From Fimbriimonadaceae bacterium (GTDB lineage Bacteria > Armatimonadota > UBA10988): DNA of 64,000 nucleotides. Under the pieces are notes generated by a model, which saw only the letters and a list, made by a program, of their open reading frames with translations, searched no databases and was not told where the DNA came from. A program made the position numbers and the translations under genes. The DNA is taken from contig JADZEX010000005.1 in NCBI GenBank assembly GCA_020850355.1, positions 1 to 64,000 on the forward strand, written 5' to 3'. Positions 1 to 64,000 of the stretch are shown here, in pieces. The first letter of the stretch is position 1; the number at the start of each line of letters is the position of its first letter.

Positions 1-831
1 CCCGGCGGCGGCCAGGGCCGCGGCATGATGGGCGGCTTCGGCGTCAGTGGCACGCTCGAAGAGATCAGTGACGCGGCGCTGAAAGTCAAAATGATGGACT
101 GGCGCGGCGGCGGGGGCGGCCCGGGCGGGGGCGGCGGTGGGCAGCGGCCCGGCGGCGGCCAGCCGCAGCAGGGCGGCGGGCCGGGTGGTCCTGGCGGGCA
201 GCCGACGGAGCGGATCATCACCGTCAACCTGAACGACAAGACCGGCTACCGCGAGCTGACCACGGCGAAGGAAGAGGATGTCGCGCCGGACTGCTTCCTG
301 GCAGTCGTCGGCACCGGCACCGAGACTCAGATTGAAGCCAAGGCCGCCTGCATCTACGTCGCCCCGAAGGACGAAGAGGCGATGACCAGCGGCCGCGTGC
401 TGATGAGCAGCTTCATGGCCATCCGGCGCGCCAGCGGCATGGGCCGCGAAGAGCGGGCGCAGATGGCTGGCGGCAAGGTCGTTTCGATCACCCCGCTGAT
501 CGTCAAGGCCCGCGGCCGTGACGGCGCCGAGCGCGAAGTCACGGTGACCACCGCCGACGCCACGAAGTACCTGCAGATCAACACCATCAAGCACGCTGCG
601 CTGGTCAAGGGCCGCCTGGTCACAGCGCTGCCGGTGCCGCAACAGGGCGGCGCTGGTGGGCCGGGTGGCGGTGGCGGCAATCGCCCGCAGGCGGCCTTGC
701 CGTTGCAGGGCGGCGGCCCGGGGCCCGGTGGTCCTGGTGGCCCCGGCGGCGGGATGCCCACGACCATCACCGCGGCGATCGTTTTGCAGTACCCGGAAGC
801 CCCGGCCCCGGCCGGCGCCCCGGCGCAGTAA
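1..831 (+). CDS. Gly-rich protein with two DUF5666-like beta modules (5' partial)
   Basis: The reading frame is open to the left edge of the window, so the true start is probably upstream; the first internal ATG is at 25. About 276 residues are visible. Two similar modules can be seen, each running 'G.l..i....l.v' and then 'tV.l...T.y' and 'v..G..v', a pattern like the small beta-barrel modules of DUF5666 proteins. They are separated and followed by long Gly/Pro/Gln low-complexity linkers. No catalytic motif is recognisable. The C-terminus ends in an Ala/Pro-rich tail, and an intrinsic terminator lies 27 bp after the stop. The DUF5666 resemblance is by eye; function is unknown. It is probably an exported or surface protein, but the signal peptide, if any, lies outside the window. 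Confidence 0.7.
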   Translation, partial: PGGGQGRGMMGGFGVSGTLEEISDAALKVKMMDWRGGGGGPGGGGGGQRPGGGQPQQGGGPGGPGGQPTERIITVNLNDKTGYRELTTAKEEDVAPDCFLAVVGTGTETQIEAKAACIYVAPKDEEAMTSGRVLMSSFMAIRRASGMGREERAQMAGGKVVSITPLIVKARGRDGAEREVTVTTADATKYLQINTIKHAALVKGRLVTALPVPQQGGAGGPGGGGGNRPQAALPLQGGGPGPGGPGGPGGGMPTTITAAIVLQYPEAPAPAGAPAQ

Positions 832-857
832 CCTCGTTCGATCCTCCTGAACACCTG

Positions 858-896
858 GGCAGCGGTTCTACCAAGGACCGCTGCCTTTTCTTTCTT
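858..896 (+). terminator. Intrinsic terminator after the Gly-rich gene
   Basis: A perfect 9-bp stem (858-866 pairing with 877-885) with a 10-nt loop is followed at once by an 11-nt T-rich tract (886-896, 9 T of 11). This is a textbook Rho-independent terminator. It lies between the stop at 831 and the ribosome binding site of the next gene at 931. Confidence 0.88.
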
Positions 897-941
897 GGGG
901 CCGGCGGTGTGGTACAACCCGCTAACAAACAGGAGGCACGC

Positions 942-1838
942 ATGAACGAGGCCCGCCGCGCGCAGCTCTGGTCACTGCTCGGCGAACTCCCGAAGTACCG
1001 GCCGATCACGGCCGAACTGCGCCACGTCGAGCAGGCCGACGGCTATCGCCACGAGCACCTGCTGCTCGACCTCAACGGCCTGGAACTGGTGCCAGCCAGC
1101 GTGCTGGTGCCCGACGGCCTGACCGCCGCGGCGCCGGGGGTTGTGTTCCATCACTCGCACGGCGGGCACTACCCGTTCGGTCGTGAGGAGCTGCTGCGCG
1201 ATTGCGAGTGGTTCCAGCGGCCCTGGGGACCGGAACTGGCCCGCCGCGGCTACGTCGTGATCGCCATCGACAACTGGTGCTTCGGCGAGCGCAGCCACAC
1301 CAGCGAGATGGACACCTTCAAGCGGATGCTCTGGCACGGGCAGGTGCTGTGGGGCATGATGATGTTCGACAGCCACCGCGCGGTCGACTACCTGGTCTCC
1401 CGGCCCGAAGTCGATCCGACCCGGATCGCGAGCATCGGACTCTCGATGGGTTGCACCGCGGCCTGGTGGCTGGCGGCCCTCGACCCGCGGGTGCAGTGTA
1501 CCGTCGGCGAAGTCTGCCTGACCGAGTACCAGTCGCTGCTGGCGAACCATGCGCTGGATTGCCACGGCGTCTACTACTTCGTGCCGAGCCTGCTCCGCCG
1601 GTTCCAGACCGAGGACATCATCGACCTGATCGCCCCGCGGGCGTTCCTGAGCCTGACCGGCGACCTCGACCGGGGGACCCCACCGGAGGGCATCGAGCGG
1701 ATCCGCGAAGTTTGCACGCCGACCTGGACCCGCGCCGGCGCCGCCGAGCGGCTGCGGCTGTTGCGCTACCCGGTCGGCCACCTCGAAACGCCCGAGATGC
1801 GCGCCGAGGCGCTGACCTGGCTGGCGCGCTGGCTGTAG
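942..1838 (+). CDS. Alpha/beta hydrolase (acetyl-xylan-esterase/dienelactone-hydrolase-like)
   Basis: A 298-residue predicted esterase of the alpha/beta-hydrolase fold. The nucleophile elbow GLSMG lies near residues 168-172. An HHSHGGHYPFG segment near residue 70 is the usual oxyanion-hole region, and the C-terminal GHLETPEM gives the likely catalytic histidine. The 'APRAFLSLTGDLD' strand-turn supplies the acid. No signal peptide is evident, so it is probably cytoplasmic. I chose the ATG at 942 because AGGAGG sits 5 nt upstream (931-936); an in-frame GTG at 909 has no such site. It stands alone after a terminator and converges with priA. The substrate is not identifiable; related proteins deacetylate sugars or open lactones. 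Confidence 0.85.
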   Translation: MNEARRAQLWSLLGELPKYRPITAELRHVEQADGYRHEHLLLDLNGLELVPASVLVPDGLTAAAPGVVFHHSHGGHYPFGREELLRDCEWFQRPWGPELARRGYVVIAIDNWCFGERSHTSEMDTFKRMLWHGQVLWGMMMFDSHRAVDYLVSRPEVDPTRIASIGLSMGCTAAWWLAALDPRVQCTVGEVCLTEYQSLLANHALDCHGVYYFVPSLLRRFQTEDIIDLIAPRAFLSLTGDLDRGTPPEGIERIREVCTPTWTRAGAAERLRLLRYPVGHLETPEMRAEALTWLARWL

Positions 1839-1846
1839 CACGCGGC

Positions 1847-4342
1847 TCAGAGCATGCTGACCGGGTCGACGTCGATGGTCAGGCCGCGGCGGAGGTCGCC
1901 GATCAGCAGCGGCTCCAACTCGTCGAGCACCTTCTGCAGCATCGTGGCGCCGGGGACCTTCAGGATCAGGTGGTAGCGGAACTGGTCGCGGACCTTCGAG
2001 AGCGGCGCCGGGGCCGGACCGAGCAGCTCGCCCCAGGCCTGCGCCTTCTCGAAGGCCAGGCCGACCAGCCGGCCGAGGTGGTCGCACTGTGCCTCGGCGT
2101 CGACTTCGTGCTCCTGGCTGACCACCAGCCGGGCCAGGTTCATGAAGGGCGGGTAGCCGGCACTCTCGCGGTCGCGGATCTCGTTCTCGAAGAAGGCCAG
2201 GTAGTCCTGCGCGCGGGCGGCTTCGATGGCCGGGTGGTCGGGGTTGTAGGTCTGGCAGATCACCATGCCGCGCCGATCGCCGCGCCCGGCGCGGCCGGCG
2301 ACCTGGCAGAGCAACTGAAAGGTCCGCTCGGCGGCCCGGAAGTCAGGCAGGCTGAGGGCGACATCGGCGGCCACCACGCCGACCAGCGTGACCGTCTCGA
2401 AGTCCAGCCCTTTGGCGACCATCTGGGTGCCCACCAGGACATCCGCCTGTTGTTGCCGGAAGCGGTTGAGGATCTGCGCGTGGGCGTTCTTGCGGCGGGT
2501 GGTGTCGCGGTCCAGTCGCAGCAGCCGCGCCTCGGGGATCACCTTGCCCAGCCACTCCTCCAGCCGCTCGGTGCCAAACCCGCACGGCCGCAGGGTGGCC
2601 TCGCCGCAGTTGAGGCAGGTCGCGGGCAGCGGGATGCTGTAGTCGCAGTGGTGGCACTCCAACTGCTGCGCCTCGCGGTGCGTCACCAGCGCCACGTCGC
2701 AATGCTCGCAGACCGCGATGTAGCCGCAGGCGGTGCATTGCAGCACCGGTGCAAAGCCGCGCCGGTTGAGAAACAAGATGATCTGCTCGCGCCGCTCCAG
2801 CCGTTGGCGGATGGCGTCGACCAGCGTGTGGTGGATCGGGCCAGGTGAGCTGAATGGCCCGCTCGCCCGCGCCTCGCGCAGGTCGACCACATCGACGTGG
2901 GCAAACGGTCGGCCGGCGACTCGTTCGGGCATTTCGACCAGACACCAGCGCCCGCGGCTGGCCTGCCAGTAGCTCTCGACCGCCGGCGTGGCGCTGCCCA
3001 GCAGGACGGCCGCGCCGCTGACCTGGGCCCGCCAGAGGGCGACCTGCCGGGCGTGGTAACGCGGGGTGCTGTCCTGCTTGTAGCTCGGCTCGTGCTCCTC
3101 GTCGACCACCACCAGCCCGAGCTTGCGGAACGGCGCGAAGACGGCTGAGCGGGCGCCGACGCAAATATCGACTTCGCCCCGGGCGACGCGCCGCCACTCG
3201 TCGAAGCGCTCGCCGGCCGAAAGGCTGCTGTGCAGGATGGCCACCCGGTCGCCAAAACGTGCCCGGAAGATCTCGATGGTCTGCACCGTCAGGCTGATCT
3301 CGGGGACCAGCACAATCACCTGCCGGCCCTGCTCCAGCACGTCGGCGATGATCTGCAGGTAGACCTCGGTCTTGCCGGAGGCGGTGACCCCGTGGATCAG
3401 CACCGGCCGCGGCGGCGCCGAGGCCAGCTCGGCGCGGATCGTCGCGAGGGCGTTCTCCTGCTGCGCGGTCAGCGTGTGCCGGCGGTCGCTCAGCACCAGG
3501 GCCCCGCCGTCGACCAGGCGCCGGCTCTCGACCTGCGCCGTCCGTACGAAGCCACGCAGCTCCAGTTGCCGCACCGCGGCATGGCTGGTTTCGGCAAGCT
3601 TGACCAGCTCGGCGACCGCCACCGGGCGGCCGGCCTGCAGCAGCAGCTCCAAGATCCGGGCCTGCTTCGGCGCGGCGCCCCGCAGCGGTTCGAGTTGCTC
3701 CTCCAGCACTGCCACCGGCTGCGCCAGGCTGGCGGTGAGCACCAGCTTCGGGGCGACCGTCGGCGGCGCCAGGACGGTCTCGGTGTGGATCAGCCCGCGC
3801 TCCCGCAACAGCTTCAGCACCGCCGCCAGCCGCGGGCTGTTGTCGAACAGGGTCTTCAGCTCGGCGGCCTCGACGGTACCGCCGCCGGCCTGCAGGGCGC
3901 GCAGCACCGCGGCCTGTTGCGGCGCGGTCTCTTCGAGCTTCAGCACCGCCTTGTCGACGTCTTCGTTGCCGGTCCAGGTGACCCGCTTCTCGACCTTCTG
4001 GGTCAGCCCCTCCGGCAACATGCAGCGCAGCACGTCGATCAACAGGCAGCGGTAATGGTCGGCGATCCGCTGGGCGACCGTCAGCATCGCTTCGTCGAAG
4101 AAGGCCATCTCGCCGAGCACGGCCTCGACATCTTTGACGGCCTCGGGCTTGAGGTCATCCGGCGGCGCGCCGAAGTCGGTCACGAAGCCGCAGATCTGCT
4201 CCCGGCCGAAGGGCACCAGGACATAGCTGCCAAGCTCCACCTGGGCCGCCAGCCGCGGCGGCAGCCGATAGGTGAAGGGCCGGTCGAGCGCGCCGGCCTG
4301 GCGGTCGATGGTGACCATCACGAAGCGCTCAGCCTCGGCCAT
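1847..4342 (-). CDS. priA: Primosomal protein N' (replication restart helicase PriA)
   Basis: 831 residues, slightly longer than the usual 730-800. PriA is a 3'-to-5' superfamily 2 DNA helicase that recognises stalled forks and reloads the replisome. Visible hallmarks are the N-terminal DNA-binding domain (FTYRLPP, GSYVLVPFG), Walker A in GVTASGKTEVY, the DEEH box in VVVDEEHEPSYKQ, and GSATPAVES. A paired zinc module follows (CTACGYIAVCEHCD, then CHHCDY and CLNCGE), and then the helicase C domain with GTQMVAKGLDF and QVAGRAGRG. The ATG at 4342 has a GAGGAGA ribosome binding site. The gene is single, convergent with the upstream esterase and divergent from the DUF2064 gene. All signature residues appear intact. 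Confidence 0.97.
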   Translation of the reverse strand: MAEAERFVMVTIDRQAGALDRPFTYRLPPRLAAQVELGSYVLVPFGREQICGFVTDFGAPPDDLKPEAVKDVEAVLGEMAFFDEAMLTVAQRIADHYRCLLIDVLRCMLPEGLTQKVEKRVTWTGNEDVDKAVLKLEETAPQQAAVLRALQAGGGTVEAAELKTLFDNSPRLAAVLKLLRERGLIHTETVLAPPTVAPKLVLTASLAQPVAVLEEQLEPLRGAAPKQARILELLLQAGRPVAVAELVKLAETSHAAVRQLELRGFVRTAQVESRRLVDGGALVLSDRRHTLTAQQENALATIRAELASAPPRPVLIHGVTASGKTEVYLQIIADVLEQGRQVIVLVPEISLTVQTIEIFRARFGDRVAILHSSLSAGERFDEWRRVARGEVDICVGARSAVFAPFRKLGLVVVDEEHEPSYKQDSTPRYHARQVALWRAQVSGAAVLLGSATPAVESYWQASRGRWCLVEMPERVAGRPFAHVDVVDLREARASGPFSSPGPIHHTLVDAIRQRLERREQIILFLNRRGFAPVLQCTACGYIAVCEHCDVALVTHREAQQLECHHCDYSIPLPATCLNCGEATLRPCGFGTERLEEWLGKVIPEARLLRLDRDTTRRKNAHAQILNRFRQQQADVLVGTQMVAKGLDFETVTLVGVVAADVALSLPDFRAAERTFQLLCQVAGRAGRGDRRGMVICQTYNPDHPAIEAARAQDYLAFFENEIRDRESAGYPPFMNLARLVVSQEHEVDAEAQCDHLGRLVGLAFEKAQAWGELLGPAPAPLSKVRDQFRYHLILKVPGATMLQKVLDELEPLLIGDLRRGLTIDVDPVSML

Positions 4343-4488
4343 CAGCTCTCCTCGACGGGTCCCGGCGACGGTCGCCCGGCAGCGAGTCTAACATGCCGCG
4401 GGCCACCCGGCGCCGCCGCCGCGAGCGGCGTCAAACTTGACCGCAGCATGAACCCCCTAAACCGCCTCCGACCTGGGCCGATGACTCC

Positions 4489-5238
4489 ATGACACCCGGG
4501 CCGCCTGGCGCGCCACCGGTGCTGGTGATGTTGGCGAAGCCGCCGCTGGCCGGACTCTCCAAGACGCGGCTGGTCCGCGCCGACGGCCTCAGCGCGGCAG
4601 GTGCCGCGGCGCTGTCGGCAGCCTTCATCGCCGACCTGACGGTGCGGCTGGGCAGCTCGGACGCCTGGCGCCTGGTGGTCTGCTGCCCGCGCGGCGGCGA
4701 CCGGGCGCCGCTGCAGGCGTTGGTGCCGGCGACGGTGGTGGTCTGGGAAGAGCCGGCGCTGCCGCCGGGACGGGACTTCGGGACGCTGATGAATGCGGTG
4801 TTGGCAGCCTGGACGCGACCGCAGCAGCCCGTGGCGCTGATCGCCGCGGACTGCCCGCTGGTCACGCCCGGCCTGATCGCCACAGCCTTCGCCGCTCTGC
4901 GGCGGCACGCGGTGGTGTTGGGGCCGGACGCCGGGGGTGGCTGCTGGCTGCTCGGCGCGACGGCGCCGTTGGCGCTGCTCGGTGACCAGGGCGCCGGCCC
5001 GGTCGTCTGGAGTGCCGGCCGCGACTACGCCGAGCTCTGCCGCCGCAGCGCCGCGGCGGGGCTGCGGCTGGCGACGCTGCCACTGCTGTCCGATGTCGAC
5101 ACACCCGCTGACCTGCGCGAGCTGGCGCGGACCCTGGCCGCCCAGCCGGCGACCGCGGCGGCCCTGCCGGCCACGGCGCGCACCTTGCGCGAGCTGGGTT
5201 GGCTGACGAGCGAAGGGGGGGGCCCATGCAGCTCGTGA
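4489..5238 (+). CDS. DUF2064 / TIGR04282-type glycosyltransferase A-fold protein
   Basis: 249 residues with a GT-A-like nucleotidyl/glycosyltransferase fold. The family signature is seen in LAKPPLAGLSKTRL near the N-terminus, AADCPLV around residue 123 and a GGGCWLLG segment around residue 150. Family members include the TIGR04282 proteins linked to arsenosugar biosynthesis and relatives of CofC. The particular substrate cannot be read from sequence. No strong ribosome binding site precedes the ATG. The stop overlaps the rpoN start by 13 bp, so the two are probably translated from one message. A TTGACC hexamer lies about 50 bp upstream, but no convincing -10 accompanies it. Confidence 0.82.
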   Translation: MTPGPPGAPPVLVMLAKPPLAGLSKTRLVRADGLSAAGAAALSAAFIADLTVRLGSSDAWRLVVCCPRGGDRAPLQALVPATVVVWEEPALPPGRDFGTLMNAVLAAWTRPQQPVALIAADCPLVTPGLIATAFAALRRHAVVLGPDAGGGCWLLGATAPLALLGDQGAGPVVWSAGRDYAELCRRSAAAGLRLATLPLLSDVDTPADLRELARTLAAQPATAAALPATARTLRELGWLTSEGGGPCSS

Positions 5239-6578
5239 TGGCGACCGAGGCGCGACTGGAGCAGACGCTCAGTCCGCGGATGATTCAGTTCTACCAGATG
5301 CTGCAATGCCCGCAGCCCGAGCTGGACGCGTTGATCTCCACGGAGCTGGCGGAGAACCCGGCCCTGGAGCTGATCGAGCGCGCCGAACCGAGCGGTGACG
5401 AGGCCGACGAGGCGGTCGCCACGACCGACGCCGGCGGTGGCCACCTGCCCCTCGCGCGGTCCGACGAGGCCGACGACCCGGTCGCGGCGTTGCCCGCGCC
5501 GGTCAGCCTGCAGGACCATCTGCGGTGGCACTTCCAAACCATCGCCCGGACGCCCCTGGAGCGGCGGATCGGCCGGCGGATCATCGAGGACGTCAACCCC
5601 GATGGCTACTTCGAGAGCGGCATCGGCGAGGTGGCGATGGTCCTGGCGGTCAGTGTGGTCGAGGTCGAGCGGGTGCTGGCGCTGGTGCAGCAGCTCGACC
5701 CGCCCGGTGTGGCGGCGCGCGATCTGCGGGAGTGCCTCGAGATTCAGTTGCGGCAGCATCGCGAGCAGGGCCGCGACCAGACCGTCGCGAGCAAGCTGCT
5801 GGAGCGCTCTTGGGAGCCTTTCTGCCGCCGCCAGTACGCGGTCTGCGCGCGCCAACTGCGGGTCAGCGAGGCCGCCGTGGTCGACGCGGCGGAGTTCTTC
5901 CGGCGGCACTGTCACCCTTACCCGGGCCGGCAGTTCCGGCTGCCCTGGCAGGCGACCGGCAGCGCGCCGCGGGCGGTGCCCGAGGTCACCTTCCGGGAGT
6001 GCGACGCACCGCCGCCGGCCTACCTGGTCGAGGTCAGCGAGGCCCGCCACCTGGTGCTGCGGGTCGACCGGATCTACCGCCAGCTCTACGACGAGTTGGC
6101 CGAGTCCGGGTCGGGCGACCACGAGACGCACCACGTCACCAGTTGCGTGCGGCGCGCGCGGCAGTTCATCCGCAGCCTGCAGCAACGCCGCGACACCGTG
6201 CGGCGCATCGCGCAGGAGCTGGCGGCCGAGCAGGAGGACTTCCTGCGATACGGCCCGGCGCACCTCAAGCCGCTGACCCGGTTGGAGATCGCGCGCCGGC
6301 TGGGCCTCCACGAGAGCACCGTCGGGCGGGCGGTGGCCGGCAAGCTGGGCCTGTTGCCGAGCGGCGAGGTGGTGCTGCTGGAACGCTTCTTCGATGGTGC
6401 GCAGCCGGTCAAGCTGGCACTGCAGGAGCTGCTGGCGGCAGAGGACCGGCGCCGGCCGTGGAGCGATCAGGCGCTGGTGGAGCAGCTCCAGGCCCAGGGC
6501 TACGACCTGGCGCGGCGGACCGTGGCAAAGTACCGCAGCGAGTTGAAGGTGCCGCCCGCCAGCCAGCGACGGCGCTGA
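5226..6578 (+). CDS. rpoN: RNA polymerase sigma-54 factor RpoN
   Basis: 450 residues. Region I is present (MQLVMATEARLEQ, then SPRMIQFYQMLQCP and the acidic AENPALELIE). The core-binding domain follows, then the HTH region (LTRLEIARRLGLHESTVGRAV), and the RpoN box ARRTVAKYR near the C-terminus, which reads the -24 promoter element. Start chosen at ATG 5226, where translation begins with the canonical MQL and a purine-rich GAAGGGGGGG lies just upstream; a TTG at 5199 is possible. It overlaps the DUF2064 gene. The usual neighbours lptB, hpf and ptsN are absent. No sigma-54 activator (AAA+ enhancer-binding protein) is encoded in the window. A matching promoter element is found at 14236. Confidence 0.97.
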   Translation: MQLVMATEARLEQTLSPRMIQFYQMLQCPQPELDALISTELAENPALELIERAEPSGDEADEAVATTDAGGGHLPLARSDEADDPVAALPAPVSLQDHLRWHFQTIARTPLERRIGRRIIEDVNPDGYFESGIGEVAMVLAVSVVEVERVLALVQQLDPPGVAARDLRECLEIQLRQHREQGRDQTVASKLLERSWEPFCRRQYAVCARQLRVSEAAVVDAAEFFRRHCHPYPGRQFRLPWQATGSAPRAVPEVTFRECDAPPPAYLVEVSEARHLVLRVDRIYRQLYDELAESGSGDHETHHVTSCVRRARQFIRSLQQRRDTVRRIAQELAAEQEDFLRYGPAHLKPLTRLEIARRLGLHESTVGRAVAGKLGLLPSGEVVLLERFFDGAQPVKLALQELLAAEDRRRPWSDQALVEQLQAQGYDLARRTVAKYRSELKVPPASQRRR

Positions 6579-6579
6579 G

Positions 6580-7929
6580 GTGGTGCTCGTCGCCTGGGGT
6601 CTGCTGCTGGTGCTGGCGGCCGCCGCGGCCGCGGCGGCGCTGCTGCATCGCAAACACGCCCTGCATTGGCTGCCGGCGGCCGCCGCGCACAGCGCCAAGC
6701 AGTGGTTCATCCGCCGGCCGGCGCCGCGGCAGGTGCTGCTGGCCGTGGTCGATCACTTCGAGCCGAGTCGTGGCCAGGCCCCGCCCGAGGTCGCCGCGGC
6801 GCGGTTGCAGGCCTGGCTCGAGCAGTGGCCGCAGCGCGCCCACGCCACGCAAGACAGCACCGGCCGGCCGGCGCAGCACACCTTCTGCTACCCCTACGAC
6901 GAGTGGCGTGAGGGTGAAGTCGCGGCGCTCAGCCGGCTCTGTTACGACGGCTGCGGCGAGGTCGAGCTGCACCTGCACCACGCCGACGACACCGCGGAGA
7001 CGCTCCGCGCCAAGCTCGCCGCGGCGCTGGCGGCGTTCGGACGTCACGGCGCGCTGCTGCTGAGCGGTGACCCGGTGCAGCCCGGCTTCGGCTTCGTCCA
7101 TGGCAACTGGGCCCTCGCCAACAGCCGCCCCGACGGGCGCTGGTGCGGGGTCGACGACGAGCTGGCGGTGCTGGCGGCGGCCGGTTGCTACGCCGACTTC
7201 ACGTTTCCTGCGCCCGACCGCTGTCAGCCGCCGTGGGTCAACCAGGTCCGCGTCGCCGCCGGTGGCGGGCGCCGGGCGGCCGACCGCGCCGTGCCGTTGA
7301 CAGCGACCACCGCGACGCAGCGACCGCTGCTGCTGCCGGGCCCGTGTGGCGTCAACCTGCGCGACTGGCACCACCGCTGGTACCCGACCATCGAGCGCGC
7401 CGAGCTGGCGCACCCCAGCCCGGTGAGCGCGGCGCGGGTGGCCTGTTGGGTGCGTTCCGGGGTGGGCGTGCCGGGCTGCCCCGAGTGGGTCTTCGTGAAG
7501 CTGCACTGCCACGGCTGTCACGAGCGCGACCAGGACGCCGTGCTCGGCGGCGCGCGACAGCGGCTGCACGACTTGCTGACGCACCGCTACAGCGATGGCC
7601 GCCGTTACCAGTTGCACTACTGTACCGCCCGCGAGCTGGCCAACCTGGCGCTGGCCGCGGCCGACGGGCAGCGCGGCGACCCCACGCCGTGGCGCGACTA
7701 CCGCTACGCGCCGCCGGTCAACCGGCTGCTGGCCAGCGCCACCCCCGTCGTGGTGACCGCACTCGCGGCGGAGCGTGGCGAGCTGGTGGCCGCCGACCCG
7801 CAGCCGGTGGCCTGGGAGTTGCGGGTCGGCCCGGTGGCCAGCCTGCACGGGCCGGTGCAACGGCTGAGCTGGCAGGGCGACCGGGTCGAGGTCAGCGCCA
7901 GCGGTCCAGTCGACCTGCGCCGGCGGTGA
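6580..7929 (+). CDS. Membrane-anchored NodB-like polysaccharide-deacetylase-fold protein
   Basis: 449 residues, starting with GTG two bases after the rpoN stop. One hydrophobic N-terminal segment (residues 2-22) would anchor it in the membrane. The rest resembles the NodB/polysaccharide-deacetylase family by eye: VVDHFEP (possible metal Asp/His), FCYPYDEW, ELHLHHADD, GFGFVHGNWAL and GCYADFTFP are arranged as in carbohydrate-esterase-4-like domains, and KLHCHGCHERD lies further on. The canonical TFDDG motif is replaced by VVDHFEP, so activity is unproven. It sits between rpoN and an FAD oxidoreductase on the same strand. It may act on cell-surface or exopolysaccharide glycan. The family assignment is moderate. 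Confidence 0.65.
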   Translation: MVLVAWGLLLVLAAAAAAAALLHRKHALHWLPAAAAHSAKQWFIRRPAPRQVLLAVVDHFEPSRGQAPPEVAAARLQAWLEQWPQRAHATQDSTGRPAQHTFCYPYDEWREGEVAALSRLCYDGCGEVELHLHHADDTAETLRAKLAAALAAFGRHGALLLSGDPVQPGFGFVHGNWALANSRPDGRWCGVDDELAVLAAAGCYADFTFPAPDRCQPPWVNQVRVAAGGGRRAADRAVPLTATTATQRPLLLPGPCGVNLRDWHHRWYPTIERAELAHPSPVSAARVACWVRSGVGVPGCPEWVFVKLHCHGCHERDQDAVLGGARQRLHDLLTHRYSDGRRYQLHYCTARELANLALAAADGQRGDPTPWRDYRYAPPVNRLLASATPVVVTALAAERGELVAADPQPVAWELRVGPVASLHGPVQRLSWQGDRVEVSASGPVDLRRR

Positions 7930-7976
7930 CCGCAGGGAACGCCGGCGCCGCAGGCAACTCACCGGCGGAGTTGGCG

Positions 7977-10322
7977 ATGTTGACCGAACGGTACGACGTG
8001 GTGGTGGTCGGGGGCGGCCTGGCCGCCGTCTGCGCCGCGCTGCAGGCGGCCCGCCTGGGCTGCACCGTGGTGCTGCTGGAAAAGGACCAGGTGCTCGGCG
8101 GCAACGCCGGACCGCTGTTGGGGGTCCACGTCTCGGGCGCCCACAGCTTCCACCCTTACGCCTCCGAGCTGGGCCTGATTGGCGAGATCATCGAAGAAGC
8201 GGCCTGGCAGCGCGCCAAGCTCCGCACCTATGGGCAGCATTACAACATCAGCCAGCAGTTCGAGGATGTGCTCAGCCTGAAGCTGCGCGAGGCCGGTGTG
8301 ACCGTCTACCGCCGGACCTACGGCCGCGACGTTGAGATGGGCGGTGCCCGCATCGCGGCGGTGCTGGCCGAAGACACCGCGCGCTACCTGACGCTCCGGC
8401 TGGAAGCCGCCGTCGGCGTGATCGACGGCTCGGGCGACGGCCAGATCGCCTGGCGCGCGGGCGCCGACTACCGCCAGGGCCGCGAGGCGCAGGCCGAGAC
8501 CGGCGAGCGCTCGGCCGGGCCGGTCGCCGATACCGTCACGCTGGGCACCTCGGTCACGGCGCTCTGCCGCAAGGCCAGCCGGCCGGTGGAGTTCATCCCG
8601 CCCCCGGGGACGCCGCCCTACGAAGACGGCTACGGTCGCGCCATCGTCACCGACGGCGCCGGCCGACGGATCCATCGCTTCTCGAGCTGGCACCCTGACG
8701 ACGAGTTCTGCTTTCTCTGGATCACCGAGACCGGCGGCCAGCTCGACACGGTTGCCGACGAACACCAGATTCGCGAAGAGCTGCTGGGTCAGGTCTACAG
8801 CACCTGGGCCGCCCTCAAGGCCGAGGAGCCGGCGGCGGCCAACTGGGAGCTGATCTGGATCAGCCCGAAGTGCGGCAAGCGCGAGAGCCGGCGCTTCCTG
8901 GGCGACGTGGTGGTCAGCCAGACCGATGTCGAAGCCGGGCAGGAGTGGCCCGATGCGGTCTGCTTCGGCGGTTACTCGGTCGACATTCACAACCCGGCGG
9001 GGCGCGACAACCGGCAGGTGGAGATCGTCTTCTACAGCGTGCCACCACTTTGGGGGATGCCCTACCGGGCGCTCTACAGCCGCAACGTGCCGAACCTCTG
9101 GTTGGCCGGTCGGCTGGCCAGCGTGACCCACCTCGGACTCGGTTCCTGGCGCCTGATGCGCACGCTGGCCAGCGGCGGGCAGGCGGTTGGCGCGGCGGCA
9201 GCGGTCGCGCGGCGCCACGGCTGCGACAACCGGACCGTCTACCAGCAGCACCTCGCCGAGCTGCAACAGACCATCCTGCGCCACGACGGCGCGATGCCGA
9301 CCCAGCCGGCCGCCGACCCACTGGACCTGGCCCCCGCCGCGGTGGTCACCGCCAGCAGCGAATCCCGCCACGGCGAGCTGGCGGCGAGCACCTGGCTGCC
9401 GCTCGACCGGCCCCGGGCGGCGCAGCTTTGGGACTGGCAGAGTCCGCTGCAGCAGGTGGAGGTCTACCTGCGCAACCAGGGCGCCGCGACCGCCGTGCCG
9501 TGCCGCCTGACCGCCCACCGCCCGGAGCGGCCGTGGGGCGACGACCAGCAGATGGTGCGGTTCGACTACGAGCCGGTCGGCAACCGCATGGAGTGGGGCA
9601 GTGACAACCGCTGCGCGCTGTTCCAGCCGCTGACCAGCGGCGCGCTGAAGGTCCCGGCGGGCTACGAGGGGTGGGTGCCCTGGGCGGTCGCGCTGGACCT
9701 GCCGCCGGTCGACGCAACCAGCGATGAGCCGCGGCTGAACCTGGAGCTGGACCCCGTGGCGGGCGTCGAGTGGGCCTGCGACCCGCGGCGGGTGCCCTAC
9801 CTGCGCCGCTTGGAGCGCGAGGCCGCGGCGACCGGCTGGCGCGGTTCGCCGGACGCCCCGCTGGTCCGTCTGACGCCGGCACCAGCCTACGGCGAGGCGC
9901 GGCAAGTGGTCAACGGCTGGAACCGGCGCTGGTCGACCAACCCGCTGCACGCCTGGCAGGCCGGCCCAGGCCAGCCGCTGCCGCAGACCCTGACCTTGAC
10001 CTGGCCGACGCCGCAGACGGTCGGGCTGGTGCTGCTGACCTTCGACACCCTGACCCGCGCCTACCGCGAGATGCCGTTCGACTGCGAGCAACGGGTCTCG
10101 CCGATGTGCGTCGCCGACTACCGACTCGAGGCGACCGCCGACGGGGCGACCTGGCAGCCTCTGCTGACAGTACAGCAGAACTACGCCCGCCACCGCCGCC
10201 ACCGGCTGCCGCCAGCCCGCTGGTTGGCGCTGCGGCTGGTGGTCGAGCGGGTTTGGGACGACTCGCACCCCGCACGGGTCTACGAGGTGCGAGTCTACGC
10301 CCAGGAGCCCGCGGAGGGTTAG
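7977..10322 (+). CDS. FAD-dependent oxidoreductase with C-terminal discoidin-like domain
   Basis: 781 residues. The N-terminus has the FAD-binding Rossmann motif (VVVVGGGLAAVCAA, then LLEKDQVLGGNAG). The C-terminal part of the flavoprotein domain carries LWLAGRLASVTHLG, in the style of the 'FAD dependent oxidoreductase' family common in Planctomycetota-like genomes. After about residue 460 come beta-rich regions. The last 130 residues (TLTLTWPTPQTVGLVLLTF, ADYRLEATADG and VYEVRVY) look like an F5/8-type-C (galactose-binding) domain. Start chosen at ATG 7977 with GGAG upstream; a GTG at 7926 overlapping the previous stop (GTGA) is an alternative. It ends in a 4-bp overlap with the convergent lipoprotein gene. 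The substrate is unknown, perhaps a sugar or glycan. Confidence 0.78.
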   Translation: MLTERYDVVVVGGGLAAVCAALQAARLGCTVVLLEKDQVLGGNAGPLLGVHVSGAHSFHPYASELGLIGEIIEEAAWQRAKLRTYGQHYNISQQFEDVLSLKLREAGVTVYRRTYGRDVEMGGARIAAVLAEDTARYLTLRLEAAVGVIDGSGDGQIAWRAGADYRQGREAQAETGERSAGPVADTVTLGTSVTALCRKASRPVEFIPPPGTPPYEDGYGRAIVTDGAGRRIHRFSSWHPDDEFCFLWITETGGQLDTVADEHQIREELLGQVYSTWAALKAEEPAAANWELIWISPKCGKRESRRFLGDVVVSQTDVEAGQEWPDAVCFGGYSVDIHNPAGRDNRQVEIVFYSVPPLWGMPYRALYSRNVPNLWLAGRLASVTHLGLGSWRLMRTLASGGQAVGAAAAVARRHGCDNRTVYQQHLAELQQTILRHDGAMPTQPAADPLDLAPAAVVTASSESRHGELAASTWLPLDRPRAAQLWDWQSPLQQVEVYLRNQGAATAVPCRLTAHRPERPWGDDQQMVRFDYEPVGNRMEWGSDNRCALFQPLTSGALKVPAGYEGWVPWAVALDLPPVDATSDEPRLNLELDPVAGVEWACDPRRVPYLRRLEREAAATGWRGSPDAPLVRLTPAPAYGEARQVVNGWNRRWSTNPLHAWQAGPGQPLPQTLTLTWPTPQTVGLVLLTFDTLTRAYREMPFDCEQRVSPMCVADYRLEATADGATWQPLLTVQQNYARHRRHRLPPARWLALRLVVERVWDDSHPARVYEVRVYAQEPAEG

Positions 10323-11128
10323 TCGGTCAAGCCCGGCAGTTGGTGCGTCCCGGCTGGCCGGCCGTTGACGGTGACCGTGACGGTGCCGTCCTCAATCGTG
10401 TCGGCGCTGAAGGTCACCACCAAGGTGACGGTGCCGCCGCCCACGCTGGCCGGCGCGACGATCGTCAGGGTGCCTGCTTCGGGCAGGAAGCTACCGTTGT
10501 TGAGCGGGTCCATCACCAGATCGTCGGCCGTCACCGTGGTGGTTGGCCCTTCCACGGGCGTCAAGGCGAGCTGGCCGGTGGTCAGGATGACGGCCCGCTC
10601 GGGGGTGAAGTCCAGGGTGGCCGAGCCGCTGACGGTGCCCTCACCGGCGAAGGCCAGGTTACCGGTCACGGTCATGCCGTCGAAGCTGTAACTGCCGACC
10701 GTGCCCGCCAACTGCAGGCTGGCGGTGCCGGTCACTGCGACCCCACCGATCGTCAAGTTGCTGAGCGCCACCGCAGCCGTGCCGGTGGTCAGGTTGGCGG
10801 TCACCGCGACGCTGCCGGCGATGGTCGGCAGGTCGGCCGAGTGACTGCAGCCAGTGCCGTAGTCCAGCGTGATGGTGACCTGGCCGGTGCCGCGGTCGAC
10901 GCTCACTGCAGGGCAGCCGCCACCCTGGCGAGTCTCGTTGAGGGCGACGTCGACCACCGGCGCGAAGGTGCTGAGGAACTGGCCGTACAGGTCCAGCATC
11001 GTCGCGGAGCTGTTGATCGCGGCGCGATCACTGTCCGCCAGGGTGGCCGGATCGCTGCCGCCGCCACCGCCACAGCCGGGCAGCCACAAGCCGCCGCAGA
11101 CCGCCCAGATCGCCACAATGCGTCGCAT
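10319..11128 (-). CDS. Putative lipoprotein, Thr/Val/Gly-rich beta protein
   Basis: 269 residues. The N-terminus MRRIVAIWAVCGGLWLPGC is a lipoprotein signal with lipobox LPGC, followed by a run of glycines. The mature part is made of repeated Thr/Val/Gly-rich strands (for example SVAVTANLTTG, TVTGNLAF, TVTGTASL), suggesting an extended beta structure. No known domain is recognised and no catalytic residues are apparent. Two cysteines in the mature part could form a disulfide. The ATG at 11128 is preceded by AGGAGAGG at good spacing. The gene converges with the FAD oxidoreductase and diverges from the FAD/FeS dehydrogenase. Probably periplasmic or outer-membrane; function unknown. Confidence 0.72.
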   Translation of the reverse strand: MRRIVAIWAVCGGLWLPGCGGGGGSDPATLADSDRAAINSSATMLDLYGQFLSTFAPVVDVALNETRQGGGCPAVSVDRGTGQVTITLDYGTGCSHSADLPTIAGSVAVTANLTTGTAAVALSNLTIGGVAVTGTASLQLAGTVGSYSFDGMTVTGNLAFAGEGTVSGSATLDFTPERAVILTTGQLALTPVEGPTTTVTADDLVMDPLNNGSFLPEAGTLTIVAPASVGGGTVTLVVTFSADTIEDGTVTVTVNGRPAGTHQLPGLTD

Positions 11129-11169
11129 CGGATGCCTCTCCTGTTCTCGCCAACGCCCCAACATCGGCC

Positions 11170-11206
11170 GGTGAGGGCCAAGCTAAGCCGTGGCCTGGCC
11201 CTCACC
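11170..11206. promoter_or_regulatory. Inverted repeat between divergent genes
   Basis: An 11-bp perfect inverted repeat (11170-11180 and 11196-11206) with a 15-bp spacer lies in the 205-bp gap between the divergent lipoprotein gene and the FAD/FeS dehydrogenase gene. Its placement suits a dimeric-regulator operator or a 5'-UTR hairpin. No T-tract follows on either strand, so an intrinsic terminator is unlikely. No regulator can be named. Confidence 0.35.
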
Positions 11207-11333
11207 AGCACCGACGGCAGGCGACCCGCTGCGGTTACAGCACACCCCGTGCGGGCGGTTACCGTCCATTCAGCAGTCGGCGGCGGCAGGCCTTGGGGCC
11301 AGTTCGGCGAAAGGCCAGGCCGAGGTTGACGCG

Positions 11334-14198
11334 ATGACGTTCGAGCAAGACCTGCGGCAGCGCGTGCGCGGCGAGGTGGCCACCGATCCGGTCACCCGTG
11401 GGATCTACGCCACCGATGCTTCGATGTACGAGCTGCTGCCGACCGCGGTGGTCTGCCCCGTCGACGAGGCCGACCTCCGCGCGGCGGTGGCCTGCGCCGC
11501 GGCGCACGGCGTGCCGATCATCCCCCGCGGCGGCGGCACGGGGCTGGCCGGGCAGGCCATCGGCCGCGGCCTGGTGGTGGACTGCTCGAAGCACCTCAAC
11601 CGGCTGCTGGAAGTCAACGTCGCGGAACGCTGGGCCCGCGTGCAACCCGGCCTGGTGCGCGACGAGCTGAACGAGTTGCTGCGTCCCCACGGGCTCTACT
11701 ACGCGGTCGACCCGGCCACCGGCAACCGCTGCAACGTCGGCGGGATGATTGCCAACAACGCCAGCGGCACGCGCAGCCTGGTCTACGGCAAGAGCATCGA
11801 CAACCTGCTGGAACTGCGGGTGCTGCTGAGCGACGGCACGGTGCTCGAGCTCGGGGAGCTGTCGCCCGCCGCCTGGCGCGAGCGGGCCGCGGCCGATACC
11901 CGCGAGGGGCATCTGCTGTCCCGGATCCGCGAGATCGTCGAGACCAATCGCGACGAGATCAATGCGCGCTACCCGCAGATCCTGCGTCGGGCCAGCGGCT
12001 ACATGCTCGACGAGTTCACCAGCACCGACCACTGGAATCCCGCCAAGCTGGTCTGCGGCAGTGAGGGCACCTTGGCGACCATCTTGGAGGCCAAGGTCGC
12101 GCTGCACCCGGTGCCGACCGCCACGGCGATGGTCGTGGTGCACTTCGCCGACCTGCTGGACGCCGTGCGCCACGTCGAGCCGATCCTCGACTACCGGCCG
12201 TCGGCGGTCGAGATTCTGGACCGCGCGTTGCTGCACCTGGCCCGTGAGAATCACCTCACCGCGCACCGCTGTGGCTTCCTGGACGGCGACCCGGCGGCGG
12301 TGCTGGCGGTCGAGTTCCAGGGCCACGATCCGCAGGCCGTCGCCGCCTCCGCGGCGGGGCTGGCCGCCGAGCTGCAGCGCCACGGCTGCGGCTACGCCTG
12401 GCCGGTGCTCACCACCAGCGCGCAGCAGGCCGCTGTCTGGGCCGTCCGGAAGAACGGTCTCGGGCTGATGGTCCGCCTGCGTGGCGACCGCAAGGTGACC
12501 GCCTTCATCGAAGACGCCGCGGTGCCGGTGGCGGTGTTGGGCGACTACATCGCGCAGGTGCTGGCGGTTTGCGAGCAGGAGGGCGTGCCGGTGGTGCTCT
12601 ACGCCCACGCCAGCGTGGGCCTGATCCATGTCCGGCCGGTGCTGAACCTCAAGGACCAGGCCGACATCGACCGCCTGAAGCGGATCGCCGACCACTGCTT
12701 CGAACTGGTCAAGGGCTACGGTGGGTCGTTCAGTGGCGAGCACGGCGACGGCATGGTGCGCAGTCCGTTCCTGGAGCGCTACTTCGGCCCGCAGCTCACC
12801 CAGGCGTTTCGCGACGTGAAGGCTGCTTTCGACCCCGCCGGGCTGATGACTCCCGGCAAGATTGTCGACCCCGAGCCGATCGACGCCAATCTGCGGCTCG
12901 GGCCGAGCTACCAGGTCGAGGTGCCGCCGACGCACTACCACTTCCGCGCCGACGGCGGCTTCGCGGCGGCGGTCGAAATGTGCAACGGCGTCGGCGCCTG
13001 CCGCAAGGCGCTCGGCGGGACGATGTGCCCGAGCTACCTGGCGCTCCGCGACGAGGCGCACAGCACGCGCGGCCGCGCCAACGCGCTGCGGTTGGCGATG
13101 AGCGGCAAGCTGGGGCCGCAGGCGCTGACCAGCGACGGCGTGCAGCAGGTGCTCGACCTCTGCCTGGCCTGCAAGGGCTGTCTGGCCGAATGCCCCAGCA
13201 ACGTGGACCTGGCGCGGCTGAAGGGCGAAGTGCTGCAACAGCGCCACGACCGCGTTGGTCTCAGTCTGCGCGACCGGCTGGTCGGCGGCTCGCCCTGGAT
13301 GGCGGCCCGGCTGGCCGGTCGGCTGGCCCCGTTGGCCAACGCGGTCAGCGGCAGCCGGTTGGGCAAGTGGGCGCTGCGCCGCTTCGCCGGGATGGACCCG
13401 CAGCGGACCTTGCCGGCCTACACCCGGGAGCCCTTCGCGGTCTGGTTCGGCGGCCGGCAGCGGCTCCGCTCCGAGCGGCGCGTGGTGCTGTTCGACGACA
13501 CCTGGCTGAGCTTCCACGAGCCGCGGGTGGGCATCGCGGCGGTCGAGTTGCTGGAGTCGTGTGGCTACGAGGTGCTGCGAGCCGGTGCCGGCTGCTGCCA
13601 ACGGCCGCGCCTCAGCCACGGCCTGCTGCGCGCGGCGCGGCGCGATGGTGAGCGGACCCTGCGCAACCTCGACGCCTACCTCGACGCCGGGCTGCCGGTG
13701 GTGGTCTGCGAGCCAAGCTGCGCGGCAGCCCTGACCGACGACCTGCCGGACTTGATCGACGACCTGGCCCTCGGCGACCGGATCCGCGCCGGCGTGCAGA
13801 TGATCGATGTCTTCCTCGACCGCGAACAGCGTGCCGGCCGGCTGCAGGTCACCTGGAGCAGCCCGGTGCAGCAAGTTCTGTTGCATGGGCATTGTCACCA
13901 GAAAGCGCTCTATGGCACCGCCGGAATGACTGGGATTTGGTCGCAGATTGCAGCGCTGCGAGTGCAGGAGCTGGATGCCGGCTGCTGCGGCATGGCTGGC
14001 TCGTTTGGCTACGAAGTCGAGCATCGCGAGCTCAGCGCGAAAGTCGCCGCCGACCGGCTGTTGCCGGCTCTGGAAGCCGCTCCGGCCGACTGTACGGTGG
14101 TTGCCTGCGGCTTCAGTTGCCGGCACCAGATCGCCGATCTGGCCGGCCGCCAGGCGGTCCACTGGGTCGAGACCGTGCGGGCTGCTGGCCAGCCATAG
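11334..14198 (+). CDS. YdiJ-type FAD-binding / 4Fe-4S dehydrogenase (D-2-hydroxyacid dehydrogenase)
   Basis: 954 residues in three parts. An FAD_binding_4 (PCMH) domain at residues about 35-210 has PRGGGTGLAGQ. An FAD-linked oxidase C domain at about 230-525 has HEHGDG-like GEHGDGM. An iron-sulfur part has CNGVGACRK with MCPSY near 548 and CLACKGCLAECPSN near 610. Two CCG-type motifs follow (GAGCCQRPR and DAGCCGMAGSFGYE, with HGHCHQKAL). This is the layout of E. coli YdiJ and fused glycolate-oxidase/D-lactate dehydrogenases, which oxidise D-2-hydroxyacids and pass electrons through the FeS clusters. Start ATG 11334 follows GAGG. The longer open frame upstream lacks coding character. The exact substrate (D-2-hydroxyglutarate, D-lactate or glycolate) is inferred only by family. 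Confidence 0.9.
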   Translation: MTFEQDLRQRVRGEVATDPVTRGIYATDASMYELLPTAVVCPVDEADLRAAVACAAAHGVPIIPRGGGTGLAGQAIGRGLVVDCSKHLNRLLEVNVAERWARVQPGLVRDELNELLRPHGLYYAVDPATGNRCNVGGMIANNASGTRSLVYGKSIDNLLELRVLLSDGTVLELGELSPAAWRERAAADTREGHLLSRIREIVETNRDEINARYPQILRRASGYMLDEFTSTDHWNPAKLVCGSEGTLATILEAKVALHPVPTATAMVVVHFADLLDAVRHVEPILDYRPSAVEILDRALLHLARENHLTAHRCGFLDGDPAAVLAVEFQGHDPQAVAASAAGLAAELQRHGCGYAWPVLTTSAQQAAVWAVRKNGLGLMVRLRGDRKVTAFIEDAAVPVAVLGDYIAQVLAVCEQEGVPVVLYAHASVGLIHVRPVLNLKDQADIDRLKRIADHCFELVKGYGGSFSGEHGDGMVRSPFLERYFGPQLTQAFRDVKAAFDPAGLMTPGKIVDPEPIDANLRLGPSYQVEVPPTHYHFRADGGFAAAVEMCNGVGACRKALGGTMCPSYLALRDEAHSTRGRANALRLAMSGKLGPQALTSDGVQQVLDLCLACKGCLAECPSNVDLARLKGEVLQQRHDRVGLSLRDRLVGGSPWMAARLAGRLAPLANAVSGSRLGKWALRRFAGMDPQRTLPAYTREPFAVWFGGRQRLRSERRVVLFDDTWLSFHEPRVGIAAVELLESCGYEVLRAGAGCCQRPRLSHGLLRAARRDGERTLRNLDAYLDAGLPVVVCEPSCAAALTDDLPDLIDDLALGDRIRAGVQMIDVFLDREQRAGRLQVTWSSPVQQVLLHGHCHQKALYGTAGMTGIWSQIAALRVQELDAGCCGMAGSFGYEVEHRELSAKVAADRLLPALEAAPADCTVVACGFSCRHQIADLAGRQAVHWVETVRAAGQP

Positions 14199-14235
14199 GT
14201 TACTTTGGGGTCACTTACTCAGGAGATGCTGGGGT

Positions 14236-14251
14236 CGGCACCGGATTTGCA
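14236..14251 (+). promoter_or_regulatory. Candidate sigma-54 (-24/-12) promoter for the HDOD gene
   Basis: CGGCACCGGATTTGCA matches the sigma-54 consensus TGGCACG-N4-TTGCA at all but two positions. The invariant GG (14237-14238) and GC (14249-14250) are exactly 10 bp apart. A start site would fall near 14262, leaving a leader of about 84 nt before the GTG at 14346. It lies in one of the less GC-rich gaps of the window. rpoN is encoded about 8 kb upstream. No enhancer-binding-protein site was identified. Confidence 0.55.
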
Positions 14252-14345
14252 CCCTATAGCTTTGGCAAGGCCGTCCGATCCACCAGACGAGAGTGCCGCC
14301 AGCCGGCGGACACGCGGGTCGATCGGGCAGGGTAGGGAGAACCGG

Positions 14346-15200
14346 GTGAACACGCGCGAGGATATTGTTGCTGGCATTGCCCAGATCCCGGCACTCCCCA
14401 GTGCGGCGGGCACCGCGCTGCAGGTCCTGCGGCAGCCGAGCGTCGACCTGGACAAGCTCTGCCGCGTCGTGGAATGTGACCCGGCGCTCACGGCCAACCT
14501 GTTGCGCCTGGCCAACTCCGCCTACTTCGGATTCCCCCGCCGGATTGCCTCCGTCCGCCAGGCGGCGCTGCAGTTCGGCAGCCGGCAGGTCAGCCGTCTG
14601 GTGGTCACCTGCGCCGTCGCCCCGCGCGCGCAGCGCTCGGTGCGCGGCTACGACCTGGGGCCGGGCGCGCTCTGGATCCACAGCCTCGGCGTGGCCATCG
14701 GCGCGGTCGAGCTGGCCAACGCCCTCGGCATCGATGTGCCCGACATGCTCTTCGTCGCCGGGCTGTTGGCCGACATCGGCAAGACGGTCTTGGGCGACTT
14801 CCTGGAGACCGACGTCGAGCCGATCTGCGAGCTGGCGTTCGACGAGGGCCTGGCTTTCGACGACGCCGAACGCCAGGTGCTGGGAATCGACCACGCCGAA
14901 GTGGGCGCGCTGCTGCTGGACCACTGGAACCTGCCAGCCGACATCGTCGAGGTGGCCCGCTGGCACCACCATCCGGACCAGTCGCGAACGCAGTGGACGG
15001 CGACGCACCTGGTCCATGCCGCCGACGCGCTGTGCATGGCGGTCGGCCTGGGCAACGGACGCGATGGCTTGCACTATCGCGTCTGCGACCGCATCATGGA
15101 AACCTTCGACCTGCCCGCCGAGAAAGCCGACGCCGTGATCTGCGCAATCGAACAGCAGACCGGCGAGGCCAGCGGGCTGTTCAGCAGCGTCGCCAACTGA
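14346..15200 (+). CDS. HDOD domain protein
   Basis: 284 residues, almost entirely one HDOD domain. Visible signatures are DPALTANLLRLANSAYFG, a conserved ALQFGSRQVSRLV helix and GLLADIGKTVL. In true HD phosphohydrolases the last motif would read HDIGK; here the His is Ala, as expected for HDOD proteins, which act as signalling scaffolds rather than enzymes. Family members affect chemotaxis, motility, biofilm and stress signalling. GTG 14346 is chosen because TAGGGAGA lies just upstream and the domain begins within about 10 residues; the open frame before it has no coding character. The upstream sigma-54-like site suggests RpoN control. It ends in a hairpin facing the convergent oxidoreductase gene. 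Confidence 0.88.
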   Translation: MNTREDIVAGIAQIPALPSAAGTALQVLRQPSVDLDKLCRVVECDPALTANLLRLANSAYFGFPRRIASVRQAALQFGSRQVSRLVVTCAVAPRAQRSVRGYDLGPGALWIHSLGVAIGAVELANALGIDVPDMLFVAGLLADIGKTVLGDFLETDVEPICELAFDEGLAFDDAERQVLGIDHAEVGALLLDHWNLPADIVEVARWHHHPDQSRTQWTATHLVHAADALCMAVGLGNGRDGLHYRVCDRIMETFDLPAEKADAVICAIEQQTGEASGLFSSVAN

Positions 15201-15209
15201 ACAGCCCGC
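15172..15209. terminator. Hairpin between convergent HDOD and Gfo/Idh genes
   Basis: A perfect 12-bp stem (15172-15183 with 15198-15209) and 14-nt loop span the HDOD stop codon, 10 bp before the end of the convergent oxidoreductase gene. The position suits a bidirectional terminator, but neither side has a proper T-tract, so function is inferred from position. Confidence 0.42.
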
Positions 15210-15219
15210 GGCGCCGCAG

Positions 15220-16278
15220 CTAATCTTGCATCGGTAGCAGGACGCGCTGGCCGCTTTCGGCAGAGCGGTACGCTCCCAGGATCATCTCACTGCTCTGGCG
15301 GCCTTCCTCCAAGCTGCAGATCGGCCCACGCCGACCCAGCAGGAAGTCCACCGCCGGGCGCGCCACGTTGCTGATCCGCGCGCCGTGGCTCTCAGGCAGG
15401 TCGAAGTGGATCACTTCCCATTGCTGGGTCTCTTTGGTCCACACTTTCAGCCCCACCGGATGCGAGCCCTTGTACTGCGTCGACGGCCCGTCGTCGTGGT
15501 TCTGCACGATCACGCCCTGGTCGCCGTAGATCTCGCAGGTGTTCTCCGCGGCCCAGATCACCGAGCTGTGCATCACCGTGCCGAAGGCGCCGTCGGCCCA
15601 ACGGTAGGTCGCCACGCCGGTGTTGTCGGGCGCCACGGTGTTGAGCGTGTTACCAATCTCGGCGACCACCGAGCAGGGCATCCCCATGATCCAGAGCACG
15701 AAGTCGGCGGCGTGGCTGGCATCGTCCATGAACATGCCCATGTTGGCCACCGGGTCGACATGCCAGCGGCTCGGGCCAGTCACGAAGGCCTCGTTGAACA
15801 ACAGCGAGAGGCAGTGCCGGCGCCGGAGGTAGCCGATGCGGCCGACCTTGCCGGCCGTCACCAGCTCCTTGATCGTCATGTTCATCGGATCCAGGCGCAT
15901 CTGGTAAGCCAGCGAGAACCGCACCCCGGCCTTCGCCACCGCCGCCGCGATGCGGTCGCAGTCCGCCAGCGAGAGGGCCATCGGCTTCTGCAGCACGATG
16001 TCCAGCCCCGCCGCCGCCGCCGCCTCGACACAGTCGGCATGCCGATTCGTCTCGGCGCCGATGATCACCGCCTGCACGTCAGAGCGCCCGACGATGTCCT
16101 CGAGGTGCGGCGACCAGGCGATCTGGAAGCCCTCCCCGCTCTGCTTCGCGCGGGCCTCGTCGTGGTCCCAACAGGCCACCACCGCGGCATCCTCAAACCC
16201 CTTGATCTGATGTGTGTACGCGGTGACGTGCCCGTGGGCGTAGCCCAACACGGCAATCCCAAGCGGTGCGTCGGCCAT
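15220..16278 (-). CDS. Gfo/Idh/MocA family NAD(P)-dependent oxidoreductase
   Basis: 352 residues. The N-terminal Rossmann fold (IAVLGYAHGHVTAY, with WDHDEARA after strand 2) binds the nicotinamide cofactor. The family's EKP motif appears as VLQKPMAL, keeping the catalytic-region lysine. The C-terminal alpha/beta domain carries DDASHAADFVLWIMG, which usually holds the substrate-binding Asp/His pair. Such enzymes oxidise or reduce sugars, inositols and related polyols; the substrate cannot be assigned. The ATG at 16278 has GAGGAGA upstream at slightly long spacing. It lies 75 bp downstream of queA on the same strand and converges with the HDOD gene. Confidence 0.9.
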   Translation of the reverse strand: MADAPLGIAVLGYAHGHVTAYTHQIKGFEDAAVVACWDHDEARAKQSGEGFQIAWSPHLEDIVGRSDVQAVIIGAETNRHADCVEAAAAAGLDIVLQKPMALSLADCDRIAAAVAKAGVRFSLAYQMRLDPMNMTIKELVTAGKVGRIGYLRRRHCLSLLFNEAFVTGPSRWHVDPVANMGMFMDDASHAADFVLWIMGMPCSVVAEIGNTLNTVAPDNTGVATYRWADGAFGTVMHSSVIWAAENTCEIYGDQGVIVQNHDDGPSTQYKGSHPVGLKVWTKETQQWEVIHFDLPESHGARISNVARPAVDFLLGRRGPICSLEEGRQSSEMILGAYRSAESGQRVLLPMQD

Positions 16279-16353
16279 TGAATCCGTCTCCTCGGCCCAC
16301 GATGAAGGCAGGCCAGGGGAGCTTGGCCAGCGGGGTGGGGCGGTCCTCCCCGG

Positions 16354-17370
16354 CTACGCAATCAGCATCGCGTCGCCGAAGCTCAGGAGGCGGTAGCGCT
16401 GGGCGAAGGCGTCTTGGTAGGCCGCCCGGATGGCCGCGCTGCCGGCAAAGGCGCTGACCAGGGCGATCAGCGTGGTGCGCGGCAGGTGGAAGTTGGTGAG
16501 CAGCGCATCGACCGCCCGGAACTGGTAGCCCGGGGTGATGAACAGTCGGGTCCAGCCGGCGCCAGCGACGACCTGACCGCTTTGCGCGGCCGTCTCCAGC
16601 GCCCGCACCGCGGTGGTGCCGACGGCCACGACACGGCCGCCCGCGGCCTTCGTCGCAGCGACCTGGGCCGCGGCGGCGGCCGGGACGCACCAGGCTTCGC
16701 TGTGAATCGGGTGGTCCTCAACAAGCGGCGTCTGCACGGGCCGGAAGGTATCCAGCCCGACGTGCAGCGTCACGGCCGCCTGCGCCACCCCGCGGTCGTG
16801 GAGGGCCGCCAGCAACTCCGGCGTGAAGTGCAGGCCGGCCGTCGGCGCGGCGGCCGAGCCGAGCTCGCGGCTGTAGACCGTCTGGTAGCGCTCCGGTTCG
16901 TCCAGCCGACTGTGAATGTACGGCGGCAGCGGCATCACGCCGAGCTGCGGCAGCAGGTCGCGCAGCCGGCCGGGCGGCTCGAAGGTGACCTGCCGGCAGC
17001 CATCGGCGAGGTGTTCACCGCAGACTGCCGTGACCTCGCCGAAGTCGAGCCGCGTGCCCGGCCGCAGGCGGCGGCTGGGCCGCAGCAGCGCTTCCCAGGT
17101 GTCCGGTGCGGTCTCGCGCAGCAGCAGCACTTCGCAGCGGCCGCCGGTCTCGGGCCGCACGGCGCGCAGCCGCGCCGGCAGCACGCGGCTATCGTTGACC
17201 ACCAGCAGATCGCCTGGCCGCAGCAACTGCAGCAGGTCGCGGAAGGTGTGGTGCGCCACGCTGCCGGTGGCTCGCGAGAGCACCAACAGCCGCGCCGCGT
17301 CGCGTGGCTCGAGCGGGGTCTGGGCGATCAGCTCCGGCGGCAGCTCGAAGTCGAGGTCGGCAAGGCGCAT
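16354..17370 (-). CDS. queA: tRNA preQ1(34) S-adenosylmethionine ribosyltransferase-isomerase QueA
   Basis: 338 residues, normal for QueA. The enzyme moves the ribosyl group of S-adenosylmethionine onto preQ1 in tRNA to form epoxyqueuosine. Recognised stretches are MRLADLDFELPPELIAQTP at the start, GDLLVVNDSRVLPARL, AAPTAGLHFTPELL, LHVGLDTFRPV, HSEAWCVP and NFHLPRTTLIALVSAFAG near the C-terminus. ATG 17370 is chosen because the family N-terminus begins there; the extra upstream frame is spurious. No strong ribosome binding site is seen. The gene follows the epimerase gene by about 20 bp, so the two may be cotranscribed. No tgt, queG or other queuosine gene is present nearby. Confidence 0.96.
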   Translation of the reverse strand: MRLADLDFELPPELIAQTPLEPRDAARLLVLSRATGSVAHHTFRDLLQLLRPGDLLVVNDSRVLPARLRAVRPETGGRCEVLLLRETAPDTWEALLRPSRRLRPGTRLDFGEVTAVCGEHLADGCRQVTFEPPGRLRDLLPQLGVMPLPPYIHSRLDEPERYQTVYSRELGSAAAPTAGLHFTPELLAALHDRGVAQAAVTLHVGLDTFRPVQTPLVEDHPIHSEAWCVPAAAAAQVAATKAAGGRVVAVGTTAVRALETAAQSGQVVAGAGWTRLFITPGYQFRAVDALLTNFHLPRTTLIALVSAFAGSAAIRAAYQDAFAQRYRLLSFGDAMLIA

Positions 17371-17389
17371 GGCGGCACTGGTCCCGGCG

Positions 17390-18463
17390 CTAGAGGTTGG
17401 CCCAGCGCAGCCAGGCGCCGGAGAGGTGCATCCCGCGCTCGAGATCGAATGCGGGCTTGTAGCCGAGCAACTGGCGGGCCTTCTCACAACGCACCGTGGT
17501 GCGCGAGCGATAGAGCGCCAGCAGCCCGCTGTCGGGCAGGTGGTCGGGGGGCGGCAGGCGGGTCTTCATGGTGTCCCAGAAGCCCTGCCCGGTCCAGCCG
17601 CGGACGCGGTCGTAGGCGCGGCGGACCAGGCCGACTTCGAGCAGCCGTTTCGGATTCGCCCGCCACTGCCGCGCCCGGGCGGCCCCGCTGTCGCCAAGCG
17701 CCGCCTCGATCCGAGCATCGTCCCAGAGCGTCACCGCGTTGGTTCCCAGCAGCCGGTCGTAAGCGCCGTAGAAATCGGTCCAACTGACCGGCGCCGGACC
17801 ACTGACCAGGAACCGCTCCCCGACCGCCGCGGGCTGCGTGCCGGCGGCCAGCAGGGCGTCGACCACGTCGTCGATGTAGACCGCGTTGCACAGACCGACG
17901 CTGTCGCGGGGCAGCACCAGGCGGCCGGACCGCAGTTGCAGCGCCGGGCCGACCGTCCAGGCCGGGCAGTACGGCCCGTAGATGGTCGTTGGCTGCACCA
18001 CGGTGACCTGCGCCCCGGTGCTGGCGGCGGTCTGTAGCACTGCCTGCTCGGCCGCCACCTTGGCGTCGACGTAATCGTTGCCCGGCGCCGCTGGCGGGCT
18101 GTCCTCGGTCAGCACCGCTCCCGCGGCGCTGTAGACCACCATGCTGCTGACATGCACCAGCCGCGCGCCGGTGGTGGCACAGGCCGCGGTGAGCGCCGCG
18201 GCGGCCAGCGCGTTGACCTCGGCCGAGCCGAAATCGTGGGCGCAGTGGTAGACCACTTCGCAGTCGGCCACCGCCGCCCGCAGCGCGGCCGCGTCGTGCA
18301 GCGAGCCGGGGCACAGCTCGACCGGGAACCGCGCGATGCGGGCGCAGCGGCTGAAGTCACGGACCAGCGCCCGGACCGGCCGGCCGGCGGCCAGGAACAG
18401 CTTCTCCACCAGCCGGCCGCCCACAAAGCCGGTGGCACCGGTGACCAGCACGCGGTGGCTCAA
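17390..18463 (-). CDS. NAD(P)-dependent epimerase/dehydratase (extended SDR)
   Basis: 357 residues of the extended short-chain dehydrogenase type. The cofactor motif [12 protein letters not shown] is at the very N-terminus. HVSSMVVYS supplies the active-site Ser/Tyr region and the YxxxK pair is in NDYVDAKVAAEQ. VVQPTTIYGP and AVYIDDVVDAL follow as in NAD-dependent epimerases. The substrate is probably a nucleotide sugar or steroid/isoprenoid-like alcohol, not resolvable here. Start chosen as TTG 18463, which overlaps the stop of the upstream gene (TTGA) and is preceded by GAAGGGGGG at about 7 nt. A GTG at 18496 in the same frame is the alternative. Probably translationally coupled to the upstream Gfo/Idh gene. 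Confidence 0.85.
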   Translation of the reverse strand: MSHRVLVTGATGFVGGRLVEKLFLAAGRPVRALVRDFSRCARIARFPVELCPGSLHDAAALRAAVADCEVVYHCAHDFGSAEVNALAAAALTAACATTGARLVHVSSMVVYSAAGAVLTEDSPPAAPGNDYVDAKVAAEQAVLQTAASTGAQVTVVQPTTIYGPYCPAWTVGPALQLRSGRLVLPRDSVGLCNAVYIDDVVDALLAAGTQPAAVGERFLVSGPAPVSWTDFYGAYDRLLGTNAVTLWDDARIEAALGDSGAARARQWRANPKRLLEVGLVRRAYDRVRGWTGQGFWDTMKTRLPPPDHLPDSGLLALYRSRTTVRCEKARQLLGYKPAFDLERGMHLSGAWLRWANL

Positions 18464-19464
18464 GGCTGGCCCCCCTTCACCCAGGGCAGCTCCCACGGCT
18501 GCCGCGCCGCGTAGAGCGCTTCGATCAGGTCGACAGTCGCCGCGGCCTCCAGGCCTGGCACCAGCGGCGACCGCCCGGCGCTGATCGCGCCGAGCCAGTC
18601 CTGGAGCTGCCAGACGAAGATGTCCTCGGGCTGTGAACGCGGCAGGCGATCGCCGCGCAGGCCCGCGAAGCTGCGCTCCAGCAACCCGGTCGGCACCGCT
18701 GTCAGGCTCTGTCCGTAGAGCCCGACTTCCAGGCTGCCCTTGCTGCCGCGCACCTGGAGCGTGTTGCGCAGTTGCCGGGTGCGGCTCAGTTCAACCAGCC
18801 CGTCGCGGTGGCCGCTCAGGCGCAGCCGCACCTCGGCCTCCGCTTCCACTCCGCCGTAGGCGTCGTCGCGGTAATCCGCCGCCAGGACCGGCCCGAAGCA
18901 CCACAGCACCAGGTCCAGCACGTGCGCCCCGATGTCGATGGTCACCCCGCCGCCGGCGGTCTCGCGCTTCCAGAAGAAGTCCGACTGCGCCGGCCAGCCA
19001 TAGGGCGCCCCATCACGGGCGTCGAACGACTGCACGCCGTCCAGCAGGTCGGCGGCCAGCGCGGCCTGCACCCAGCGCATTGCCGGTAGGAAGCGCCGCA
19101 CGTGGCCCACCGCCAGCACCGCCCCGCCACGCTGCGCGGCGGCGTTCAGCGCTCGACACGAGACGCTGTCGAGGGCCATCGGCTTTTCGAGCAAGAGGTG
19201 CTTGCCCGCCTCCAGCAGCGGCACCCCAACACTGGCATGGAGATGATGTGGCAACGCCACGATCACCGCGTCGGCAGCGGTCAGGGCCTCCTCCCACTGC
19301 GCACTGGCGCGCGCCCCGCACTCTTTCGCCAGCCGCTGGGCACGGCCCAGATCGCGGTCCACCAACAGCGTCGGCGCCCACCGCAGCCTCGCCAACGCCG
19401 GCAGGTGGCAGCGCTCGCTGACCGCACCGCACCCGATGATCGCCAATCTCGGAGCTGTCGCCAT
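18460..19464 (-). CDS. Gfo/Idh/MocA family NAD(P)-dependent oxidoreductase
   Basis: 334 residues. N-terminal Rossmann motif RLAIIGCGAVSERCHLPAL, then VALPHHLHASVG and the family signature LLLEKPMALD, with the lysine intact. In the C-terminal half, VTIDIGAHVLDLVLWCFG gives the Asp/His residues typical of the active site. It differs clearly from the other Gfo/Idh protein in the window, so it is not a recent duplicate. ATG 19464 was taken because the family start lies there. It is first in an apparent operon with the epimerase and queA and is divergent from hicA. The substrate is a sugar or cyclitol, unassigned. Confidence 0.9.
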   Translation of the reverse strand: MATAPRLAIIGCGAVSERCHLPALARLRWAPTLLVDRDLGRAQRLAKECGARASAQWEEALTAADAVIVALPHHLHASVGVPLLEAGKHLLLEKPMALDSVSCRALNAAAQRGGAVLAVGHVRRFLPAMRWVQAALAADLLDGVQSFDARDGAPYGWPAQSDFFWKRETAGGGVTIDIGAHVLDLVLWCFGPVLAADYRDDAYGGVEAEAEVRLRLSGHRDGLVELSRTRQLRNTLQVRGSKGSLEVGLYGQSLTAVPTGLLERSFAGLRGDRLPRSQPEDIFVWQLQDWLGAISAGRSPLVPGLEAAATVDLIEALYAARQPWELPWVKGGQP

Positions 19465-19529
19465 ACCACCGAGTATGCCATGCCGACCGGAAGTCGGGAA
19501 GCACCGCCCCGCAGGCCAACTCCTCGCGC

Positions 19530-19558
19530 TTGAACCTGCTATCGCAGAGGAGTACAAT
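19530..19558 (+). promoter_or_regulatory. Candidate sigma-70-type promoter for hicAB
   Basis: TTGAAC (19530-19535) and TACAAT (19553-19558) are separated by exactly 17 bp, close to the TTGACA-17-TATAAT consensus. The spacer ends in AGAGGAG, which also looks like a ribosome binding site for a GTG at 19560. If transcription starts about 7 bp after the -10, that site would not be transcribed and the message would begin about 10 nt before ATG 19575. Confidence 0.5.
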
Positions 19559-19559
19559 T

Positions 19560-19841
19560 GTGCCGGTACTCGCGATGCCACGTCAAGCCAAGCTCGAGCA
19601 ACGCGCACGTCAAAGCCCAGGCAGCCTGCGCTTCGTCGAGGTCGAGTCCCTCGCCCGTGCCACCGGGTTCGGGTGGCGCGTCTCGAGCCGCGGCCACGCG
19701 GTGCTGCAACACGGGACCACAGCCGTGACGCTCTGCATCCCCCAGCCACATCCGGGCAAGCACGTCAAGGCGACGTACGTTCTGAACCTGCTGGCCGCAA
19801 TCGACCGCGAGCGCAAGGCGACGGAGGGAGACGCATCGTGA
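19560..19841 (+). CDS. hicA: HicA-type toxin (mRNA interferase)
   Basis: 93 residues from GTG 19560, or 88 from ATG 19575. HicA toxins are small double-stranded-RNA-binding-fold proteins that cleave mRNA. The family pattern is visible: a GSLRF start, a GFGWRVSSRGHAVLQH segment with the catalytic-type histidine, TLCIPQPHPGKHVKATYVLNLL at the end. GTG 19560 has AGAGGAG at 7 nt, but the same bases form part of a good promoter spacer, which would favour ATG 19575. The gene overlaps hicB by 4 bp (GTGA), as expected for a translationally coupled toxin-antitoxin pair. It is divergent from the Gfo/Idh gene. Assignment rests on sequence pattern plus the HicB partner. Confidence 0.85.
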   Translation: MPVLAMPRQAKLEQRARQSPGSLRFVEVESLARATGFGWRVSSRGHAVLQHGTTAVTLCIPQPHPGKHVKATYVLNLLAAIDRERKATEGDAS

Positions 19842-20227
19842 GCTACTTGGAGCAGGCGAGCAGCTACAGCTTGACCGTCGGGCCCGGCGTGGCCGACCCG
19901 TTCATCGGCCGCTGCGCCGAGTTTCCTGACCTGATTGGTGCCGGGGACACTGCTGCCGAGGCCGTCGAGCAGCTTGTGGAGTGCATCGCTGCGGTGCTTG
20001 AGATCCTGGCGGATGACGGCGAAGCGGCGCCGCTTCCGCTGGCTGGCGCCTCCGGGGTGCTGCACCTGCGCGTGCCCCGGTCGCTGCACCGCGAGCTACA
20101 ACAGCGTGCCGACCTGGAGGGCGTCTCCCTCAACCAAACCGCCGCGCTGCTCTTGACCCGGGCCCTCCAGGCGAGTTCGACGGTGCCCGCTCCGCGTCAG
20201 CCGGGACGGCCCCGCCGGGCGTCGTGA
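19838..20227 (+). CDS. hicB: HicB-type antitoxin
   Basis: 129 residues. The N-terminal half has the partial RNase-H-like HicB fold: a YSLTVGPG strand replaces the usual 'Y.v.i...dg', then FIGRCAEFPDLIGAGDTAAEA is the family core, followed by an amphipathic helix. The C-terminal part (LHLRVPRSLHRELQQRAD, then GVSLNQTAALLLTRAL) is a ribbon-helix-helix DNA-binding domain of the HicB type. The protein should bind HicA and repress its own promoter. GTG 19838 overlaps the hicA stop and has GGAGGG upstream. The last 31 bp overlap the end of the convergent MFS gene, which is unusual. Confidence 0.88.
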   Translation: MSYLEQASSYSLTVGPGVADPFIGRCAEFPDLIGAGDTAAEAVEQLVECIAAVLEILADDGEAAPLPLAGASGVLHLRVPRSLHRELQQRADLEGVSLNQTAALLLTRALQASSTVPAPRQPGRPRRAS

Positions 20228-21459
20228 TCCGGCTCGCGGATCGGCCGCAGGTACCAGGTGCCGAGGCAGAACCAGACGATCACCATCACCAGCACCGCCC
20301 GGTAACCGCAGCCCTGGCCATACTCGCGGTTCAACACGTAGGCCAGCGGGCCACCCAGCAGCGGCGCCAGGACCTGGGGCACCGTGCAGCTCATGTGCCA
20401 CAGGCCCATCGACCGCGCCTCGTCGCCGGGTGGCAGGAGCACCGTGGCGAAGGCCCAATCGACCGCCATGAAGGCACCCCAGCCGAACCCGAAGAGGGCC
20501 GCGGCCGCGAACGCCACTGGGAGACTGGCGGCCAGCACGAAGACCACCGCGGCGGCCACGCAGATGGCCATCGCGACGAATACCAGCGTCCGCTTGGAGG
20601 TCCGGTCGGCGAGGTACCCAGCCGGCAGGTTGCCCAACAGGCCAGCCACGGTGACCACCACGAAAATGGCCGTGACAACCTGCACGGGGTGCGCGGCGCG
20701 CAGCGTGTCGCTGACGTAGTAGAGCAGGAACTCGGTACACGAGTAGAAGCCGAGGTTGATGCCGAACCGGGACCAGACCAGCCGCAAGAAATCGGGCTGC
20801 GCCGCCCGGCTGAACTGCACGGCGCGCCGCAGCAGCCCGCGCAGTGCCAGGCAGGGCAGGGGATTGTCGACCGCGGACGGTTCCGGGAGCCGCCAGACCG
20901 TGTAGCCGGCGGTCAGCGCCAGCACCACGGTCAGCGCCACCGCGATGCGCGCCAGGCCACCCGGTTGAGTGATCAGCGCACCGCACAACAGCAGGCCGCT
21001 GAGCTGCCCCACCAGACTGATGCCGCCCAGCCAGGCCGAGGCGACGCCCTGCTGCGCGCGCGGCACCTGGTCGGGCATCATCGCCTGGTACGGCGCGGTC
21101 GCCACGTTGGCCCACCACTGCACATGCGCGAAGGCCAGCAGCAGCCACAGCAGGCTCTGGCACCACGGCAGGAAGAGCAGCGCCGGTAGAGTCAGCAGCG
21201 TCCCCAGCGCCAACAACGGCCGGCGGCGGCCCCAACGCGAGTGGGAGTGGTCGCTGAGCGTGCCCGCTACCAGACAGGCCGCCGTCGACAACGCCGCGCC
21301 GCAGGCCAACAGCAGGCTCAGCGCCAGGTCCTTCGACGGCCCCGCCAGCCGGGCCACTTCGTACGGCATGACAATGGTCAGCAGGCCGGCCCACAGCAGC
21401 GTCAGGCCAAACCAGTAGACACTGAGGTCAAAATAGCGTCGTGCCACCGCGCCTCGCAT
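20197..21459 (-). CDS. MFS transporter (GPH/sucrose-symporter-like)
   Basis: 420 residues with about 12 hydrophobic segments. The loop 2-3 motif is GTLSDHSHSRWGRRRP, the classic MFS motif A with the triple-arginine variant common in glycoside-pentoside-hexuronide and sucrose symporters. A second copy, NLPAGYLADRTSKRTL, lies in the middle. The N-terminus YWFGLTLLWAGLLTIVMPYEV fits the first helix. Start ATG 21459 is chosen because membrane segments begin directly afterwards. The 3' end overlaps hicB by 31 bp on the opposite strand. Probably a sugar or small-solute symporter of the inner membrane; the substrate is unknown. Confidence 0.85.
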   Translation of the reverse strand: MRGAVARRYFDLSVYWFGLTLLWAGLLTIVMPYEVARLAGPSKDLALSLLLACGAALSTAACLVAGTLSDHSHSRWGRRRPLLALGTLLTLPALLFLPWCQSLLWLLLAFAHVQWWANVATAPYQAMMPDQVPRAQQGVASAWLGGISLVGQLSGLLLCGALITQPGGLARIAVALTVVLALTAGYTVWRLPEPSAVDNPLPCLALRGLLRRAVQFSRAAQPDFLRLVWSRFGINLGFYSCTEFLLYYVSDTLRAAHPVQVVTAIFVVVTVAGLLGNLPAGYLADRTSKRTLVFVAMAICVAAAVVFVLAASLPVAFAAAALFGFGWGAFMAVDWAFATVLLPPGDEARSMGLWHMSCTVPQVLAPLLGGPLAYVLNREYGQGCGYRAVLVMVIVWFCLGTWYLRPIREPDHDARRGRPG

Positions 21460-21523
21460 CGGCCGCGATGGTACCACGCCGCGGGGAGCCGTGTTAGCCT
21501 GAACCGGAGCCGCGGAGCGCCTG

Positions 21524-22153
21524 GTGTACGTCCCTGCCCCGTTTCGACTCGATGACCTGCCCGCGCAGCTTGCCGTGCTGCGCCAGGCGCCGTTCGCAGT
21601 GCTGCTGACGCCCACCCCCGTCGGCTGCTGTGCGACCCATCTGCCGCTGCTGCATTGTCCGCAGCCCGCGCCGCTCGGTCGGCTGGTCGGTCACCTGGCG
21701 GCGGCCAACCCGCACGCCGACCAGCTCGCCGCCGGGCCGAGCCTGGCGATCTTCAGCGGGGCGCACGGCTACCTCTCACCGACCTGGTACCAGACTAGGC
21801 CCGCGGTGCCGACCTGGAACTACATCGCCGTCCACGCCAGCGGGCAGGCCCGCCCGCTCGCCGATCCGGCTGCCGCCGACGAAGTGCTGCAGGCGCTGGT
21901 TGAGCACTTCGAACGCGGCCAGCCCCAGCCGTGGGACGGCGCCCTGCCGGCCGATCTGCGCCAGAGCCTGCGGGCTGCCATCATGGCGTTCGAGATGCCG
22001 TTGACCGCCTTGCAGGGAGTCGCCAAGCTCAGCCAGAACAAGCCGGCGGAGGACCTGGCTGGAGTGCTGGCCGCGCTGGAAACCTCGCCGCGGGCCAGCG
22101 ACCAGGAGCTGGCCGCGGCGATGCGGCAGGCCAACGGCCGGGTGACAGGTTAG
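21524..22153 (+). CDS. PaiB-like FMN-binding negative transcriptional regulator family protein
   Basis: 209 residues, matching the PaiB family along its length: MYVPAPFRLDD, ATHLPLL, LVGHLAAANPHAD, LAIFSGAHGYLSPTWY, VPTWNYIAVHASG and EMPLTALQGVAKLSQNKP, which closely follows the family C-terminal motif. The fold is an FMN-binding split barrel. In Bacillus subtilis PaiB affects sporulation and protease genes, but most homologues are uncharacterised. Start is GTG 21524, with GGAG upstream. It is divergent from the MFS gene and its last 4 bp overlap the convergent bacilliredoxin gene. FMN binding here is inferred from the family. Confidence 0.92.
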   Translation: MYVPAPFRLDDLPAQLAVLRQAPFAVLLTPTPVGCCATHLPLLHCPQPAPLGRLVGHLAAANPHADQLAAGPSLAIFSGAHGYLSPTWYQTRPAVPTWNYIAVHASGQARPLADPAAADEVLQALVEHFERGQPQPWDGALPADLRQSLRAAIMAFEMPLTALQGVAKLSQNKPAEDLAGVLAALETSPRASDQELAAAMRQANGRVTG

Positions 22154-22584
22154 GAGAGCTGGGAGTAGGCAGTGCGCAGCTTCGCGGCCACCTCGTCGGG
22201 CGTGTGACCCTCGATGTCGTGGCGGTGCAACATGAACACCGCCTGGCCATCGCGCAGCACCACAGCCGACGGGGAGGAGGCCGGCAAGTGCGGGAAGTGC
22301 GCGCGCGCCCGCTCGGTCGCCTCACGGTCTTGTCCGGCGAAGACGGTCAGCAGGCGGGTCGGACGGTCGGCCGCGTCGAGCGACAGCACCACCCCCGGCC
22401 GGGCCGCGCCGGCGGCGCAGCCGCAGACCGAGTTGAACATCAGCAACGTGGTCCCCTCACGGGCCGCCAGGGCCGTGTCCACGTCGGCCGCGTTGCGCAG
22501 CTCCGCGAAGCCATGCGCGGTGAGCTGGTCGCGCATCCGTTGTAGCAGCAGGTTCTGATCCATCCAGTGATGCGTCGCGTTCAT
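22150..22584 (-). CDS. BrxA/BrxB family bacilliredoxin
   Basis: 144 residues of the YphP/YqiW family. The hallmark CGC motif occurs in NSVCGCAAGAARP, followed by FAGQDREATERARAHFP and the SPSAVVLRDGQAVFMLHRHDIEG segment with the family's HR.IEG signature. These thioredoxin-fold proteins remove bacillithiol or other low-molecular-weight thiols from oxidised proteins. Whether this organism makes bacillithiol is not shown in the window. ATG 22584 gives the usual family length; ATG 22563 is a close alternative and neither has a strong ribosome binding site. It overlaps PaiB tail to tail. Confidence 0.92.
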   Translation of the reverse strand: MNATHHWMDQNLLLQRMRDQLTAHGFAELRNAADVDTALAAREGTTLLMFNSVCGCAAGAARPGVVLSLDAADRPTRLLTVFAGQDREATERARAHFPHLPASSPSAVVLRDGQAVFMLHRHDIEGHTPDEVAAKLRTAYSQLS

Positions 22585-22658
22585 AGGTCGTCGGTGAATC
22601 CTCGTCACGACCCAGTGTGGGGCCAAGTGGGAGTTCCGTCAGCGGCGCGCCGGGCAGC

Positions 22659-23006
22659 TCAGGCCGGCTCGACGGCAATCTGGTCGCCGACCGCGGTCCC
22701 GCTGCGGGTGATGCTGCCGCTGGGCAGTTCGAGCACGGCCTGCGCGCCGCGGGCGAAGTCGAGCCGCCACGGGCGGAGCGCGGCGGTGGTCTTAACGACG
22801 ACCCCGGCCGCGTCGACCCAGACGCAATCGATGGCGAAGCAGACCCAGAACATGTGGATGGAGCTGGTCGGCTCCAGCCACAGACCGTCGAAGGGGGCGA
22901 AGGCCCGCCGGAACATCAGCCCGCGCAGCCGCAGCCAGAAGCCGGTGGCCAGCACGCCCTGCGCCGCCAGCGTGGTGCCGCGGGTCCGGTTGACGAAACG
23001 CGCCAC
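22659..23006 (-). CDS. DUF192 family protein
   Basis: 115 residues. DUF192 signatures are RGLMFRRAFAPFDGLWLEP, SSIHMFWVCFAIDCVWVD, VVKTTAALRPW and AVLELPSGSITRSG. The family forms a small beta-barrel of unknown function that is often exported. This copy lacks a signal peptide. It starts with GTG 5 bp after tadC and is last in the Tad/Flp run, so it is probably cotranscribed with it. DUF192 genes sit next to tad genes in other genomes, but no defined role in pilus assembly is established. Confidence 0.88.
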   Translation of the reverse strand: MARFVNRTRGTTLAAQGVLATGFWLRLRGLMFRRAFAPFDGLWLEPTSSIHMFWVCFAIDCVWVDAAGVVVKTTAALRPWRLDFARGAQAVLELPSGSITRSGTAVGDQIAVEPA

Positions 23007-23011
23007 GCCGC

Positions 23012-23914
23012 CTAGCCGACCTTGTTGCCGAAGGGGTTGCTCTCCTTCAGCGTCTTCGCCGCGCGCAGTGCGGCCGGGCCGATCAGCACGATGAAGAGGG
23101 TCGGGAAGATGAACAAGATCAGCGGGATCATCAGCTTGGTCGGCGCCTTCTGCGCCTTCTCCCGAGCCCGCCGCGCGCGCTCTTCACGCAATCGCAGCGA
23201 CTGGGCGCGGAGCACGTTGCCGAGGTTGACTCCCAGCTCCTTGGCCTGAATCAGCGCGGTCACCAGGCTGGCGACCTCGTCGACGCCGGTCCGCGCGGCG
23301 AGGTCCTTCATCGCATCGTTCCAGGGCCGGCCCATCCGAATGTCGTTGTTGGTGCGCACGAGCTCTTCGCCCATCGCGCCGACATAACGCTGACCAACCC
23401 GGTCCATCGCCGCATCGAACCCCAAGCCGGCCTCCACCGCGATGGTGATCAGGTCCAGCACGTCGGGCAGGGTCTTCTGCAACTGCTTGCGCCGCCGGTT
23501 GATCAACATGCGCAGGATGAACGTCAGGCCGATGTAGCCGGCAATCGCCCCGGCCATCACGAAGGCCAGGATGATGGTGAAGCCGATATACTGCGTCAGC
23601 GCCGGAATGCTGCGCAGCGCCAGACACATCAGCAAGGCGATCAGCGCGAAACCGAGGATCATCGCGGCCCGGAGCCCGGCCAACTGCCGCACCGACACGC
23701 CGCCCGGGTAGCCGGCCTGCGCCAGCATCTGCTGAAAGTCCTGCTTCTCTTTCTTCGACAGCAGCCCCGCGCTGCGCTCAGTCAGCGGCCGCAGGATGCG
23801 CTGGAAGAACGGCTCGGTGAACTGCTCGTCGCGGACCCGGTACGCTGCGACGGCCTGGGTGCCGCCCTCGTAGCGCTTCTCCAAGCGGGCCAATGGACTT
23901 TGTCGCCGCGCCAT
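23012..23914 (-). CDS. tadC: Tad pilus inner-membrane platform protein TadC
   Basis: 300 residues with a type II secretion F-like domain in the C-terminal half. QKTLPDVLDLITIAVEAGLGFDAAM starts the domain, VASLVTALIQAKELGVNLGNVLR is the conserved central helix pair, and a long hydrophobic stretch (KLMIPLILFIFPTLFIVLIG) ends it. Further membrane segments lie around residues 85-135. TadC and TadB form the inner-membrane platform on which the CpaF ATPase works. ATG 23914 has GAGGAGA upstream. It lies between tadB (25 bp) and the DUF192 gene. Confidence 0.93.
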   Translation of the reverse strand: MARRQSPLARLEKRYEGGTQAVAAYRVRDEQFTEPFFQRILRPLTERSAGLLSKKEKQDFQQMLAQAGYPGGVSVRQLAGLRAAMILGFALIALLMCLALRSIPALTQYIGFTIILAFVMAGAIAGYIGLTFILRMLINRRRKQLQKTLPDVLDLITIAVEAGLGFDAAMDRVGQRYVGAMGEELVRTNNDIRMGRPWNDAMKDLAARTGVDEVASLVTALIQAKELGVNLGNVLRAQSLRLREERARRAREKAQKAPTKLMIPLILFIFPTLFIVLIGPAALRAAKTLKESNPFGNKVG

Positions 23915-23939
23915 CGCAGTCTCCTCGCCGAGCGGACGC

Positions 23940-25034
23940 TCAAATCTCGATGTTGACGATGCGGTTGATGAAGAAGTAACCGATCATTTGGCTGACGAAC
24001 CCGGCTGCCAGGATCTTCGGCCCGATCGGGTAGTTCTTGCCATCCAGCAACGGCGCGCTGTACTTCTCTTTCGACTGCGGGTCGCTGCCCACCAGGTTCA
24101 GCAGGAAAAACATGCCGACCGGCAGCGCACTCAGCATCAAGCCCGTCATCTTGCCCTGCGCGGTGAGGATGCCGATCTCGCCCCGGATCCGGACCCGCTC
24201 GCGAATCGTCTCGGAAATGCTCCGCAGAATCTCCGACAGAGCGCCGCCGACCTCCATCGAGATCACGATGGCGGTGGTGGCCAGCGAGAAGTCGGCGTTC
24301 TGCACGCGTTCGGCCATGTGCTGCAGGGCGTCGGCGATAGGCACCCCGAGCTGAACCTCCTGCGACATCTTCAGGAACTCGTCGGCCATCGGCGGCTGGC
24401 CTTCGCGCGCGACCATCTCCATCGCCTGCTGGAAGCCGTACCCGGCCTGGGTGGCGTTCGACATCAGCAGCAGGGTGTCGGCCAACTGTGTCTCGAATCT
24501 GCCCATCCAGCGCTTGGCCTTGAACTTCACCACCGTGAACGGCACGGTCATCGCGCCGACCGCGAAGATGATGCCGAACAGATAGCGCTGCATCAGGACG
24601 CCGACCACCATGAACATGAACATCGCCAGGAAGGCCGAGGCGTAGAGCACCTCGGAGGCCCGCCAGTTGGCGCCGATGCGGGTCAGGTCGGAACTCAGCT
24701 TGTTCAGGAACTCGCTGCGCGAACGACCGATCCAGCGCGACACGGTCGGCAGGAGGTCGGCCCCCTTCTCGCGCTTGCGCCGCTTCGCGGCTGGTTCGGA
24801 GGCCGCGCCCGCCCGCTCGACGAGGCGCTCCAACGGCGACAGATTCTCCTCACGGTCGATGTAGTTCTGCAGCCGAGAGAGCGTCGAGCGACTGACCGGT
24901 GCCGAGAATGTCCCGCGGATCGTCCAAACCAGCGCCACGCCGCAGAGCACTGCCCCGCCGAGCAGCATCTTGTTGGAGCTGTTGAGCACCTGCAACCACA
25001 CCAACAACAGCGGCGATGACAGCAACAGCACCAT
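23940..25034 (-). CDS. tadB: Tad pilus inner-membrane platform protein TadB
   Basis: 364 residues. Hydrophobic segments at the N-terminus (residues 2-14 and 22-40), around 135-165 and at the C-terminus, with a type II secretion F-like domain at about 190-340 (QLADTLLLMSNATQAGYGFQQAM, then EVQLGVPIADALQHMAERV and SMEVGGALSEILRSISETIRER). TadB normally pairs with TadC. A charged region at about 75-105 (AAKRRKREKG) is probably cytoplasmic. ATG 25034 has GGAGG at 5 nt and is 14 bp downstream of cpaF. The length is a little above the common 300-330. Confidence 0.93.
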   Translation of the reverse strand: MVLLLSSPLLLVWLQVLNSSNKMLLGGAVLCGVALVWTIRGTFSAPVSRSTLSRLQNYIDREENLSPLERLVERAGAASEPAAKRRKREKGADLLPTVSRWIGRSRSEFLNKLSSDLTRIGANWRASEVLYASAFLAMFMFMVVGVLMQRYLFGIIFAVGAMTVPFTVVKFKAKRWMGRFETQLADTLLLMSNATQAGYGFQQAMEMVAREGQPPMADEFLKMSQEVQLGVPIADALQHMAERVQNADFSLATTAIVISMEVGGALSEILRSISETIRERVRIRGEIGILTAQGKMTGLMLSALPVGMFFLLNLVGSDPQSKEKYSAPLLDGKNYPIGPKILAAGFVSQMIGYFFINRIVNIEI

Positions 25035-25048
25035 GACGCCCTCCGCCG

Positions 25049-26983
25049 CTAGCGGTCCGCGGCGCGGAACATGTCCATCGGCAGGCGAATCCCGTGCTCG
25101 ATGATCCGGTCGTAGCAGCGCGGCCGGATCCCGGTCGGTCCCAGCTTGCCCATCACCTTACCCTCGTCCGTGACCCCTTCCTGGTGGAACACGAACAGGT
25201 CCTGCAGGGTGATGATGTCGCCTTCCATGCCGACCACTTCGGTGATGTACTCGATCTTGCGGGAGCCGTCCTTCATGCGGGCCTGCTGCACAATCAGATC
25301 GACCGCCGAGGAGATCTGCTCGCGGATCGCCTTCAGCGGCAGGTCCATCCCGGCCATCAGCACCATCGTCTCGAGGCGGGCGAGCATCTCGCGCGGGCTG
25401 TTGGCGTGGCCGGTGGTCAGCGAGCCGTCGTGACCGGTGTTCATCGCCTGCAGCATGTCCAGCGCCTCGCCGCCGCGGCACTCCCCGACGACGACCCGAT
25501 CCGGCCGCATACGCAGCGTGTTCTTGACCAGGTCGCGGATGGTCACCGCGCCCTTCCCCTCGACGTTGGCCGGCCGCGTTTCGAGGGTCACCACATGGGT
25601 CTGCCGGAGCTGCAGTTCGGCCGCGTCCTCGACTGTGACAATCCGCTCGTCGTTCGGAATGAACCCCGAGAGGATGTTCAGCAGAGTCGTCTTTCCCGAA
25701 CCGGTACCGCCCGAGACCACGATGTTCATCCGCGCCTTGACGCAGGCATCGAGGAACTGGGCCGCCTCGGCGGTCACCGTGCCGAAGCTGATCAGGTCGT
25801 TGATAGTCAGCGGATCGGCACTGAACTTGCGGATGGTCAGACAGGGCCCCTTCAGCGCGAGCGGCGGGATGATCGCATTGACGCGCGAGCCGGCCGCCGG
25901 ACCCTCTTTCAGGCGGGCGTCGACCATCGGGCTGGCTTCGTCGATGCGGCGCCCCAGCGGCGCGACGATTTTCTCGATGGTATGCAGCACGTGGGCGTCA
26001 TCGCGGAACTTGACGTCGGTCAGGATCAGCTTGCCCTTGCGCTCGACGTAGACCTGATTCGAGGCGTTGACCATGACTTCCGAGACCGTCGGGTCCGCCA
26101 GCAGCGGCTCCAGCGGCCCGAGGCCCTTCATCTCGTTGAGGACCTCCTGGACCACCTGCGTGCGCTCACTGCGTGAGAGCTGCGCGCCGTACTCCAGCAG
26201 CAACTGGTCGACGTTGTTCTCGACTTGATTGCGCAGCCGGTCGACATCGTTGCCGGTCGCGACGTCGGTGTCGATGTCGCGGACCACCCGCTCCATGATC
26301 TGCAGCTTCAGCCGCACGAAGGGGTCTTCGCGCTCCATCTCTCGCGTGCGCTGTTCTTCAGCTTCGACCAGGAACGGGTTCTTGAGTCCCTTGTGGATGG
26401 TGATCTGCGGGCCCGTCCGCGAGAGCGGGGGGAAGACCACCTTGACCCGGCCATCGCCGCCGATCTTGCGGTCCAGCATCGGCGTGCTCTCGTCGACCCG
26501 CGACTTGAGCTGGATCGCGATCTTGCGACCGAGCTCCATGATGTGCTGGTCGTCCTTGAAGCGCACCTCGGTCTTGACCAGCCGGTTGAGCCGCTCAACA
26601 TAGACATCGTCGGGCGCGTTGACGACAATCCGCGAGACGGTGGGGTCGTTCAGGAACGGGTCGATCGGCCCGTAGCCGATCAGCTCGGCCAGGAAGTCGA
26701 GGATCAACTGCTGGCGGACCTCACGCTCCAGCGGTTGCGCGAGCTTCAGGTGTCGCCCGAGCAGGTCCTCGATCTGAATCCGCAGCCGATCCTCGTCCGC
26801 ATTCGAGACCGCGCGGTCGTCGACGCCGTCGATCACCTGTTGGAAGACGCTGTGTTTGAGGCTGTAGTAGTCGCCCTCGGTGGTCTCGCCAGCGGCGGCC
26901 TCGACGGCCGGGGTGTCAACCTCGGCGGCCGGGGCGTCCTGCACGGTGTTGATGCGGTTGAGCCGATCCAGCAGCGACGACAT
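25049..26983 (-). CDS. cpaF: Tad pilus secretion ATPase CpaF/TadA with duplicated N-terminal domain
   Basis: 644 residues, about 150-200 longer than typical CpaF. The extra length is a tandem duplication of the N-terminal domain. Copy 1 (about 39-205) has LIGYGPIDPFLNDPTVSRIV. Copy 2 (about 221-390) has GLGPLEPLLADPTVSEVMV, and the helical part before each copy also aligns. Copy 2 is canonical (SRVNAIIPPLALKGPCLTIR), while copy 1 has drifted (GRVKVVFPPLSRTGPQITIH). The ATPase core follows, with Walker A GGTGSGKTTLL at 425-435, the Asp-box VEDAAELQL and Walker B DRVVVGECRGGEALDML. It should power pilus assembly through TadB/TadC. GAGGAGGG precedes ATG 26983. Confidence 0.95.
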   Translation of the reverse strand: MSSLLDRLNRINTVQDAPAAEVDTPAVEAAAGETTEGDYYSLKHSVFQQVIDGVDDRAVSNADEDRLRIQIEDLLGRHLKLAQPLEREVRQQLILDFLAELIGYGPIDPFLNDPTVSRIVVNAPDDVYVERLNRLVKTEVRFKDDQHIMELGRKIAIQLKSRVDESTPMLDRKIGGDGRVKVVFPPLSRTGPQITIHKGLKNPFLVEAEEQRTREMEREDPFVRLKLQIMERVVRDIDTDVATGNDVDRLRNQVENNVDQLLLEYGAQLSRSERTQVVQEVLNEMKGLGPLEPLLADPTVSEVMVNASNQVYVERKGKLILTDVKFRDDAHVLHTIEKIVAPLGRRIDEASPMVDARLKEGPAAGSRVNAIIPPLALKGPCLTIRKFSADPLTINDLISFGTVTAEAAQFLDACVKARMNIVVSGGTGSGKTTLLNILSGFIPNDERIVTVEDAAELQLRQTHVVTLETRPANVEGKGAVTIRDLVKNTLRMRPDRVVVGECRGGEALDMLQAMNTGHDGSLTTGHANSPREMLARLETMVLMAGMDLPLKAIREQISSAVDLIVQQARMKDGSRKIEYITEVVGMEGDIITLQDLFVFHQEGVTDEGKVMGKLGPTGIRPRCYDRIIEHGIRLPMDMFRAADR

Positions 26984-27090
26984 GCTACCCTCCTCGTGCC
27001 GCCGCCGCCCACAAGCGCGGCCGCAGCGTGCCTATTCCGCACACCCGGCGTTCCGACCGGTCCAGCCGCAGGCCCGTCAGCGACGCCGGC

Positions 27091-28326
27091 CTAGCCCCCG
27101 CGGAACCAGCCGAGGATCCCGCCGCCGCCGGACGGGGTGGGCCCGACCGGCTCGGGCGACTCGTCCAGGAACTCGGCCTCGCGGTCCATCACCTGGTAGG
27201 CGATCCGCCGGATGCTCTGCGCAATCTGCGTCTTCGGCTGGCTCAGCACAAACGGCTCGCCCTCGTTGACGCTGGTCACCGCGACCCGCCCGTCGGACGG
27301 AATGTAGGCGCTGATGTCGTACTCCAGCGTCTGTTCGACGTCCTCCGGACTGATCCCGACGTCGGCGTTGGAGCGGTTCAGCACGAGCTTGACCTTGTCC
27401 GGCCCGTACCGCAGCTTCTGCATCATCGCCAGCGCCGTCTTGGTATTATGCAGCGCCAGCAGGTCGAGGGCAGTCAGCAGGATGATCTCATCACTGTGGT
27501 CGAGCGCCGTCAGCGTGGTGTCCTGTAGGAACGACGGCGTGTCGATCACGATGTAGGTGTGCCGCTCACGCAGCACCTGCAGGACCTTCTCGACCACGAA
27601 GGTGGTGATGGTGTCGGCGTACTCGGGCCGCGCCGGCGCCGCCAGGACCTTCAGGTTGCTGTCGTCATGGAGCGTCAGGAAGCTCTCCATGAGATCCGCG
27701 TCGAGCTGGTTCATGCGCTGAATCACCGCCGCGACGGTCCGCTCGGGGGTGATGTTGAGCATCAGATCGATGTCGCCGAACTGCAGGTTGAGATCCACCA
27801 GCACCGTCGGCCGGCCACTCTCGCGGGCCAGCACAACGGCCAGGTTGGCCGCCAGCATCGACTTGCCGACGCCGCCCTGCGGACTGTAGACCGCCACCAC
27901 CTTGGCGTGCACCGGGCCGCTGCCGAACTCGCTGGTCGCCAGCAGCGCCCGCCGCTGTTCGACCCGCTGGGCGACCTCGGCGATGTTCTGCCCGGCCGTG
28001 TCGGTTTCCAAGGGCTTCGGCAGGAAGTCGTCCGCCCCCGCCCGCAGAGCCGCCCGCAAGTCGTCGAAGGTCGGCTCGTCGCCGGTCAGCACAATCCCCA
28101 GGGCGCGGTGCTGGCCGCGCAGCTTACCCGCCAGATCGATGGCGTCGACGCCGCGCAGGCCGAGGTCGAGCACCACGACATCGACGTTCAACGGGCCGAT
28201 CAACTGCGACAGCTCGGACCCTTCGTCGAGGTCGTCGACGACTTCGAGCTTCGGCTGGGCCTCCAACGTCTCGCGCAGAATCTGGCGCGAGGCGTCGTCC
28301 GAATCGGCGATCAGGATGCGCGCCAC
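27091..28326 (-). CDS. cpaE: Tad pilus localisation ATPase CpaE/TadZ
   Basis: 411 residues. An N-terminal receiver-like domain (1-120) keeps a phospho-acceptor-type Asp in VVVLDLGLRG and a Lys in DDFLPKPLE. The following MinD/ParA-type ATPase (about 145-370) has the deviant Walker A SPQGGVGKSML, a LVDLNLQFGDIDLML segment and IVIDTPSFLQD. CpaE/TadZ proteins place the pilus machine at the cell pole. A Pro/Gly tail ends in GWFRGG. GTG 28326 is chosen because AAGGAG lies 7 nt before it and the receiver domain starts immediately; the longer frame upstream overlaps cpaC and lacks coding character. It lies 10 bp downstream of cpaC. Confidence 0.93.
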   Translation of the reverse strand: MARILIADSDDASRQILRETLEAQPKLEVVDDLDEGSELSQLIGPLNVDVVVLDLGLRGVDAIDLAGKLRGQHRALGIVLTGDEPTFDDLRAALRAGADDFLPKPLETDTAGQNIAEVAQRVEQRRALLATSEFGSGPVHAKVVAVYSPQGGVGKSMLAANLAVVLARESGRPTVLVDLNLQFGDIDLMLNITPERTVAAVIQRMNQLDADLMESFLTLHDDSNLKVLAAPARPEYADTITTFVVEKVLQVLRERHTYIVIDTPSFLQDTTLTALDHSDEIILLTALDLLALHNTKTALAMMQKLRYGPDKVKLVLNRSNADVGISPEDVEQTLEYDISAYIPSDGRVAVTSVNEGEPFVLSQPKTQIAQSIRRIAYQVMDREAEFLDESPEPVGPTPSGGGGILGWFRGG

Positions 28327-28336
28327 AGCCGGCTCC

Positions 28337-30688
28337 TTACCACTTGATCCGCGGGGAGAGCAGCCACACGACGGTGGTCTGTTCCTTCTTGCTGTCGCGG
28401 TACTTGAACAGCTCGCCAATCACCGGGATGCTCGACAGGAACGGGATCCGGCTGACGTTCTTGCGTTCCTGTTCGGTCGTCAGCCCGCCCAGCACGAGCG
28501 TCCCGCCGTCGTCCACCGTGACCGTCGCCTCGGCGGTCCGGGCCGAAATGCCGGGGATCACCGAGCCGTTGATGTTGACTGCGATGCCGTAGTTGACGGC
28601 CGAGACTTCGGTCTCGATCTCCATCTCGATCTGGCTGTCGCTCGGACCCCAACTGATCCGCGGGGTCACCAGCAAGCGGATCCCGACCGGCCGGTACTCG
28701 ACCGACGTGCCGGTCGCCCCACCGGTGCCGGTGGTCGTGCTGGGCAGCGGCACCTGCTCGACAATCTCGCAGCGCCCTTCCATGGTGTCATCGCTGACGA
28801 TGTAGGGTTGCGTCAGAACCCGCGCCCGGTTGTTGCCAACCAGGGCCCGAATGCTCGCCGCCAGGGGATCCAGGCGGGCCATCGTCTGCCCCGGCGTGCG
28901 CTCACCGTAGACCGTCAACTGCCCGTTGGTGGCGCTGATGGTGGTGCCCTGCTGATTCGAACCACTGGAGCCGCCGGTGCTGCCCCCGCTCGTGCCACCG
29001 GTCGGCACGCCGTAGACCAGCCCGAGCTGCTCGCTGTCCGAGGCGGTCATCTCGACCACCTGCACATCGGTGACCACCTGCGCCCGCTTGACCACCAGCC
29101 CGCGCTCGCGCAGTTCGTAGCCGCCGTAGGAGTCGATGATGTCCTGGACCAGCGCAATCAGCTCGCCCTGCTCGTCTTCGTTGCGCACGGTGCCCCGCAG
29201 GGTGACCAGCTTCTTGGGCGTCTCGCTGACCGCCACGGTGACCCGGTCGGTGGGGATCCCGGACTCCGCCAGCGCCTCGGCGATGGCCTTCTCAATCGGC
29301 GGCTTCGGCGGCTCGGGCGGGCTCGTCGATCCCGCGCCACCGGCTCCGCCGAGCAGCTCACTCGGTGGCGGCGGCGCGGGGGTGGCGATGTTGTTGGTGA
29401 TGATGGCCGCGCTGCCCAGTTCGAACTGCACGATCTGTTCGGCCTTCAGGCGGTCGGCCGGGACTGGCGCGTCGCCGGAGAGGAGGACCCGGATGGTCTC
29501 GTCGTCACCCGGCCGCAGCCGCACCCGAATCGCCGCGTTCGGCAGCTCTTCGGCCAGCAGCTTCTCCAGCCGCTGCTCCTGTCCGCTGAGGGCCGCGGCA
29601 TCGAGCTGCGCCGGCTTCTCGACCTGCAGCAGGTTGAGCACCCGAGTGTTCGGCGGGAAGAGCGCGGCGATCGCCTGCTCGACGCGCTGCCGGTCGGCCA
29701 GGCTGGGGACGCTGCCGAGCAAAATCACACTCGCCCCGGCGGCGTCGTCGCGGGCGATCACTTCCACCTTGCCCAACCCGAGCCGCCGCAGCAGGCCGTC
29801 GATTTCGACCGACCCGGGCAGCCGCCCCGGCGTGGCGGTGGCGGGCGGCCCGACCACCTTGACGCTGATCTGCTTCTTCTCGACCTGCCCCAGGAAGGCG
29901 TCGGCCCCGAGGTACCAGACCAGCAGCGAGGTCTCGCCGGCCGACTTGCCGATCAGGACGACTTCCCGTGGCGGCATCAGCACGACGTCGGCGACGCTGT
30001 CGGTGGCGATCAGCGCCCGCTTCAGCTCGGTCGGGACGCTGACCAGCCGGGCCTCACCGACCTGCAAGGTCAAGGTGCCGCCCTCGGCGATGTCGTTGAG
30101 GCGCACGTCGACGGTTGGCAGACCGGGCAGCGGCGGCAGCGGCCGCCCGGAGCCACTCGGCGCCGGCAGCGGCGGCAAGCTGGTGGTGCCGCTCCCGCCG
30201 ACCTGCAACCGCGACTCGACCTTGGCGACGCGGGTCGCCACGAGGGCCTTGGCGCGTTCGGCGGCGGCAGCGCTGCTGACCATCCCGCTGAGCGTCGCGG
30301 TGTCGCCGCTGACGGTCACGGTGATCGGCTCGTTCTGCGTCAACGGGTCGGCGGCCAGCGCCAACTGCAGGCTGCGCTCGCGGGCCAGGCCGACTTCGCC
30401 GGCGGCGACCACGTTGACCTGGTAGGTGATGGTGTGGTTGTCCCGGTCCCAGACGACGACGGTCGTGCGACCGACCTGCTTCCCGCTGACCCGGACCCCG
30501 TCGGGGAGGATCTCGAAGCTGGCCTTGTCGGCATCGATCACCTGCGAGCGCTGGAAGCCGGGCGCGGCGAGCAGGACCTGCCCGCCGACCTCGACGACCA
30601 CCTCGCGGGCGGCGGTCTGCGCGCTGCTCGGCAGCGCGCTCCCGACCGCCAGCACCAGCAACCAGAGGATGCGGTTGAATTGCGTCAT
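28337..30688 (-). CDS. cpaC: Tad pilus secretin CpaC/RcpA, enlarged
   Basis: 783 residues, well above the usual 450-600. A signal peptide at 1-24 (cleavage near SSAQTA) is followed by a pilus-N-terminal module (27-97), a BON-like module (105-162), a second pilus-N-terminal module (205-278), three more BON-like modules (about 298-357, 370-430 and 462-533), and the secretin domain (535-783). The secretin part has ARVLTQPYIVSDDTMEGRC, YRPVGIRLLVTPRIS and the DDGGTLVLGGLTTEQ signature. A Ser/Gly-rich loop at 562-585 lies in the secretin. The protein should form the outer-membrane pore of the Tad machine. The ATG at 30688 has a Shine-Dalgarno 30 nt away with a hairpin between them. Confidence 0.93.
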   Translation of the reverse strand: MTQFNRILWLLVLAVGSALPSSAQTAAREVVVEVGGQVLLAAPGFQRSQVIDADKASFEILPDGVRVSGKQVGRTTVVVWDRDNHTITYQVNVVAAGEVGLARERSLQLALAADPLTQNEPITVTVSGDTATLSGMVSSAAAAERAKALVATRVAKVESRLQVGGSGTTSLPPLPAPSGSGRPLPPLPGLPTVDVRLNDIAEGGTLTLQVGEARLVSVPTELKRALIATDSVADVVLMPPREVVLIGKSAGETSLLVWYLGADAFLGQVEKKQISVKVVGPPATATPGRLPGSVEIDGLLRRLGLGKVEVIARDDAAGASVILLGSVPSLADRQRVEQAIAALFPPNTRVLNLLQVEKPAQLDAAALSGQEQRLEKLLAEELPNAAIRVRLRPGDDETIRVLLSGDAPVPADRLKAEQIVQFELGSAAIITNNIATPAPPPPSELLGGAGGAGSTSPPEPPKPPIEKAIAEALAESGIPTDRVTVAVSETPKKLVTLRGTVRNEDEQGELIALVQDIIDSYGGYELRERGLVVKRAQVVTDVQVVEMTASDSEQLGLVYGVPTGGTSGGSTGGSSGSNQQGTTISATNGQLTVYGERTPGQTMARLDPLAASIRALVGNNRARVLTQPYIVSDDTMEGRCEIVEQVPLPSTTTGTGGATGTSVEYRPVGIRLLVTPRISWGPSDSQIEMEIETEVSAVNYGIAVNINGSVIPGISARTAEATVTVDDGGTLVLGGLTTEQERKNVSRIPFLSSIPVIGELFKYRDSKKEQTTVVWLLSPRIKW

Positions 30689-30694
30689 AGTCGC

Positions 30695-30717
30695 CCGGCT
30701 GGACTGCCCCCAGCCGG
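30695..30717 (-). promoter_or_regulatory. Hairpin between Shine-Dalgarno and cpaC start codon
   Basis: On the minus strand an ideal AAAGGAGG (30719-30726) lies 30 nt before the cpaC ATG. A perfect 8-bp stem (30710-30717 with 30695-30702) and 7-nt loop fills that gap. Folding it out leaves 7 nt between Shine-Dalgarno and ATG, the normal spacing. No in-frame start codon lies in between. Confidence 0.6.
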
Positions 30718-30769
30718 TCCTCCTTTCCTCACCCGCCCGCGCCGCGCCTGGCCGGCCGTCGGGGTCGCC

Positions 30770-32074
30770 CTAGTAGCTGACGACCGACTTCTCTTTGCCG
30801 CGGTAGACCTCAATCGTACCACGACCCGGCCGCGGCGGGGTGGCGGTCGCCGGGCGCGCCGTCTTGACATCGCCGCGCAGCCGCCGAACCTCGTCCTGCA
30901 GCGCCTTGACCTGCGCGGTGTTGGACTGCATCACACTGACCGGCGGGACCGCCGGGCCGGCCGGTGCCGGGGTCGTCGCGGGCGGCTTCATTCGCGACCC
31001 GTAGCGCTCCAGATTGCGCTTCTCGACGCGCATCTCGGTCATCCGCACGTCGCGCTCCAGGGCGTCCAGCTTCCGCTGTTCGGCCGCCTCGCGGTCCTGC
31101 TCGCTCTGCCGCTGCCGCTCGTTGTACTTCACCACGTCGCGGCGGTCGAGCGGCACCACATCGTCGAGCGTCAGCAGCGGCGGCCCGCCCGGCCCGCCGG
31201 CCTCGCCCCCGGCGCCGGCCAGGTAGGCTTGCGCGTTGTCGAAAATGATCTGCTGGGCGTCCTCGGCGCGGTGCAGCGCCAACTGAATCTCGGCCGTCTT
31301 GCGCCACAGCGTGAGGTACTGCGCCTGCGCTGGAGTGACCTCGATGGTCACGCTGGGATTCTCGATCTTCGGCTCCAACTGCTCCTGGAGCTTGGCGATC
31401 GGGTCGTCGAAACGAGTCTTCAGCGCATCCGCGGTGGGCGGCGGAGTCTTCGAGGCTTCCGCGGCCCGCTCGTCCTGCTTGGCCTTGATTTCCTTCTGCA
31501 GGTCGGCTTTGCGCTTGTCTTCCTGCTGCTGCGAGAGGATCTTGTCGACCGCCACCACGCGCACGTTGCTGGCGAGCCGGACGCTGACGCTCTGGCCGGC
31601 GTTCTGGTCGAAGTTGACCCCGAAGGCGTCGACCCGGTCGTCAGGCTTCAGGAACGACAGGTCGTACAGGCTGGGCTGCGGCGGCGCGGCGATGGTCACC
31701 GCGACGAAGCCCGGCTGCACCGACTGCGAGGCCTGTTGCGGCGGCGGATCGATGTTGGTCGGCGTGAACGCATCGCCGGGCGCCAGGGCGACGCGCGCCT
31801 GCCCGCCGATGATGAACTTGGTGTCGGTGTAGGCCTCGGCGGGCACCCGGTTGGCGAAGTCGGCCTCCGGGATATCCTCTTCTTTGATGTCGTCGAGCCC
31901 GACCCGCCCGCCTTGGGCAATCGCGCGGGCGGCCACGGTGGCCTTCTTGGTGGGCGGCGGCTTGGCCTTGTCGTCGGCCTTCCCCCCGCCGCCGCCGGGG
32001 CCGCGGAAGTACAGGAAGATCAACACGAACATGGTGATCGCCAGCACGGGCACCATCAGGCGTCGGACGTTCAT
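30770..32074 (-). CDS. cpaB: Tad pilus assembly protein CpaB/RcpC with long C-terminal extension
   Basis: 434 residues; usual CpaB is about 260-330. One N-terminal membrane segment (5-24) is followed by a Gly run, an SAF-like domain (about 45-110: ATVAARAIAQGGRVGLDDI, ALAPGDAFT), and the RcpC region with SVSVRLASNVRVVAVDKIL at about 170. Two charged coiled-coil stretches follow (QQEDKRKADLQKEIKAKQDE; RQRQSEQDREAAEQRKLD) and a basic Pro-rich tail. CpaB is a periplasmic Tad component thought to act with the secretin. The coiled coils are an extra feature. ATG 32074 has GAGG at good spacing; the gene is 16 bp after cpaA. Confidence 0.9.
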   Translation of the reverse strand: MNVRRLMVPVLAITMFVLIFLYFRGPGGGGGKADDKAKPPPTKKATVAARAIAQGGRVGLDDIKEEDIPEADFANRVPAEAYTDTKFIIGGQARVALAPGDAFTPTNIDPPPQQASQSVQPGFVAVTIAAPPQPSLYDLSFLKPDDRVDAFGVNFDQNAGQSVSVRLASNVRVVAVDKILSQQQEDKRKADLQKEIKAKQDERAAEASKTPPPTADALKTRFDDPIAKLQEQLEPKIENPSVTIEVTPAQAQYLTLWRKTAEIQLALHRAEDAQQIIFDNAQAYLAGAGGEAGGPGGPPLLTLDDVVPLDRRDVVKYNERQRQSEQDREAAEQRKLDALERDVRMTEMRVEKRNLERYGSRMKPPATTPAPAGPAVPPVSVMQSNTAQVKALQDEVRRLRGDVKTARPATATPPRPGRGTIEVYRGKEKSVVSY

Positions 32075-32090
32075 CGCTACCTCGTCAAGC

Positions 32091-32648
32091 TCACGCCGGG
32101 AACACCGTGCCCGTCGTGTAAACCAGCCCCAGGGTGGTCGCCAGCCCGAGCGCCAGCCCTAGCGCAAAGGGCACCTGCCCCTGCGAACGCTCGGTGAAGT
32201 TGACGGGTCGCAGCGCCAACACCGAGTTGCGAAAATAGTACCCGATATTCTCGAAAGCGGCACTGGTTTCTCCACGCCGAGCGAGCACCAGCAGGCAGAC
32301 CAGCCCATGCACAATGCTGCCGTAGAGAAACGTGAACAGCGCCACCGCCGGCCCGCCGAGCGCGCCGACCCCCGCCAGGTACTTGACATCCCCCGCCTTC
32401 ACGAGGTGCAAGGCGAATGGCAGGAACAGAATGCCCAATCCGACCAGCGCGCCAAACACACCAACCTTCCAATCACCGGCCCCCACCGCGGCCTGGGCTG
32501 GCCAGCTATTGAGCAACACCCCGCCGACAATCATCGGAAAGGTCAGCAGGTTGAAGATCTTGTTGACCCGCAGATCGGTGGCCGTCGCAATCACCGCCGT
32601 GATCACGAGCAGCACGGTCACCGCGGGTGTCAGCTCAACCGACTGCAC
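32091..32648 (-). CDS. cpaA: Prepilin peptidase CpaA/TadV (A24 family)
   Basis: 185 residues from GTG 32648, with about six hydrophobic segments. The two aspartates of A24 aspartic prepilin peptidases are visible: TATDLRVNKIFNLLTFPMI (first Asp) and VKAGDVKYLAGVGALGG (GxGD-like motif, with Ala in place of the first Gly). It would process the Flp pilin leader. The family N-terminus fits GTG 32648, which has GGAG at 6 nt; a TTG at 32714 would add 22 polar residues. It is first in the Tad gene run, downstream of the DUF2723 gene. The pilin it should cleave is not encoded in this window. Confidence 0.85.
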   Translation of the reverse strand: MQSVELTPAVTVLLVITAVIATATDLRVNKIFNLLTFPMIVGGVLLNSWPAQAAVGAGDWKVGVFGALVGLGILFLPFALHLVKAGDVKYLAGVGALGGPAVALFTFLYGSIVHGLVCLLVLARRGETSAAFENIGYYFRNSVLALRPVNFTERSQGQVPFALGLALGLATTLGLVYTTGTVFPA

Positions 32649-32747
32649 TGCCTGCTCCAGCCGCGTTCCGGCCCCGCCCGTGGATACCTTCCCACGCGGC
32701 GCCGTGAATGTCAACCAGCCTGGCAGGCGAGTTGAGCGCCGGCCGCG

Positions 32748-34730
32748 CTACTGCTCCCAGGTCAGCAGTTCGCCGACCGGCAGCGTCGCCGCCTGGCGGG
32801 CCCTGGCGTCCGCCGTCAGCCGCGCCCGGGCGGCGGCCGTCGCCGGCACCAGCCCCAGCCGCAGCTCCCAGCGGCCGGGCGCGCAACTGGCGGGCAGCGT
32901 GACCGGCCAGGCCAGCTCGACGCTGCGGCCGGCGGCCGGCTGCCAGCCACCCTGACTGGGCTCGAAGGGCAGCCAGGCGAGGTGCTCGCGTTGCACGCTG
33001 CGACTGCTGTTGTTCAGGAACGGCCCTCCGGCGCGGTGGACCAGCCACAGCAGCACCGCGCAGGGCTGGCCGGGCTGGCCCGCCACCAGTGTGGCGCCGA
33101 GCCGGGCCAGCGTGCGCGGCTTGAGGCCCACCAGCGACGGCGCCCCGGGCAGGCTGACAGCGCTGCTCAGCCGGGCCGTGGCGAGGCCCCAGCCGGCGCA
33201 CAGCGGAAAGGCCCGCGCGGCCTGCGGCTGGCTGCTGCCGAGGGTGACCTCGGCCGGCGTGGCCGCGTCGCGCAGGCGCAGGGTGAACTGCCCCATCTCC
33301 CAGGGCTGGCTGGCCAGCAGCGGATCCCAGAACGCCGCGTGGACCTCCCCGGCGGCGCTGGCGCGGGCCACGGTCGCCGTCAGGTTGGCTCGTCCGCGGG
33401 CGCTGTCGAGCTCGCCGAGCGGCTCGACGACCACGTCACGGCGGAACTCCTCGGCCACCTGCAGGTACCAGCAGGCCCAGGCCAGCTCGTCGCTGAGCAC
33501 CAGCAGGTGGCTGCCCGGGCCGGCTGCCCCGAGCGTCGCCCGCGCCAGGGTGGCGGCGCGGCGGTTGCCGGCCTGGTTGCAGCGGTCGAAGCCGACCCGC
33601 GCGGCGGCGCCGCCCTCGGGCGGGCTGGGCAGCAGCGGCAGCAGGCCGATGGCGATCCCCAGCAGCGTCGCCCGCGGCAGGTGGCGGCGCTGGTCGCTCA
33701 GCCGGGCCCGCAGCCAGGCGGCGCCAGACCCGGCGGCGAGGGCGGTGACCAGGTACAGCGGCAGCGCATAGTTGCTGCGGTCGCCCACCTTGTAGGCGGC
33801 GGCGAAGCCCAGGGCGCTGAGGCCCAGGCCGAGCCAGCACCAGCCCAACGGCCGCCGCGCGCGGTCGAGGGTGAGCAGCCCGAGCAGCCCCAGCGGCACC
33901 GCCCAGCGCAGGTCGTAGTACCAGAAGAAGAGCGTAACCCTGGCGTAGCGCAGCATGTCGGGCAGGCTGGAGCTGCCCAACAGCCCACGGTAGCTGCGGC
34001 CGCTGACGTGGGCCAGGAAGCGGTCGACCGTGCTCGGATCGCCCCAGTTGAGCGCCGGCTGCAGCGCGGCCCGGACCGGCAGGTAGGCGTACAGCCCGAG
34101 CGGCGGCAGCGCCCAGCCGGCGATCCGCGCCAGCGCCGGCAGCAGACCGGGCCGGGGACGGGCGGTTAGCAGCAGCAGCACGGTGCCGGGCGCCAGCAGG
34201 ACCGTCGACAGGTGATGCGCCAGGCCGGCGCCGTAGAGCAGGCCGATCACGTTCAGCCAGCGCTGGTCGCGAGTCCGGAGCCACTCCTGGTGGGCCGCCA
34301 GGTTGGCCGCCAGCAGCAGCAGGTGCAGCGCGTAGACCTCGGCAATCACGGCCTGTGACCAGAACGCCGCGGCGAACAGCAGGGCGGTGCCGGCGAACCA
34401 GCCAGCGGCGTGGTCATCGGTCGCAGCGCGGACCTGCCAGGTCACCAGCCCGACGCACAGCGCCGCGGCCAGCACGGACAGGAAGCCGACCTGCCAGGCG
34501 TAGCTGCCGCCCGGCAGCAGCCCGGTGACGGCCTTGGCCAGCAGCAGGTAGAGCGGATAGCCGCTGGGATGCGCGATCCCCCAGACTCGCGCCACGGCGG
34601 CCAGTTCGCCGCAGTCGCCGCCAAAGGTGACGGTCGGGGCGCTGGTCAAGGCATAGAGCACCACCGCCGCACTGGCGGTGGCGACGGCGAGCAGCGACAA
34701 GCGGGGACGACGGGTCCGCACGTTCTTCAC
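32748..34730 (-). CDS. DUF2723 family membrane protein (predicted glycosyltransferase)
   Basis: 660 residues. The first 450 contain about ten hydrophobic segments. The N-terminal DUF2723 signature is clear: a first helix followed by TSAPTVTFGGDCGELAAVAR, then GIAHPSGYPLYLLLAKAV. Such proteins are GT-C-like membrane enzymes related to protein-O-mannosyltransferases; the acidic residues in GGDCGEL occupy the expected catalytic loop. The C-terminal 200 residues are soluble and probably periplasmic. GTG 34730 overlaps the upstream MFS stop (GTGA). Position between the MFS gene and cpaA suggests a link to surface glycans or pilus glycosylation, but that is inference. Confidence 0.82.
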   Translation of the reverse strand: MKNVRTRRPRLSLLAVATASAAVVLYALTSAPTVTFGGDCGELAAVARVWGIAHPSGYPLYLLLAKAVTGLLPGGSYAWQVGFLSVLAAALCVGLVTWQVRAATDDHAAGWFAGTALLFAAAFWSQAVIAEVYALHLLLLAANLAAHQEWLRTRDQRWLNVIGLLYGAGLAHHLSTVLLAPGTVLLLLTARPRPGLLPALARIAGWALPPLGLYAYLPVRAALQPALNWGDPSTVDRFLAHVSGRSYRGLLGSSSLPDMLRYARVTLFFWYYDLRWAVPLGLLGLLTLDRARRPLGWCWLGLGLSALGFAAAYKVGDRSNYALPLYLVTALAAGSGAAWLRARLSDQRRHLPRATLLGIAIGLLPLLPSPPEGGAAARVGFDRCNQAGNRRAATLARATLGAAGPGSHLLVLSDELAWACWYLQVAEEFRRDVVVEPLGELDSARGRANLTATVARASAAGEVHAAFWDPLLASQPWEMGQFTLRLRDAATPAEVTLGSSQPQAARAFPLCAGWGLATARLSSAVSLPGAPSLVGLKPRTLARLGATLVAGQPGQPCAVLLWLVHRAGGPFLNNSSRSVQREHLAWLPFEPSQGGWQPAAGRSVELAWPVTLPASCAPGRWELRLGLVPATAAARARLTADARARQAATLPVGELLTWEQ

Positions 34731-36013
34731 CCTGTCGGTTCTTCGACACCGGCCGGCGCGGCATGCTGTGACGGCGCGGTGACAACCTGCTCGCTAACCT
34801 GCGGCGCCGGCTCCCGGATCGTCAACCAGGCCAGCAGTTGGACCCCCAGATGGAGCAGTCCGCCGACCCAGAACGCCGCGTAGACGCCCTCGCGGGAGGT
34901 CAACCAGGCGAGCCGCCCGGCGCTCGAAGCGTCGCTCAAGTGGCCGGCCAGCAGGTTGCCCAGAACCCCGCCGACTCCGCCGACCAGCGAGTTGACGACG
35001 GTCTGACCGCTGGCCCGCTGGGAGTTCGGCACGGTCCGCGCGAGGTAGGCGATGGTGCCGATATGGACCGCCCCGAAGGCCAGCGCGTGAAGCGGCTGGA
35101 CGAGCGTCCAGACGACCCACGGCGGCAGCGGCTGGCCGAGCAGCAGCAGCCGCAGGGTGCGGCCGGCGAAGCCCCACAGCAGCAGCCGCCGCACGCCGTA
35201 GCGCCGCAGCAGCCAGGTGCCGCCGATCATGAAGAAGGTCTCGGCGACCACCCCGACCGAAACGCAGGCCCCTTTCCAGCGGTCGCCGACGCCGATGTCG
35301 TCGAGGTAGAGCCCCAGGAAGAGGTAGTAGACCATGTTGGCCGCGCCGCCGATCAGCAGCAGGGCGGTCAACGACTTCAGGCCGGGCAGGCGCAGCACCG
35401 CCAGCACATGGCGGTCGGTCGGCCCGCTGCCACGGAGGTGGGCGACCTCCGGGATGGTCGCCGCGCGCGCCGCGAAGAGCAGACCGAACAGCAACATGCC
35501 GAGGTAGACCAGCGCCAGGCGCCCGATCGGATCGCTGCGGCCCTCCGGGGGCAGCAGCAAGGGGAAGCCGGTGGCGGCGACGATGAAGCCGATGCTGCCC
35601 CACTTGCGCAGCCGGCTGTAGTTCACGGCGCCCTGGTCGCCGCGGGCGTGCAGGTTGTCGAGGCAGAGCGCATCGGCCAGCGGGATCTGCGCCGAGCGGC
35701 CCAGGCTGGTCAGCGATCCAAGCAGCAGGAACGCCAGCAGGCTGCGAAACAGCCAGTGCGCCGGCAGCACCACCGCCGTGAGCAGGGCACAGACCGCCAG
35801 CCAGCGGCGCTTGTGACCGTGCCGGTCGGCGAGGTAGCCGATCACCAGCGGCGCGGCGATGGCGAAGGCGCTGCCCAGCGCGCTGATCTGCCCGAGGTCG
35901 GCATCGCTCAGGCCGACCCGCTTGAGGTAGAGCGTGTGAAAGGTGTTCTGCAACGCGATGGGGCAGAACAGCAGGAAGTAGAGCTGCTTGAAGCGGCGGT
36001 CATCGGCGGCCAA
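34727..36013 (-). CDS. MFS transporter (MFS_1-like / phenylpropionate-transporter type)
   Basis: 428 residues with about 12 membrane segments. The N-terminus (LYFLLFCPIALQNTFHTLYLKRVG) and the motif-A loop GYLADRHGHKRRWLAV resemble the HcaT/LacY-like group, as does RLRKWGSIGFIVAATG in the middle. The only start before the first helix is TTG 36013, immediately after the glycoside hydrolase stop, so translational coupling is likely. The end overlaps the DUF2723 gene by 4 bp. Because it lies between secreted glycoside hydrolases and a membrane glycosyltransferase, it may import oligosaccharide products; its substrate is not predictable from sequence. Confidence 0.8.
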   Translation of the reverse strand: MAADDRRFKQLYFLLFCPIALQNTFHTLYLKRVGLSDADLGQISALGSAFAIAAPLVIGYLADRHGHKRRWLAVCALLTAVVLPAHWLFRSLLAFLLLGSLTSLGRSAQIPLADALCLDNLHARGDQGAVNYSRLRKWGSIGFIVAATGFPLLLPPEGRSDPIGRLALVYLGMLLFGLLFAARAATIPEVAHLRGSGPTDRHVLAVLRLPGLKSLTALLLIGGAANMVYYLFLGLYLDDIGVGDRWKGACVSVGVVAETFFMIGGTWLLRRYGVRRLLLWGFAGRTLRLLLLGQPLPPWVVWTLVQPLHALAFGAVHIGTIAYLARTVPNSQRASGQTVVNSLVGGVGGVLGNLLAGHLSDASSAGRLAWLTSREGVYAAFWVGGLLHLGVQLLAWLTIREPAPQVSEQVVTAPSQHAAPAGVEEPTG

Positions 36014-36018
36014 CGGCG

Positions 36019-38547
36019 TCAGTCCCGGCTCAGAAGATACCAGAGAGTGGCCGCCGGTGGTCCGACTCGCAGCAGATTCCCGGTCACTGGCAGCTCGCCG
36101 GCCGGCTGCCCATCGCCGCGCAGGGTCTGACAGCGCCAGCCGCTGCCCGGCAGCCGCAACGTCGCTTGGACCGGCTCGGCCACCGTCGGCCCGGCGCCCC
36201 AGTCGGGTTGCACCGCGCTGCGGTCGGGACGGTAGCGCATCCCAGCGTTCTCGACCCGCGCCAGCACCGTCAACAACGCCCGCCGGCTGCGGTCCAGGGG
36301 CAAGCCGTCGAGGGCCACCAGACTGAGCTGCGCGTAGTCGCGCAGCGTGCCTGGGGCGACTGCCACCTGCAGGTCACCGAGCTCGAACTGCCGCCCGCCG
36401 ACGGTCCCGAGCAGCAGCCGCAGCGCCGGGGCGACGACCTGCAAGGTGGGCTGCGCGCCGCGGTCCCAGCGGATTTCACCGCTGTCGCTGCGAAACTGCG
36501 CGGCCCCGGCGGCGGGTGGCGGCGGCGGCTCGCCCGGGCCGAAGGCGACGGCCAGGCGGTGCTGCCAGGCGCCCAGGGGCGACCAGCCCGCGGCGGCCCA
36601 ACGGTCCGGAGCGCCGCGCCAGGCCTGCCCGACCTGCCCGGCCGCCAGGCCGGACTCGGGCAGCGGCAGCGTCACCCCGCGCCGGGCCGGCTGCACCAGG
36701 CCTTGCCGGAACAACAGCGCCGCGGCCGGCAGAGCGGCCAACTGCCCGGCGTGCCCGGTGTCGGCAAAGGCGCTGCTGATGCGGTCGTGCCCGTACTGGC
36801 GCTGGAAGTTGTACCAGGAGTAGTCGGCCACGGCTGCCCAGTTCTGATAGGCCGCCAGCAGCGCCAGCATTGGAAACGTCTCAGCGGCGTGGTCGTTGGG
36901 CGGATTGAGGTCGAACTCGGTGACCGCGAAAGGCTTGCCGGCCACCCGCCACATCGCCAGCCGCTCCAGTTCGCCAAAGGCGGCACCCACCAGGGACTCG
37001 TTCCGGACCGTCCAGACCGCGGCCGCCCCGGCGCCCTCCCGGCGGGGGTGGCGGGGGTAGCCGTGCAGGTCGATCAGGTCGCCGAGCTGCTGCTCTCGTT
37101 GCAGGCCGAGCAGCCCGCCGTAGCTGGCCTGGGTCTGGTAGACCAAGGCCAGAGCGCCGAGCTCGTCCTTGACCAGTCGCCGGAGCCGGGCGTAGGTCTG
37201 CCTTTCGAGCTGCGCCAGGAACTCCAGCCAGTCGGCAGCGCGAGTCCGGTTGGCGACATCGGCCGGCAGCGGGACTCGCCCTGCGGCGAGGTCCGCCGCG
37301 GGCGCCAGATCCGGGCTGCCGCGGCGCAGGACCGGCTCGCGCAGCTCGCACCAGCCGACGGTGTTGCCGCAGTTGACGTTCAGCCGCACCGGCCGCCCGG
37401 CCGGGTCAGCCAGTTGCCAGGCGACCTGCACTGGCTGCCAGTCGGCCTGCAGCGTCACCGCGACCGCCGCGCCGACCTGCTGCCAGGGCTCGGCCGCCTG
37501 CATCAACGAGAGCTCCAGCGACTGCCCCGGCGTGCCGCGCAGCAGCGCCGTGAAGGTGTAGGGTGTCGCGGCGGTTACCGCCAGTTGCGGACGCTGCAAC
37601 TGCAGGTGCCAGAACTCGCTCCCCACGGCAGTGCGCTCCCACCGCAGGCGGTCGGGAGTATCCGCCGGCCTGCTCAGCGTGGCCGCGCCGCCGGCGGTTT
37701 GAGTCACCCACCCGGCCAGCGCCGCAGCGCCTTCGCCCAGCAAGTTCGGCCCGCTGGCCGGCTCGACCCGCCAGGCCGCCTGCAGCGCCTCGCGGGAGCC
37801 GTAGCGTTGTCGCAACCAGGTTGCCCAGGCCTGCTCCAGCGGCGTGCGAACCGCCGGCGGCAGGGTGTGGTAACGCTCCTGGCCGCTGAAGATGCTGTTC
37901 TCGTTGTTCAACTCAATGATGGCGATCCCCGGCTCGCGGGCGTAGGAGCGGCCGGTGTAGGGGTTGCGATGCGTCAGCAGCTCGCGCGCGAAGCGTTCCT
38001 GCGAGGCGATGAACGGTTCGTACCACTGGTCGATCCCCTTGCCCATGCGGTCCCAACCAGGCGGCAGCCCGACGTAGCCGCGGGCGACGTGGAGGTTGAG
38101 GTCGATCCAGATCCCGTGCTGCAGCAGTTGGTGGACCAGGCGGTCCATCTGATCCAGCTTGGTCGGATCCAGGCTCTGCCGGTCCGCCGCCAGCAGGCCG
38201 TCCGGCGCGGTCGTGAAGTCGTAGTAGTGCAGCCGGATGAAGTTGATCCCGAGCTGTCGCAGCCGGGCAGCGATTGGCGTGACCAGCTCGGGCGGCGGCA
38301 TCACGTGCAGGTCGCAGAGGTTGCTGCCGAACAGCCGCACCACCTGTCCGCGGCCGTCGACGAGCTCCTCGCCCCGCGCCCGCAGCGGGCCGTGGGCGCC
38401 GGCCGGCTCGGGCGACAGGAAGGAGAGGTCGAGCGGGGAGCCGGCGGTCGACGCCGACGCCAGGTCAGGCACAACGAACGGGAACCACCCGGCATGGGGG
38501 TCGGCGTCGGCCAGGAGCAGGCAGCAGAGCAGGGTCTCAGCAAACAT
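36019..38547 (-). CDS. Secreted cellulase-family glycoside hydrolase with inserted carbohydrate-binding-like domain
   Basis: 842 residues. A short signal peptide (1-15) precedes a GH-A clan TIM barrel. LFGSNLCDLH, LGINFIRLHYYDF and IDLNLHVARGY are early barrel strands; AIIELNNENSIF holds the likely acid/base Glu216, and KPFAVTEFDLNPPN the likely nucleophile Glu544. Between them, about residues 285-410 form a beta-sandwich-like stretch (TPYTFTALLRG, LELSLMQA, VNCGNTVGWCELREPVL) similar to CBM4/9-like modules. That places a carbohydrate-binding-like domain inside the barrel. The C-terminal 240 residues are additional beta domains. ATG 38547 has GGAG at 8 nt. Substrate uncertain; beta-glucan or beta-mannan is plausible for the clan. 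Confidence 0.8.
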   Translation of the reverse strand: MFAETLLCCLLLADADPHAGWFPFVVPDLASASTAGSPLDLSFLSPEPAGAHGPLRARGEELVDGRGQVVRLFGSNLCDLHVMPPPELVTPIAARLRQLGINFIRLHYYDFTTAPDGLLAADRQSLDPTKLDQMDRLVHQLLQHGIWIDLNLHVARGYVGLPPGWDRMGKGIDQWYEPFIASQERFARELLTHRNPYTGRSYAREPGIAIIELNNENSIFSGQERYHTLPPAVRTPLEQAWATWLRQRYGSREALQAAWRVEPASGPNLLGEGAAALAGWVTQTAGGAATLSRPADTPDRLRWERTAVGSEFWHLQLQRPQLAVTAATPYTFTALLRGTPGQSLELSLMQAAEPWQQVGAAVAVTLQADWQPVQVAWQLADPAGRPVRLNVNCGNTVGWCELREPVLRRGSPDLAPAADLAAGRVPLPADVANRTRAADWLEFLAQLERQTYARLRRLVKDELGALALVYQTQASYGGLLGLQREQQLGDLIDLHGYPRHPRREGAGAAAVWTVRNESLVGAAFGELERLAMWRVAGKPFAVTEFDLNPPNDHAAETFPMLALLAAYQNWAAVADYSWYNFQRQYGHDRISSAFADTGHAGQLAALPAAALLFRQGLVQPARRGVTLPLPESGLAAGQVGQAWRGAPDRWAAAGWSPLGAWQHRLAVAFGPGEPPPPPAAGAAQFRSDSGEIRWDRGAQPTLQVVAPALRLLLGTVGGRQFELGDLQVAVAPGTLRDYAQLSLVALDGLPLDRSRRALLTVLARVENAGMRYRPDRSAVQPDWGAGPTVAEPVQATLRLPGSGWRCQTLRGDGQPAGELPVTGNLLRVGPPAATLWYLLSRD

Positions 38548-38595
38548 CCACGGGCTCCGCCGGCGGGCTTCCCCGACCCGCCCGGCCGTCCTGCC

Positions 38596-41500
38596 TTAGC
38601 GAGCGCCCTCGAACACGTACAGGTAGATCGCGCCCGGCGGCAAGCCGCCGGCCGGGGCGCCGCTGGCCGGCCCGAGTCGCAAGCTGCCGTCGGCGCCCAG
38701 CGCACTCGGCGGCACGGCCTGGCTGCGCAGCGTGACGTCCTCCCGCTGGAGGTTGTTGGCGCGCGGGTTGGCCGCCAGTTGGTGCAGCACCACGCTGCGC
38801 GCCGCTCGGAACGGCAAGTGCACCGTGAGCGGGGTGAAGCCATCGCCGAAGTCGGTGCCGTCGTGTTGCCCGTCGAGCTTGCGCGAGAGCAGGAAGACCG
38901 CCCAGCGGTCGCCGTCGCGGAAGGCGTAGGCGCCGACCAGCGGCAGCTCGCGGTCACCGCGCCGGTAGCTCGGCCCGCTCTCGACGGTCGCCGTGACCAG
39001 GTCGCCGCGCGCCTCGCGGTTGCGCAGGGTCATCGCCAGCCAGCCGGGTGAGGGGCGGAAGCCGTTGGCCATCGTCGTGTGACTGTGCCACTCCCGGCCT
39101 TGCCCGAACACGAAGTAGTTCTGGGCGACCCAGCCGTAGGCGCCGGCACTCAGGAAGGTGTCCAGCGCGGCGACGGCCATGGCTTGCGATTTGCCGTACC
39201 GCTCGGCCACCGCCACCAACTCCGGACCGGCCTGGCCGGGCACGTAGAAGCCGCTCGGCCCGCCTTCGTAGGCCGTCAGCTCGTACTGCACCCCGCGCGC
39301 CGCGAGGGTCTCGCGCGCCTGCGCCTTCTTGGCGAAGGCCGGTTGGCAGCCGGTCAGGTAGGCCACCAGGGTCTCCTGCACCCCGTGGTCGTCGAACGTC
39401 GCGGGCGACTTGTCGCCGGTCTCCCACTTCGGCCCGACGTAGGTGGCGTAGCCCAGGTGCGCTGCCGGCTCGCACACAGTGTGCGCCAGCTCGGCGTACC
39501 AGTTGCGCCCATCGCCGGCGTCCCACTGGGCCTCGTAGCCGCCTCCCAGGCTGAGCTTCAGCTTGCCCTTGGAGGCTGGCCAGTCAGGACTGCCGGTCAG
39601 CGCCTGGCCGAGGAAGCGCTGCGCGAAGCAGCCGTACTCGCGGCCGCCCTGCCAGACGTGCGAGAAGCGCCCAAAGCCCTCGAAGCCGTAGCCCGCGGCG
39701 CCGTTGTGCCAGGTCTCGTTGCCATACTCCAAGACCACCTCGGCGAAGTCGTCGAGCCAGGGCCGCGGGTGGCCGCGCTGCTGCACGCGCAGCCAGGCGT
39801 AGGGCTTGCCGGCCGGCGTGTCGCGAGCCGGGTCCCAGGGCGCCGCGAGGTACTCCAGCAGCCCGGGCCACTCGGCTTCGGTGAAGTAGACCTGCAAGGT
39901 CAGCCAGGGCTTCATGCGGGTGGCCGGGCGATCGCCGGTGCGGAACGCCGTCTCCAGGGCGACCGGCAGCGAGAGGTCGCTGGTGGCCTCGAAACCGGTG
40001 TACCAGCTGATGTTGACCTGTGTCTCGCCGTGGCCGCTCAGCAGCGCCTGCAGGCTGGACTGGTTGAAGAGCGGGCCAAACAGCCGCAGGTGCCCCTTCG
40101 GGCCGCTGGTCGGCTGGCAGGCCAGGAGGGACTGCACGATGGTGGCGTTGGGCACCAGGCGCTGCTCGCGCTCGGCGACGGTGTCGGCCCGGAACAGCCG
40201 CAGGTTGTCCAGCCAGAGGGTGCCCGGCCCCTGCACCGTCAGGGTCGGCCCGAACACCGCGCCGCCCTGTGGCCGTTCGGCGGGCGCGGTGAAGTCGCAG
40301 GTGTAGCGCGCCCAGGCGCCACTCACCGTGAAGGCCTGGCGCAAGGCCTGGTAGGCGGGGTGGCCGAACGAGAAGGCGACCTGACCGCCACGGCCGAGCC
40401 CGTCCTGGCGCAGCCAGCCCTCGAAGCGGTAGCTGCAACCGGGCTCCAGTTGGCCGTACCAGTGGTCGTCCTGGCCCTTGACTCCGGTGAAGGGCACCTG
40501 GTAGATGGCCGCCTCACCGTCGCCGATGGTCGCCCGCAGGCAGGTCTCACCGGGCAGCCGCAGCTCCGTCGGCAGCGGCTGGGGGTGCGCCACGAGGGCG
40601 AACTGCACCGGGGCGCCGCGGCGCTGCCACCACCAGCCGGGCTGGCCGTTGTTGGCGATCGTGCGCACCCGCGGGTTGACCCAGCGCATGTCGAAATCGC
40701 GGCAGGCGCGGTCCAGGAAGACATAGTCGTGGACCCGCAACTCGGGCCCCGGGCCCTGCAGAATCACCCGCTGTTGCTGCTGCGCGCCGGGCACTTCGCT
40801 GCGCTGCACGCGGTAACCCACCACGTCGGCCGACGGGCTGGGCTGCCAGGTGAGGGTCACCGAACCGTTGTTGGCGACCGCCTGCAACCCGGCCGGTGGC
40901 TGCGGAGCGGTCTTGTCCTGGGCGTCCTGCGGCGGGGCGGGCGGGTTCAGCAGCAGGTCGCGGAAGTCGCTCCGGCCGGCCGCGTCGGTGACCGTCAAGC
41001 GCACCGTGCCGCTGGCCGGGCTGGTCTGCGGGGTGCCCGACAGGCGGCCGCTGGCGGGCTCGAAGCGCACTCCGGCCGGCGGGTTCCAGGGCTGCCCGCC
41101 GGCGCTCAGCGTCCAACGGAAGGGCGCCGTGCCGCCGCTGACGCGCGGTTGCCAGCCGCCGCCCCAGGGGCCATAGGCCTGGCCGGCCTGGAACGGTGCC
41201 AGGCCGTTGAAGTGGTCGTTTCGCTCGACGAAGATCCGCGGCCCCGCGTCGGCGTTGGCGGCGGGCGTGGCGCTGACCTCGGCGCAGGGAGCCGAGGCGT
41301 TGCCGTTGGCGTCGAGGGCCACCACGGTGTACCAGACGGGGCGCCCGTTCTCCTGACTCCAGACATCGGTGTGGCGCAGCGTGCCGCGCAGTTCGCTGAT
41401 GCCGTGGGGGGTCACCCAACTCTGCGCCAGCCAGCCGCCCTGCGGGCAACCGGGCGCGCCGGCCGGCAGCACGGTGTCGCTGCGGATCAGCTTCGCCTGC

Positions 41501-41898
41501 GCCGCGTTGCTGAGGTCGAGGTAATCGCCCTGCAACGGCACGTCGGCGCCGGCGGCGTCAGCCAGGCGGTAGACCCGGACCTGGGCCCCGCTGAACAGGC
41601 CGCTGTTCCAGAGGTCCCACTGCGTCGTGCCGCCGCGGTCGACCTCGAACCAGTTCGGCCCGGCGGCCGCCACGCGGAACAGCTTGCGCAGCCGGAACGG
41701 CTCGTTGCCGGAGTTGGCGATCAGGTTGTTGGCAGCGTAGCTGACGGCCCCGATGTCGCCCAGCCCGTTGACGCCGATCGGCGGCACGCGCGGCGCCGGC
41801 TGGACCACGGTCGGGCCGACGCGGACCACCGCCGCGGTGTCCGGCGCGGCCAGTAGCGGCACCACCCACCCGAGCAGCCAGACCGCCTGCCGGACCAT
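38596..41898 (-). CDS. Large secreted glycoside-hydrolase-like protein with Ig-like and fibronectin III domains
   Basis: 1100 residues. A signal peptide (about 1-18) is followed by beta-rich regions. An Ig/cadherin-like putative domain at 230-320 contains GTAPFRWTLSAGG and RLSGTPQTSPASGTVRLTVTD. A fibronectin III domain at about 335-370 has PAGLQAVANNGSVTLTWQPS. A CBM4/9-like domain follows at about 440-560 (CLRATIGDGEAAIYQVPF; GSYRFEGWLR-like). A catalytic-type region near 700-960 has VVLEYGNETWHNG, the acid/base context of GH-A enzymes. The nucleophile is probably in YELTAYEGGPSG. ATG 41898 has GGGAGG at 7 nt. It lies 48 bp upstream of the other glycoside hydrolase. Closest to alpha-L-arabinofuranosidase-like enzymes by eye; the family is not certain. 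Confidence 0.7.
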   Translation of the reverse strand: MVRQAVWLLGWVVPLLAAPDTAAVVRVGPTVVQPAPRVPPIGVNGLGDIGAVSYAANNLIANSGNEPFRLRKLFRVAAAGPNWFEVDRGGTTQWDLWNSGLFSGAQVRVYRLADAAGADVPLQGDYLDLSNAAQAKLIRSDTVLPAGAPGCPQGGWLAQSWVTPHGISELRGTLRHTDVWSQENGRPVWYTVVALDANGNASAPCAEVSATPAANADAGPRIFVERNDHFNGLAPFQAGQAYGPWGGGWQPRVSGGTAPFRWTLSAGGQPWNPPAGVRFEPASGRLSGTPQTSPASGTVRLTVTDAAGRSDFRDLLLNPPAPPQDAQDKTAPQPPAGLQAVANNGSVTLTWQPSPSADVVGYRVQRSEVPGAQQQQRVILQGPGPELRVHDYVFLDRACRDFDMRWVNPRVRTIANNGQPGWWWQRRGAPVQFALVAHPQPLPTELRLPGETCLRATIGDGEAAIYQVPFTGVKGQDDHWYGQLEPGCSYRFEGWLRQDGLGRGGQVAFSFGHPAYQALRQAFTVSGAWARYTCDFTAPAERPQGGAVFGPTLTVQGPGTLWLDNLRLFRADTVAEREQRLVPNATIVQSLLACQPTSGPKGHLRLFGPLFNQSSLQALLSGHGETQVNISWYTGFEATSDLSLPVALETAFRTGDRPATRMKPWLTLQVYFTEAEWPGLLEYLAAPWDPARDTPAGKPYAWLRVQQRGHPRPWLDDFAEVVLEYGNETWHNGAAGYGFEGFGRFSHVWQGGREYGCFAQRFLGQALTGSPDWPASKGKLKLSLGGGYEAQWDAGDGRNWYAELAHTVCEPAAHLGYATYVGPKWETGDKSPATFDDHGVQETLVAYLTGCQPAFAKKAQARETLAARGVQYELTAYEGGPSGFYVPGQAGPELVAVAERYGKSQAMAVAALDTFLSAGAYGWVAQNYFVFGQGREWHSHTTMANGFRPSPGWLAMTLRNREARGDLVTATVESGPSYRRGDRELPLVGAYAFRDGDRWAVFLLSRKLDGQHDGTDFGDGFTPLTVHLPFRAARSVVLHQLAANPRANNLQREDVTLRSQAVPPSALGADGSLRLGPASGAPAGGLPPGAIYLYVFEGAR

Positions 41899-41920
41899 CG
41901 CGAGCCTCCCCGGCCGCCGC

Positions 41921-43411
41921 TCAGCGGTCGGCGTCCAGATCGATCACACGGTCGACGGTGCTGCCCGGCCGGACCACCTTCGGCCGCTTCGCCAACGGCG
42001 CCGCGGCCGCCGGCTCCGCGTCCGCGACGATCTCGGCCGCCGGCGCGGGCTCCAGTTCAGGTTCTGGTTCCGGCTCCGGTTCTGGTTCCGGTTCGGGCTC
42101 CACCACGGGCTCGGGTTCCGGTTCCGGTTCCGGTAGCGGTTCGGGTTCCGGTTCTGGTTCCGGTTCGGGCTCCACCACGGGCTCGGGTTCCGGCTCGGGC
42201 TCCGGTAGCGGTTCAGGCTCCGGCTCGAGGGCGGGCGGCGGCGCCGTCGGAGGCCGGTGAAACTGCGGCGGTTCGGGAGCTTCGAGGTCGGCCGGTTCGA
42301 GGACCAGGTCGACCGGTCCGCGCGGCTCGCGGGGCGCTGGCGGCAGTGGCGTTTCGAGGCTCCGCTCGGGGACGGCTTCCGGCTCGCTAAGCGGCCCGCC
42401 GTGGGCGCCCTCGGGGGTGCGTTCGGGCAGCGGCTCGGCAGGTGCCGGCGGCGGGGTGGGGGCCAGGTCGACGCTCCGCGTGGGGGCCTCACCGGGCTGC
42501 GTCAGCGGCGCTCCCGGAGCGCCTTCCAGCCAGCTCTCAAAGTCCTGCAGCTCGCGGCCGAAGAGCACCGCGACCGCCGCCGGGTCAGCGGTCAGGTCAC
42601 TATTGAAGAGCGTCTCGAGGTAGGCCAGTCGCTCGCCGGCGCCGGGCCGGATCCAGCCCAACACGACCCGCAGCAGGCGCAGCAGCAGCAGCGGCAGGCG
42701 GACGCATTCGAAGCCGTCGACGTGCCGGTCGAGCACGGCGGCCAGGTCATTCCAGGTGAACGCCTCGGGGCCGCCGACCTCGACGATCCGGTTGCGCACC
42801 GCGGAGACCTCGGCGCAGACCGCTGCCAGGGCCGCGGCGTCGGCGGGTGCCACCGGCGCGATTCGGCTGCGGCCGGAGCCAAACAGCAACAGCGTGTGGC
42901 TGCCATCGGCCCGTCGCCCGCTGGCCAGGCGCTGCACCTCCGACATCAGCGGCGCCAGGCGGAGCACCGTGTAGGTCAGCCGTGACTGCTCCTGCAGCGC
43001 CTTCTCGGCGCGCCGCTTGGCGGCCAGGCGGCGGGTGATGGTCGGCCGCTCGGCGCCGAGGTGGCTGAGCAGCGTGAAGTGCTGCACCCCGGCGGCCGCA
43101 GCGTCTTGGATCAGCGCCACGGTGGCCTCGCCATCGACCTGCTCGATGCGCTCCGCACGGTGGTCGTGGTAGGCGCTATGGCAGGCGATCACGCGCTCGA
43201 TACCGACCAGCGCGAGGGTCCGGTCGGTGGCTCGGGTGAGGTCGCCGACCAGCGCATCGGCGCCCAGCGCTTCGAGTTCGGCCGCCGCCTCGGGCTGCCG
43301 CACGAGCGCCCGCACGGCGGTGCCCTGGGCCCGCAGCAGCTCCACGACGAGTCGCCCGACGCGGCCGGTGGCGCCGGTCACCAGCACCTGCGGTTGCCTG
43401 CTTGTTGCCAT
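41921..43411 (-). CDS. NmrA/atypical SDR protein with Pro/Glu-rich C-terminal tail
   Basis: 496 residues. The N-terminal 290 form an NAD(P)-binding atypical [30 protein letters not shown] and [13 protein letters not shown], with no YxxxK pair, as in NmrA and complex-I-associated NDUFA9-like proteins. After about residue 300 comes a Pro/Glu/Ala-rich region, then a nearly pure (PE)n stretch around residues 395-450, and a basic C-terminus ([10 protein letters not shown]). The tail is low complexity, in the same frame and preceded by no stop, so it is a real part of the gene. ATG 43411 is directly downstream of the two-domain hydrolase gene. Function unknown; the tail might be a rigid spacer. Confidence 0.82.
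42081..42224 (-). repeat. Two tandem 72-bp repeats encoding the (PE)n tail
   Basis: Units 42081-42152 and 42153-42224 are identical over the first 41 bp and nearly so afterwards. Each encodes 24 residues of Pro/Glu with an interruption VVEPEPEP and one LPEPEPEP. The period is a multiple of 3, so copy number can change without frameshift. Confidence 0.85.
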
Positions 43412-43413
43412 CG

Positions 43414-45051
43414 CTAGAGCGTCTCCTGCGGCTGGCGCAGCCATTCCAGGGTGGTGCCGAGGACCTCCCGCTGCCAGGCTGTGCTGTAGAAGTTGTGATT
43501 CGCGCCGGCTACTTCCACGAAGCGGTGCGGCATGCCGCAGCGTTCCACGAAGTTGCGGTAGAACTCCCGCGACGGCGCCGTTTCGGGGTCTTGCCCGCCG
43601 TAGATGAACAGCAGCCGGCCGGCGAAGGTTTCGAACTCGCGCATCTGGGTCGCGGTGTCGGGCGCCTTGTCGGCCACGCCGGAGTCCTCGGCGCTGCGCC
43701 CGCCGCCGACCGCTCGCAGGATCAGCCGCCAGTTGAGCCGCCCGCCCAGCAGCTTGGCCCAGGTCTCGCGCCGCCCCAGCTTGCGCAGGTAGCCCCCCAG
43801 CATCGCCCGGCTGCGGCGAGCGCGGCGCTGCCAGTCGAAGTTGCCGGAGAAGATCGGCGCCGACCAGAGCGCCAGGGAGTCGACCCGCGGCTCACCGAGC
43901 GCCGCGCCCAGCGCCACCTCGGAGCCGCTGCAAAGGCCCAGCAGCGTGGCGCGCTGCAGCCCCGGCCGGTCCAGGAAGGTCGCCAGCAGGCGGCTGGCAT
44001 CGCGGATCATCGAGTTCAGACTGGCCTCGCCGACCTGCCACTCGCTCTCGCCGCGGCCCCGAAAGTCGCAGCTCACCGCCAGCATCCCGGCCGCGGCGGC
44101 GGCGCGAGCGGTGGTGGTGAGCAGTTGCCCCGGCCCGACGCGGTAGCCGCTCCAGCCGTGCAGCAGCAGCAGCAGCCGGCTGGCGCCCCCCGCGGCCGGC
44201 TCGTAGACCACGCCGCGCAGGCGCTGCTCGCCGCTCCACTGGTCGTAGACCGTCGCCCGCACACCGGGCGCCACCTCGGCCGCTGGGGCCAGGTCCGCCG
44301 GGGCGACCAGGCCGGGCGGCCCGGGTTGCAGCCAGTCCAGCGTCGCCTGCGCCACGGCTGACGTGTCGACGAGTCCGATGCTCGCCCAGAAGGCCTCCAC
44401 CGCAACCGTCGTCAGAGTCGCCTCGAGACCCGCCGCCTGAGCGTGCTCGACCAGCTCGGCGAACGGCTTCTTCGGCCGGGCGGAGCCGCCGATCTGGACG
44501 ACCTGCAGCCGGCGCCCGCCCGCCCAGGACGCCGTGCCCAGGTCGCTGGCGGCCAGTTCGGCGGACAGCTCGCCGCTCACGGCGAAACCGTCGAAGTCAA
44601 ACCCGTCGTCCGGTGCCGCGCCGGCGGCGGGTTCGTCGCCGCCGGTCAGCTCTTTGCGCAGCGTGCTCCGCTGGCGGCACTGCCGGAGGTAGGCGGCGCC
44701 GCTGGTGACCGGTTCCCAGAGCACCAGCTGCTCCGCAAGCCCGGCCTCCAGTCCGGCCAGCAGCCCGCCGAGGCGCAGCCCGACCAGCGTCAGCGGCAGG
44801 TCTGGATAACGCTCGCGCTGGAACTGGACCGCCAGCCGCAGGTCGGCTCGCCACTGTCCCAGGGTTGCCGCGCCGTGTTCGCCGGCGCTGTCGCCGGTGC
44901 CGCTGAGGTCCAGCCGCAAGACGTCCCAGCCGGCCGCGGCCCAGGCGCGAGCTGCTTCGACCAGGGCCCGTTGGGCGGCCTTCTTCTCTTCGGCGAACGG
45001 CCCCACCAGCACCACCGACCCGTGCACCGGCCCGGCCGGCCGGTGTAGCAT
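43414..45051 (-). CDS. Two-domain alpha/beta hydrolase resembling fused exosortase-system hydrolases
   Basis: 545 residues with two alpha/beta-hydrolase domains. Domain 1 (1-245) has [33 protein letters not shown] and an elbow [12 protein letters not shown] in which Arg93 takes the nucleophile place, as in exosortase-associated hydrolase 2 (TIGR03101). Domain 2 (265-545) has [21 protein letters not shown] and [12 protein letters not shown], with Cys374 at the nucleophile position as in hydrolase 1 (TIGR03100), and the likely His in GANHNFYS. No exosortase or PEP-CTERM gene is seen. The conserved [10 protein letters not shown] context suggests translation may begin upstream: CTG 45099 has GGAG at 7 nt. 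Substrate unknown. Confidence 0.78.
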
Positions 45052-45159
45052 CGTGTAGCGGGCGGGCGGGTCGCCCAGATAGCCTTGCAGTTCGTCCAGC
45101 GTCGCACTCCGGCCAGCGGCGCACTTCCGCGTGGCGACCCGCGGTCCTGCCGCGGCGGG

Positions 45160-45519
45160 CTACAGCGCCACGCGGACCTCGTCGCCGACCACTTCCACCG
45201 GGTACCGGCGCAGCCGCAGTTTTTCGTCGACCAGGCAGCGGCCGGTGGTCAGGTCGAACTCCCAGCCGTGCCACGGACAGGCCAGGATCTCTCCTTCCCG
45301 GCCCCAGCAGTACTCGCCCGGCGCCGACGGCAGCGTGGTCCCGGAGACCCGCCCGCGGCAGACCGGAGCCAGCTCGTGGGGACAAACATCGAGCACCGCG
45401 ACGATCTCGCCGTGGACGTTGAACAGCCCGATCGACTTGCCCTCGATGCTGACCAGCTTGCGGCCGCCCGCGGGCAACTCGGCGGTGGTCGCCACGGTGT
45501 GCCACTGCGGCTCAGGCAT
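45160..45519 (-). CDS. Rieske [2Fe-2S] domain protein
   Basis: 119 residues, a stand-alone Rieske ferredoxin-like protein. The cluster ligands are visible as CPHELAP (Cys, His) and CPWHGWEFDL (Cys, His). The first-half spacing is typical, and TGRC follows. The long loop between them (RVSGTTLPSAPGEYCWGREGE) resembles bacterial Rieske proteins that work with amidohydrolase-type or oxygenase partners. ATG 45519 overlaps the amidohydrolase stop by 8 bp, strong evidence of cotranscription. The stop at 45160 is in the same frame as the downstream hydrolase. Role: electron transfer to an unidentified oxygenase or dehydrogenase. Confidence 0.92.
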   Translation of the reverse strand: MPEPQWHTVATTAELPAGGRKLVSIEGKSIGLFNVHGEIVAVLDVCPHELAPVCRGRVSGTTLPSAPGEYCWGREGEILACPWHGWEFDLTTGRCLVDEKLRLRRYPVEVVGDEVRVAL

Positions 45520-46585
45520 GGACCACCCCCGGCAGGCCGTACAGCTCGGCGGCGCTCTGGCCGAGCACCCGCGCACGCAACGCCTCGGGCAGTTGCCGCG
45601 CCGCGAAGTCGGGCGTGTCACCGTCCCAGTGGGGGAAGTCGCTCGAAAACAGCAGCATCCGCTCGGCCGGGAACATCGCCAGCAGTTGGTGCAACTGCTC
45701 CCGCCGCGGGGGCTCCTCGATCGGCTGGGTGGTCAGGAAGACATGCTCGCAGACCGTCTCGCTGGGTGGTCGCTCCAGCCAGGGCGTCGACAGTCGCAGT
45801 GCCTTCCAGTTCTTGTCGAGCCGCCAGAGGATCGGCGGCAGCCACGAGACGCCGCCCTCGACCAGGATGAACCGCAGGGCGGGGAAGCGCTGGAAGGTGC
45901 CCTCGGCCACCAGGCTGACGAGGTGCGCCAGGTAGCTGCCGGCGAGGTCGGTGTGCCACTCGAAGTAGGTCGACGGATAGCCGGCGGCGGTCGGCGCGCC
46001 GGACAGCCCGACCCCTTCGGTGCCGGGGTGGATGGCGACCGGCAGCCCGTGGTCGCAGGCGGCGGCGTAGATCGGGTTGAAGTAGCGCTGGCCGTACCCC
46101 ATCCGCGCGCCGCTGGGCAGCAGCACCTGCACGAAGTCGGGATGGTCGCCCCAGCGGTGAATCTCGGCGGCGGCCGCCTCCGGGTCGTTGGGGTTGACCA
46201 GAATCGAGCCCTTCAGGCGCCGGTCGACGGTCAGCCACTCCTCGGCGATCGCCGCGTTCTCGGCGGCTAGCAGGGCGTTGGCATAGTCGGCGTCGGGGCA
46301 TAGCCCGAGACCCATGCCGCCGGGGTTGAGGATCCCGTAGCTGATCCCGTACGGTTCCAGGACGTGCTCGACCAGAGTCTCGGGCTGATTCTCGATCTTG
46401 CGCCCGTCGGGCAGTTTGGTATCGGCCCGCATCACCCCGTTCGGGTTCCAGTACCCGAGGTGCCCCGGTCCGCGATTGCCGGAAGCGAATCGCGAGCGGT
46501 GCGGCTCGGCGAGGCGATGCTGGATCGACTTGCCGGCGACGACATTGTGGATGTCGCTATCGACAATGAAAGGCTGGGCGGCCAT
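45512..46585 (-). CDS. Amidohydrolase family protein (Amidohydro_2, ACMSD-like)
   Basis: 357 residues. The metal-binding start is FIVDSDIHN (Asp-x-Asp-x-His, as in the ACMSD-like group). AIHPGTEG carries the next His, FILVEGGVSWLPPILWRLD is the family strand, and LLFSSDFPHWDGD is the C-terminal metal/active-site Asp motif. Members hydrolyse or decarboxylate aromatic and cyclic substrates. Genes of this type are often next to Rieske proteins, as here. AGGGAG precedes ATG 46585. It begins an apparent operon: amidohydrolase, Rieske, two-domain hydrolase, NmrA-like protein. The substrate is not identifiable. Confidence 0.9.
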   Translation of the reverse strand: MAAQPFIVDSDIHNVVAGKSIQHRLAEPHRSRFASGNRGPGHLGYWNPNGVMRADTKLPDGRKIENQPETLVEHVLEPYGISYGILNPGGMGLGLCPDADYANALLAAENAAIAEEWLTVDRRLKGSILVNPNDPEAAAAEIHRWGDHPDFVQVLLPSGARMGYGQRYFNPIYAAACDHGLPVAIHPGTEGVGLSGAPTAAGYPSTYFEWHTDLAGSYLAHLVSLVAEGTFQRFPALRFILVEGGVSWLPPILWRLDKNWKALRLSTPWLERPPSETVCEHVFLTTQPIEEPPRREQLHQLLAMFPAERMLLFSSDFPHWDGDTPDFAARQLPEALRARVLGQSAAELYGLPGVVHA

Positions 46586-46695
46586 GCGTGCTCCCTACCG
46601 CGGTGGTGGCAGGTAAGGTGACGCATCGCGTCGGGCCCGGCTGCGGCGGTCCTGGCCCCGTTGTGCGGCCGTGCCCGGCTGGCAGCGCGAGCAGC

Positions 46696-47508
46696 CTACG
46701 GCTTGACGGTCCAGCCCAGCTCGGCCAGCCACTGGCCACACAGCGTGGCCCAAGTCGCCACGTACGGCTCGTCGGGTGCGAGTCCCAGGCCGTGGCGGCC
46801 GCGCGGGTAGACGTGCAGCGCGAACGGCACCTGGTGGGCGCTCAGCGCGCTGGCGAACATCAGGCTGTTCTCTACCGGGACGCCCGGATCGGCGGCGGTG
46901 TGCCATAGAAACGTCGGCGGCGTGGCGGCGTTGACCTGGAGCTCGCACGACAGCGACCGCCGCAGTTCGTCGGGCGGATTGGGTCCCAGCAAGTTGCTCA
47001 TCGACCCGGTGTGGCGGAACTTCTCGAAGCTCAGCACGGCGTAGCAGAGCACCGCGGCGTTCGGCCGGCAGGGCTGGCGGTCGATCGGATCGGTGGCCTC
47101 GGCCTGACCCTCGTCCCAGTGCGTCGCGGCCGAGCCGGCGAGGTGGCCGCCGGCCGAGAAGCCCAGGATCCCGACCCGCTGGGGGTCGATCCGCCACTGC
47201 CCGGCATGGTGCCGGACCCACCGCAGCGCGCGCTGCGCGTCGCCCAGTGGCCAGGGGTGGCGGTACGGCGCCACGCGGTAGTCCAAGACAAACGAACTGA
47301 CGCCCTGGGCGTTGAGCATCTCGGCGATGGGCTGCCCCTCGTGGGGCGCGCGGCCGGCGTAGCCTCCGCCGGGACAGACGATCACCGCCCCGTGCGGCTG
47401 CGGCGACTCCAGCGGGTAGGGCGTGATGGTCGGGTTGAAGGCCGGGCTGGCGCTGTCCAGGCCCGGTGCTCCGGCCGGCCAGAGCGGGATGGCTTGTCCA
47501 CGTGGCAT
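46696..47508 (-). CDS. Alpha/beta hydrolase, acetylesterase/xylan-esterase-like
   Basis: 270 residues. An HGG-like oxyanion segment is present as VIVCPGGGYAGRAPHEG. The catalytic serine elbow is GILGFSAGGHLAGS (GFSAG). Asp lies in TAADPGVPVENS and His in YPRGRHGLGLA. This layout matches the BD-FAE/Axe2-type acetylesterases found with xylanases. No signal peptide is evident. ATG 47508 has GGAG 5 nt before it and a second GGAG further away. It stands between the YqgF-like gene and the amidohydrolase operon with gaps of 225 and 110 bp. Possible substrate: acetylated sugars imported from plant polymers, inferred from family only. Confidence 0.87.
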   Translation of the reverse strand: MPRGQAIPLWPAGAPGLDSASPAFNPTITPYPLESPQPHGAVIVCPGGGYAGRAPHEGQPIAEMLNAQGVSSFVLDYRVAPYRHPWPLGDAQRALRWVRHHAGQWRIDPQRVGILGFSAGGHLAGSAATHWDEGQAEATDPIDRQPCRPNAAVLCYAVLSFEKFRHTGSMSNLLGPNPPDELRRSLSCELQVNAATPPTFLWHTAADPGVPVENSLMFASALSAHQVPFALHVYPRGRHGLGLAPDEPYVATWATLCGQWLAELGWTVKP

Positions 47509-47567
47509 GACGGCTCCGTGCTCCTGACGGTAGCATCGCCGGGGAGTCGCGACAAGCCCCCAGACAA

Positions 47568-47608
47568 CCGTCCGCCGCCGCTGAGGGTGGGTCGGCGGCG
47601 GCGGACGG
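47568..47608. terminator. 14-bp hairpin upstream of the esterase gene
   Basis: A perfect 14-bp GC-rich stem (47568-47581 with 47595-47608) with a 13-nt loop lies in the 225-bp gap between the YqgF-like gene end and the esterase start. Placement suits termination of the sulfatase-to-YqgF operon on the minus strand, but the following sequence has no T-run, so it may instead be a leader structure. No other feature is seen in this gap. Confidence 0.4.
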
Positions 47609-47733
47609 CTGGGTCGCTCGCTTACGTCTTATGTCGGTTGCGCGGCAGGCGGTCAGGGGGGAGGACGCCACGCCGTGGGGGGTCGTAACCGACTTCGCAC
47701 GTACATCGACTCAACGCGTCGCATTGCCGCAGA

Positions 47734-48180
47734 CTATCCCGCTCCGCCGGTTTTTTCGGCAGGCTCCGCGGCGGCGGCCTGGGCGGCCAGCCAGCGCTCG
47801 GCCAGCAGCCGCGCGACGAGGTCGTCGAAGGGCACCGGCGGCAGGCGCATCGTGGTCGGGACCAGCCGCCACAGGCCGCGTGGGGGATGCTCCTGCCAGT
47901 ACCGGCTGCGCGCGGCCAGGGTCGTGCCGGTCTCGTCGAGCAGCGCCACGGCGGCCGCGGGCAGGTGCTCTTGGAGCAGTCGCCGGAACTCGCGCGAGCG
48001 GGTCCCGTTGCCCAGCACGACCTGTCGGATCGGGTGACTGCTGGCCAGCTCTTGGAGCGTCGCGGCGACGCTGGCGGTGGGCACCACCGCGGCCCAGACC
48101 GGGCCGCCGTCGTCGAGCAGCGCCAGGCCGCACTTCTGGTGTCCGGGATCGACGCCCAGTAGCCAGCCCGGCCGGTTCAC
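47734..48180 (-). CDS. YqgF/RuvX-like RNase-H-fold protein (predicted Holliday-junction/pre-16S nuclease family)
   Basis: 148 residues of the RNase-H-like YqgF group. The motifs LLGVDPGHQKCGLALLD, QVVLGNGTRSREF, DETGTTLAARSRYW and PFDDLVARLLAERWL carry the acidic residues expected for metal binding. The YW..HPP.GLWRL and PPVPFDD context matches the subgroup that pairs with DUF3084 proteins in Cyanobacteria. GTG 48180 overlaps the DUF3084 stop by 4 bp. It is the last gene of the operon. Function is inferred from the family; whether it processes rRNA or junction DNA is not established for this subgroup. Confidence 0.85.
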   Translation of the reverse strand: MNRPGWLLGVDPGHQKCGLALLDDGGPVWAAVVPTASVAATLQELASSHPIRQVVLGNGTRSREFRRLLQEHLPAAAVALLDETGTTLAARSRYWQEHPPRGLWRLVPTTMRLPPVPFDDLVARLLAERWLAAQAAAAEPAEKTGGAG

Positions 48181-49700
48181 GGGAGCACCCGGAACTCGAC
48201 GCTCAGGGCATCGCCGGTGCGGATCTCCTCCGCCGCGACGACCTCGACCGTCACCGGGCGGCCGGCGGCTTTGATGGCGCGTAGCGCGGGCAGCCAGATC
48301 TCCGGGCCAACCACCGCCTGGCGCGAGTCGGGATTCGCCAACAGACCGCGCTCCTGAGCCTTCGGCCGGACCTGCTCGCGGAGCAGGGTCTCCAGCAGCC
48401 GCGCCACCTCGGCTTCGCCCAGCGCGCCGTCAAGACTGGCGCTGGCGATGCTCTCGCCGAGGCTGAAGACGATCCGGTCGGCATCGAGGCGGAGGGTGTA
48501 CGGCACCGGCTGGCCCGCCACGACATTGCGAATCGCGATCGCCCGCACCCAGATGGCACGGCGAGCCTGTTCGATGAAGCCCAGCACGAACGGCAGGAAC
48601 TGCGTCTCCTCGATGATCTCGCCGCGGTCGGTGACGCCGTAGAGCACCGCGGCCCGCTCGTCGGAGGCACTCGCCGGCCCCGCCCGCAGCTCGCGGCAGC
48701 GGCGGTCGATGTGGCGCAAAAAGGAGTCCATCTGCTGGTCCGCGCGGCCGTCGGGCAGCACCTCACGGAACCGCGTGCGCCCCAGTTCGTCGTTGGCCCG
48801 GACGATGATCTCGCCCGACAGCGTGCGGATCGCCTCACGCTGCAGGCGGTTCGCTTCCTCGCGCAGGCGGTTGGCCTCGCTCCGCAGTTGGTCGCGATCG
48901 GCCTGCGCCTGCTCCAGCTCGCGTTGCGCCTGCAGCCGCTGCGCGTTGAGCTGGTTGGCAACCCGCAGCGCGTCGGACTCCAGCTCACGCAGCTCGGTCT
49001 GCGCCCGCGCCTTCTGCGCCGCCAGCTCGGCCTCGGCCAGCCGCAACTGCTGCCGCGCGCTGCCGACGCCCGCCTCGGCGCGGCGCAGGTCCGTTTGGGC
49101 CCGCTGCACGCCGCGGGTCAGCTCGGCGACCCGCGCCTCGGCCGCCTGGCGTTGGCGGTCGGCGGCCTGCCGCCGGCGGTCCGCCGCCTGCCGCGCCGCG
49201 TTGGCCCGCTGCAGCCCGTCGCGCGCGGCAGCCAACTGGCCGGCGGCAGTGCGCAGGTCGTGCCGTGCCGCGGCCAGCCTGGTCTGCTCGTCGCGCAGCC
49301 GCCCGGCAGCTCGTTGGACAGCGCTTTCGGCGGTCGCCAGGTCGCGTTCGGCGCGGCGCATCTCCTCGAGCGCCGCCTGCCGGTCGCGCTGCGCCTGCAC
49401 GGCATTGCGGCGCTGCGTCTCGGCTTGCGACTGCAGCGCCGTGACCGTGGCGGTGTAGCTGAGGATCCGGTTGCGGGCCCCTTCGCTGGCCAGCAGCAGC
49501 GTCGCCGTGGCGCCGAACGCGATGGCCATCCCGGTCAGCACGGTGAACAGGATCGCCGTGTTCTTCGGACGCAGCCCCCAGAAGGTCAGGCGCCGGCGAC
49601 CGATCCGGCGGCCGATGCTATCGCCGGCCCAGGCCACCAGGCCGCTCAGCACGACGATCAGCAGCAGCCCCAACCAGACCCAGCGGTCGCCAGCGCCCAT
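48177..49700 (-). CDS. DUF3084 domain protein with long coiled coil
   Basis: 507 residues. The DUF3084 N-terminus contains two membrane segments (8-25 and 50-72) around GRRIGRRRLTFWGLRPKNTA. A long coiled coil rich in Arg, Ala and Gln (about 80-280) follows, with many QAADRRRQAA-like heptads. The C-terminal soluble domain is at about 290-507. ATG 49700 follows GGGAGAG at 5 nt. The pairing with the YqgF-like gene matches the arrangement in Cyanobacteria. It is an inner-membrane protein probably projecting a long coiled coil. Its biological role is unknown. It is 12 bp downstream of the SLC13 transporter gene. Confidence 0.88.
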   Translation of the reverse strand: MGAGDRWVWLGLLLIVVLSGLVAWAGDSIGRRIGRRRLTFWGLRPKNTAILFTVLTGMAIAFGATATLLLASEGARNRILSYTATVTALQSQAETQRRNAVQAQRDRQAALEEMRRAERDLATAESAVQRAAGRLRDEQTRLAAARHDLRTAAGQLAAARDGLQRANAARQAADRRRQAADRQRQAAEARVAELTRGVQRAQTDLRRAEAGVGSARQQLRLAEAELAAQKARAQTELRELESDALRVANQLNAQRLQAQRELEQAQADRDQLRSEANRLREEANRLQREAIRTLSGEIIVRANDELGRTRFREVLPDGRADQQMDSFLRHIDRRCRELRAGPASASDERAAVLYGVTDRGEIIEETQFLPFVLGFIEQARRAIWVRAIAIRNVVAGQPVPYTLRLDADRIVFSLGESIASASLDGALGEAEVARLLETLLREQVRPKAQERGLLANPDSRQAVVGPEIWLPALRAIKAAGRPVTVEVVAAEEIRTGDALSVEFRVLP

Positions 49701-49712
49701 CAACTCTCCCGA

Positions 49713-51227
49713 CTAGCGGACCGCCCAGGCGGGCCACGCCAACAAGTCTACACCCAACGCGTGCCGGCCCCAGGTCAACACCGCCACGGCGGCCAGCAGC
49801 GCTCCCAGAACGTTCAGCAGGACGCCCGTCTTGACCATCTGCCAGACCGGCAGTCGCCCGGTCGCGAAGACAATCGCATTCGGCGGCGTCCCGGCCGGCA
49901 TCATGAAGCCGAACGAGGCACAGATCGTCGCTGGCACCATCAGAAACAGCGGGTTCACCCGCAGCGCCACAGCCGCCGCCGCCAGCACCGGCAGCACCAT
50001 TTCGACCGTCGAGGTGTTGGCCGTGAACTCGGTCAGGAAGACTAGCGAGAGGCACACCACCAGCGTCATCGTCAGCGGGCTGACGCCCTGCAAGGTCTGC
50101 AGTTCCTGGCCGCACCAGGCCGCCAGGCCGCTCTTGGTGAACCCGGCCGCCAGGGCGAACCCGCCGCCGAACAGCAGCACGATGCCCCACGGCAGCCGCT
50201 CGGCTTCGGCCCAGGTCAGCAGCGGGCGACCGGGTTCGCTGCGACTCGGCAGCAGCAGCAGCAAGAGGCCCGCCAGCATCGCCACGGTGCTGTCGGCGAT
50301 CAGCTTCGAGTCCAGGAACGGCAGGCTGCTCCAGCCCAGCACCTTGAACGGCCCGAGGTCGATGTCGGCGCGGAAGATCCAGGCGAACACGAGCAGTTCG
50401 GCGATCACCAGGATCAGCTTCTGCTCGTAGGTCGCCGGACCCAGGGCGCGGTACTGCTCGGAGAACTCCCGCCGGTCCAGCGCGCCGATGGTGCAGCGCC
50501 GCAGATAAAGGAAGCTGAGCACCCCCCAGGCCGCCAGCAGCATCAGCACCGCCAGCGGTGCAGCGAGCTTCATCCAGCCGAAGAAGCTGAGGTCTGGCGC
50601 GTCCGGGAAGTTGGTGCCGAAGAGCCGCACGAAGACCAGGTTGGTGGGTGTCCCAACCAGTGTGGCCACCCCGCCGATGCTGGCGGCGTAGGCGATGGCC
50701 AGCAGCAGGGCGAGTTCCAGCGGCCGGACCTGCTCCTCGCCATGTTCGGCGGTCAGCCGCTTGATCACCGCCAGCACCGGCGGCAGCATCACCATCGTGG
50801 CGGCCGTGTTGGCGGTCCAAAACGACAGGAAGCCGGTCCCCAGCAAGAACCCCAACAGCAGCCTCCGCGGGGAGCTGCCGCAGAGCAGCACCGTCTGCAG
50901 GGCGAACCGCTCGTGCAGGCCCCAGCGCTGCATCGCCATCGCCAGCAGATAGCCACCGATGAACAGGAAGGTGATCTGGTCGAGGTAGGCCGGCGCGACG
51001 TCCTTCGCCGACATGACTCCGAGCAGCGGGAAGGCCGCCAGCGGCAGCAGGGCGGTGACCGCCAGGGGCACCGCTTCGGTGACCCACCAGAGCGCCATCC
51101 AAATGGTCACCGCAGCCATCCGGGTCGCCGCCGGATGCTCCGGATCGAGGTCTACCGTCAGCGCGAACAGCAGCGCCAGGAGCGGCGCCAGCCAGACCCA
51201 GTGGGCCTGCCGCAATCGCCACCGCAT
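49713..51227 (-). CDS. DASS/SLC13 family sodium:anion symporter
   Basis: 504 residues with about 11 membrane segments. The twin family motifs appear as FWTANTAATMVMLPP and TEFTANTSTVEMVLPVLAAA (variants of SNTxx). PLGVMSAKDV... and DQITFLFIGGYLLAMAMQRWGLHER are classic N-terminal stretches, and GTPPNAIVFATGRL is the C-terminal signature. Members import dicarboxylates, citrate or sulfate. ATG 51227 has AAGGAG at 9 nt. It is 16 bp downstream of a sulfatase, so sulfate or a released carboxylate is a reasonable but unproven substrate. Confidence 0.93.
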   Translation of the reverse strand: MRWRLRQAHWVWLAPLLALLFALTVDLDPEHPAATRMAAVTIWMALWWVTEAVPLAVTALLPLAAFPLLGVMSAKDVAPAYLDQITFLFIGGYLLAMAMQRWGLHERFALQTVLLCGSSPRRLLLGFLLGTGFLSFWTANTAATMVMLPPVLAVIKRLTAEHGEEQVRPLELALLLAIAYAASIGGVATLVGTPTNLVFVRLFGTNFPDAPDLSFFGWMKLAAPLAVLMLLAAWGVLSFLYLRRCTIGALDRREFSEQYRALGPATYEQKLILVIAELLVFAWIFRADIDLGPFKVLGWSSLPFLDSKLIADSTVAMLAGLLLLLLPSRSEPGRPLLTWAEAERLPWGIVLLFGGGFALAAGFTKSGLAAWCGQELQTLQGVSPLTMTLVVCLSLVFLTEFTANTSTVEMVLPVLAAAAVALRVNPLFLMVPATICASFGFMMPAGTPPNAIVFATGRLPVWQMVKTGVLLNVLGALLAAVAVLTWGRHALGVDLLAWPAWAVR

Positions 51228-51243
51228 GGGGTGGGCTCCTTCC

Positions 51244-52752
51244 TCAGGCGTGGGCGATCCGCGGGCAGCGGGTCGGCTCCCGCGCCATGTCGGCCTCCAC
51301 GAACCGCCGCAGCAGTTCGCACTTCAGCCCCTGGGCCGACGGCTCGTCCCAGAGGTTGCGCGTCTCACCAGGGTCAGCCGCCAGATCGTAGATCTCCCCC
51401 CAGGGTTGCCCGCGGAAGACGGTGATCTTGTGCTGTTCGGTGACCAACGTATGCAGGTGCAGCCGGGTCGGCTGGTGACGGTTCTCGCAGATCAGGTGGT
51501 CGCGCACCGCTCCCTCGCCTCGCCAGCTCGGCGCCAGGTCGCGGCCTTGGTGCAGTCCAGGAATCTCCAGGCCCGCGGCAGCCAGGAAGGTGGTTGGCAG
51601 GTCCACCAGGCTTTGCAGGTCACGGTTGACGCTGCCCGCGGCGACTTCGCCCGGCCAGCGCACGATGAAGGGCACCTTGATGCCATCATCGAAGTGGAAT
51701 GGCCCCTTCGCCACCAGCCCGTGGTGGCCGAGGTAATGGCCATGATCGCTGGTGAACACCACCAGCGTCTGCTCGGCCTGCCCGAGCCGGTCGAGCGCCT
51801 CCAGGATCCGGCCGATCTGCTGGTCCATGAAGCTGATCATGCCGTAGTAGACGGCCATGTCGGCCCGTAGCCGGGCCTCGTCGTGGCGGTGGCTCTGACA
51901 GCCGTGCGAGGCGTACTGCTCGACATACGGCCGATAGTCCGGCCGCTCCTGCTGGGCGAGGGCGACATACGGCGGCAGCCGCTCGAGTTCGCCAGCGTGC
52001 AGGCGGCCAGGCTGCATGTCGGCCGCGTCGTAGAGCGTCGACCACGGCGCGCTGACCAGGTAAGGCGGATGCGGGTCGTGGAAACTGGCCCAGGTGAAGA
52101 ACGGCTGGTCGGCCGCGGCGCAGCGCTCCAAGTCGGCGATCGTCCGCTCGGCAGTCCAGGTGGTGTAGTGCAGCTCGGCCGGCAGGTCCCAGTGGTGCAG
52201 CCGCTTGGACCGCCCGGGCTGCGGTGGCCAGGGCTCGAAGTAGTCCTGCCAGTTGGTCAGGCCGTGGTCCTCCAGCCAAGCCCCATAGTGCTGCCCGGCA
52301 TGGGCCTCGTCGGCGTGGTTGCGGGCCAGTTCGCAATGGTCGAAGCCGTACCAGGGGCCGTGGAACTGCCGCCAGAAGGCCAGGTCGCGCAGCGTCGGCT
52401 GGGCCTCCAGCGAGGTCTGGCTGGGCCGCGATCCGAGCGGCTGGAAGTGCGCCTTGCCCAGCAGCGCGGTGTGGTAGCCGGCGCCGTGCAGCGCGTCGCC
52501 GATGGTCGGCACGTCTTCCGGCAGCTTCGTGCCGAGGGTCCAGCAGCCGTGGACCGAGGGGTAGAGCCCGGTGATCAGCGAGGCGCGGGTCGGCGAGCAG
52601 GTCGGGTTACAGGTGTAGGCCCGCTCGCCCCGCTGGCCCTCGGCGCAGAGCCGGTCGAGCGCCGGGGTCTGCAGCACCGGGTCGGTGGCCCCGAGGCAGG
52701 AGTAGTGCTGCTGGTCACTGGTGATCAGAAGGATATTCGGTCGCCGGGCCAT
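51244..52752 (-). CDS. Cys-type sulfatase
   Basis: 502 residues of the alkaline-phosphatase superfamily. The metal site starts with NILLITSDQQ. The formylglycine motif is CNPTCSPTRASLITGLYPS (Cys-x-Pro-x-Arg), so a maturase is needed; none is in the window. TALLGKAHF, FFTWASFHDPHPPY and VVFTSDHGHYLGHHG are other family motifs. No signal peptide is visible, so cytoplasmic activity is likely unless another start is used. ATG 52752 is chosen over GTG/ATG candidates upstream because the domain starts directly; AAGGA lies 8 nt before. It precedes a DASS anion transporter by 16 bp. The substrate is an organic sulfate ester, not further defined. Confidence 0.92.
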   Translation of the reverse strand: MARRPNILLITSDQQHYSCLGATDPVLQTPALDRLCAEGQRGERAYTCNPTCSPTRASLITGLYPSVHGCWTLGTKLPEDVPTIGDALHGAGYHTALLGKAHFQPLGSRPSQTSLEAQPTLRDLAFWRQFHGPWYGFDHCELARNHADEAHAGQHYGAWLEDHGLTNWQDYFEPWPPQPGRSKRLHHWDLPAELHYTTWTAERTIADLERCAAADQPFFTWASFHDPHPPYLVSAPWSTLYDAADMQPGRLHAGELERLPPYVALAQQERPDYRPYVEQYASHGCQSHRHDEARLRADMAVYYGMISFMDQQIGRILEALDRLGQAEQTLVVFTSDHGHYLGHHGLVAKGPFHFDDGIKVPFIVRWPGEVAAGSVNRDLQSLVDLPTTFLAAAGLEIPGLHQGRDLAPSWRGEGAVRDHLICENRHQPTRLHLHTLVTEQHKITVFRGQPWGEIYDLAADPGETRNLWDEPSAQGLKCELLRRFVEADMAREPTRCPRIAHA

Positions 52753-52870
52753 CGGAGGTCCTTTCGGCGATGGCATTCGCTGTGCCCGCGGCGGACCCTC
52801 TTCGCAAGATCGCGCCAGCGTTCACGAGGAGTCGCCGGCCGGATGGCGAAGGCAGCGTCGCGAGAAGGCC

Positions 52871-53272
52871 ATGGCGGGCGCTGGTGAGTATGTCCAGGTG
52901 GAGGTCGTGGGGGTCGGCAAGGACCCCATGGAGCGCTCGATCGTGGTGCTCCGCGACGCGCAGGAGCGGGACCTGCGGATCGTCATTGGACCCTGCGAGG
53001 CGATTGCCATCGCGCAGCGGCTCGATAGCGCGTTCGAGTCCCCGCGGCCGCTGCCCCCCGACCTCGCGGTCGGGCTCTGGAAGCGCCTCGGGGCGCGGCT
53101 GGCGCAGCTTCGGATCGACGACATGTGGCAGGACATCTACTACAGCAAGCTGACCCTGTTGCGCGGCGAGGAGGCCGTCGAGATCGACTGCCGGCCGAGC
53201 GATGGGATCGCCCTGGCGCTGACGGCCCAAGTTCCGATCTACGTCTCCGACAAGGTGATGGACCACGACTGA
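52871..53272 (+). CDS. Bifunctional nuclease family protein (BFN/DUF151)
   Basis: 133 residues. The DUF151 signature is clear at the C-terminal end: [24 protein letters not shown]. The N-terminal strand [22 protein letters not shown] and [13 protein letters not shown] match the family. Such proteins were described as nucleases with both RNase and DNase activity in plants and as stress proteins in bacteria; activity of this one is unproven. ATG 52871 begins near the domain; the upstream 50 codons lack coding character. It is divergent from the sulfatase gene and 110 bp upstream of xylA. Confidence 0.9.
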
Positions 53273-53333
53273 GCGCCGGGCCGTCGCCCGGATCACGGCG
53301 GATTCGACGCTCCTGCGACGTACGTGTTTCGTG

Positions 53334-53339
53334 TAGAAT
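53334..53339 (+). promoter_or_regulatory. -10-like hexamer upstream of xylA
   Basis: TAGAAT stands out in GC-rich sequence 44 bp before the xylA start and 30 bp before its ribosome binding site. No good -35 hexamer is found at 16-18 bp, so this is a weak promoter candidate for the sugar operon. Confidence 0.28.
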
Positions 53340-53382
53340 GTGGGCTGCGCCGGGTGGCGCGTCGTGGCAAGGAGAGCAGGCG

Positions 53383-54552
53383 ATGTACGTACCACGTCCC
53401 GAGCACCATTTCACCTTTGGCATGTGGACCTACGCCAACGCGGGGCGAGATCCGTTCGGTGATCCGGTCCGACCGTTGCCCGACCTCGACTTCCATTGCG
53501 CCGCCGCCGCGAAGCTGGCGGAGTTGGGCGCCTACGGGGTCAACCTCCACGACAACGACCTGGTGCCGATCGACGCCACTGCCGCCGAGCGCGACGCGAT
53601 CGCCCGGCGCTACGCGCAGGCGCTGGCCGACGCCGGGCTGTGCGTGCCGATGGCAACCACCAACCTCTTCAGCCACCCGGTCTTCAAGGATGGCGCCTTC
53701 ACCAGCCCGGTCCCCAGCGTGCGGGCCTACGCCCTGCAGAAGGCGATGCTCGGGATCGACCTCGGGGTGCAACTCGGCGCCAAGATCTACGTCTTCTGGG
53801 GCGGTCGCGAGGGCAGCGAGGTCGACGCCGGCAAAGACCCGGTCGATAGCATCAAGCGCTACCGCGACGCCTTCAACTACCTGATCGCCTACGCCAAGGA
53901 CCAGGGCTACGACATCAAGTTCGCCCTGGAGGCGAAGCCGAACGAGCCGCGCGGGCACATCTTCTTGCCGACCACCGGCGCGATGCTCGGTTTCATCGCC
54001 ACGCTCGACGACCCCACCCAGTGCGGCGTCAACCCCGAGGTGGCCCACGAGACGATGGCCGGCCTGAACTTCCCGCACGCGGTGGCCCAGGCGATGGATG
54101 CCGGGAAGCTGTTCCACATCGATCTCAACGACCAGGAGCCGGGGCGTTACGACCAAGACTTCCGCTTCGGCGCCGCCAACCTGAAGTCTAGCTTCTTCCT
54201 CGTGAAGCTGCTCGAGGACCGCGGCTACGCCGGCATGAAGCACTTCGATGCCCACGCCTACCGCACCGAGGACCGTGACGGCGTCTGGGACTTCTGCCGG
54301 GGCTGCATGCGGACCTACCTGATCCTGCAGGAGAAGGTCGCCCGCTTCAACGCCGACGCCGAGATTCAGGGGCTGATCGCCGATCTGCTGGCCGACCGGG
54401 ACCAGGTCGCCGGTTATCTGGCACCTTACAGCGGACCGCAGGCGGCGGCGCTGAAGGCGCACTCCTTCGACATCGACGCCCTGGGTCGCCGCGGTTCGCG
54501 GCTGGAGTTGTTGGACCAGTTGACGGTCGAGTTGCTGCTGGGCGTCCGCTGA
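53383..54552 (+). CDS. xylA: Xylose isomerase, class I (actinobacterial-type length)
   Basis: 389 residues, the short Streptomyces/Thermus-like class. The enzyme converts D-xylose to D-xylulose, and often D-glucose to fructose, using two divalent metals. Motifs seen: [27 protein letters not shown] (catalytic His), [24 protein letters not shown] (metal Glu and proton-relay residues) and [19 protein letters not shown] at 8 nt precedes ATG 53383. It begins a same-strand run of xylA, two lipoproteins, sugar-binding protein, permease, glycosidase-like and UROD-like genes, suggesting a sugar catabolic operon. No xylulokinase is present. Confidence 0.96.
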
Positions 54553-54587
54553 GGCACGACCAGCCGCGTGGGTGAAAGGACAACGCC

Positions 54588-54947
54588 ATGAAGACACTAC
54601 GGTTGGCACTGCTGGCGGCGCTGCTGCTGAGCTGCACGCTCTGGATCGGCTGCGGGCCGAAGGCTCCCGACGGACCGCCGACGGACGCGGTCGACGCGGG
54701 GCCGGGGACCGAAGGCGTGAAGGGCGGCGGGGCCGCGCAGACCGATGCCGGCCCGAGCGCCGATGCCGCCCCGGCTGATGCTGGCAAGGACGCCGCCCCG
54801 GCTGACGCTGGCAAGGATGCCGCCCCGGCTGACGCCGCCAAGGACGCCGCCCCGGCCGACGCTGCCAAGGACGCCGCCCCGGCTGACGCTGGCAAGGACG
54901 CCGCCCCGGCCGATGCTGCCAAGGACGCGGCGCCCGAAACGAAGTGA
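54588..54947 (+). CDS. Small lipoprotein with nine-residue Ala/Asp/Lys repeats
   Basis: 119 residues. N-terminal lipoprotein signal MKTLRLALLAALLLSC and a second possible lipobox LWIGC. The mature protein is Pro/Gly/Asp-rich and then contains six tandem nine-residue units of the form DAAPADA[G/A]K from residue 59 to 112, ending in ETK. The repeats suggest an extended or helical, charge-patterned segment, not an enzyme. AAAGGA precedes ATG 54588. It shares the motif QTDAGP with the next gene, so the two may be distant copies. It stands between xylA and the sugar-binding lipoprotein. Function unknown. Confidence 0.75.
   Translation: MKTLRLALLAALLLSCTLWIGCGPKAPDGPPTDAVDAGPGTEGVKGGGAAQTDAGPSADAAPADAGKDAAPADAGKDAAPADAAKDAAPADAAKDAAPADAGKDAAPADAAKDAAPETK
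54762..54923 (+). repeat. Six tandem 27-bp repeats in lipoprotein gene
   Basis: Six in-frame 27-bp units encode DAAPADA[G/A]K, varying only at a few synonymous positions and at the Gly/Ala codon. A partial seventh unit follows. The 9-codon period lets copy number change without frameshift. Confidence 0.88.
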
Positions 54948-54986
54948 CGTCGCGCAAGCGGCGATGCATTGATCAGGAGGCAACCG

Positions 54987-55274
54987 ATGAAGAAAGCCTG
55001 GACTCTACTGCTGATGCTGACCGTCGCGCTGTGCCTCGGCTGCAGCAAGCAGCCCGAACCGCCGGCGCCGCAGCCGACGCAGGGCGGGCAGCCGACCGAC
55101 GTCGCGCCGAATGAAAAGACGGCCGAGCAGGCGGCCGCCGAGAACAATCAGACCGACGCCGGGCCGGACGCCGAGGCCAAGAAGAGCGAGCCCGGGGCGA
55201 CGCCCGCGCCGACCGACGCGCAGACGATGTCGGGCAACAACGACGCCAACTTGCCGAAGCCGCCGACCGACTGA
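54987..55274 (+). CDS. Small Pro/Gln-rich lipoprotein
   Basis: 95 residues. MKKAWTLLLMLTVALCLGC is a lipoprotein signal with lipobox CLGC; Cys+1 starts a Ser/Lys/Gln/Pro-rich mature part without any known domain. It contains NNQTDAGPDAEAKKSEPG, echoing the preceding lipoprotein's QTDAGPSADAAP. AGGAGG lies 6 nt before ATG 54987; an upstream ATG at 54969 lacks such a site. A 14-bp hairpin follows in the gap before the sugar-binding lipoprotein gene. Function unknown; perhaps an accessory surface lipoprotein of the sugar system. Confidence 0.75.
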   Translation: MKKAWTLLLMLTVALCLGCSKQPEPPAPQPTQGGQPTDVAPNEKTAEQAAAENNQTDAGPDAEAKKSEPGATPAPTDAQTMSGNNDANLPKPPTD

Positions 55275-55294
55275 CGGCCTGCCGGTTGAGGCTG

Positions 55295-55326
55295 GCAGCC
55301 GGGGACGCGTTGGCGTCCCCGGCTGC
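55295..55326 (+). promoter_or_regulatory. Perfect 14-bp hairpin upstream of sugar-binding protein gene
   Basis: Arms 55295-55308 and 55313-55326 pair perfectly with a 4-nt loop (gttg). No T-tract follows, and the ribosome binding site of the binding-protein gene (GAGGAG at 55334) is just downstream. It may stabilise the mRNA end or uncouple lipoprotein and binding-protein expression, a common device in ABC-transporter operons. Confidence 0.55.
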
Positions 55327-55346
55327 GGCTTGCTGAGGAGTCTGCC

Positions 55347-56411
55347 ATGAAGCTCGCACGTCTGTTGGCGGTGGGTGGGGTGTTGTCGCTGCTGGCCGCT
55401 TGCGCCCCGAAGGCGGAGCCGGAAGCCCCGGTGGTGGTGCCGACCGGCCCGGCGCCGCAGGTTGGCGCGGCCCCCGACGGCGCGGCGCCGGCCGCCGATC
55501 CGGCGCTGGCCGGGAAGAAGATCCGGATCATCTCCAACGCCAACTCGCCGTTCTGGGACGCCGTCAACACCGGCCTCGAGGCCGGCGCCAAAGAGGGCGG
55601 CGTCGAGGCGGAGCTGGTGCGCAACGACGGCACGGTGCCGGGGCAGATCAAGCGGCTGGAAGAAGCGCTGGCGTCGAAGGACCAGATCCTGGGCGTTGCC
55701 ATCTCGGTGCTGCAACCCGATGCGCAGGGCATTCTGGACGGCATGAAGAAGCTCCGCGAGGCCGGCGTCCCGGTCGTCACGGTCGACAGCGACAGCCAGC
55801 CGGACTACCGCGAGGCGTTCGTCGGGACGAACAACGTGGCGGCCGGCAAGGCGCTCGGCGAGAAGGCCAAGGAGCTGCTGCCGGGCGGCGCGAAGCTCTG
55901 CATGTTTGTCGGCGACCCGTCGTCGCAGAACGCCCGCGACCGCAAGTCCGGGTTCGAAGCCGGGGCCGGCGCGAAGTTCAAGGTCGTCGAGCTGTACAAG
56001 GACGACACCGACGTCAACAAGGCCCGCACCAACGTCGAGTCGGCGATGGTCGCCCACGCCGATGTGACGCTGCTGGTCGGGATCTGGAGCTACAACGGCC
56101 CGGCGATCGCCGCGGCGGTGTCGACCGACAAGGCCCAGGCCGAGAAGATCACGGTGCTGGCGTTCGACGCCGAGCCGAACCTGCTGCCGCTGCTGGAAGC
56201 GGGCAAGGTGCGCGCCGCGCTGGTACAGCAGCCCTACGAAATGGGCCGCCAGAGCGTGTTGCTGCTGAAGGCCCTGGCCACCAAAGACGACGCCACGAAG
56301 TCCAAGATGATCCAGGACGGGGTGGTCGATACCGGCTTCCGGGTGGTCACGCCGGAGACCTACGCCGAGTTCAAGAAGGACCTCGACGCGAAAGGTCTGA
56401 AGAGCTCGTGA
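55347..56411 (+). CDS. Sugar ABC transporter substrate-binding lipoprotein (Peripla_BP_4 type)
   Basis: 354 residues. Lipoprotein signal MKLARLLAVGGVLSLLAAC with lipobox LAAC, then a 35-residue Pro/Ala linker. The two-lobed binding protein starts at KKIRIISNANSPFWDAVNTG. GQIKRLEEALASKDQILGVAIS, PVVTVDSDS, AFVGTNNVAAGKALG, GSAK-like AKLCMFVGDPSSQNARDRKSGF and VLAFDAEPNLLPLLEAGKV are typical of RbsB/XylF-like proteins. A GAGGAG precedes ATG 55347. It overlaps the permease start by 4 bp. The ligand is a pentose or similar, suggested by xylA. Confidence 0.93.
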   Translation: MKLARLLAVGGVLSLLAACAPKAEPEAPVVVPTGPAPQVGAAPDGAAPAADPALAGKKIRIISNANSPFWDAVNTGLEAGAKEGGVEAELVRNDGTVPGQIKRLEEALASKDQILGVAISVLQPDAQGILDGMKKLREAGVPVVTVDSDSQPDYREAFVGTNNVAAGKALGEKAKELLPGGAKLCMFVGDPSSQNARDRKSGFEAGAGAKFKVVELYKDDTDVNKARTNVESAMVAHADVTLLVGIWSYNGPAIAAAVSTDKAQAEKITVLAFDAEPNLLPLLEAGKVRAALVQQPYEMGRQSVLLLKALATKDDATKSKMIQDGVVDTGFRVVTPETYAEFKKDLDAKGLKSS

Positions 56412-57400
56412 GGTCGCTGCGCGCGGGCCTCGGCCGCCTGGCCGGGGCCCGCGAGGCTGGCCTGCTGGCCGCGATTCTGATCGTGGTCGGCATCATCGTG
56501 GTCTGTGGCAAGTCGAAGGAGTTCTTCGGCGCCACCAATCAGGTCAACCTGTGGCGGCAGATCGGCCTGTTGGGGATGTTCGCGGTCGGTGAGGCCGTGG
56601 TGATCATCGCCGGCGGGATCGATCTCTCGGTGGGGTCGGTGATCGCCTTCGCCGGGATGGTTGGCACGCTGGCCCTGAACCGCCTCGGCGGCGCGGGCGG
56701 CAGCGGCGACTTGAGCGGCGGGGCCCTGCTGAGCGGGGTCCTGGCGGCGCTCGGCGTCGGGCTCCTGACCGGTCTGCTGCACACTCTGCTGATCACCCGG
56801 CTGAAGCTCCCGCCGTTCATCGCCACCTTGGGAACCCTGGCCGGGCTGCGCAGCGCCGCCGAGCTGATCACCAACTCCGTCCCGGTGACCTGCGCCTACG
56901 AGCGCTTCCGGGTGCTCTCACAGGGCACCAATCCGCTCTACGCCTTCCTGGTCGTGCTGCTGCTGGTCGGGCTGATGATGCGCGGCAGCCGGGCCGGGCG
57001 GCAGATTGCGGCGCTCGGCGGCAATGAAGAGGCGGCGCGGCTGTCCGGCCTGGCGACCGGTCGGCTGAAGGGCTACGCCTACGGCGTCTGCGCCGTGCTG
57101 GCGGCCCTGGGTGGCGTCTTCTACGCGGCCTACTCCGGCCAGGGTGACCCGCGCGCCGGGCAGGCCTACGAGCTGCGGGCGATCGCCGCCTGCGTCGTCG
57201 GGGGCTGTTCGCTGGCGGGCGGCGAGGGCACCATTCTGGGTGTCGCGCTGGGGGTTTTGCTGCTGGAGATCACCCTCAACGGGATCATGTTGGTGGTCAG
57301 CAGCAACCCGACGCAATGGCAAGGGTTGGTGGTCGGCGTGGTCGTGATCGCGGCCGTGGCGCTCAACAACGCGCGGCAGCGGCGGCTGGGGAAGCGCTGA
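56408..57400 (+). CDS. Sugar ABC transporter permease (RbsC-like)
   Basis: 330 residues, BPD_transp_2 type, about 8-10 membrane segments. AVGEAVVIIAGGIDLSVGSVIAFAG is the family signature of ribose-type permeases; LKLPPFIATLGTLAGLRSAAELI and GGNEEAARLSG, then the late AACVVGGCSLAGGEGTI loop also match. GTG 56408 overlaps the binding protein stop (GTGA), which shows translational coupling. No ATPase gene follows or precedes, so the transporter must use a subunit coded elsewhere or be shared. It is followed 13 bp later by the glycosidase-like gene. Confidence 0.93.
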   Translation: MRSLRAGLGRLAGAREAGLLAAILIVVGIIVVCGKSKEFFGATNQVNLWRQIGLLGMFAVGEAVVIIAGGIDLSVGSVIAFAGMVGTLALNRLGGAGGSGDLSGGALLSGVLAALGVGLLTGLLHTLLITRLKLPPFIATLGTLAGLRSAAELITNSVPVTCAYERFRVLSQGTNPLYAFLVVLLLVGLMMRGSRAGRQIAALGGNEEAARLSGLATGRLKGYAYGVCAVLAALGGVFYAAYSGQGDPRAGQAYELRAIAACVVGGCSLAGGEGTILGVALGVLLLEITLNGIMLVVSSNPTQWQGLVVGVVVIAAVALNNARQRRLGKR

Positions 57401-57413
57401 GAGGAGCCTGCTG

Positions 57414-59084
57414 ATGGTTGTCGTCGCCGGGGACCGCATCACGGTCTCCACCTCCACCGTGGTCGCCGAGTTTGAGCGCGGCCGGCTGCTGGCCCTGCGC
57501 ACCGTCGGCGGTGAGCCGCTCTTGGAGGCGCCGGCCGACAGCCCGGGGCTGCAACTGGTCTACGCCAACCAACCCAGCGTCGACGTGCTCCACAAGCTGG
57601 CGGCCAGCGTCACAACGCATCGCCTGAGCGACCACGCTGCGCAGTTTCGGCTGCACGGCTGGGAAGCCGATGGCGTGATCACGATCCGCGAGGACCTGGC
57701 CAACGGCGACGTGCTGGTCGAACCGGCGGCGGCCACCTCGCGACCGGGCGTGCAGGCCGTGCGGTGGTCGCTGGCCGGGGTCCGGGACGACCTGCAGGTG
57801 GTCGCGCCGTTCTTCCAGGGCGTGCGGCTGGACCAGGGCGATGCGCTGCTGCAGCGGCGCTGGCCCTGGCCGATCTTCTGGGAGGCCGGCCTGCTGATCT
57901 TCGCCGGTCGCAGCGGCGGGTGGTGGGTCCACTGCCAGGACCGCGCCTACCGCTTCAAGGCGGTGCAGATCAGCGGGCGCGAGTATGCGCTGGAGACCGA
58001 GGCCTACGGCCCGCTCGACCGCAGCCTCGGCGGCGGCGGGCTGGTCTGGCGGCTGAACGCTTATCAGGGCACCTGGCAAGAGCCGGCCGGGCAGTACCGC
58101 CAGTGGCTCTGGCAGGCCTACGACCTGGGCGCCCAGGAGGCCCTCCGGCGGCCCTGGCAAGACGACGTCAAGTTCGCCGTCTCCTGGTTCAACGGCGATC
58201 CCGACACCCTGGAGGCCATTGCCGAGCGGATCGACCCGCGCCACGTGCTGGTCCACTTCTCGCAGTGGCGGACCGACGCCTACGACGAGAACTACCCGAC
58301 CTACCAGCCCGCGGCGGCCGCGCAGGAGCTGATTGCGGCGGCGACCGCCCGCGGTTTCCACGTCATGCCGCACTGCAACAGCGTCGACATGGACCCCACC
58401 CACGAGACCTACCCGCTGCTGCGCGACTTCCAGTACCGCGATGCCGTCAGTCGGCGGCTGCACGGCTGGGGCTGGGATCCCGAAGCTGGGGGTGTGTTGG
58501 GCGTGCCGTCGAGCAACCTGGCGCTGGCCGGCAACCGGCGGCGCAAGGTGATGATCAAGGTCCACCCCGGCCTGTCGATCTGGCGGTCGATCCTCAGCGA
58601 GCGGATTGCCGACGCCGTACAACAGGTCGGCACCGACACCGTCTTCATCGACGTCACGCTGTGCAGCGGCAACCTGGACAACTGTCTGGTCGAGAACACC
58701 ACCGCCAGCGAGGGCATGAACAAGCTGATCCGCGAGATCGCCGCGCTCGGCGGCGGGCTGGCGGTGGGCGGCGAGGGGCTCAACGAGATCACCTTCCAGG
58801 GCCTTTCGTTCGCCCAGGCCCACCTGCTGCTGAGCTGGCACGCCAGCGCCGACGGGCTGGAACGAGCCAAAGGCTGCCCGCTGGGCGACTTCCTGTTCGG
58901 TCGGCTCTGCCGCACCTTCGGCTACTCACGGCTGGGCGGCCTGAACGACGAAGAGGTGGTCCGGATGCAGGTCCATGAGTCCCTCGGGGCGCTGCCGACG
59001 ATCACCGTCCGCAACGCGGCTGAGATTCGCTGTCCGAACCCCGCGGTGGCGCGGCAGTTTGCCCTGGCCGGCGGGCGTGGCTGA
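57414..59084 (+). CDS. Glycosidase-like TIM-barrel protein (DUF6259-like)
   Basis: 556 residues. The N-terminal 220 residues form a beta-sandwich start (ITVSTSTVVAEFERGRL, typical of many glycosidases). The central part shows TIM-barrel features: VHFSQWRTDAYDENYPTYQP, GFHVMPHCNSVDMDPTHETYP, KVMIKVHPGLSIWRSIL, DTVFIDVTLCSGN and GGEGLNEITFQG. Candidate acidic catalytic residues are the Asp in FIDVTLC and the Glu in GGEGLNE. The pattern is like DUF6259 or distant GH36/GH101-like proteins. No signal peptide is seen, so it may act in the cytoplasm on imported oligosaccharide. GAGAGGAG precedes ATG 57414. Confidence 0.68.
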   Translation: MVVVAGDRITVSTSTVVAEFERGRLLALRTVGGEPLLEAPADSPGLQLVYANQPSVDVLHKLAASVTTHRLSDHAAQFRLHGWEADGVITIREDLANGDVLVEPAAATSRPGVQAVRWSLAGVRDDLQVVAPFFQGVRLDQGDALLQRRWPWPIFWEAGLLIFAGRSGGWWVHCQDRAYRFKAVQISGREYALETEAYGPLDRSLGGGGLVWRLNAYQGTWQEPAGQYRQWLWQAYDLGAQEALRRPWQDDVKFAVSWFNGDPDTLEAIAERIDPRHVLVHFSQWRTDAYDENYPTYQPAAAAQELIAAATARGFHVMPHCNSVDMDPTHETYPLLRDFQYRDAVSRRLHGWGWDPEAGGVLGVPSSNLALAGNRRRKVMIKVHPGLSIWRSILSERIADAVQQVGTDTVFIDVTLCSGNLDNCLVENTTASEGMNKLIREIAALGGGLAVGGEGLNEITFQGLSFAQAHLLLSWHASADGLERAKGCPLGDFLFGRLCRTFGYSRLGGLNDEEVVRMQVHESLGALPTITVRNAAEIRCPNPAVARQFALAGGRG

Positions 59085-59100
59085 GTAGGAGACGGGCACG

Positions 59101-60261
59101 ATGAGCGGTTCCCCGGTCGCCGACGGAGTCCACGCGCTGCCGCCCTGGGAGGCGATGGTCCCGGCGGCGCGGCAGTTGCGGCAGACCTATGCGATCACCC
59201 CGGGCCTGCCACTGGTGCGGCGGGAGTTCGGCTTCTATAGCCTGGAGCGGTGGCGCGAAGAGGGGTTGCCGGCCGACGCCAACCTGGCGCAGCGCTTTGG
59301 CTACGACCCGCCGGGCAACCACGGCCTGGGGCAGCTCGGGTGGTGCGAAGCGGCGTTCCGGCCGTGCTGGGAGACCAAGGTCCTCGAAGACCGCGGCGAC
59401 CACGAGCTGGAGCAGGACTACGCCGGCCGCCAGGTGCTCTACTTCAAGGGCCGCCGCAACGGCTTCATGCCGGAGTACGTCGACCACCCGGTGAAGGACC
59501 AACGGAGCTGGGAAGAGGACGTGCTGTGGCGTCTCGACCCGGCCGAGCCCAGCCGCTTTGCCGACCTGCCGGCGCGGATGGACCGCGCCCGCGAGCTGGC
59601 GGCGCAGGGCTACCTGATCCAGCAGAATCTGATCGGCGGGTACATGTACCTGCGCAGCCTGCTGGGGCCGGTCGAGTTGCTCTGGGCCTGTGTCGACCAG
59701 CCGGCGCTGGTCCACGCCTGCATGAAAGCCTGGTTCGAGCTGGCCGACGCAGTGATCGCGCGGCATCAGGAGCACGTCACGCTCGACGAGGTTTTCCTGG
59801 CCGAGGACATCTGCTTCAACAGCGGGCCGCTGATCTCGCCGGACATGATGCGGCAGTTCCTGTTTCCTTACTACCAGCAACTGCTGACCAACATTCGCGC
59901 CCGCCAGATCGACCGCACGCGCCACCTCTACATCCAGATCGACACCGACGGCAACGCGGTGCCGGTGATCGATGTCTACCGCGAGATCGGCATGGACGTG
60001 ATGAGCCCGTTCGAGGTCGCCAGCGGCTGCGACGTCGTGGCGATTGGCCGGCGCTGGCCCGACCTGGCGATCTTCGGGGGGATCGACAAGCGCGTCCTGG
60101 CGGCGGGACCGGCGGCGATTGACGAGATGCTGGAGCGGATCCTGCCGCCGCTGCGGGCCCGCGGCGGGTTCATCCCGACCTGCGACCACGGGGTGCCGCC
60201 GGAGGTCAGCTTGGCCAACTACGAGCATTACCGGCGGCGCTGCCTGGAGCTGGGCGGCTAG
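59101..60261 (+). CDS. Uroporphyrinogen decarboxylase (UROD) family protein
   Basis: 386 residues, longer than true HemE and lacking its start motif, so likely one of the UROD-like proteins of unknown function or corrinoid methyltransferase relatives. The TIM-barrel C-terminus is clear: EDICFNSGPLISPDMMRQF, FPYYQQLLTNIR, GMDVMSPFEVASGCDV, AIFGGIDKRVLAAG and GGFIPTCDHGVPPEVSLANY. These genes are abundant in genomes with many Gfo/Idh proteins, where their roles are open. TAGGAG lies before ATG 59101. Its end overlaps the convergent GDPD gene by 4 bp. It is last in the xylA run. Confidence 0.85.
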   Translation: MSGSPVADGVHALPPWEAMVPAARQLRQTYAITPGLPLVRREFGFYSLERWREEGLPADANLAQRFGYDPPGNHGLGQLGWCEAAFRPCWETKVLEDRGDHELEQDYAGRQVLYFKGRRNGFMPEYVDHPVKDQRSWEEDVLWRLDPAEPSRFADLPARMDRARELAAQGYLIQQNLIGGYMYLRSLLGPVELLWACVDQPALVHACMKAWFELADAVIARHQEHVTLDEVFLAEDICFNSGPLISPDMMRQFLFPYYQQLLTNIRARQIDRTRHLYIQIDTDGNAVPVIDVYREIGMDVMSPFEVASGCDVVAIGRRWPDLAIFGGIDKRVLAAGPAAIDEMLERILPPLRARGGFIPTCDHGVPPEVSLANYEHYRRRCLELGG

Positions 60262-61007
60262 GCGGGCCGCTGGCCGAGGTAACCGGTGAGCCAGTCGGGC
60301 CGGTCGCTGGTGAGGGCGTCGATCCCCATCGGCAGCAATGGCGCGGCGGCTTGGGCGCTGTTGACCGTCCAGACCCAGACCGCCAGGCCCTGCTGGTGAC
60401 AGAGCCGGCAGAAGGCCGCGTCGACCGCCTGGAAGTGCAGGTCGAAGCCGTGCAGCCGGGCCGCCAGGACCTGGTCGACCAGCGCCCGGCGAGCGGTCTC
60501 GTCGGCCGGCAGTTGGCTCAGCAGGTAGAGGCAGGGCACCCGCGGCTGCCGCGCAGCGAAGTCGGCCAGGGCCGCGAAGTCGAACGAAATCACCGCGCAC
60601 CAGCCCACGGCGCCCGTGGCCTCGATGGCCGCCAGCACGCCGTCGACCAGCGCCGGGTCGCCGCCCTTGATCTCGATCACCAACTGCGCGCGCCCGATGT
60701 GCAGCGGCAGCACGTCGAGCAGGCGGGGCAACCGCTCGCCGGCGAAGCGCGGGTCCTTCCAGGCGCCGGCGTCCAGCGTCTGCAGCTCGCTCCACGGTAG
60801 CGCCTCGGCGGCGGCGTCGCGGCCGGTGGTGCGGTTGAGGGTGTGGTCGTGCAGCAGGTAGACCACGCCGTCGCTGGAGCGATGCACATCGCACTCGCAG
60901 CCGTCGACCGGCAGGTCCAGCGCAGCGCGAAAGGCGGCCAGGGTGTTCTCGGGGTAGTCCACGCTGAAGCCGCGGTGGGCGATGCTGAGGATCCGTGGCT
61001 CAGGCAT
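60258..61007 (-). CDS. Glycerophosphodiester phosphodiesterase
   Basis: 249 residues of the GDPD family. The catalytic His pair and metal acids are in LSIAHRGFSVDYPENTLAAF (HR...E), CECDVHRSSDGVVYLLHDHTLNRTT (E.D...HD) and LVIEIKGG; the WVWTVNS motif and DALTSDRPD occur at the C-terminus. It hydrolyses glycerophosphodiesters to glycerol-3-phosphate and an alcohol. GGAGG precedes ATG 61007, which overlaps the ceramidase-like gene stop by 8 bp. No signal peptide, so cytoplasmic. It pairs with a ceramidase-like protein, hinting at lipid head-group or sphingolipid-type turnover. Confidence 0.93.
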   Translation of the reverse strand: MPEPRILSIAHRGFSVDYPENTLAAFRAALDLPVDGCECDVHRSSDGVVYLLHDHTLNRTTGRDAAAEALPWSELQTLDAGAWKDPRFAGERLPRLLDVLPLHIGRAQLVIEIKGGDPALVDGVLAAIEATGAVGWCAVISFDFAALADFAARQPRVPCLYLLSQLPADETARRALVDQVLAARLHGFDLHFQAVDAAFCRLCHQQGLAVWVWTVNSAQAAAPLLPMGIDALTSDRPDWLTGYLGQRPA

Positions 61008-62322
61008 CGGCGACCTCCGGGGCGAAGCGTTGCAGCAGCTCAATGGACTGCTGCACCACGGTGGCGGCGGCCGCGGCGGTGATCGGCAGGCCGGCCCGGT
61101 GGATCCGGGCGCTGTACTCGTAGCTCTGCTCGCGCCAGACCGCGGCGTGGGGCAGGTAGCCGGCGCCGCCGTTGCTGTAACCCAGGACGATGCTCCGCGG
61201 CAGCGGCGACTGCGACTCGATGGCCAGCCCGACCGGCGAGAGGACCTCGGCCGGCAACGCCACCAACGCCTCCTGGTTGAGCACCACGGCCTGCGTCTCG
61301 AATGGCGCTCCGGTGATCGGGGAGCCGGCCTCGAACGCGGCGACCAGCTCCCGAGCCCCGTCGACGGCCCGCTTCGCCCAGTAACGGCCCAACGTCTGAT
61401 TGTCGCCCCGCTCGACCGCCGCCAGGTCGGCCGCGGCCGCCGCGAGCCGGGCCTGCGCCGCTGGCAGGTCGCTGGGACCGGGCTCGAGGGGCAGCTCGTA
61501 GAGCGTGCGCGCCGCCGCCAGGCGGGTCACCTCGCGCGGCTCCGGCAGCTCGGTCAGCCCCTTCAGCACGGCGTGCCCCAGCCGCTTGCCCAGTCGCGGG
61601 ACCGCCTGGGGATCGAGGCGCGGGTAGGGATTGATGTCGGCGCCGCAGCCCTGTAGGAACAGCGCCACCGCGCCGGTCGACTCTTCGATCAGCCGCTGCG
61701 CGACGCCGGGGAAGTCCGCCGAGATGGCGTACGAGAGGTGCGACAAGGTGGTCGGGTGGCAGGCATGGGCGAAGAGCACCGCCACCGGGTTGCCGGCGTC
61801 GTCGCTGAGCTGCAGGAGGTCCACGTACGGGATCACCGAGCCGGACCAGTTGACGCCGATGGTCCAACTGCCGTCGGCGCGCAGTTCGCGGCGGTTGACA
61901 CCCAGTTGGACCAACTCGCGACCGCGGCTAAGGCGCACTGGGACAGCGCGTCGCCGGGCGGCGGCCACCGCCTGCACCAGGCGGTCCTGGACGCCGTCGG
62001 CGTACCGCTCGACCAGCTCGTCCCCGGTCATCTGGGGCCCGTAGTGGGTGTGCGACGAGTTCAGCAGGACCTGCTCCGGCGGCACGCCCCAGGCCTCCTG
62101 GATCGCCAACCGAATGGCCTCGGCGCGAACCCGCGGCAGGTACAGCAGGTCGAGCGAGGCGATCACCACTTCGGTAGCGTCGAGCCGCAGGCTGAGCACC
62201 TTGGCTCGCAGCGGGTCGGCGATGTCCTCGGCCCCGTGGTCACGCGCGGCGTACCCTGCCATCGCGATGCCCAGGGGTGGGGTGATGTCGAGCGTCACGG
62301 CCCCAGCCAGTAGACGACCCAT
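61000..62322 (-). CDS. Neutral/alkaline ceramidase-like hydrolase
   Basis: 440 residues. The N-terminus AGAVTLDITPPLGIAMAGY and LNSSHTHYGP are the signature of the neutral/non-lysosomal ceramidase N-terminal family (PF04734); HACHPTTLSH and QGCGADINP supply other metal-binding-type residues. The C-terminal immunoglobulin-like ceramidase domain is missing, as in many bacterial relatives, which probably act on other amides or esters. No signal peptide. AGGAG at 8 nt precedes ATG 62322. It is 46 bp downstream of the ABC permease gene and overlaps the GDPD gene. Substrate unproven. Confidence 0.85.
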   Translation of the reverse strand: MGRLLAGAVTLDITPPLGIAMAGYAARDHGAEDIADPLRAKVLSLRLDATEVVIASLDLLYLPRVRAEAIRLAIQEAWGVPPEQVLLNSSHTHYGPQMTGDELVERYADGVQDRLVQAVAAARRRAVPVRLSRGRELVQLGVNRRELRADGSWTIGVNWSGSVIPYVDLLQLSDDAGNPVAVLFAHACHPTTLSHLSYAISADFPGVAQRLIEESTGAVALFLQGCGADINPYPRLDPQAVPRLGKRLGHAVLKGLTELPEPREVTRLAAARTLYELPLEPGPSDLPAAQARLAAAAADLAAVERGDNQTLGRYWAKRAVDGARELVAAFEAGSPITGAPFETQAVVLNQEALVALPAEVLSPVGLAIESQSPLPRSIVLGYSNGGAGYLPHAAVWREQSYEYSARIHRAGLPITAAAAATVVQQSIELLQRFAPEVADA

Positions 62323-62368
62323 CCGCGGTCTCCTGCGGGGCAGCTTCGGCAGGTCGTCCGGCAGACCT

Positions 62369-63247
62369 CTACCCGGCCCGCGGCAACGGCGTGACCGGCG
62401 CCACGGGGCCCTCGACCACGCTCTCGGCCCGCCGCTGGCGCTCCAGCAAGCGACCGAGCAGGCTGGCCACCGCAAACAGCCCGGTGGCCACCAGCACCGC
62501 CGCCGGTCCGGTCGCGACGTTGTGCTGGTAGCTCAGCGCAAACCCGCCCAGCACGGCCACGATGCCGACGCCGATTGAGCCGAGCAGCATGCCCTGCCAG
62601 CGCCCCGTGAGCTGCGACATGGTCGCCGCGGGCACCACCAGCATCGCCGAGACCAGCACGCTGCCGACGACCTTGATGGTGACGACCACGGTGACCGCGG
62701 TGACCACCAGCAGGATCGTCCGCATCGGCGCCACCGGCACGCCGCTGGCGTGCGCCGACTCCTCATCGAAGCTGACGAACAGCAGCTCTTTGAAGAACAC
62801 CCCGACCACCAGGCAGACGATCAACGTCACCGCCCCGAGCAGGTACAGGTCGCCGCCGCTGACGCCCAGGATGTTGCCAAAGAGGTAGCTCATCAGGTCG
62901 CGCTGCCAGGCCGCCGAGAAGCTCATCACGACCACGCCGAAGGCCATCGCGGCGGGGAAGAAGATGCCCATCGCGGTGTCTTCATGCATCCCCTGCTTGC
63001 CCAGGGCGGCCATCCCCAGGGCGACCACGATGCTGAAGACGATGGCCCAGCCGATCGGCGACTGACCGAACAGCACGCCCAACGCGACCCCCCCGAGCGC
63101 GGCGTGGGAGATGCCGACGGCGACGAAGGCCATCCGGCGGAGCACCACATAGAAGCCGACCACACCGCCCAGCACGGCCACCAGCACGCCGGCCAGCAGC
63201 GCGCGTTGGACCCAGCCGGTGCTCAGAGCGGCGAGCAGTTCCTGCAT
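62369..63247 (-). CDS. Metal ABC transporter permease (ABC-3 / ZnuB-MntB type)
   Basis: 292 residues with about nine membrane segments. RALLAGVLVAVLGGVVGFYVVLRRMAFVA and GISHAALGGVALG are the family signature near the N-terminus. FVSFDEESAHASGVP lies in the cytoplasmic loop, and VVGSVLVSAMLVVPAAT in later helices. Members import zinc, manganese or iron. ATG 63247 overlaps the stop of the ATPase gene (TGATG), indicating translational coupling. The C-terminus ends in a short charged tail. The exact metal cannot be determined. Confidence 0.94.
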   Translation of the reverse strand: MQELLAALSTGWVQRALLAGVLVAVLGGVVGFYVVLRRMAFVAVGISHAALGGVALGVLFGQSPIGWAIVFSIVVALGMAALGKQGMHEDTAMGIFFPAAMAFGVVVMSFSAAWQRDLMSYLFGNILGVSGGDLYLLGAVTLIVCLVVGVFFKELLFVSFDEESAHASGVPVAPMRTILLVVTAVTVVVTIKVVGSVLVSAMLVVPAATMSQLTGRWQGMLLGSIGVGIVAVLGGFALSYQHNVATGPAAVLVATGLFAVASLLGRLLERQRRAESVVEGPVAPVTPLPRAG

Positions 63248-63975
63248 CAGGCTGGCCCCAGGTGCGCCGGCTGCGGCGAGTCGATGGCGTGGTGCATACA
63301 GCTCGGGCACCAGTCCAGCGACCGGCCATCGCGCAGCGCCAGCGCCGTGTCGACCACCGTCGCCAGCAGATCGAGCTGGTGCGAGATGGCGATGATGCTG
63401 AGGTCACGCTCCTCGCGGACGCGGTTCAGTTCGCGATAGACGCGCTCGCGGCGGAGTTCGTCGAGACCGGTGTCCGCTTCGTCCATCAACAGCAGCCGCG
63501 GCTGTTGGGCCAGTGCGCGCGCCAACAGCACCAGCCGCTGCTGCCCGCCGGAGAGCGCCGCGAAGCGGCGCGTCTCCCAGCCGCCCAGCCCGAGCCGCTC
63601 CAGGGTCTCGGTGACCCGCTCATGGTCGTGCCGGCAGGCCCGCTGGCCCAGCCCGATGCGACCGGCGCGGCCCATCAGCACGACGTCCCCGACGGTCAGC
63701 GGGAACGACCGCTGGAAGGTCTCACGCTGCGGCACGTAGCCGACGTCACCGCGTCGGACCGCCGCCAGAGCGCTGCCGCCGAGCACGCTGACCTGACCGG
63801 CGGTCGGCTCCAAGAGGCCCAGCAGCAGCCGCATGACGGTCGACTTGCCGCAACCGTTGGGGCCGATCAGCCCGACGAACTGCCCGCGCGAGACTTCGAA
63901 ATGGACCCCTCGCAGGACCGGCGTCAAGCCGTAGGCGAACTGCACGTTGTCACAAACGACGACCGCCTCGCTCAT
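63247..63975 (-). CDS. Metal ABC transporter ATP-binding protein (ZnuC/MntA-like)
   Basis: 242 residues. Walker A is GPNGCGKST, the Q-loop VPQRE, the signature LSGGQQ, Walker B LLLMDEAD and the switch His in AISHQLD. Typical metal-transporter ATPases look like this. The C-terminal CPSCMHHAID adds a Cys/His cluster that could sense or bind metal; this is my inference. ATG 63975 overlaps the end of an upstream frame (ATGA), and the permease follows with a TGATG overlap. Confidence 0.95.
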   Translation of the reverse strand: MSEAVVVCDNVQFAYGLTPVLRGVHFEVSRGQFVGLIGPNGCGKSTVMRLLLGLLEPTAGQVSVLGGSALAAVRRGDVGYVPQRETFQRSFPLTVGDVVLMGRAGRIGLGQRACRHDHERVTETLERLGLGGWETRRFAALSGGQQRLVLLARALAQQPRLLLMDEADTGLDELRRERVYRELNRVREERDLSIIAISHQLDLLATVVDTALALRDGRSLDWCPSCMHHAIDSPQPAHLGPA

Positions 63976-64000
63976 GGCTGCAAGCCCTTCACCAGCTCTG
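63972..64000 (-). CDS. C-terminal tail of upstream gene (partial, probably the metal-binding protein)
   Basis: Only the last eight codons (ELVKGLQP) and stop are in the window, ending in an ATGA overlap with the ATPase gene. Such an ending and position fit the solute-binding protein of a ZnuA-type operon, but the rest lies outside the window. Confidence 0.35.

Follow-up and report, generated by a model that had tools for sequence, protein, structure and literature searches.

The best explanation for the leader of a cpaC-like secretin gene in an uncultured Armatimonadota bacterium, and one that we consider probable, is that its ribosome-binding site is bridged by a hairpin, a type also called 'split' or 'accommodated'. 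In such a site the 16S tail of the 30S subunit would pair with the Shine-Dalgarno (SD) octamer AAAGGAGG, the 23-nt hairpin that lies between the SD and the AUG would remain folded and be extruded from the mRNA channel, and the 7 leftover nucleotides would bring the AUG to the P site at the usual distance. We infer that the ribosome accommodates the folded hairpin and thereby drives secretin synthesis; the computed basis of this explanation is the geometry of the sequence, the predicted hairpin, the spacing optimum of the genome, and the finding that neither a second start nor a proximal SD is available.

The cpaC leader and its hairpin

The stretch of DNA that was analysed (the window, 64,000 nucleotides) is part of a contig of a 6.67-Mb genome bin; according to GTDB, the same family includes two Armatimonadetes groundwater MAGs. 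The minus strand carries a Tad/Flp-pilus operon that encodes, in addition to a peptidase A24, cpaB/rcpC, cpaC, a cpaE-like gene (with response regulator and ParA domains), and cpaF (with a T2SSE domain). The features of interest are listed here, all gene starts being predictions.

30770..32074, minus strand: cpaB/rcpC-like gene of the same operon, upstream of cpaC (RcpC, 7.1e-11)
30726-30719, minus strand: SD octamer AAAGGAGG, complementary to the expected anti-SD (direct reading)
30718, minus strand: A, unpaired, between the SD and the hairpin
30710..30717, minus strand: 5' arm of the hairpin, CCGGCTGG (pair probabilities 0.994-1.0)
30703..30709, minus strand: hairpin loop GGGCAGT, the outer G and T of which pair as a closing G.U to leave a 5-nt loop
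30695..30702, minus strand: 3' arm of the hairpin, CCAGCCGG (direct reading and folding)
30689..30694, minus strand: GCGACT, unpaired spacer 3' of the hairpin, which together with A30718 gives the 7-nt folded spacing
30688-30686, minus strand: ATG of cpaC
28337..30688, minus strand: cpaC-like Tad/Flp-pilus secretin, 783 aa, ATG start (Pfam Secretin 1.4e-38, T2SS-T3SS_pil_N, BON)
Minus strand: signal peptide of the secretin, MTQFNRILWLLVLAVGSALPSSAQ (read by eye)

Direct reading bore out the geometry described in an earlier, sequence-only reading of this DNA, with every coordinate exact. In particular, AAAGGAGG is separated from the ATG by 30 nt, which is outside the functional range (the optimum for this genome is 5-8 nt), and a perfect 8-bp stem with a 7-nt loop lies wholly inside this interval, occupying 23 nt of it and leaving 1+6 = 7 nt once folded. 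The same reading had asked that the leader be folded. RNA folding predicts the stem with a probability near 1 and adds one G.U pair to it, such that 8 Watson-Crick pairs and the closing G.U give 9 pairs and a 5-nt loop, with a stability of -18.4 kcal/mol at 37 C and of -12.4 kcal/mol at 60 C. The probability of the hairpin was 0.97-1.0 in almost all folding contexts, and 0.61 and 0.83 in two contexts that were cut right at the start; the openness of the SD varied with the context, the SD being partly paired in some. A suggestion that the hairpin regulates the amount of secretin found no support, as a stem that retains -12.4 kcal/mol at 60 C would be permanently folded and does not resemble an RNA thermometer. 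A thermosensor was rejected because the stem is far too stable, and since it is too stable for a temperature switch we regard the bridge as probably constitutive.

In the list of open reading frames, the cpaC frame starts at ATG 30688. Upstream of this ATG the frame stays open over 27 codons, and the list contains no in-frame ATG, GTG or TTG between the last upstream stop and ATG 30688, in agreement with the claim that no in-frame start lies between the SD and the ATG. When the N-terminus is compared with those of the orthologues in two related genomes, G001 and G002, the start residue falls at a near-equal position relative to the conserved R6 and W9. ATG 30688 is thus credible as the start of cpaC, on account of a normal signal peptide (judged by eye) and an N-terminal length matched by the orthologues. 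Translational coupling between cpaB and cpaC is unlikely, judging from the 81 nt that separate the stop codon of the cpaB/rcpC-like gene from the ATG of cpaC.

The hairpin could instead be an intercistronic RNA element (a processing or stability hairpin, or an attenuator) between cpaB and cpaC whose placement between the SD and the ATG is incidental. That it is GC-rich, intergenic and within an operon would suit such an element, as would the fact that G001 also has a hairpin downstream of its SD, in which the pairing is kept despite sequence changes (see below). However, a terminator scan found no intrinsic terminator after the cpaC hairpin, the downstream sequence being GCGACTATG with no T run; the scan found neither an internal promoter nor a terminator at the leader; and the palindrome of the hairpin is essentially unique, which argues against a repeat or REP-like element. 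With no U-tract, no terminator and no repeat family, and with a place and length that fit the bridging geometry exactly, the hairpin is very improbable as an element of this kind.

Several further features of the region were noted. A GTG mini-ORF in another frame spans the cpaC SD and hairpin, and its TGA overlaps the ATG of cpaC as ATGA (window 30685-30733, minus strand); no SD was seen ahead of its GTG. The SD of the downstream cpaE-like gene overlaps the stop codon of cpaC (TAAGGAGCCGGCT-GTG; window 28320-28345, minus strand) at normal spacing, and the start of this gene is probably coupled to cpaC. Its CCGGCT spacer is identical to part of the 5' arm of the cpaC hairpin. The BON domain of the secretin (window 30106-30377, minus strand; residues about 105-195) is lacking in the G001 orthologue, in which the alignment shows a gap at this place.

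SD spacing across the genome and chance expectation

To place the 30-nt gap in context, a codon-usage model blind to SDs was used to call genes over 2.39 Mb of the genome, and 1688 leaders were analysed. SD complements of at least 6 bases show a sharp peak at an aligned spacing of 4-8, and beyond 12 nt they occur at background level only. For SDs of 7 and of at least 8 bases the modal aligned spacing is 7, which is the folded spacing of the cpaC leader. The octamer AAAGGAGG occurs in 16 copies in 6.67 Mb, of which 7-8 sit 5-9 nt before long open reading frames, the others being background plus the cpaC copy. Given the genome-wide spacing peak and this distribution of copies, the cpaC octamer at 30 nt is an outlier. 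The hybrid of the cpaC octamer with the anti-SD was computed at -11.5 kcal/mol, whereas the best proximal site reaches -4.9 kcal/mol. Moreover, the other tad operon genes whose leaders were read have normally spaced SDs, making cpaC the odd one out of its operon.

Because the whole assembly yielded no 16S gene, the anti-SD was derived from the peak in SD usage. One site resembles a 16S 3' tail, namely AAAGGAGGTGATCC on the minus strand (GGATCACCTCCTTT on the plus strand) of another contig (L120, G000:C38:30717-30724), where Rfam finds no 16S rRNA; this sole such site lies outside any rRNA gene and was rejected as the 16S tail. Elsewhere (L153, near 7994, minus strand), a perfect 14-pair hairpin with TTTT lies before a predicted GTG start; this resembles a terminator immediately ahead of a gene, or else the start was mis-called.

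In the main rival explanation, the hairpin is inhibitory and dampens weak, SD-less initiation at cpaC, with the distal AAAGGAGG being no more than a standby or docking site. About 32% of genes have no SD of even 4 bases at the normal distance, and SD-less starts are therefore tolerated in this genome; in G001 the likely start codon is covered by a hairpin. Translation is generally inhibited by hairpins in the 40 nt that precede a start (Osterman 2013, cited in PMC4631060), and the same text cites the general finding from which a hairpin placed 6 nt ahead of the AUG would, if not bridged, be expected to hinder initiation. Under this explanation, however, both the presence of so rare an SD as the 16-copy octamer and the exact 7-nt folded spacing become coincidences, and we consider it unlikely.

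How often would the arrangement that bridging requires arise by chance? A perfect stem of at least 8 pairs occurs in a comparable stretch of 15 of the 1688 leaders, and in 7 the last 30 nt are as stable as those of cpaC. Taking the genes with a distal SD and no proximal one, we counted stems of at least 8 pairs that restore a spacing of 4-10 nt. For distal SDs of at least 6, 7 and 8 bases the expected numbers were 0.06, 0.013 and 0.007 (about 0.17, 0.04 and 0.02 when scaled to the whole genome), and one was observed each time, cpaC, these figures applying to a case picked by eye. Coincidence of the SD and the restoring stem at cpaC is unlikely. In the converse test, we took stems of at least 6 pairs that end within 9 nt of a start and looked for an SD immediately upstream of the hairpin. 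Bridged arrangements numbered 1 among 13 stems of at least 7 pairs (cpaC) and 0 among 32 of 6 pairs, with 2.15 expected over all 45. As there is no excess of SDs, the genome makes no systematic use of bridging, and a class of bridged genes was rejected for want of an excess in either direction of testing. With one convincing case in 1688 leaders, these findings suggest that the hairpin-bridging device is rare.

Leaders of related genomes

The search for relatives covered five genomes of the class, and two scans of GTDB contigs yielded no relatives beyond G001 and G002. In the leader of the G001 gene (L003; GGAAAGGAGAGCCGGCCGTG) the same SD stands at a normal 8-nt spacing from a GTG. A hairpin begins 1-2 nt after this SD (GCCGGCCG...CGGUCGGU), and all of the first seven pairs of the window's stem are kept in it (7/7), with one two-sided change from U-A to C-G and one change from G-C to G.U. 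The chance of such a stem at that place is about 0.024 and that of all pairs being kept under random change about 0.03, two figures that are not independent. The likely GTG start of G001 lies within the hairpin, which consequently cannot bridge. In G002 (L002), an SD-like AAAGGG is found 27 nt from a GTG; its stem has 5 pairs (UCCGG/CCGGG), is expected by chance at about 0.27, and is outcompeted by other folds.

Conservation of the hairpin among relatives, as opposed to that of a bridged site, is hinted at by these comparisons of leaders. Covariation of the stem, which the sequence-only reading had proposed to look for, is at most hinted at by the pair-preserving changes in G001, although the SD there is normally spaced and the stem of G002 is weak. 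That reading had also held that relatives with a distant SD and no pairing would speak against it, and G002 comes close to this with its AAAGGG and weak stem, but the SD is itself weak. The cpaC arrangement is probably particular to its lineage.

The leader of G001 also bears on another explanation, in which the start of cpaC was displaced or lost, or the assembly is in error, such that the SD originally belonged to a start some 6 nt further on, since lost by mutation or misread, with the ATG as a fallback. Consistent with this, TGG 30712-30710 is in the cpaC frame, which is open upstream for 27 codons, and the SD of G001 serves a GTG 8 nt away in a leader that MAFFT aligns with that of cpaC almost without gaps, an alignment that is insecure at about 47% protein identity. 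However, neither the TGG nor the adjacent out-of-frame CTG is a start codon of the cpaC frame, and the in-frame TGG means little because any 3-nt range of spacings always holds one in-frame codon. Furthermore, the N-terminus that begins at the ATG matches the length of the orthologues, and an assembly error would leave the perfect hairpin unexplained. Altogether, a lost start or misassembly strikes us as decidedly unlikely. That the hairpin was inserted into a spacer like that of G001 is not favoured, given the near-gapless alignment, neither alignment being secure at this level of protein identity.

Hairpin bridging stands as the best fit to the spacing optimum, an SD that ranks among the strongest of the genome, the hairpin, the lack of an alternative start and the precedent in phage T4; conservation as a bridged site is not evident from G001 and G002. 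Bridging might have evolved in one lineage from a G001-like leader with the start inside the hairpin, the hairpin going from hindering to enabling initiation and secretin synthesis coming to depend on an accommodated SD, a scenario that we offer as doubtful speculation.

Hairpin-bridged sites in known systems

Few hairpin-bridged ribosome sites have been proven, and a literature search for them returned the T4 cases only. The precedent that the sequence-only reading had named, T4 gene 38, is a proven case with close numbers: a strong SD lies 22 nt from the AUG and a hairpin reduces this distance to 5 nt (PMC3014915). Gene 38 and cpaC thus share a distant strong SD and a hairpin, between the SD and the AUG, that restores a functional distance. 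They differ in that cpaC is a chromosomal bacterial gene with a 30-nt gap and a very GC-rich stem, and is a predicted case. In T4 gene 25 a stem shortens the gap from 27 nt to 11 nt (Nivinskas 1999; Malys and Nivinskas 2009; reviewed in PMC3014915), and in both T4 genes mutations that destabilise the hairpin reduce initiation (PMC3014915). Gene 25 resembles cpaC in having a stem-shortened gap at an intercistronic junction and, according to PMC3014915, in that distant relatives lack the arrangement, which is confined to close ones. The evidence for gene 25 that this text describes consists of DMS probing, reporter assays and conservation in about 30 phages, whereas the cpaC case comprises one genome and one non-bridged relative.

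If the cpaC leader is indeed bridged, it would be a chromosomal example, and rules for finding starts that rely on linear SD spacing would miss real starts. In the E. coli thrS leader, the hairpin lies between an upstream single-stranded docking region and the region of the SD, and not between the SD and the AUG. The likeness of this split ribosome-binding site to the cpaC leader lies in a long hairpin that is accommodated without unfolding (Sacerdot et al., as discussed in PMC3936740). The cpaC leader would, if the bridging explanation is true, provide a compact and cleanly testable case in which the ribosome accommodates a hairpin between the SD and the AUG.
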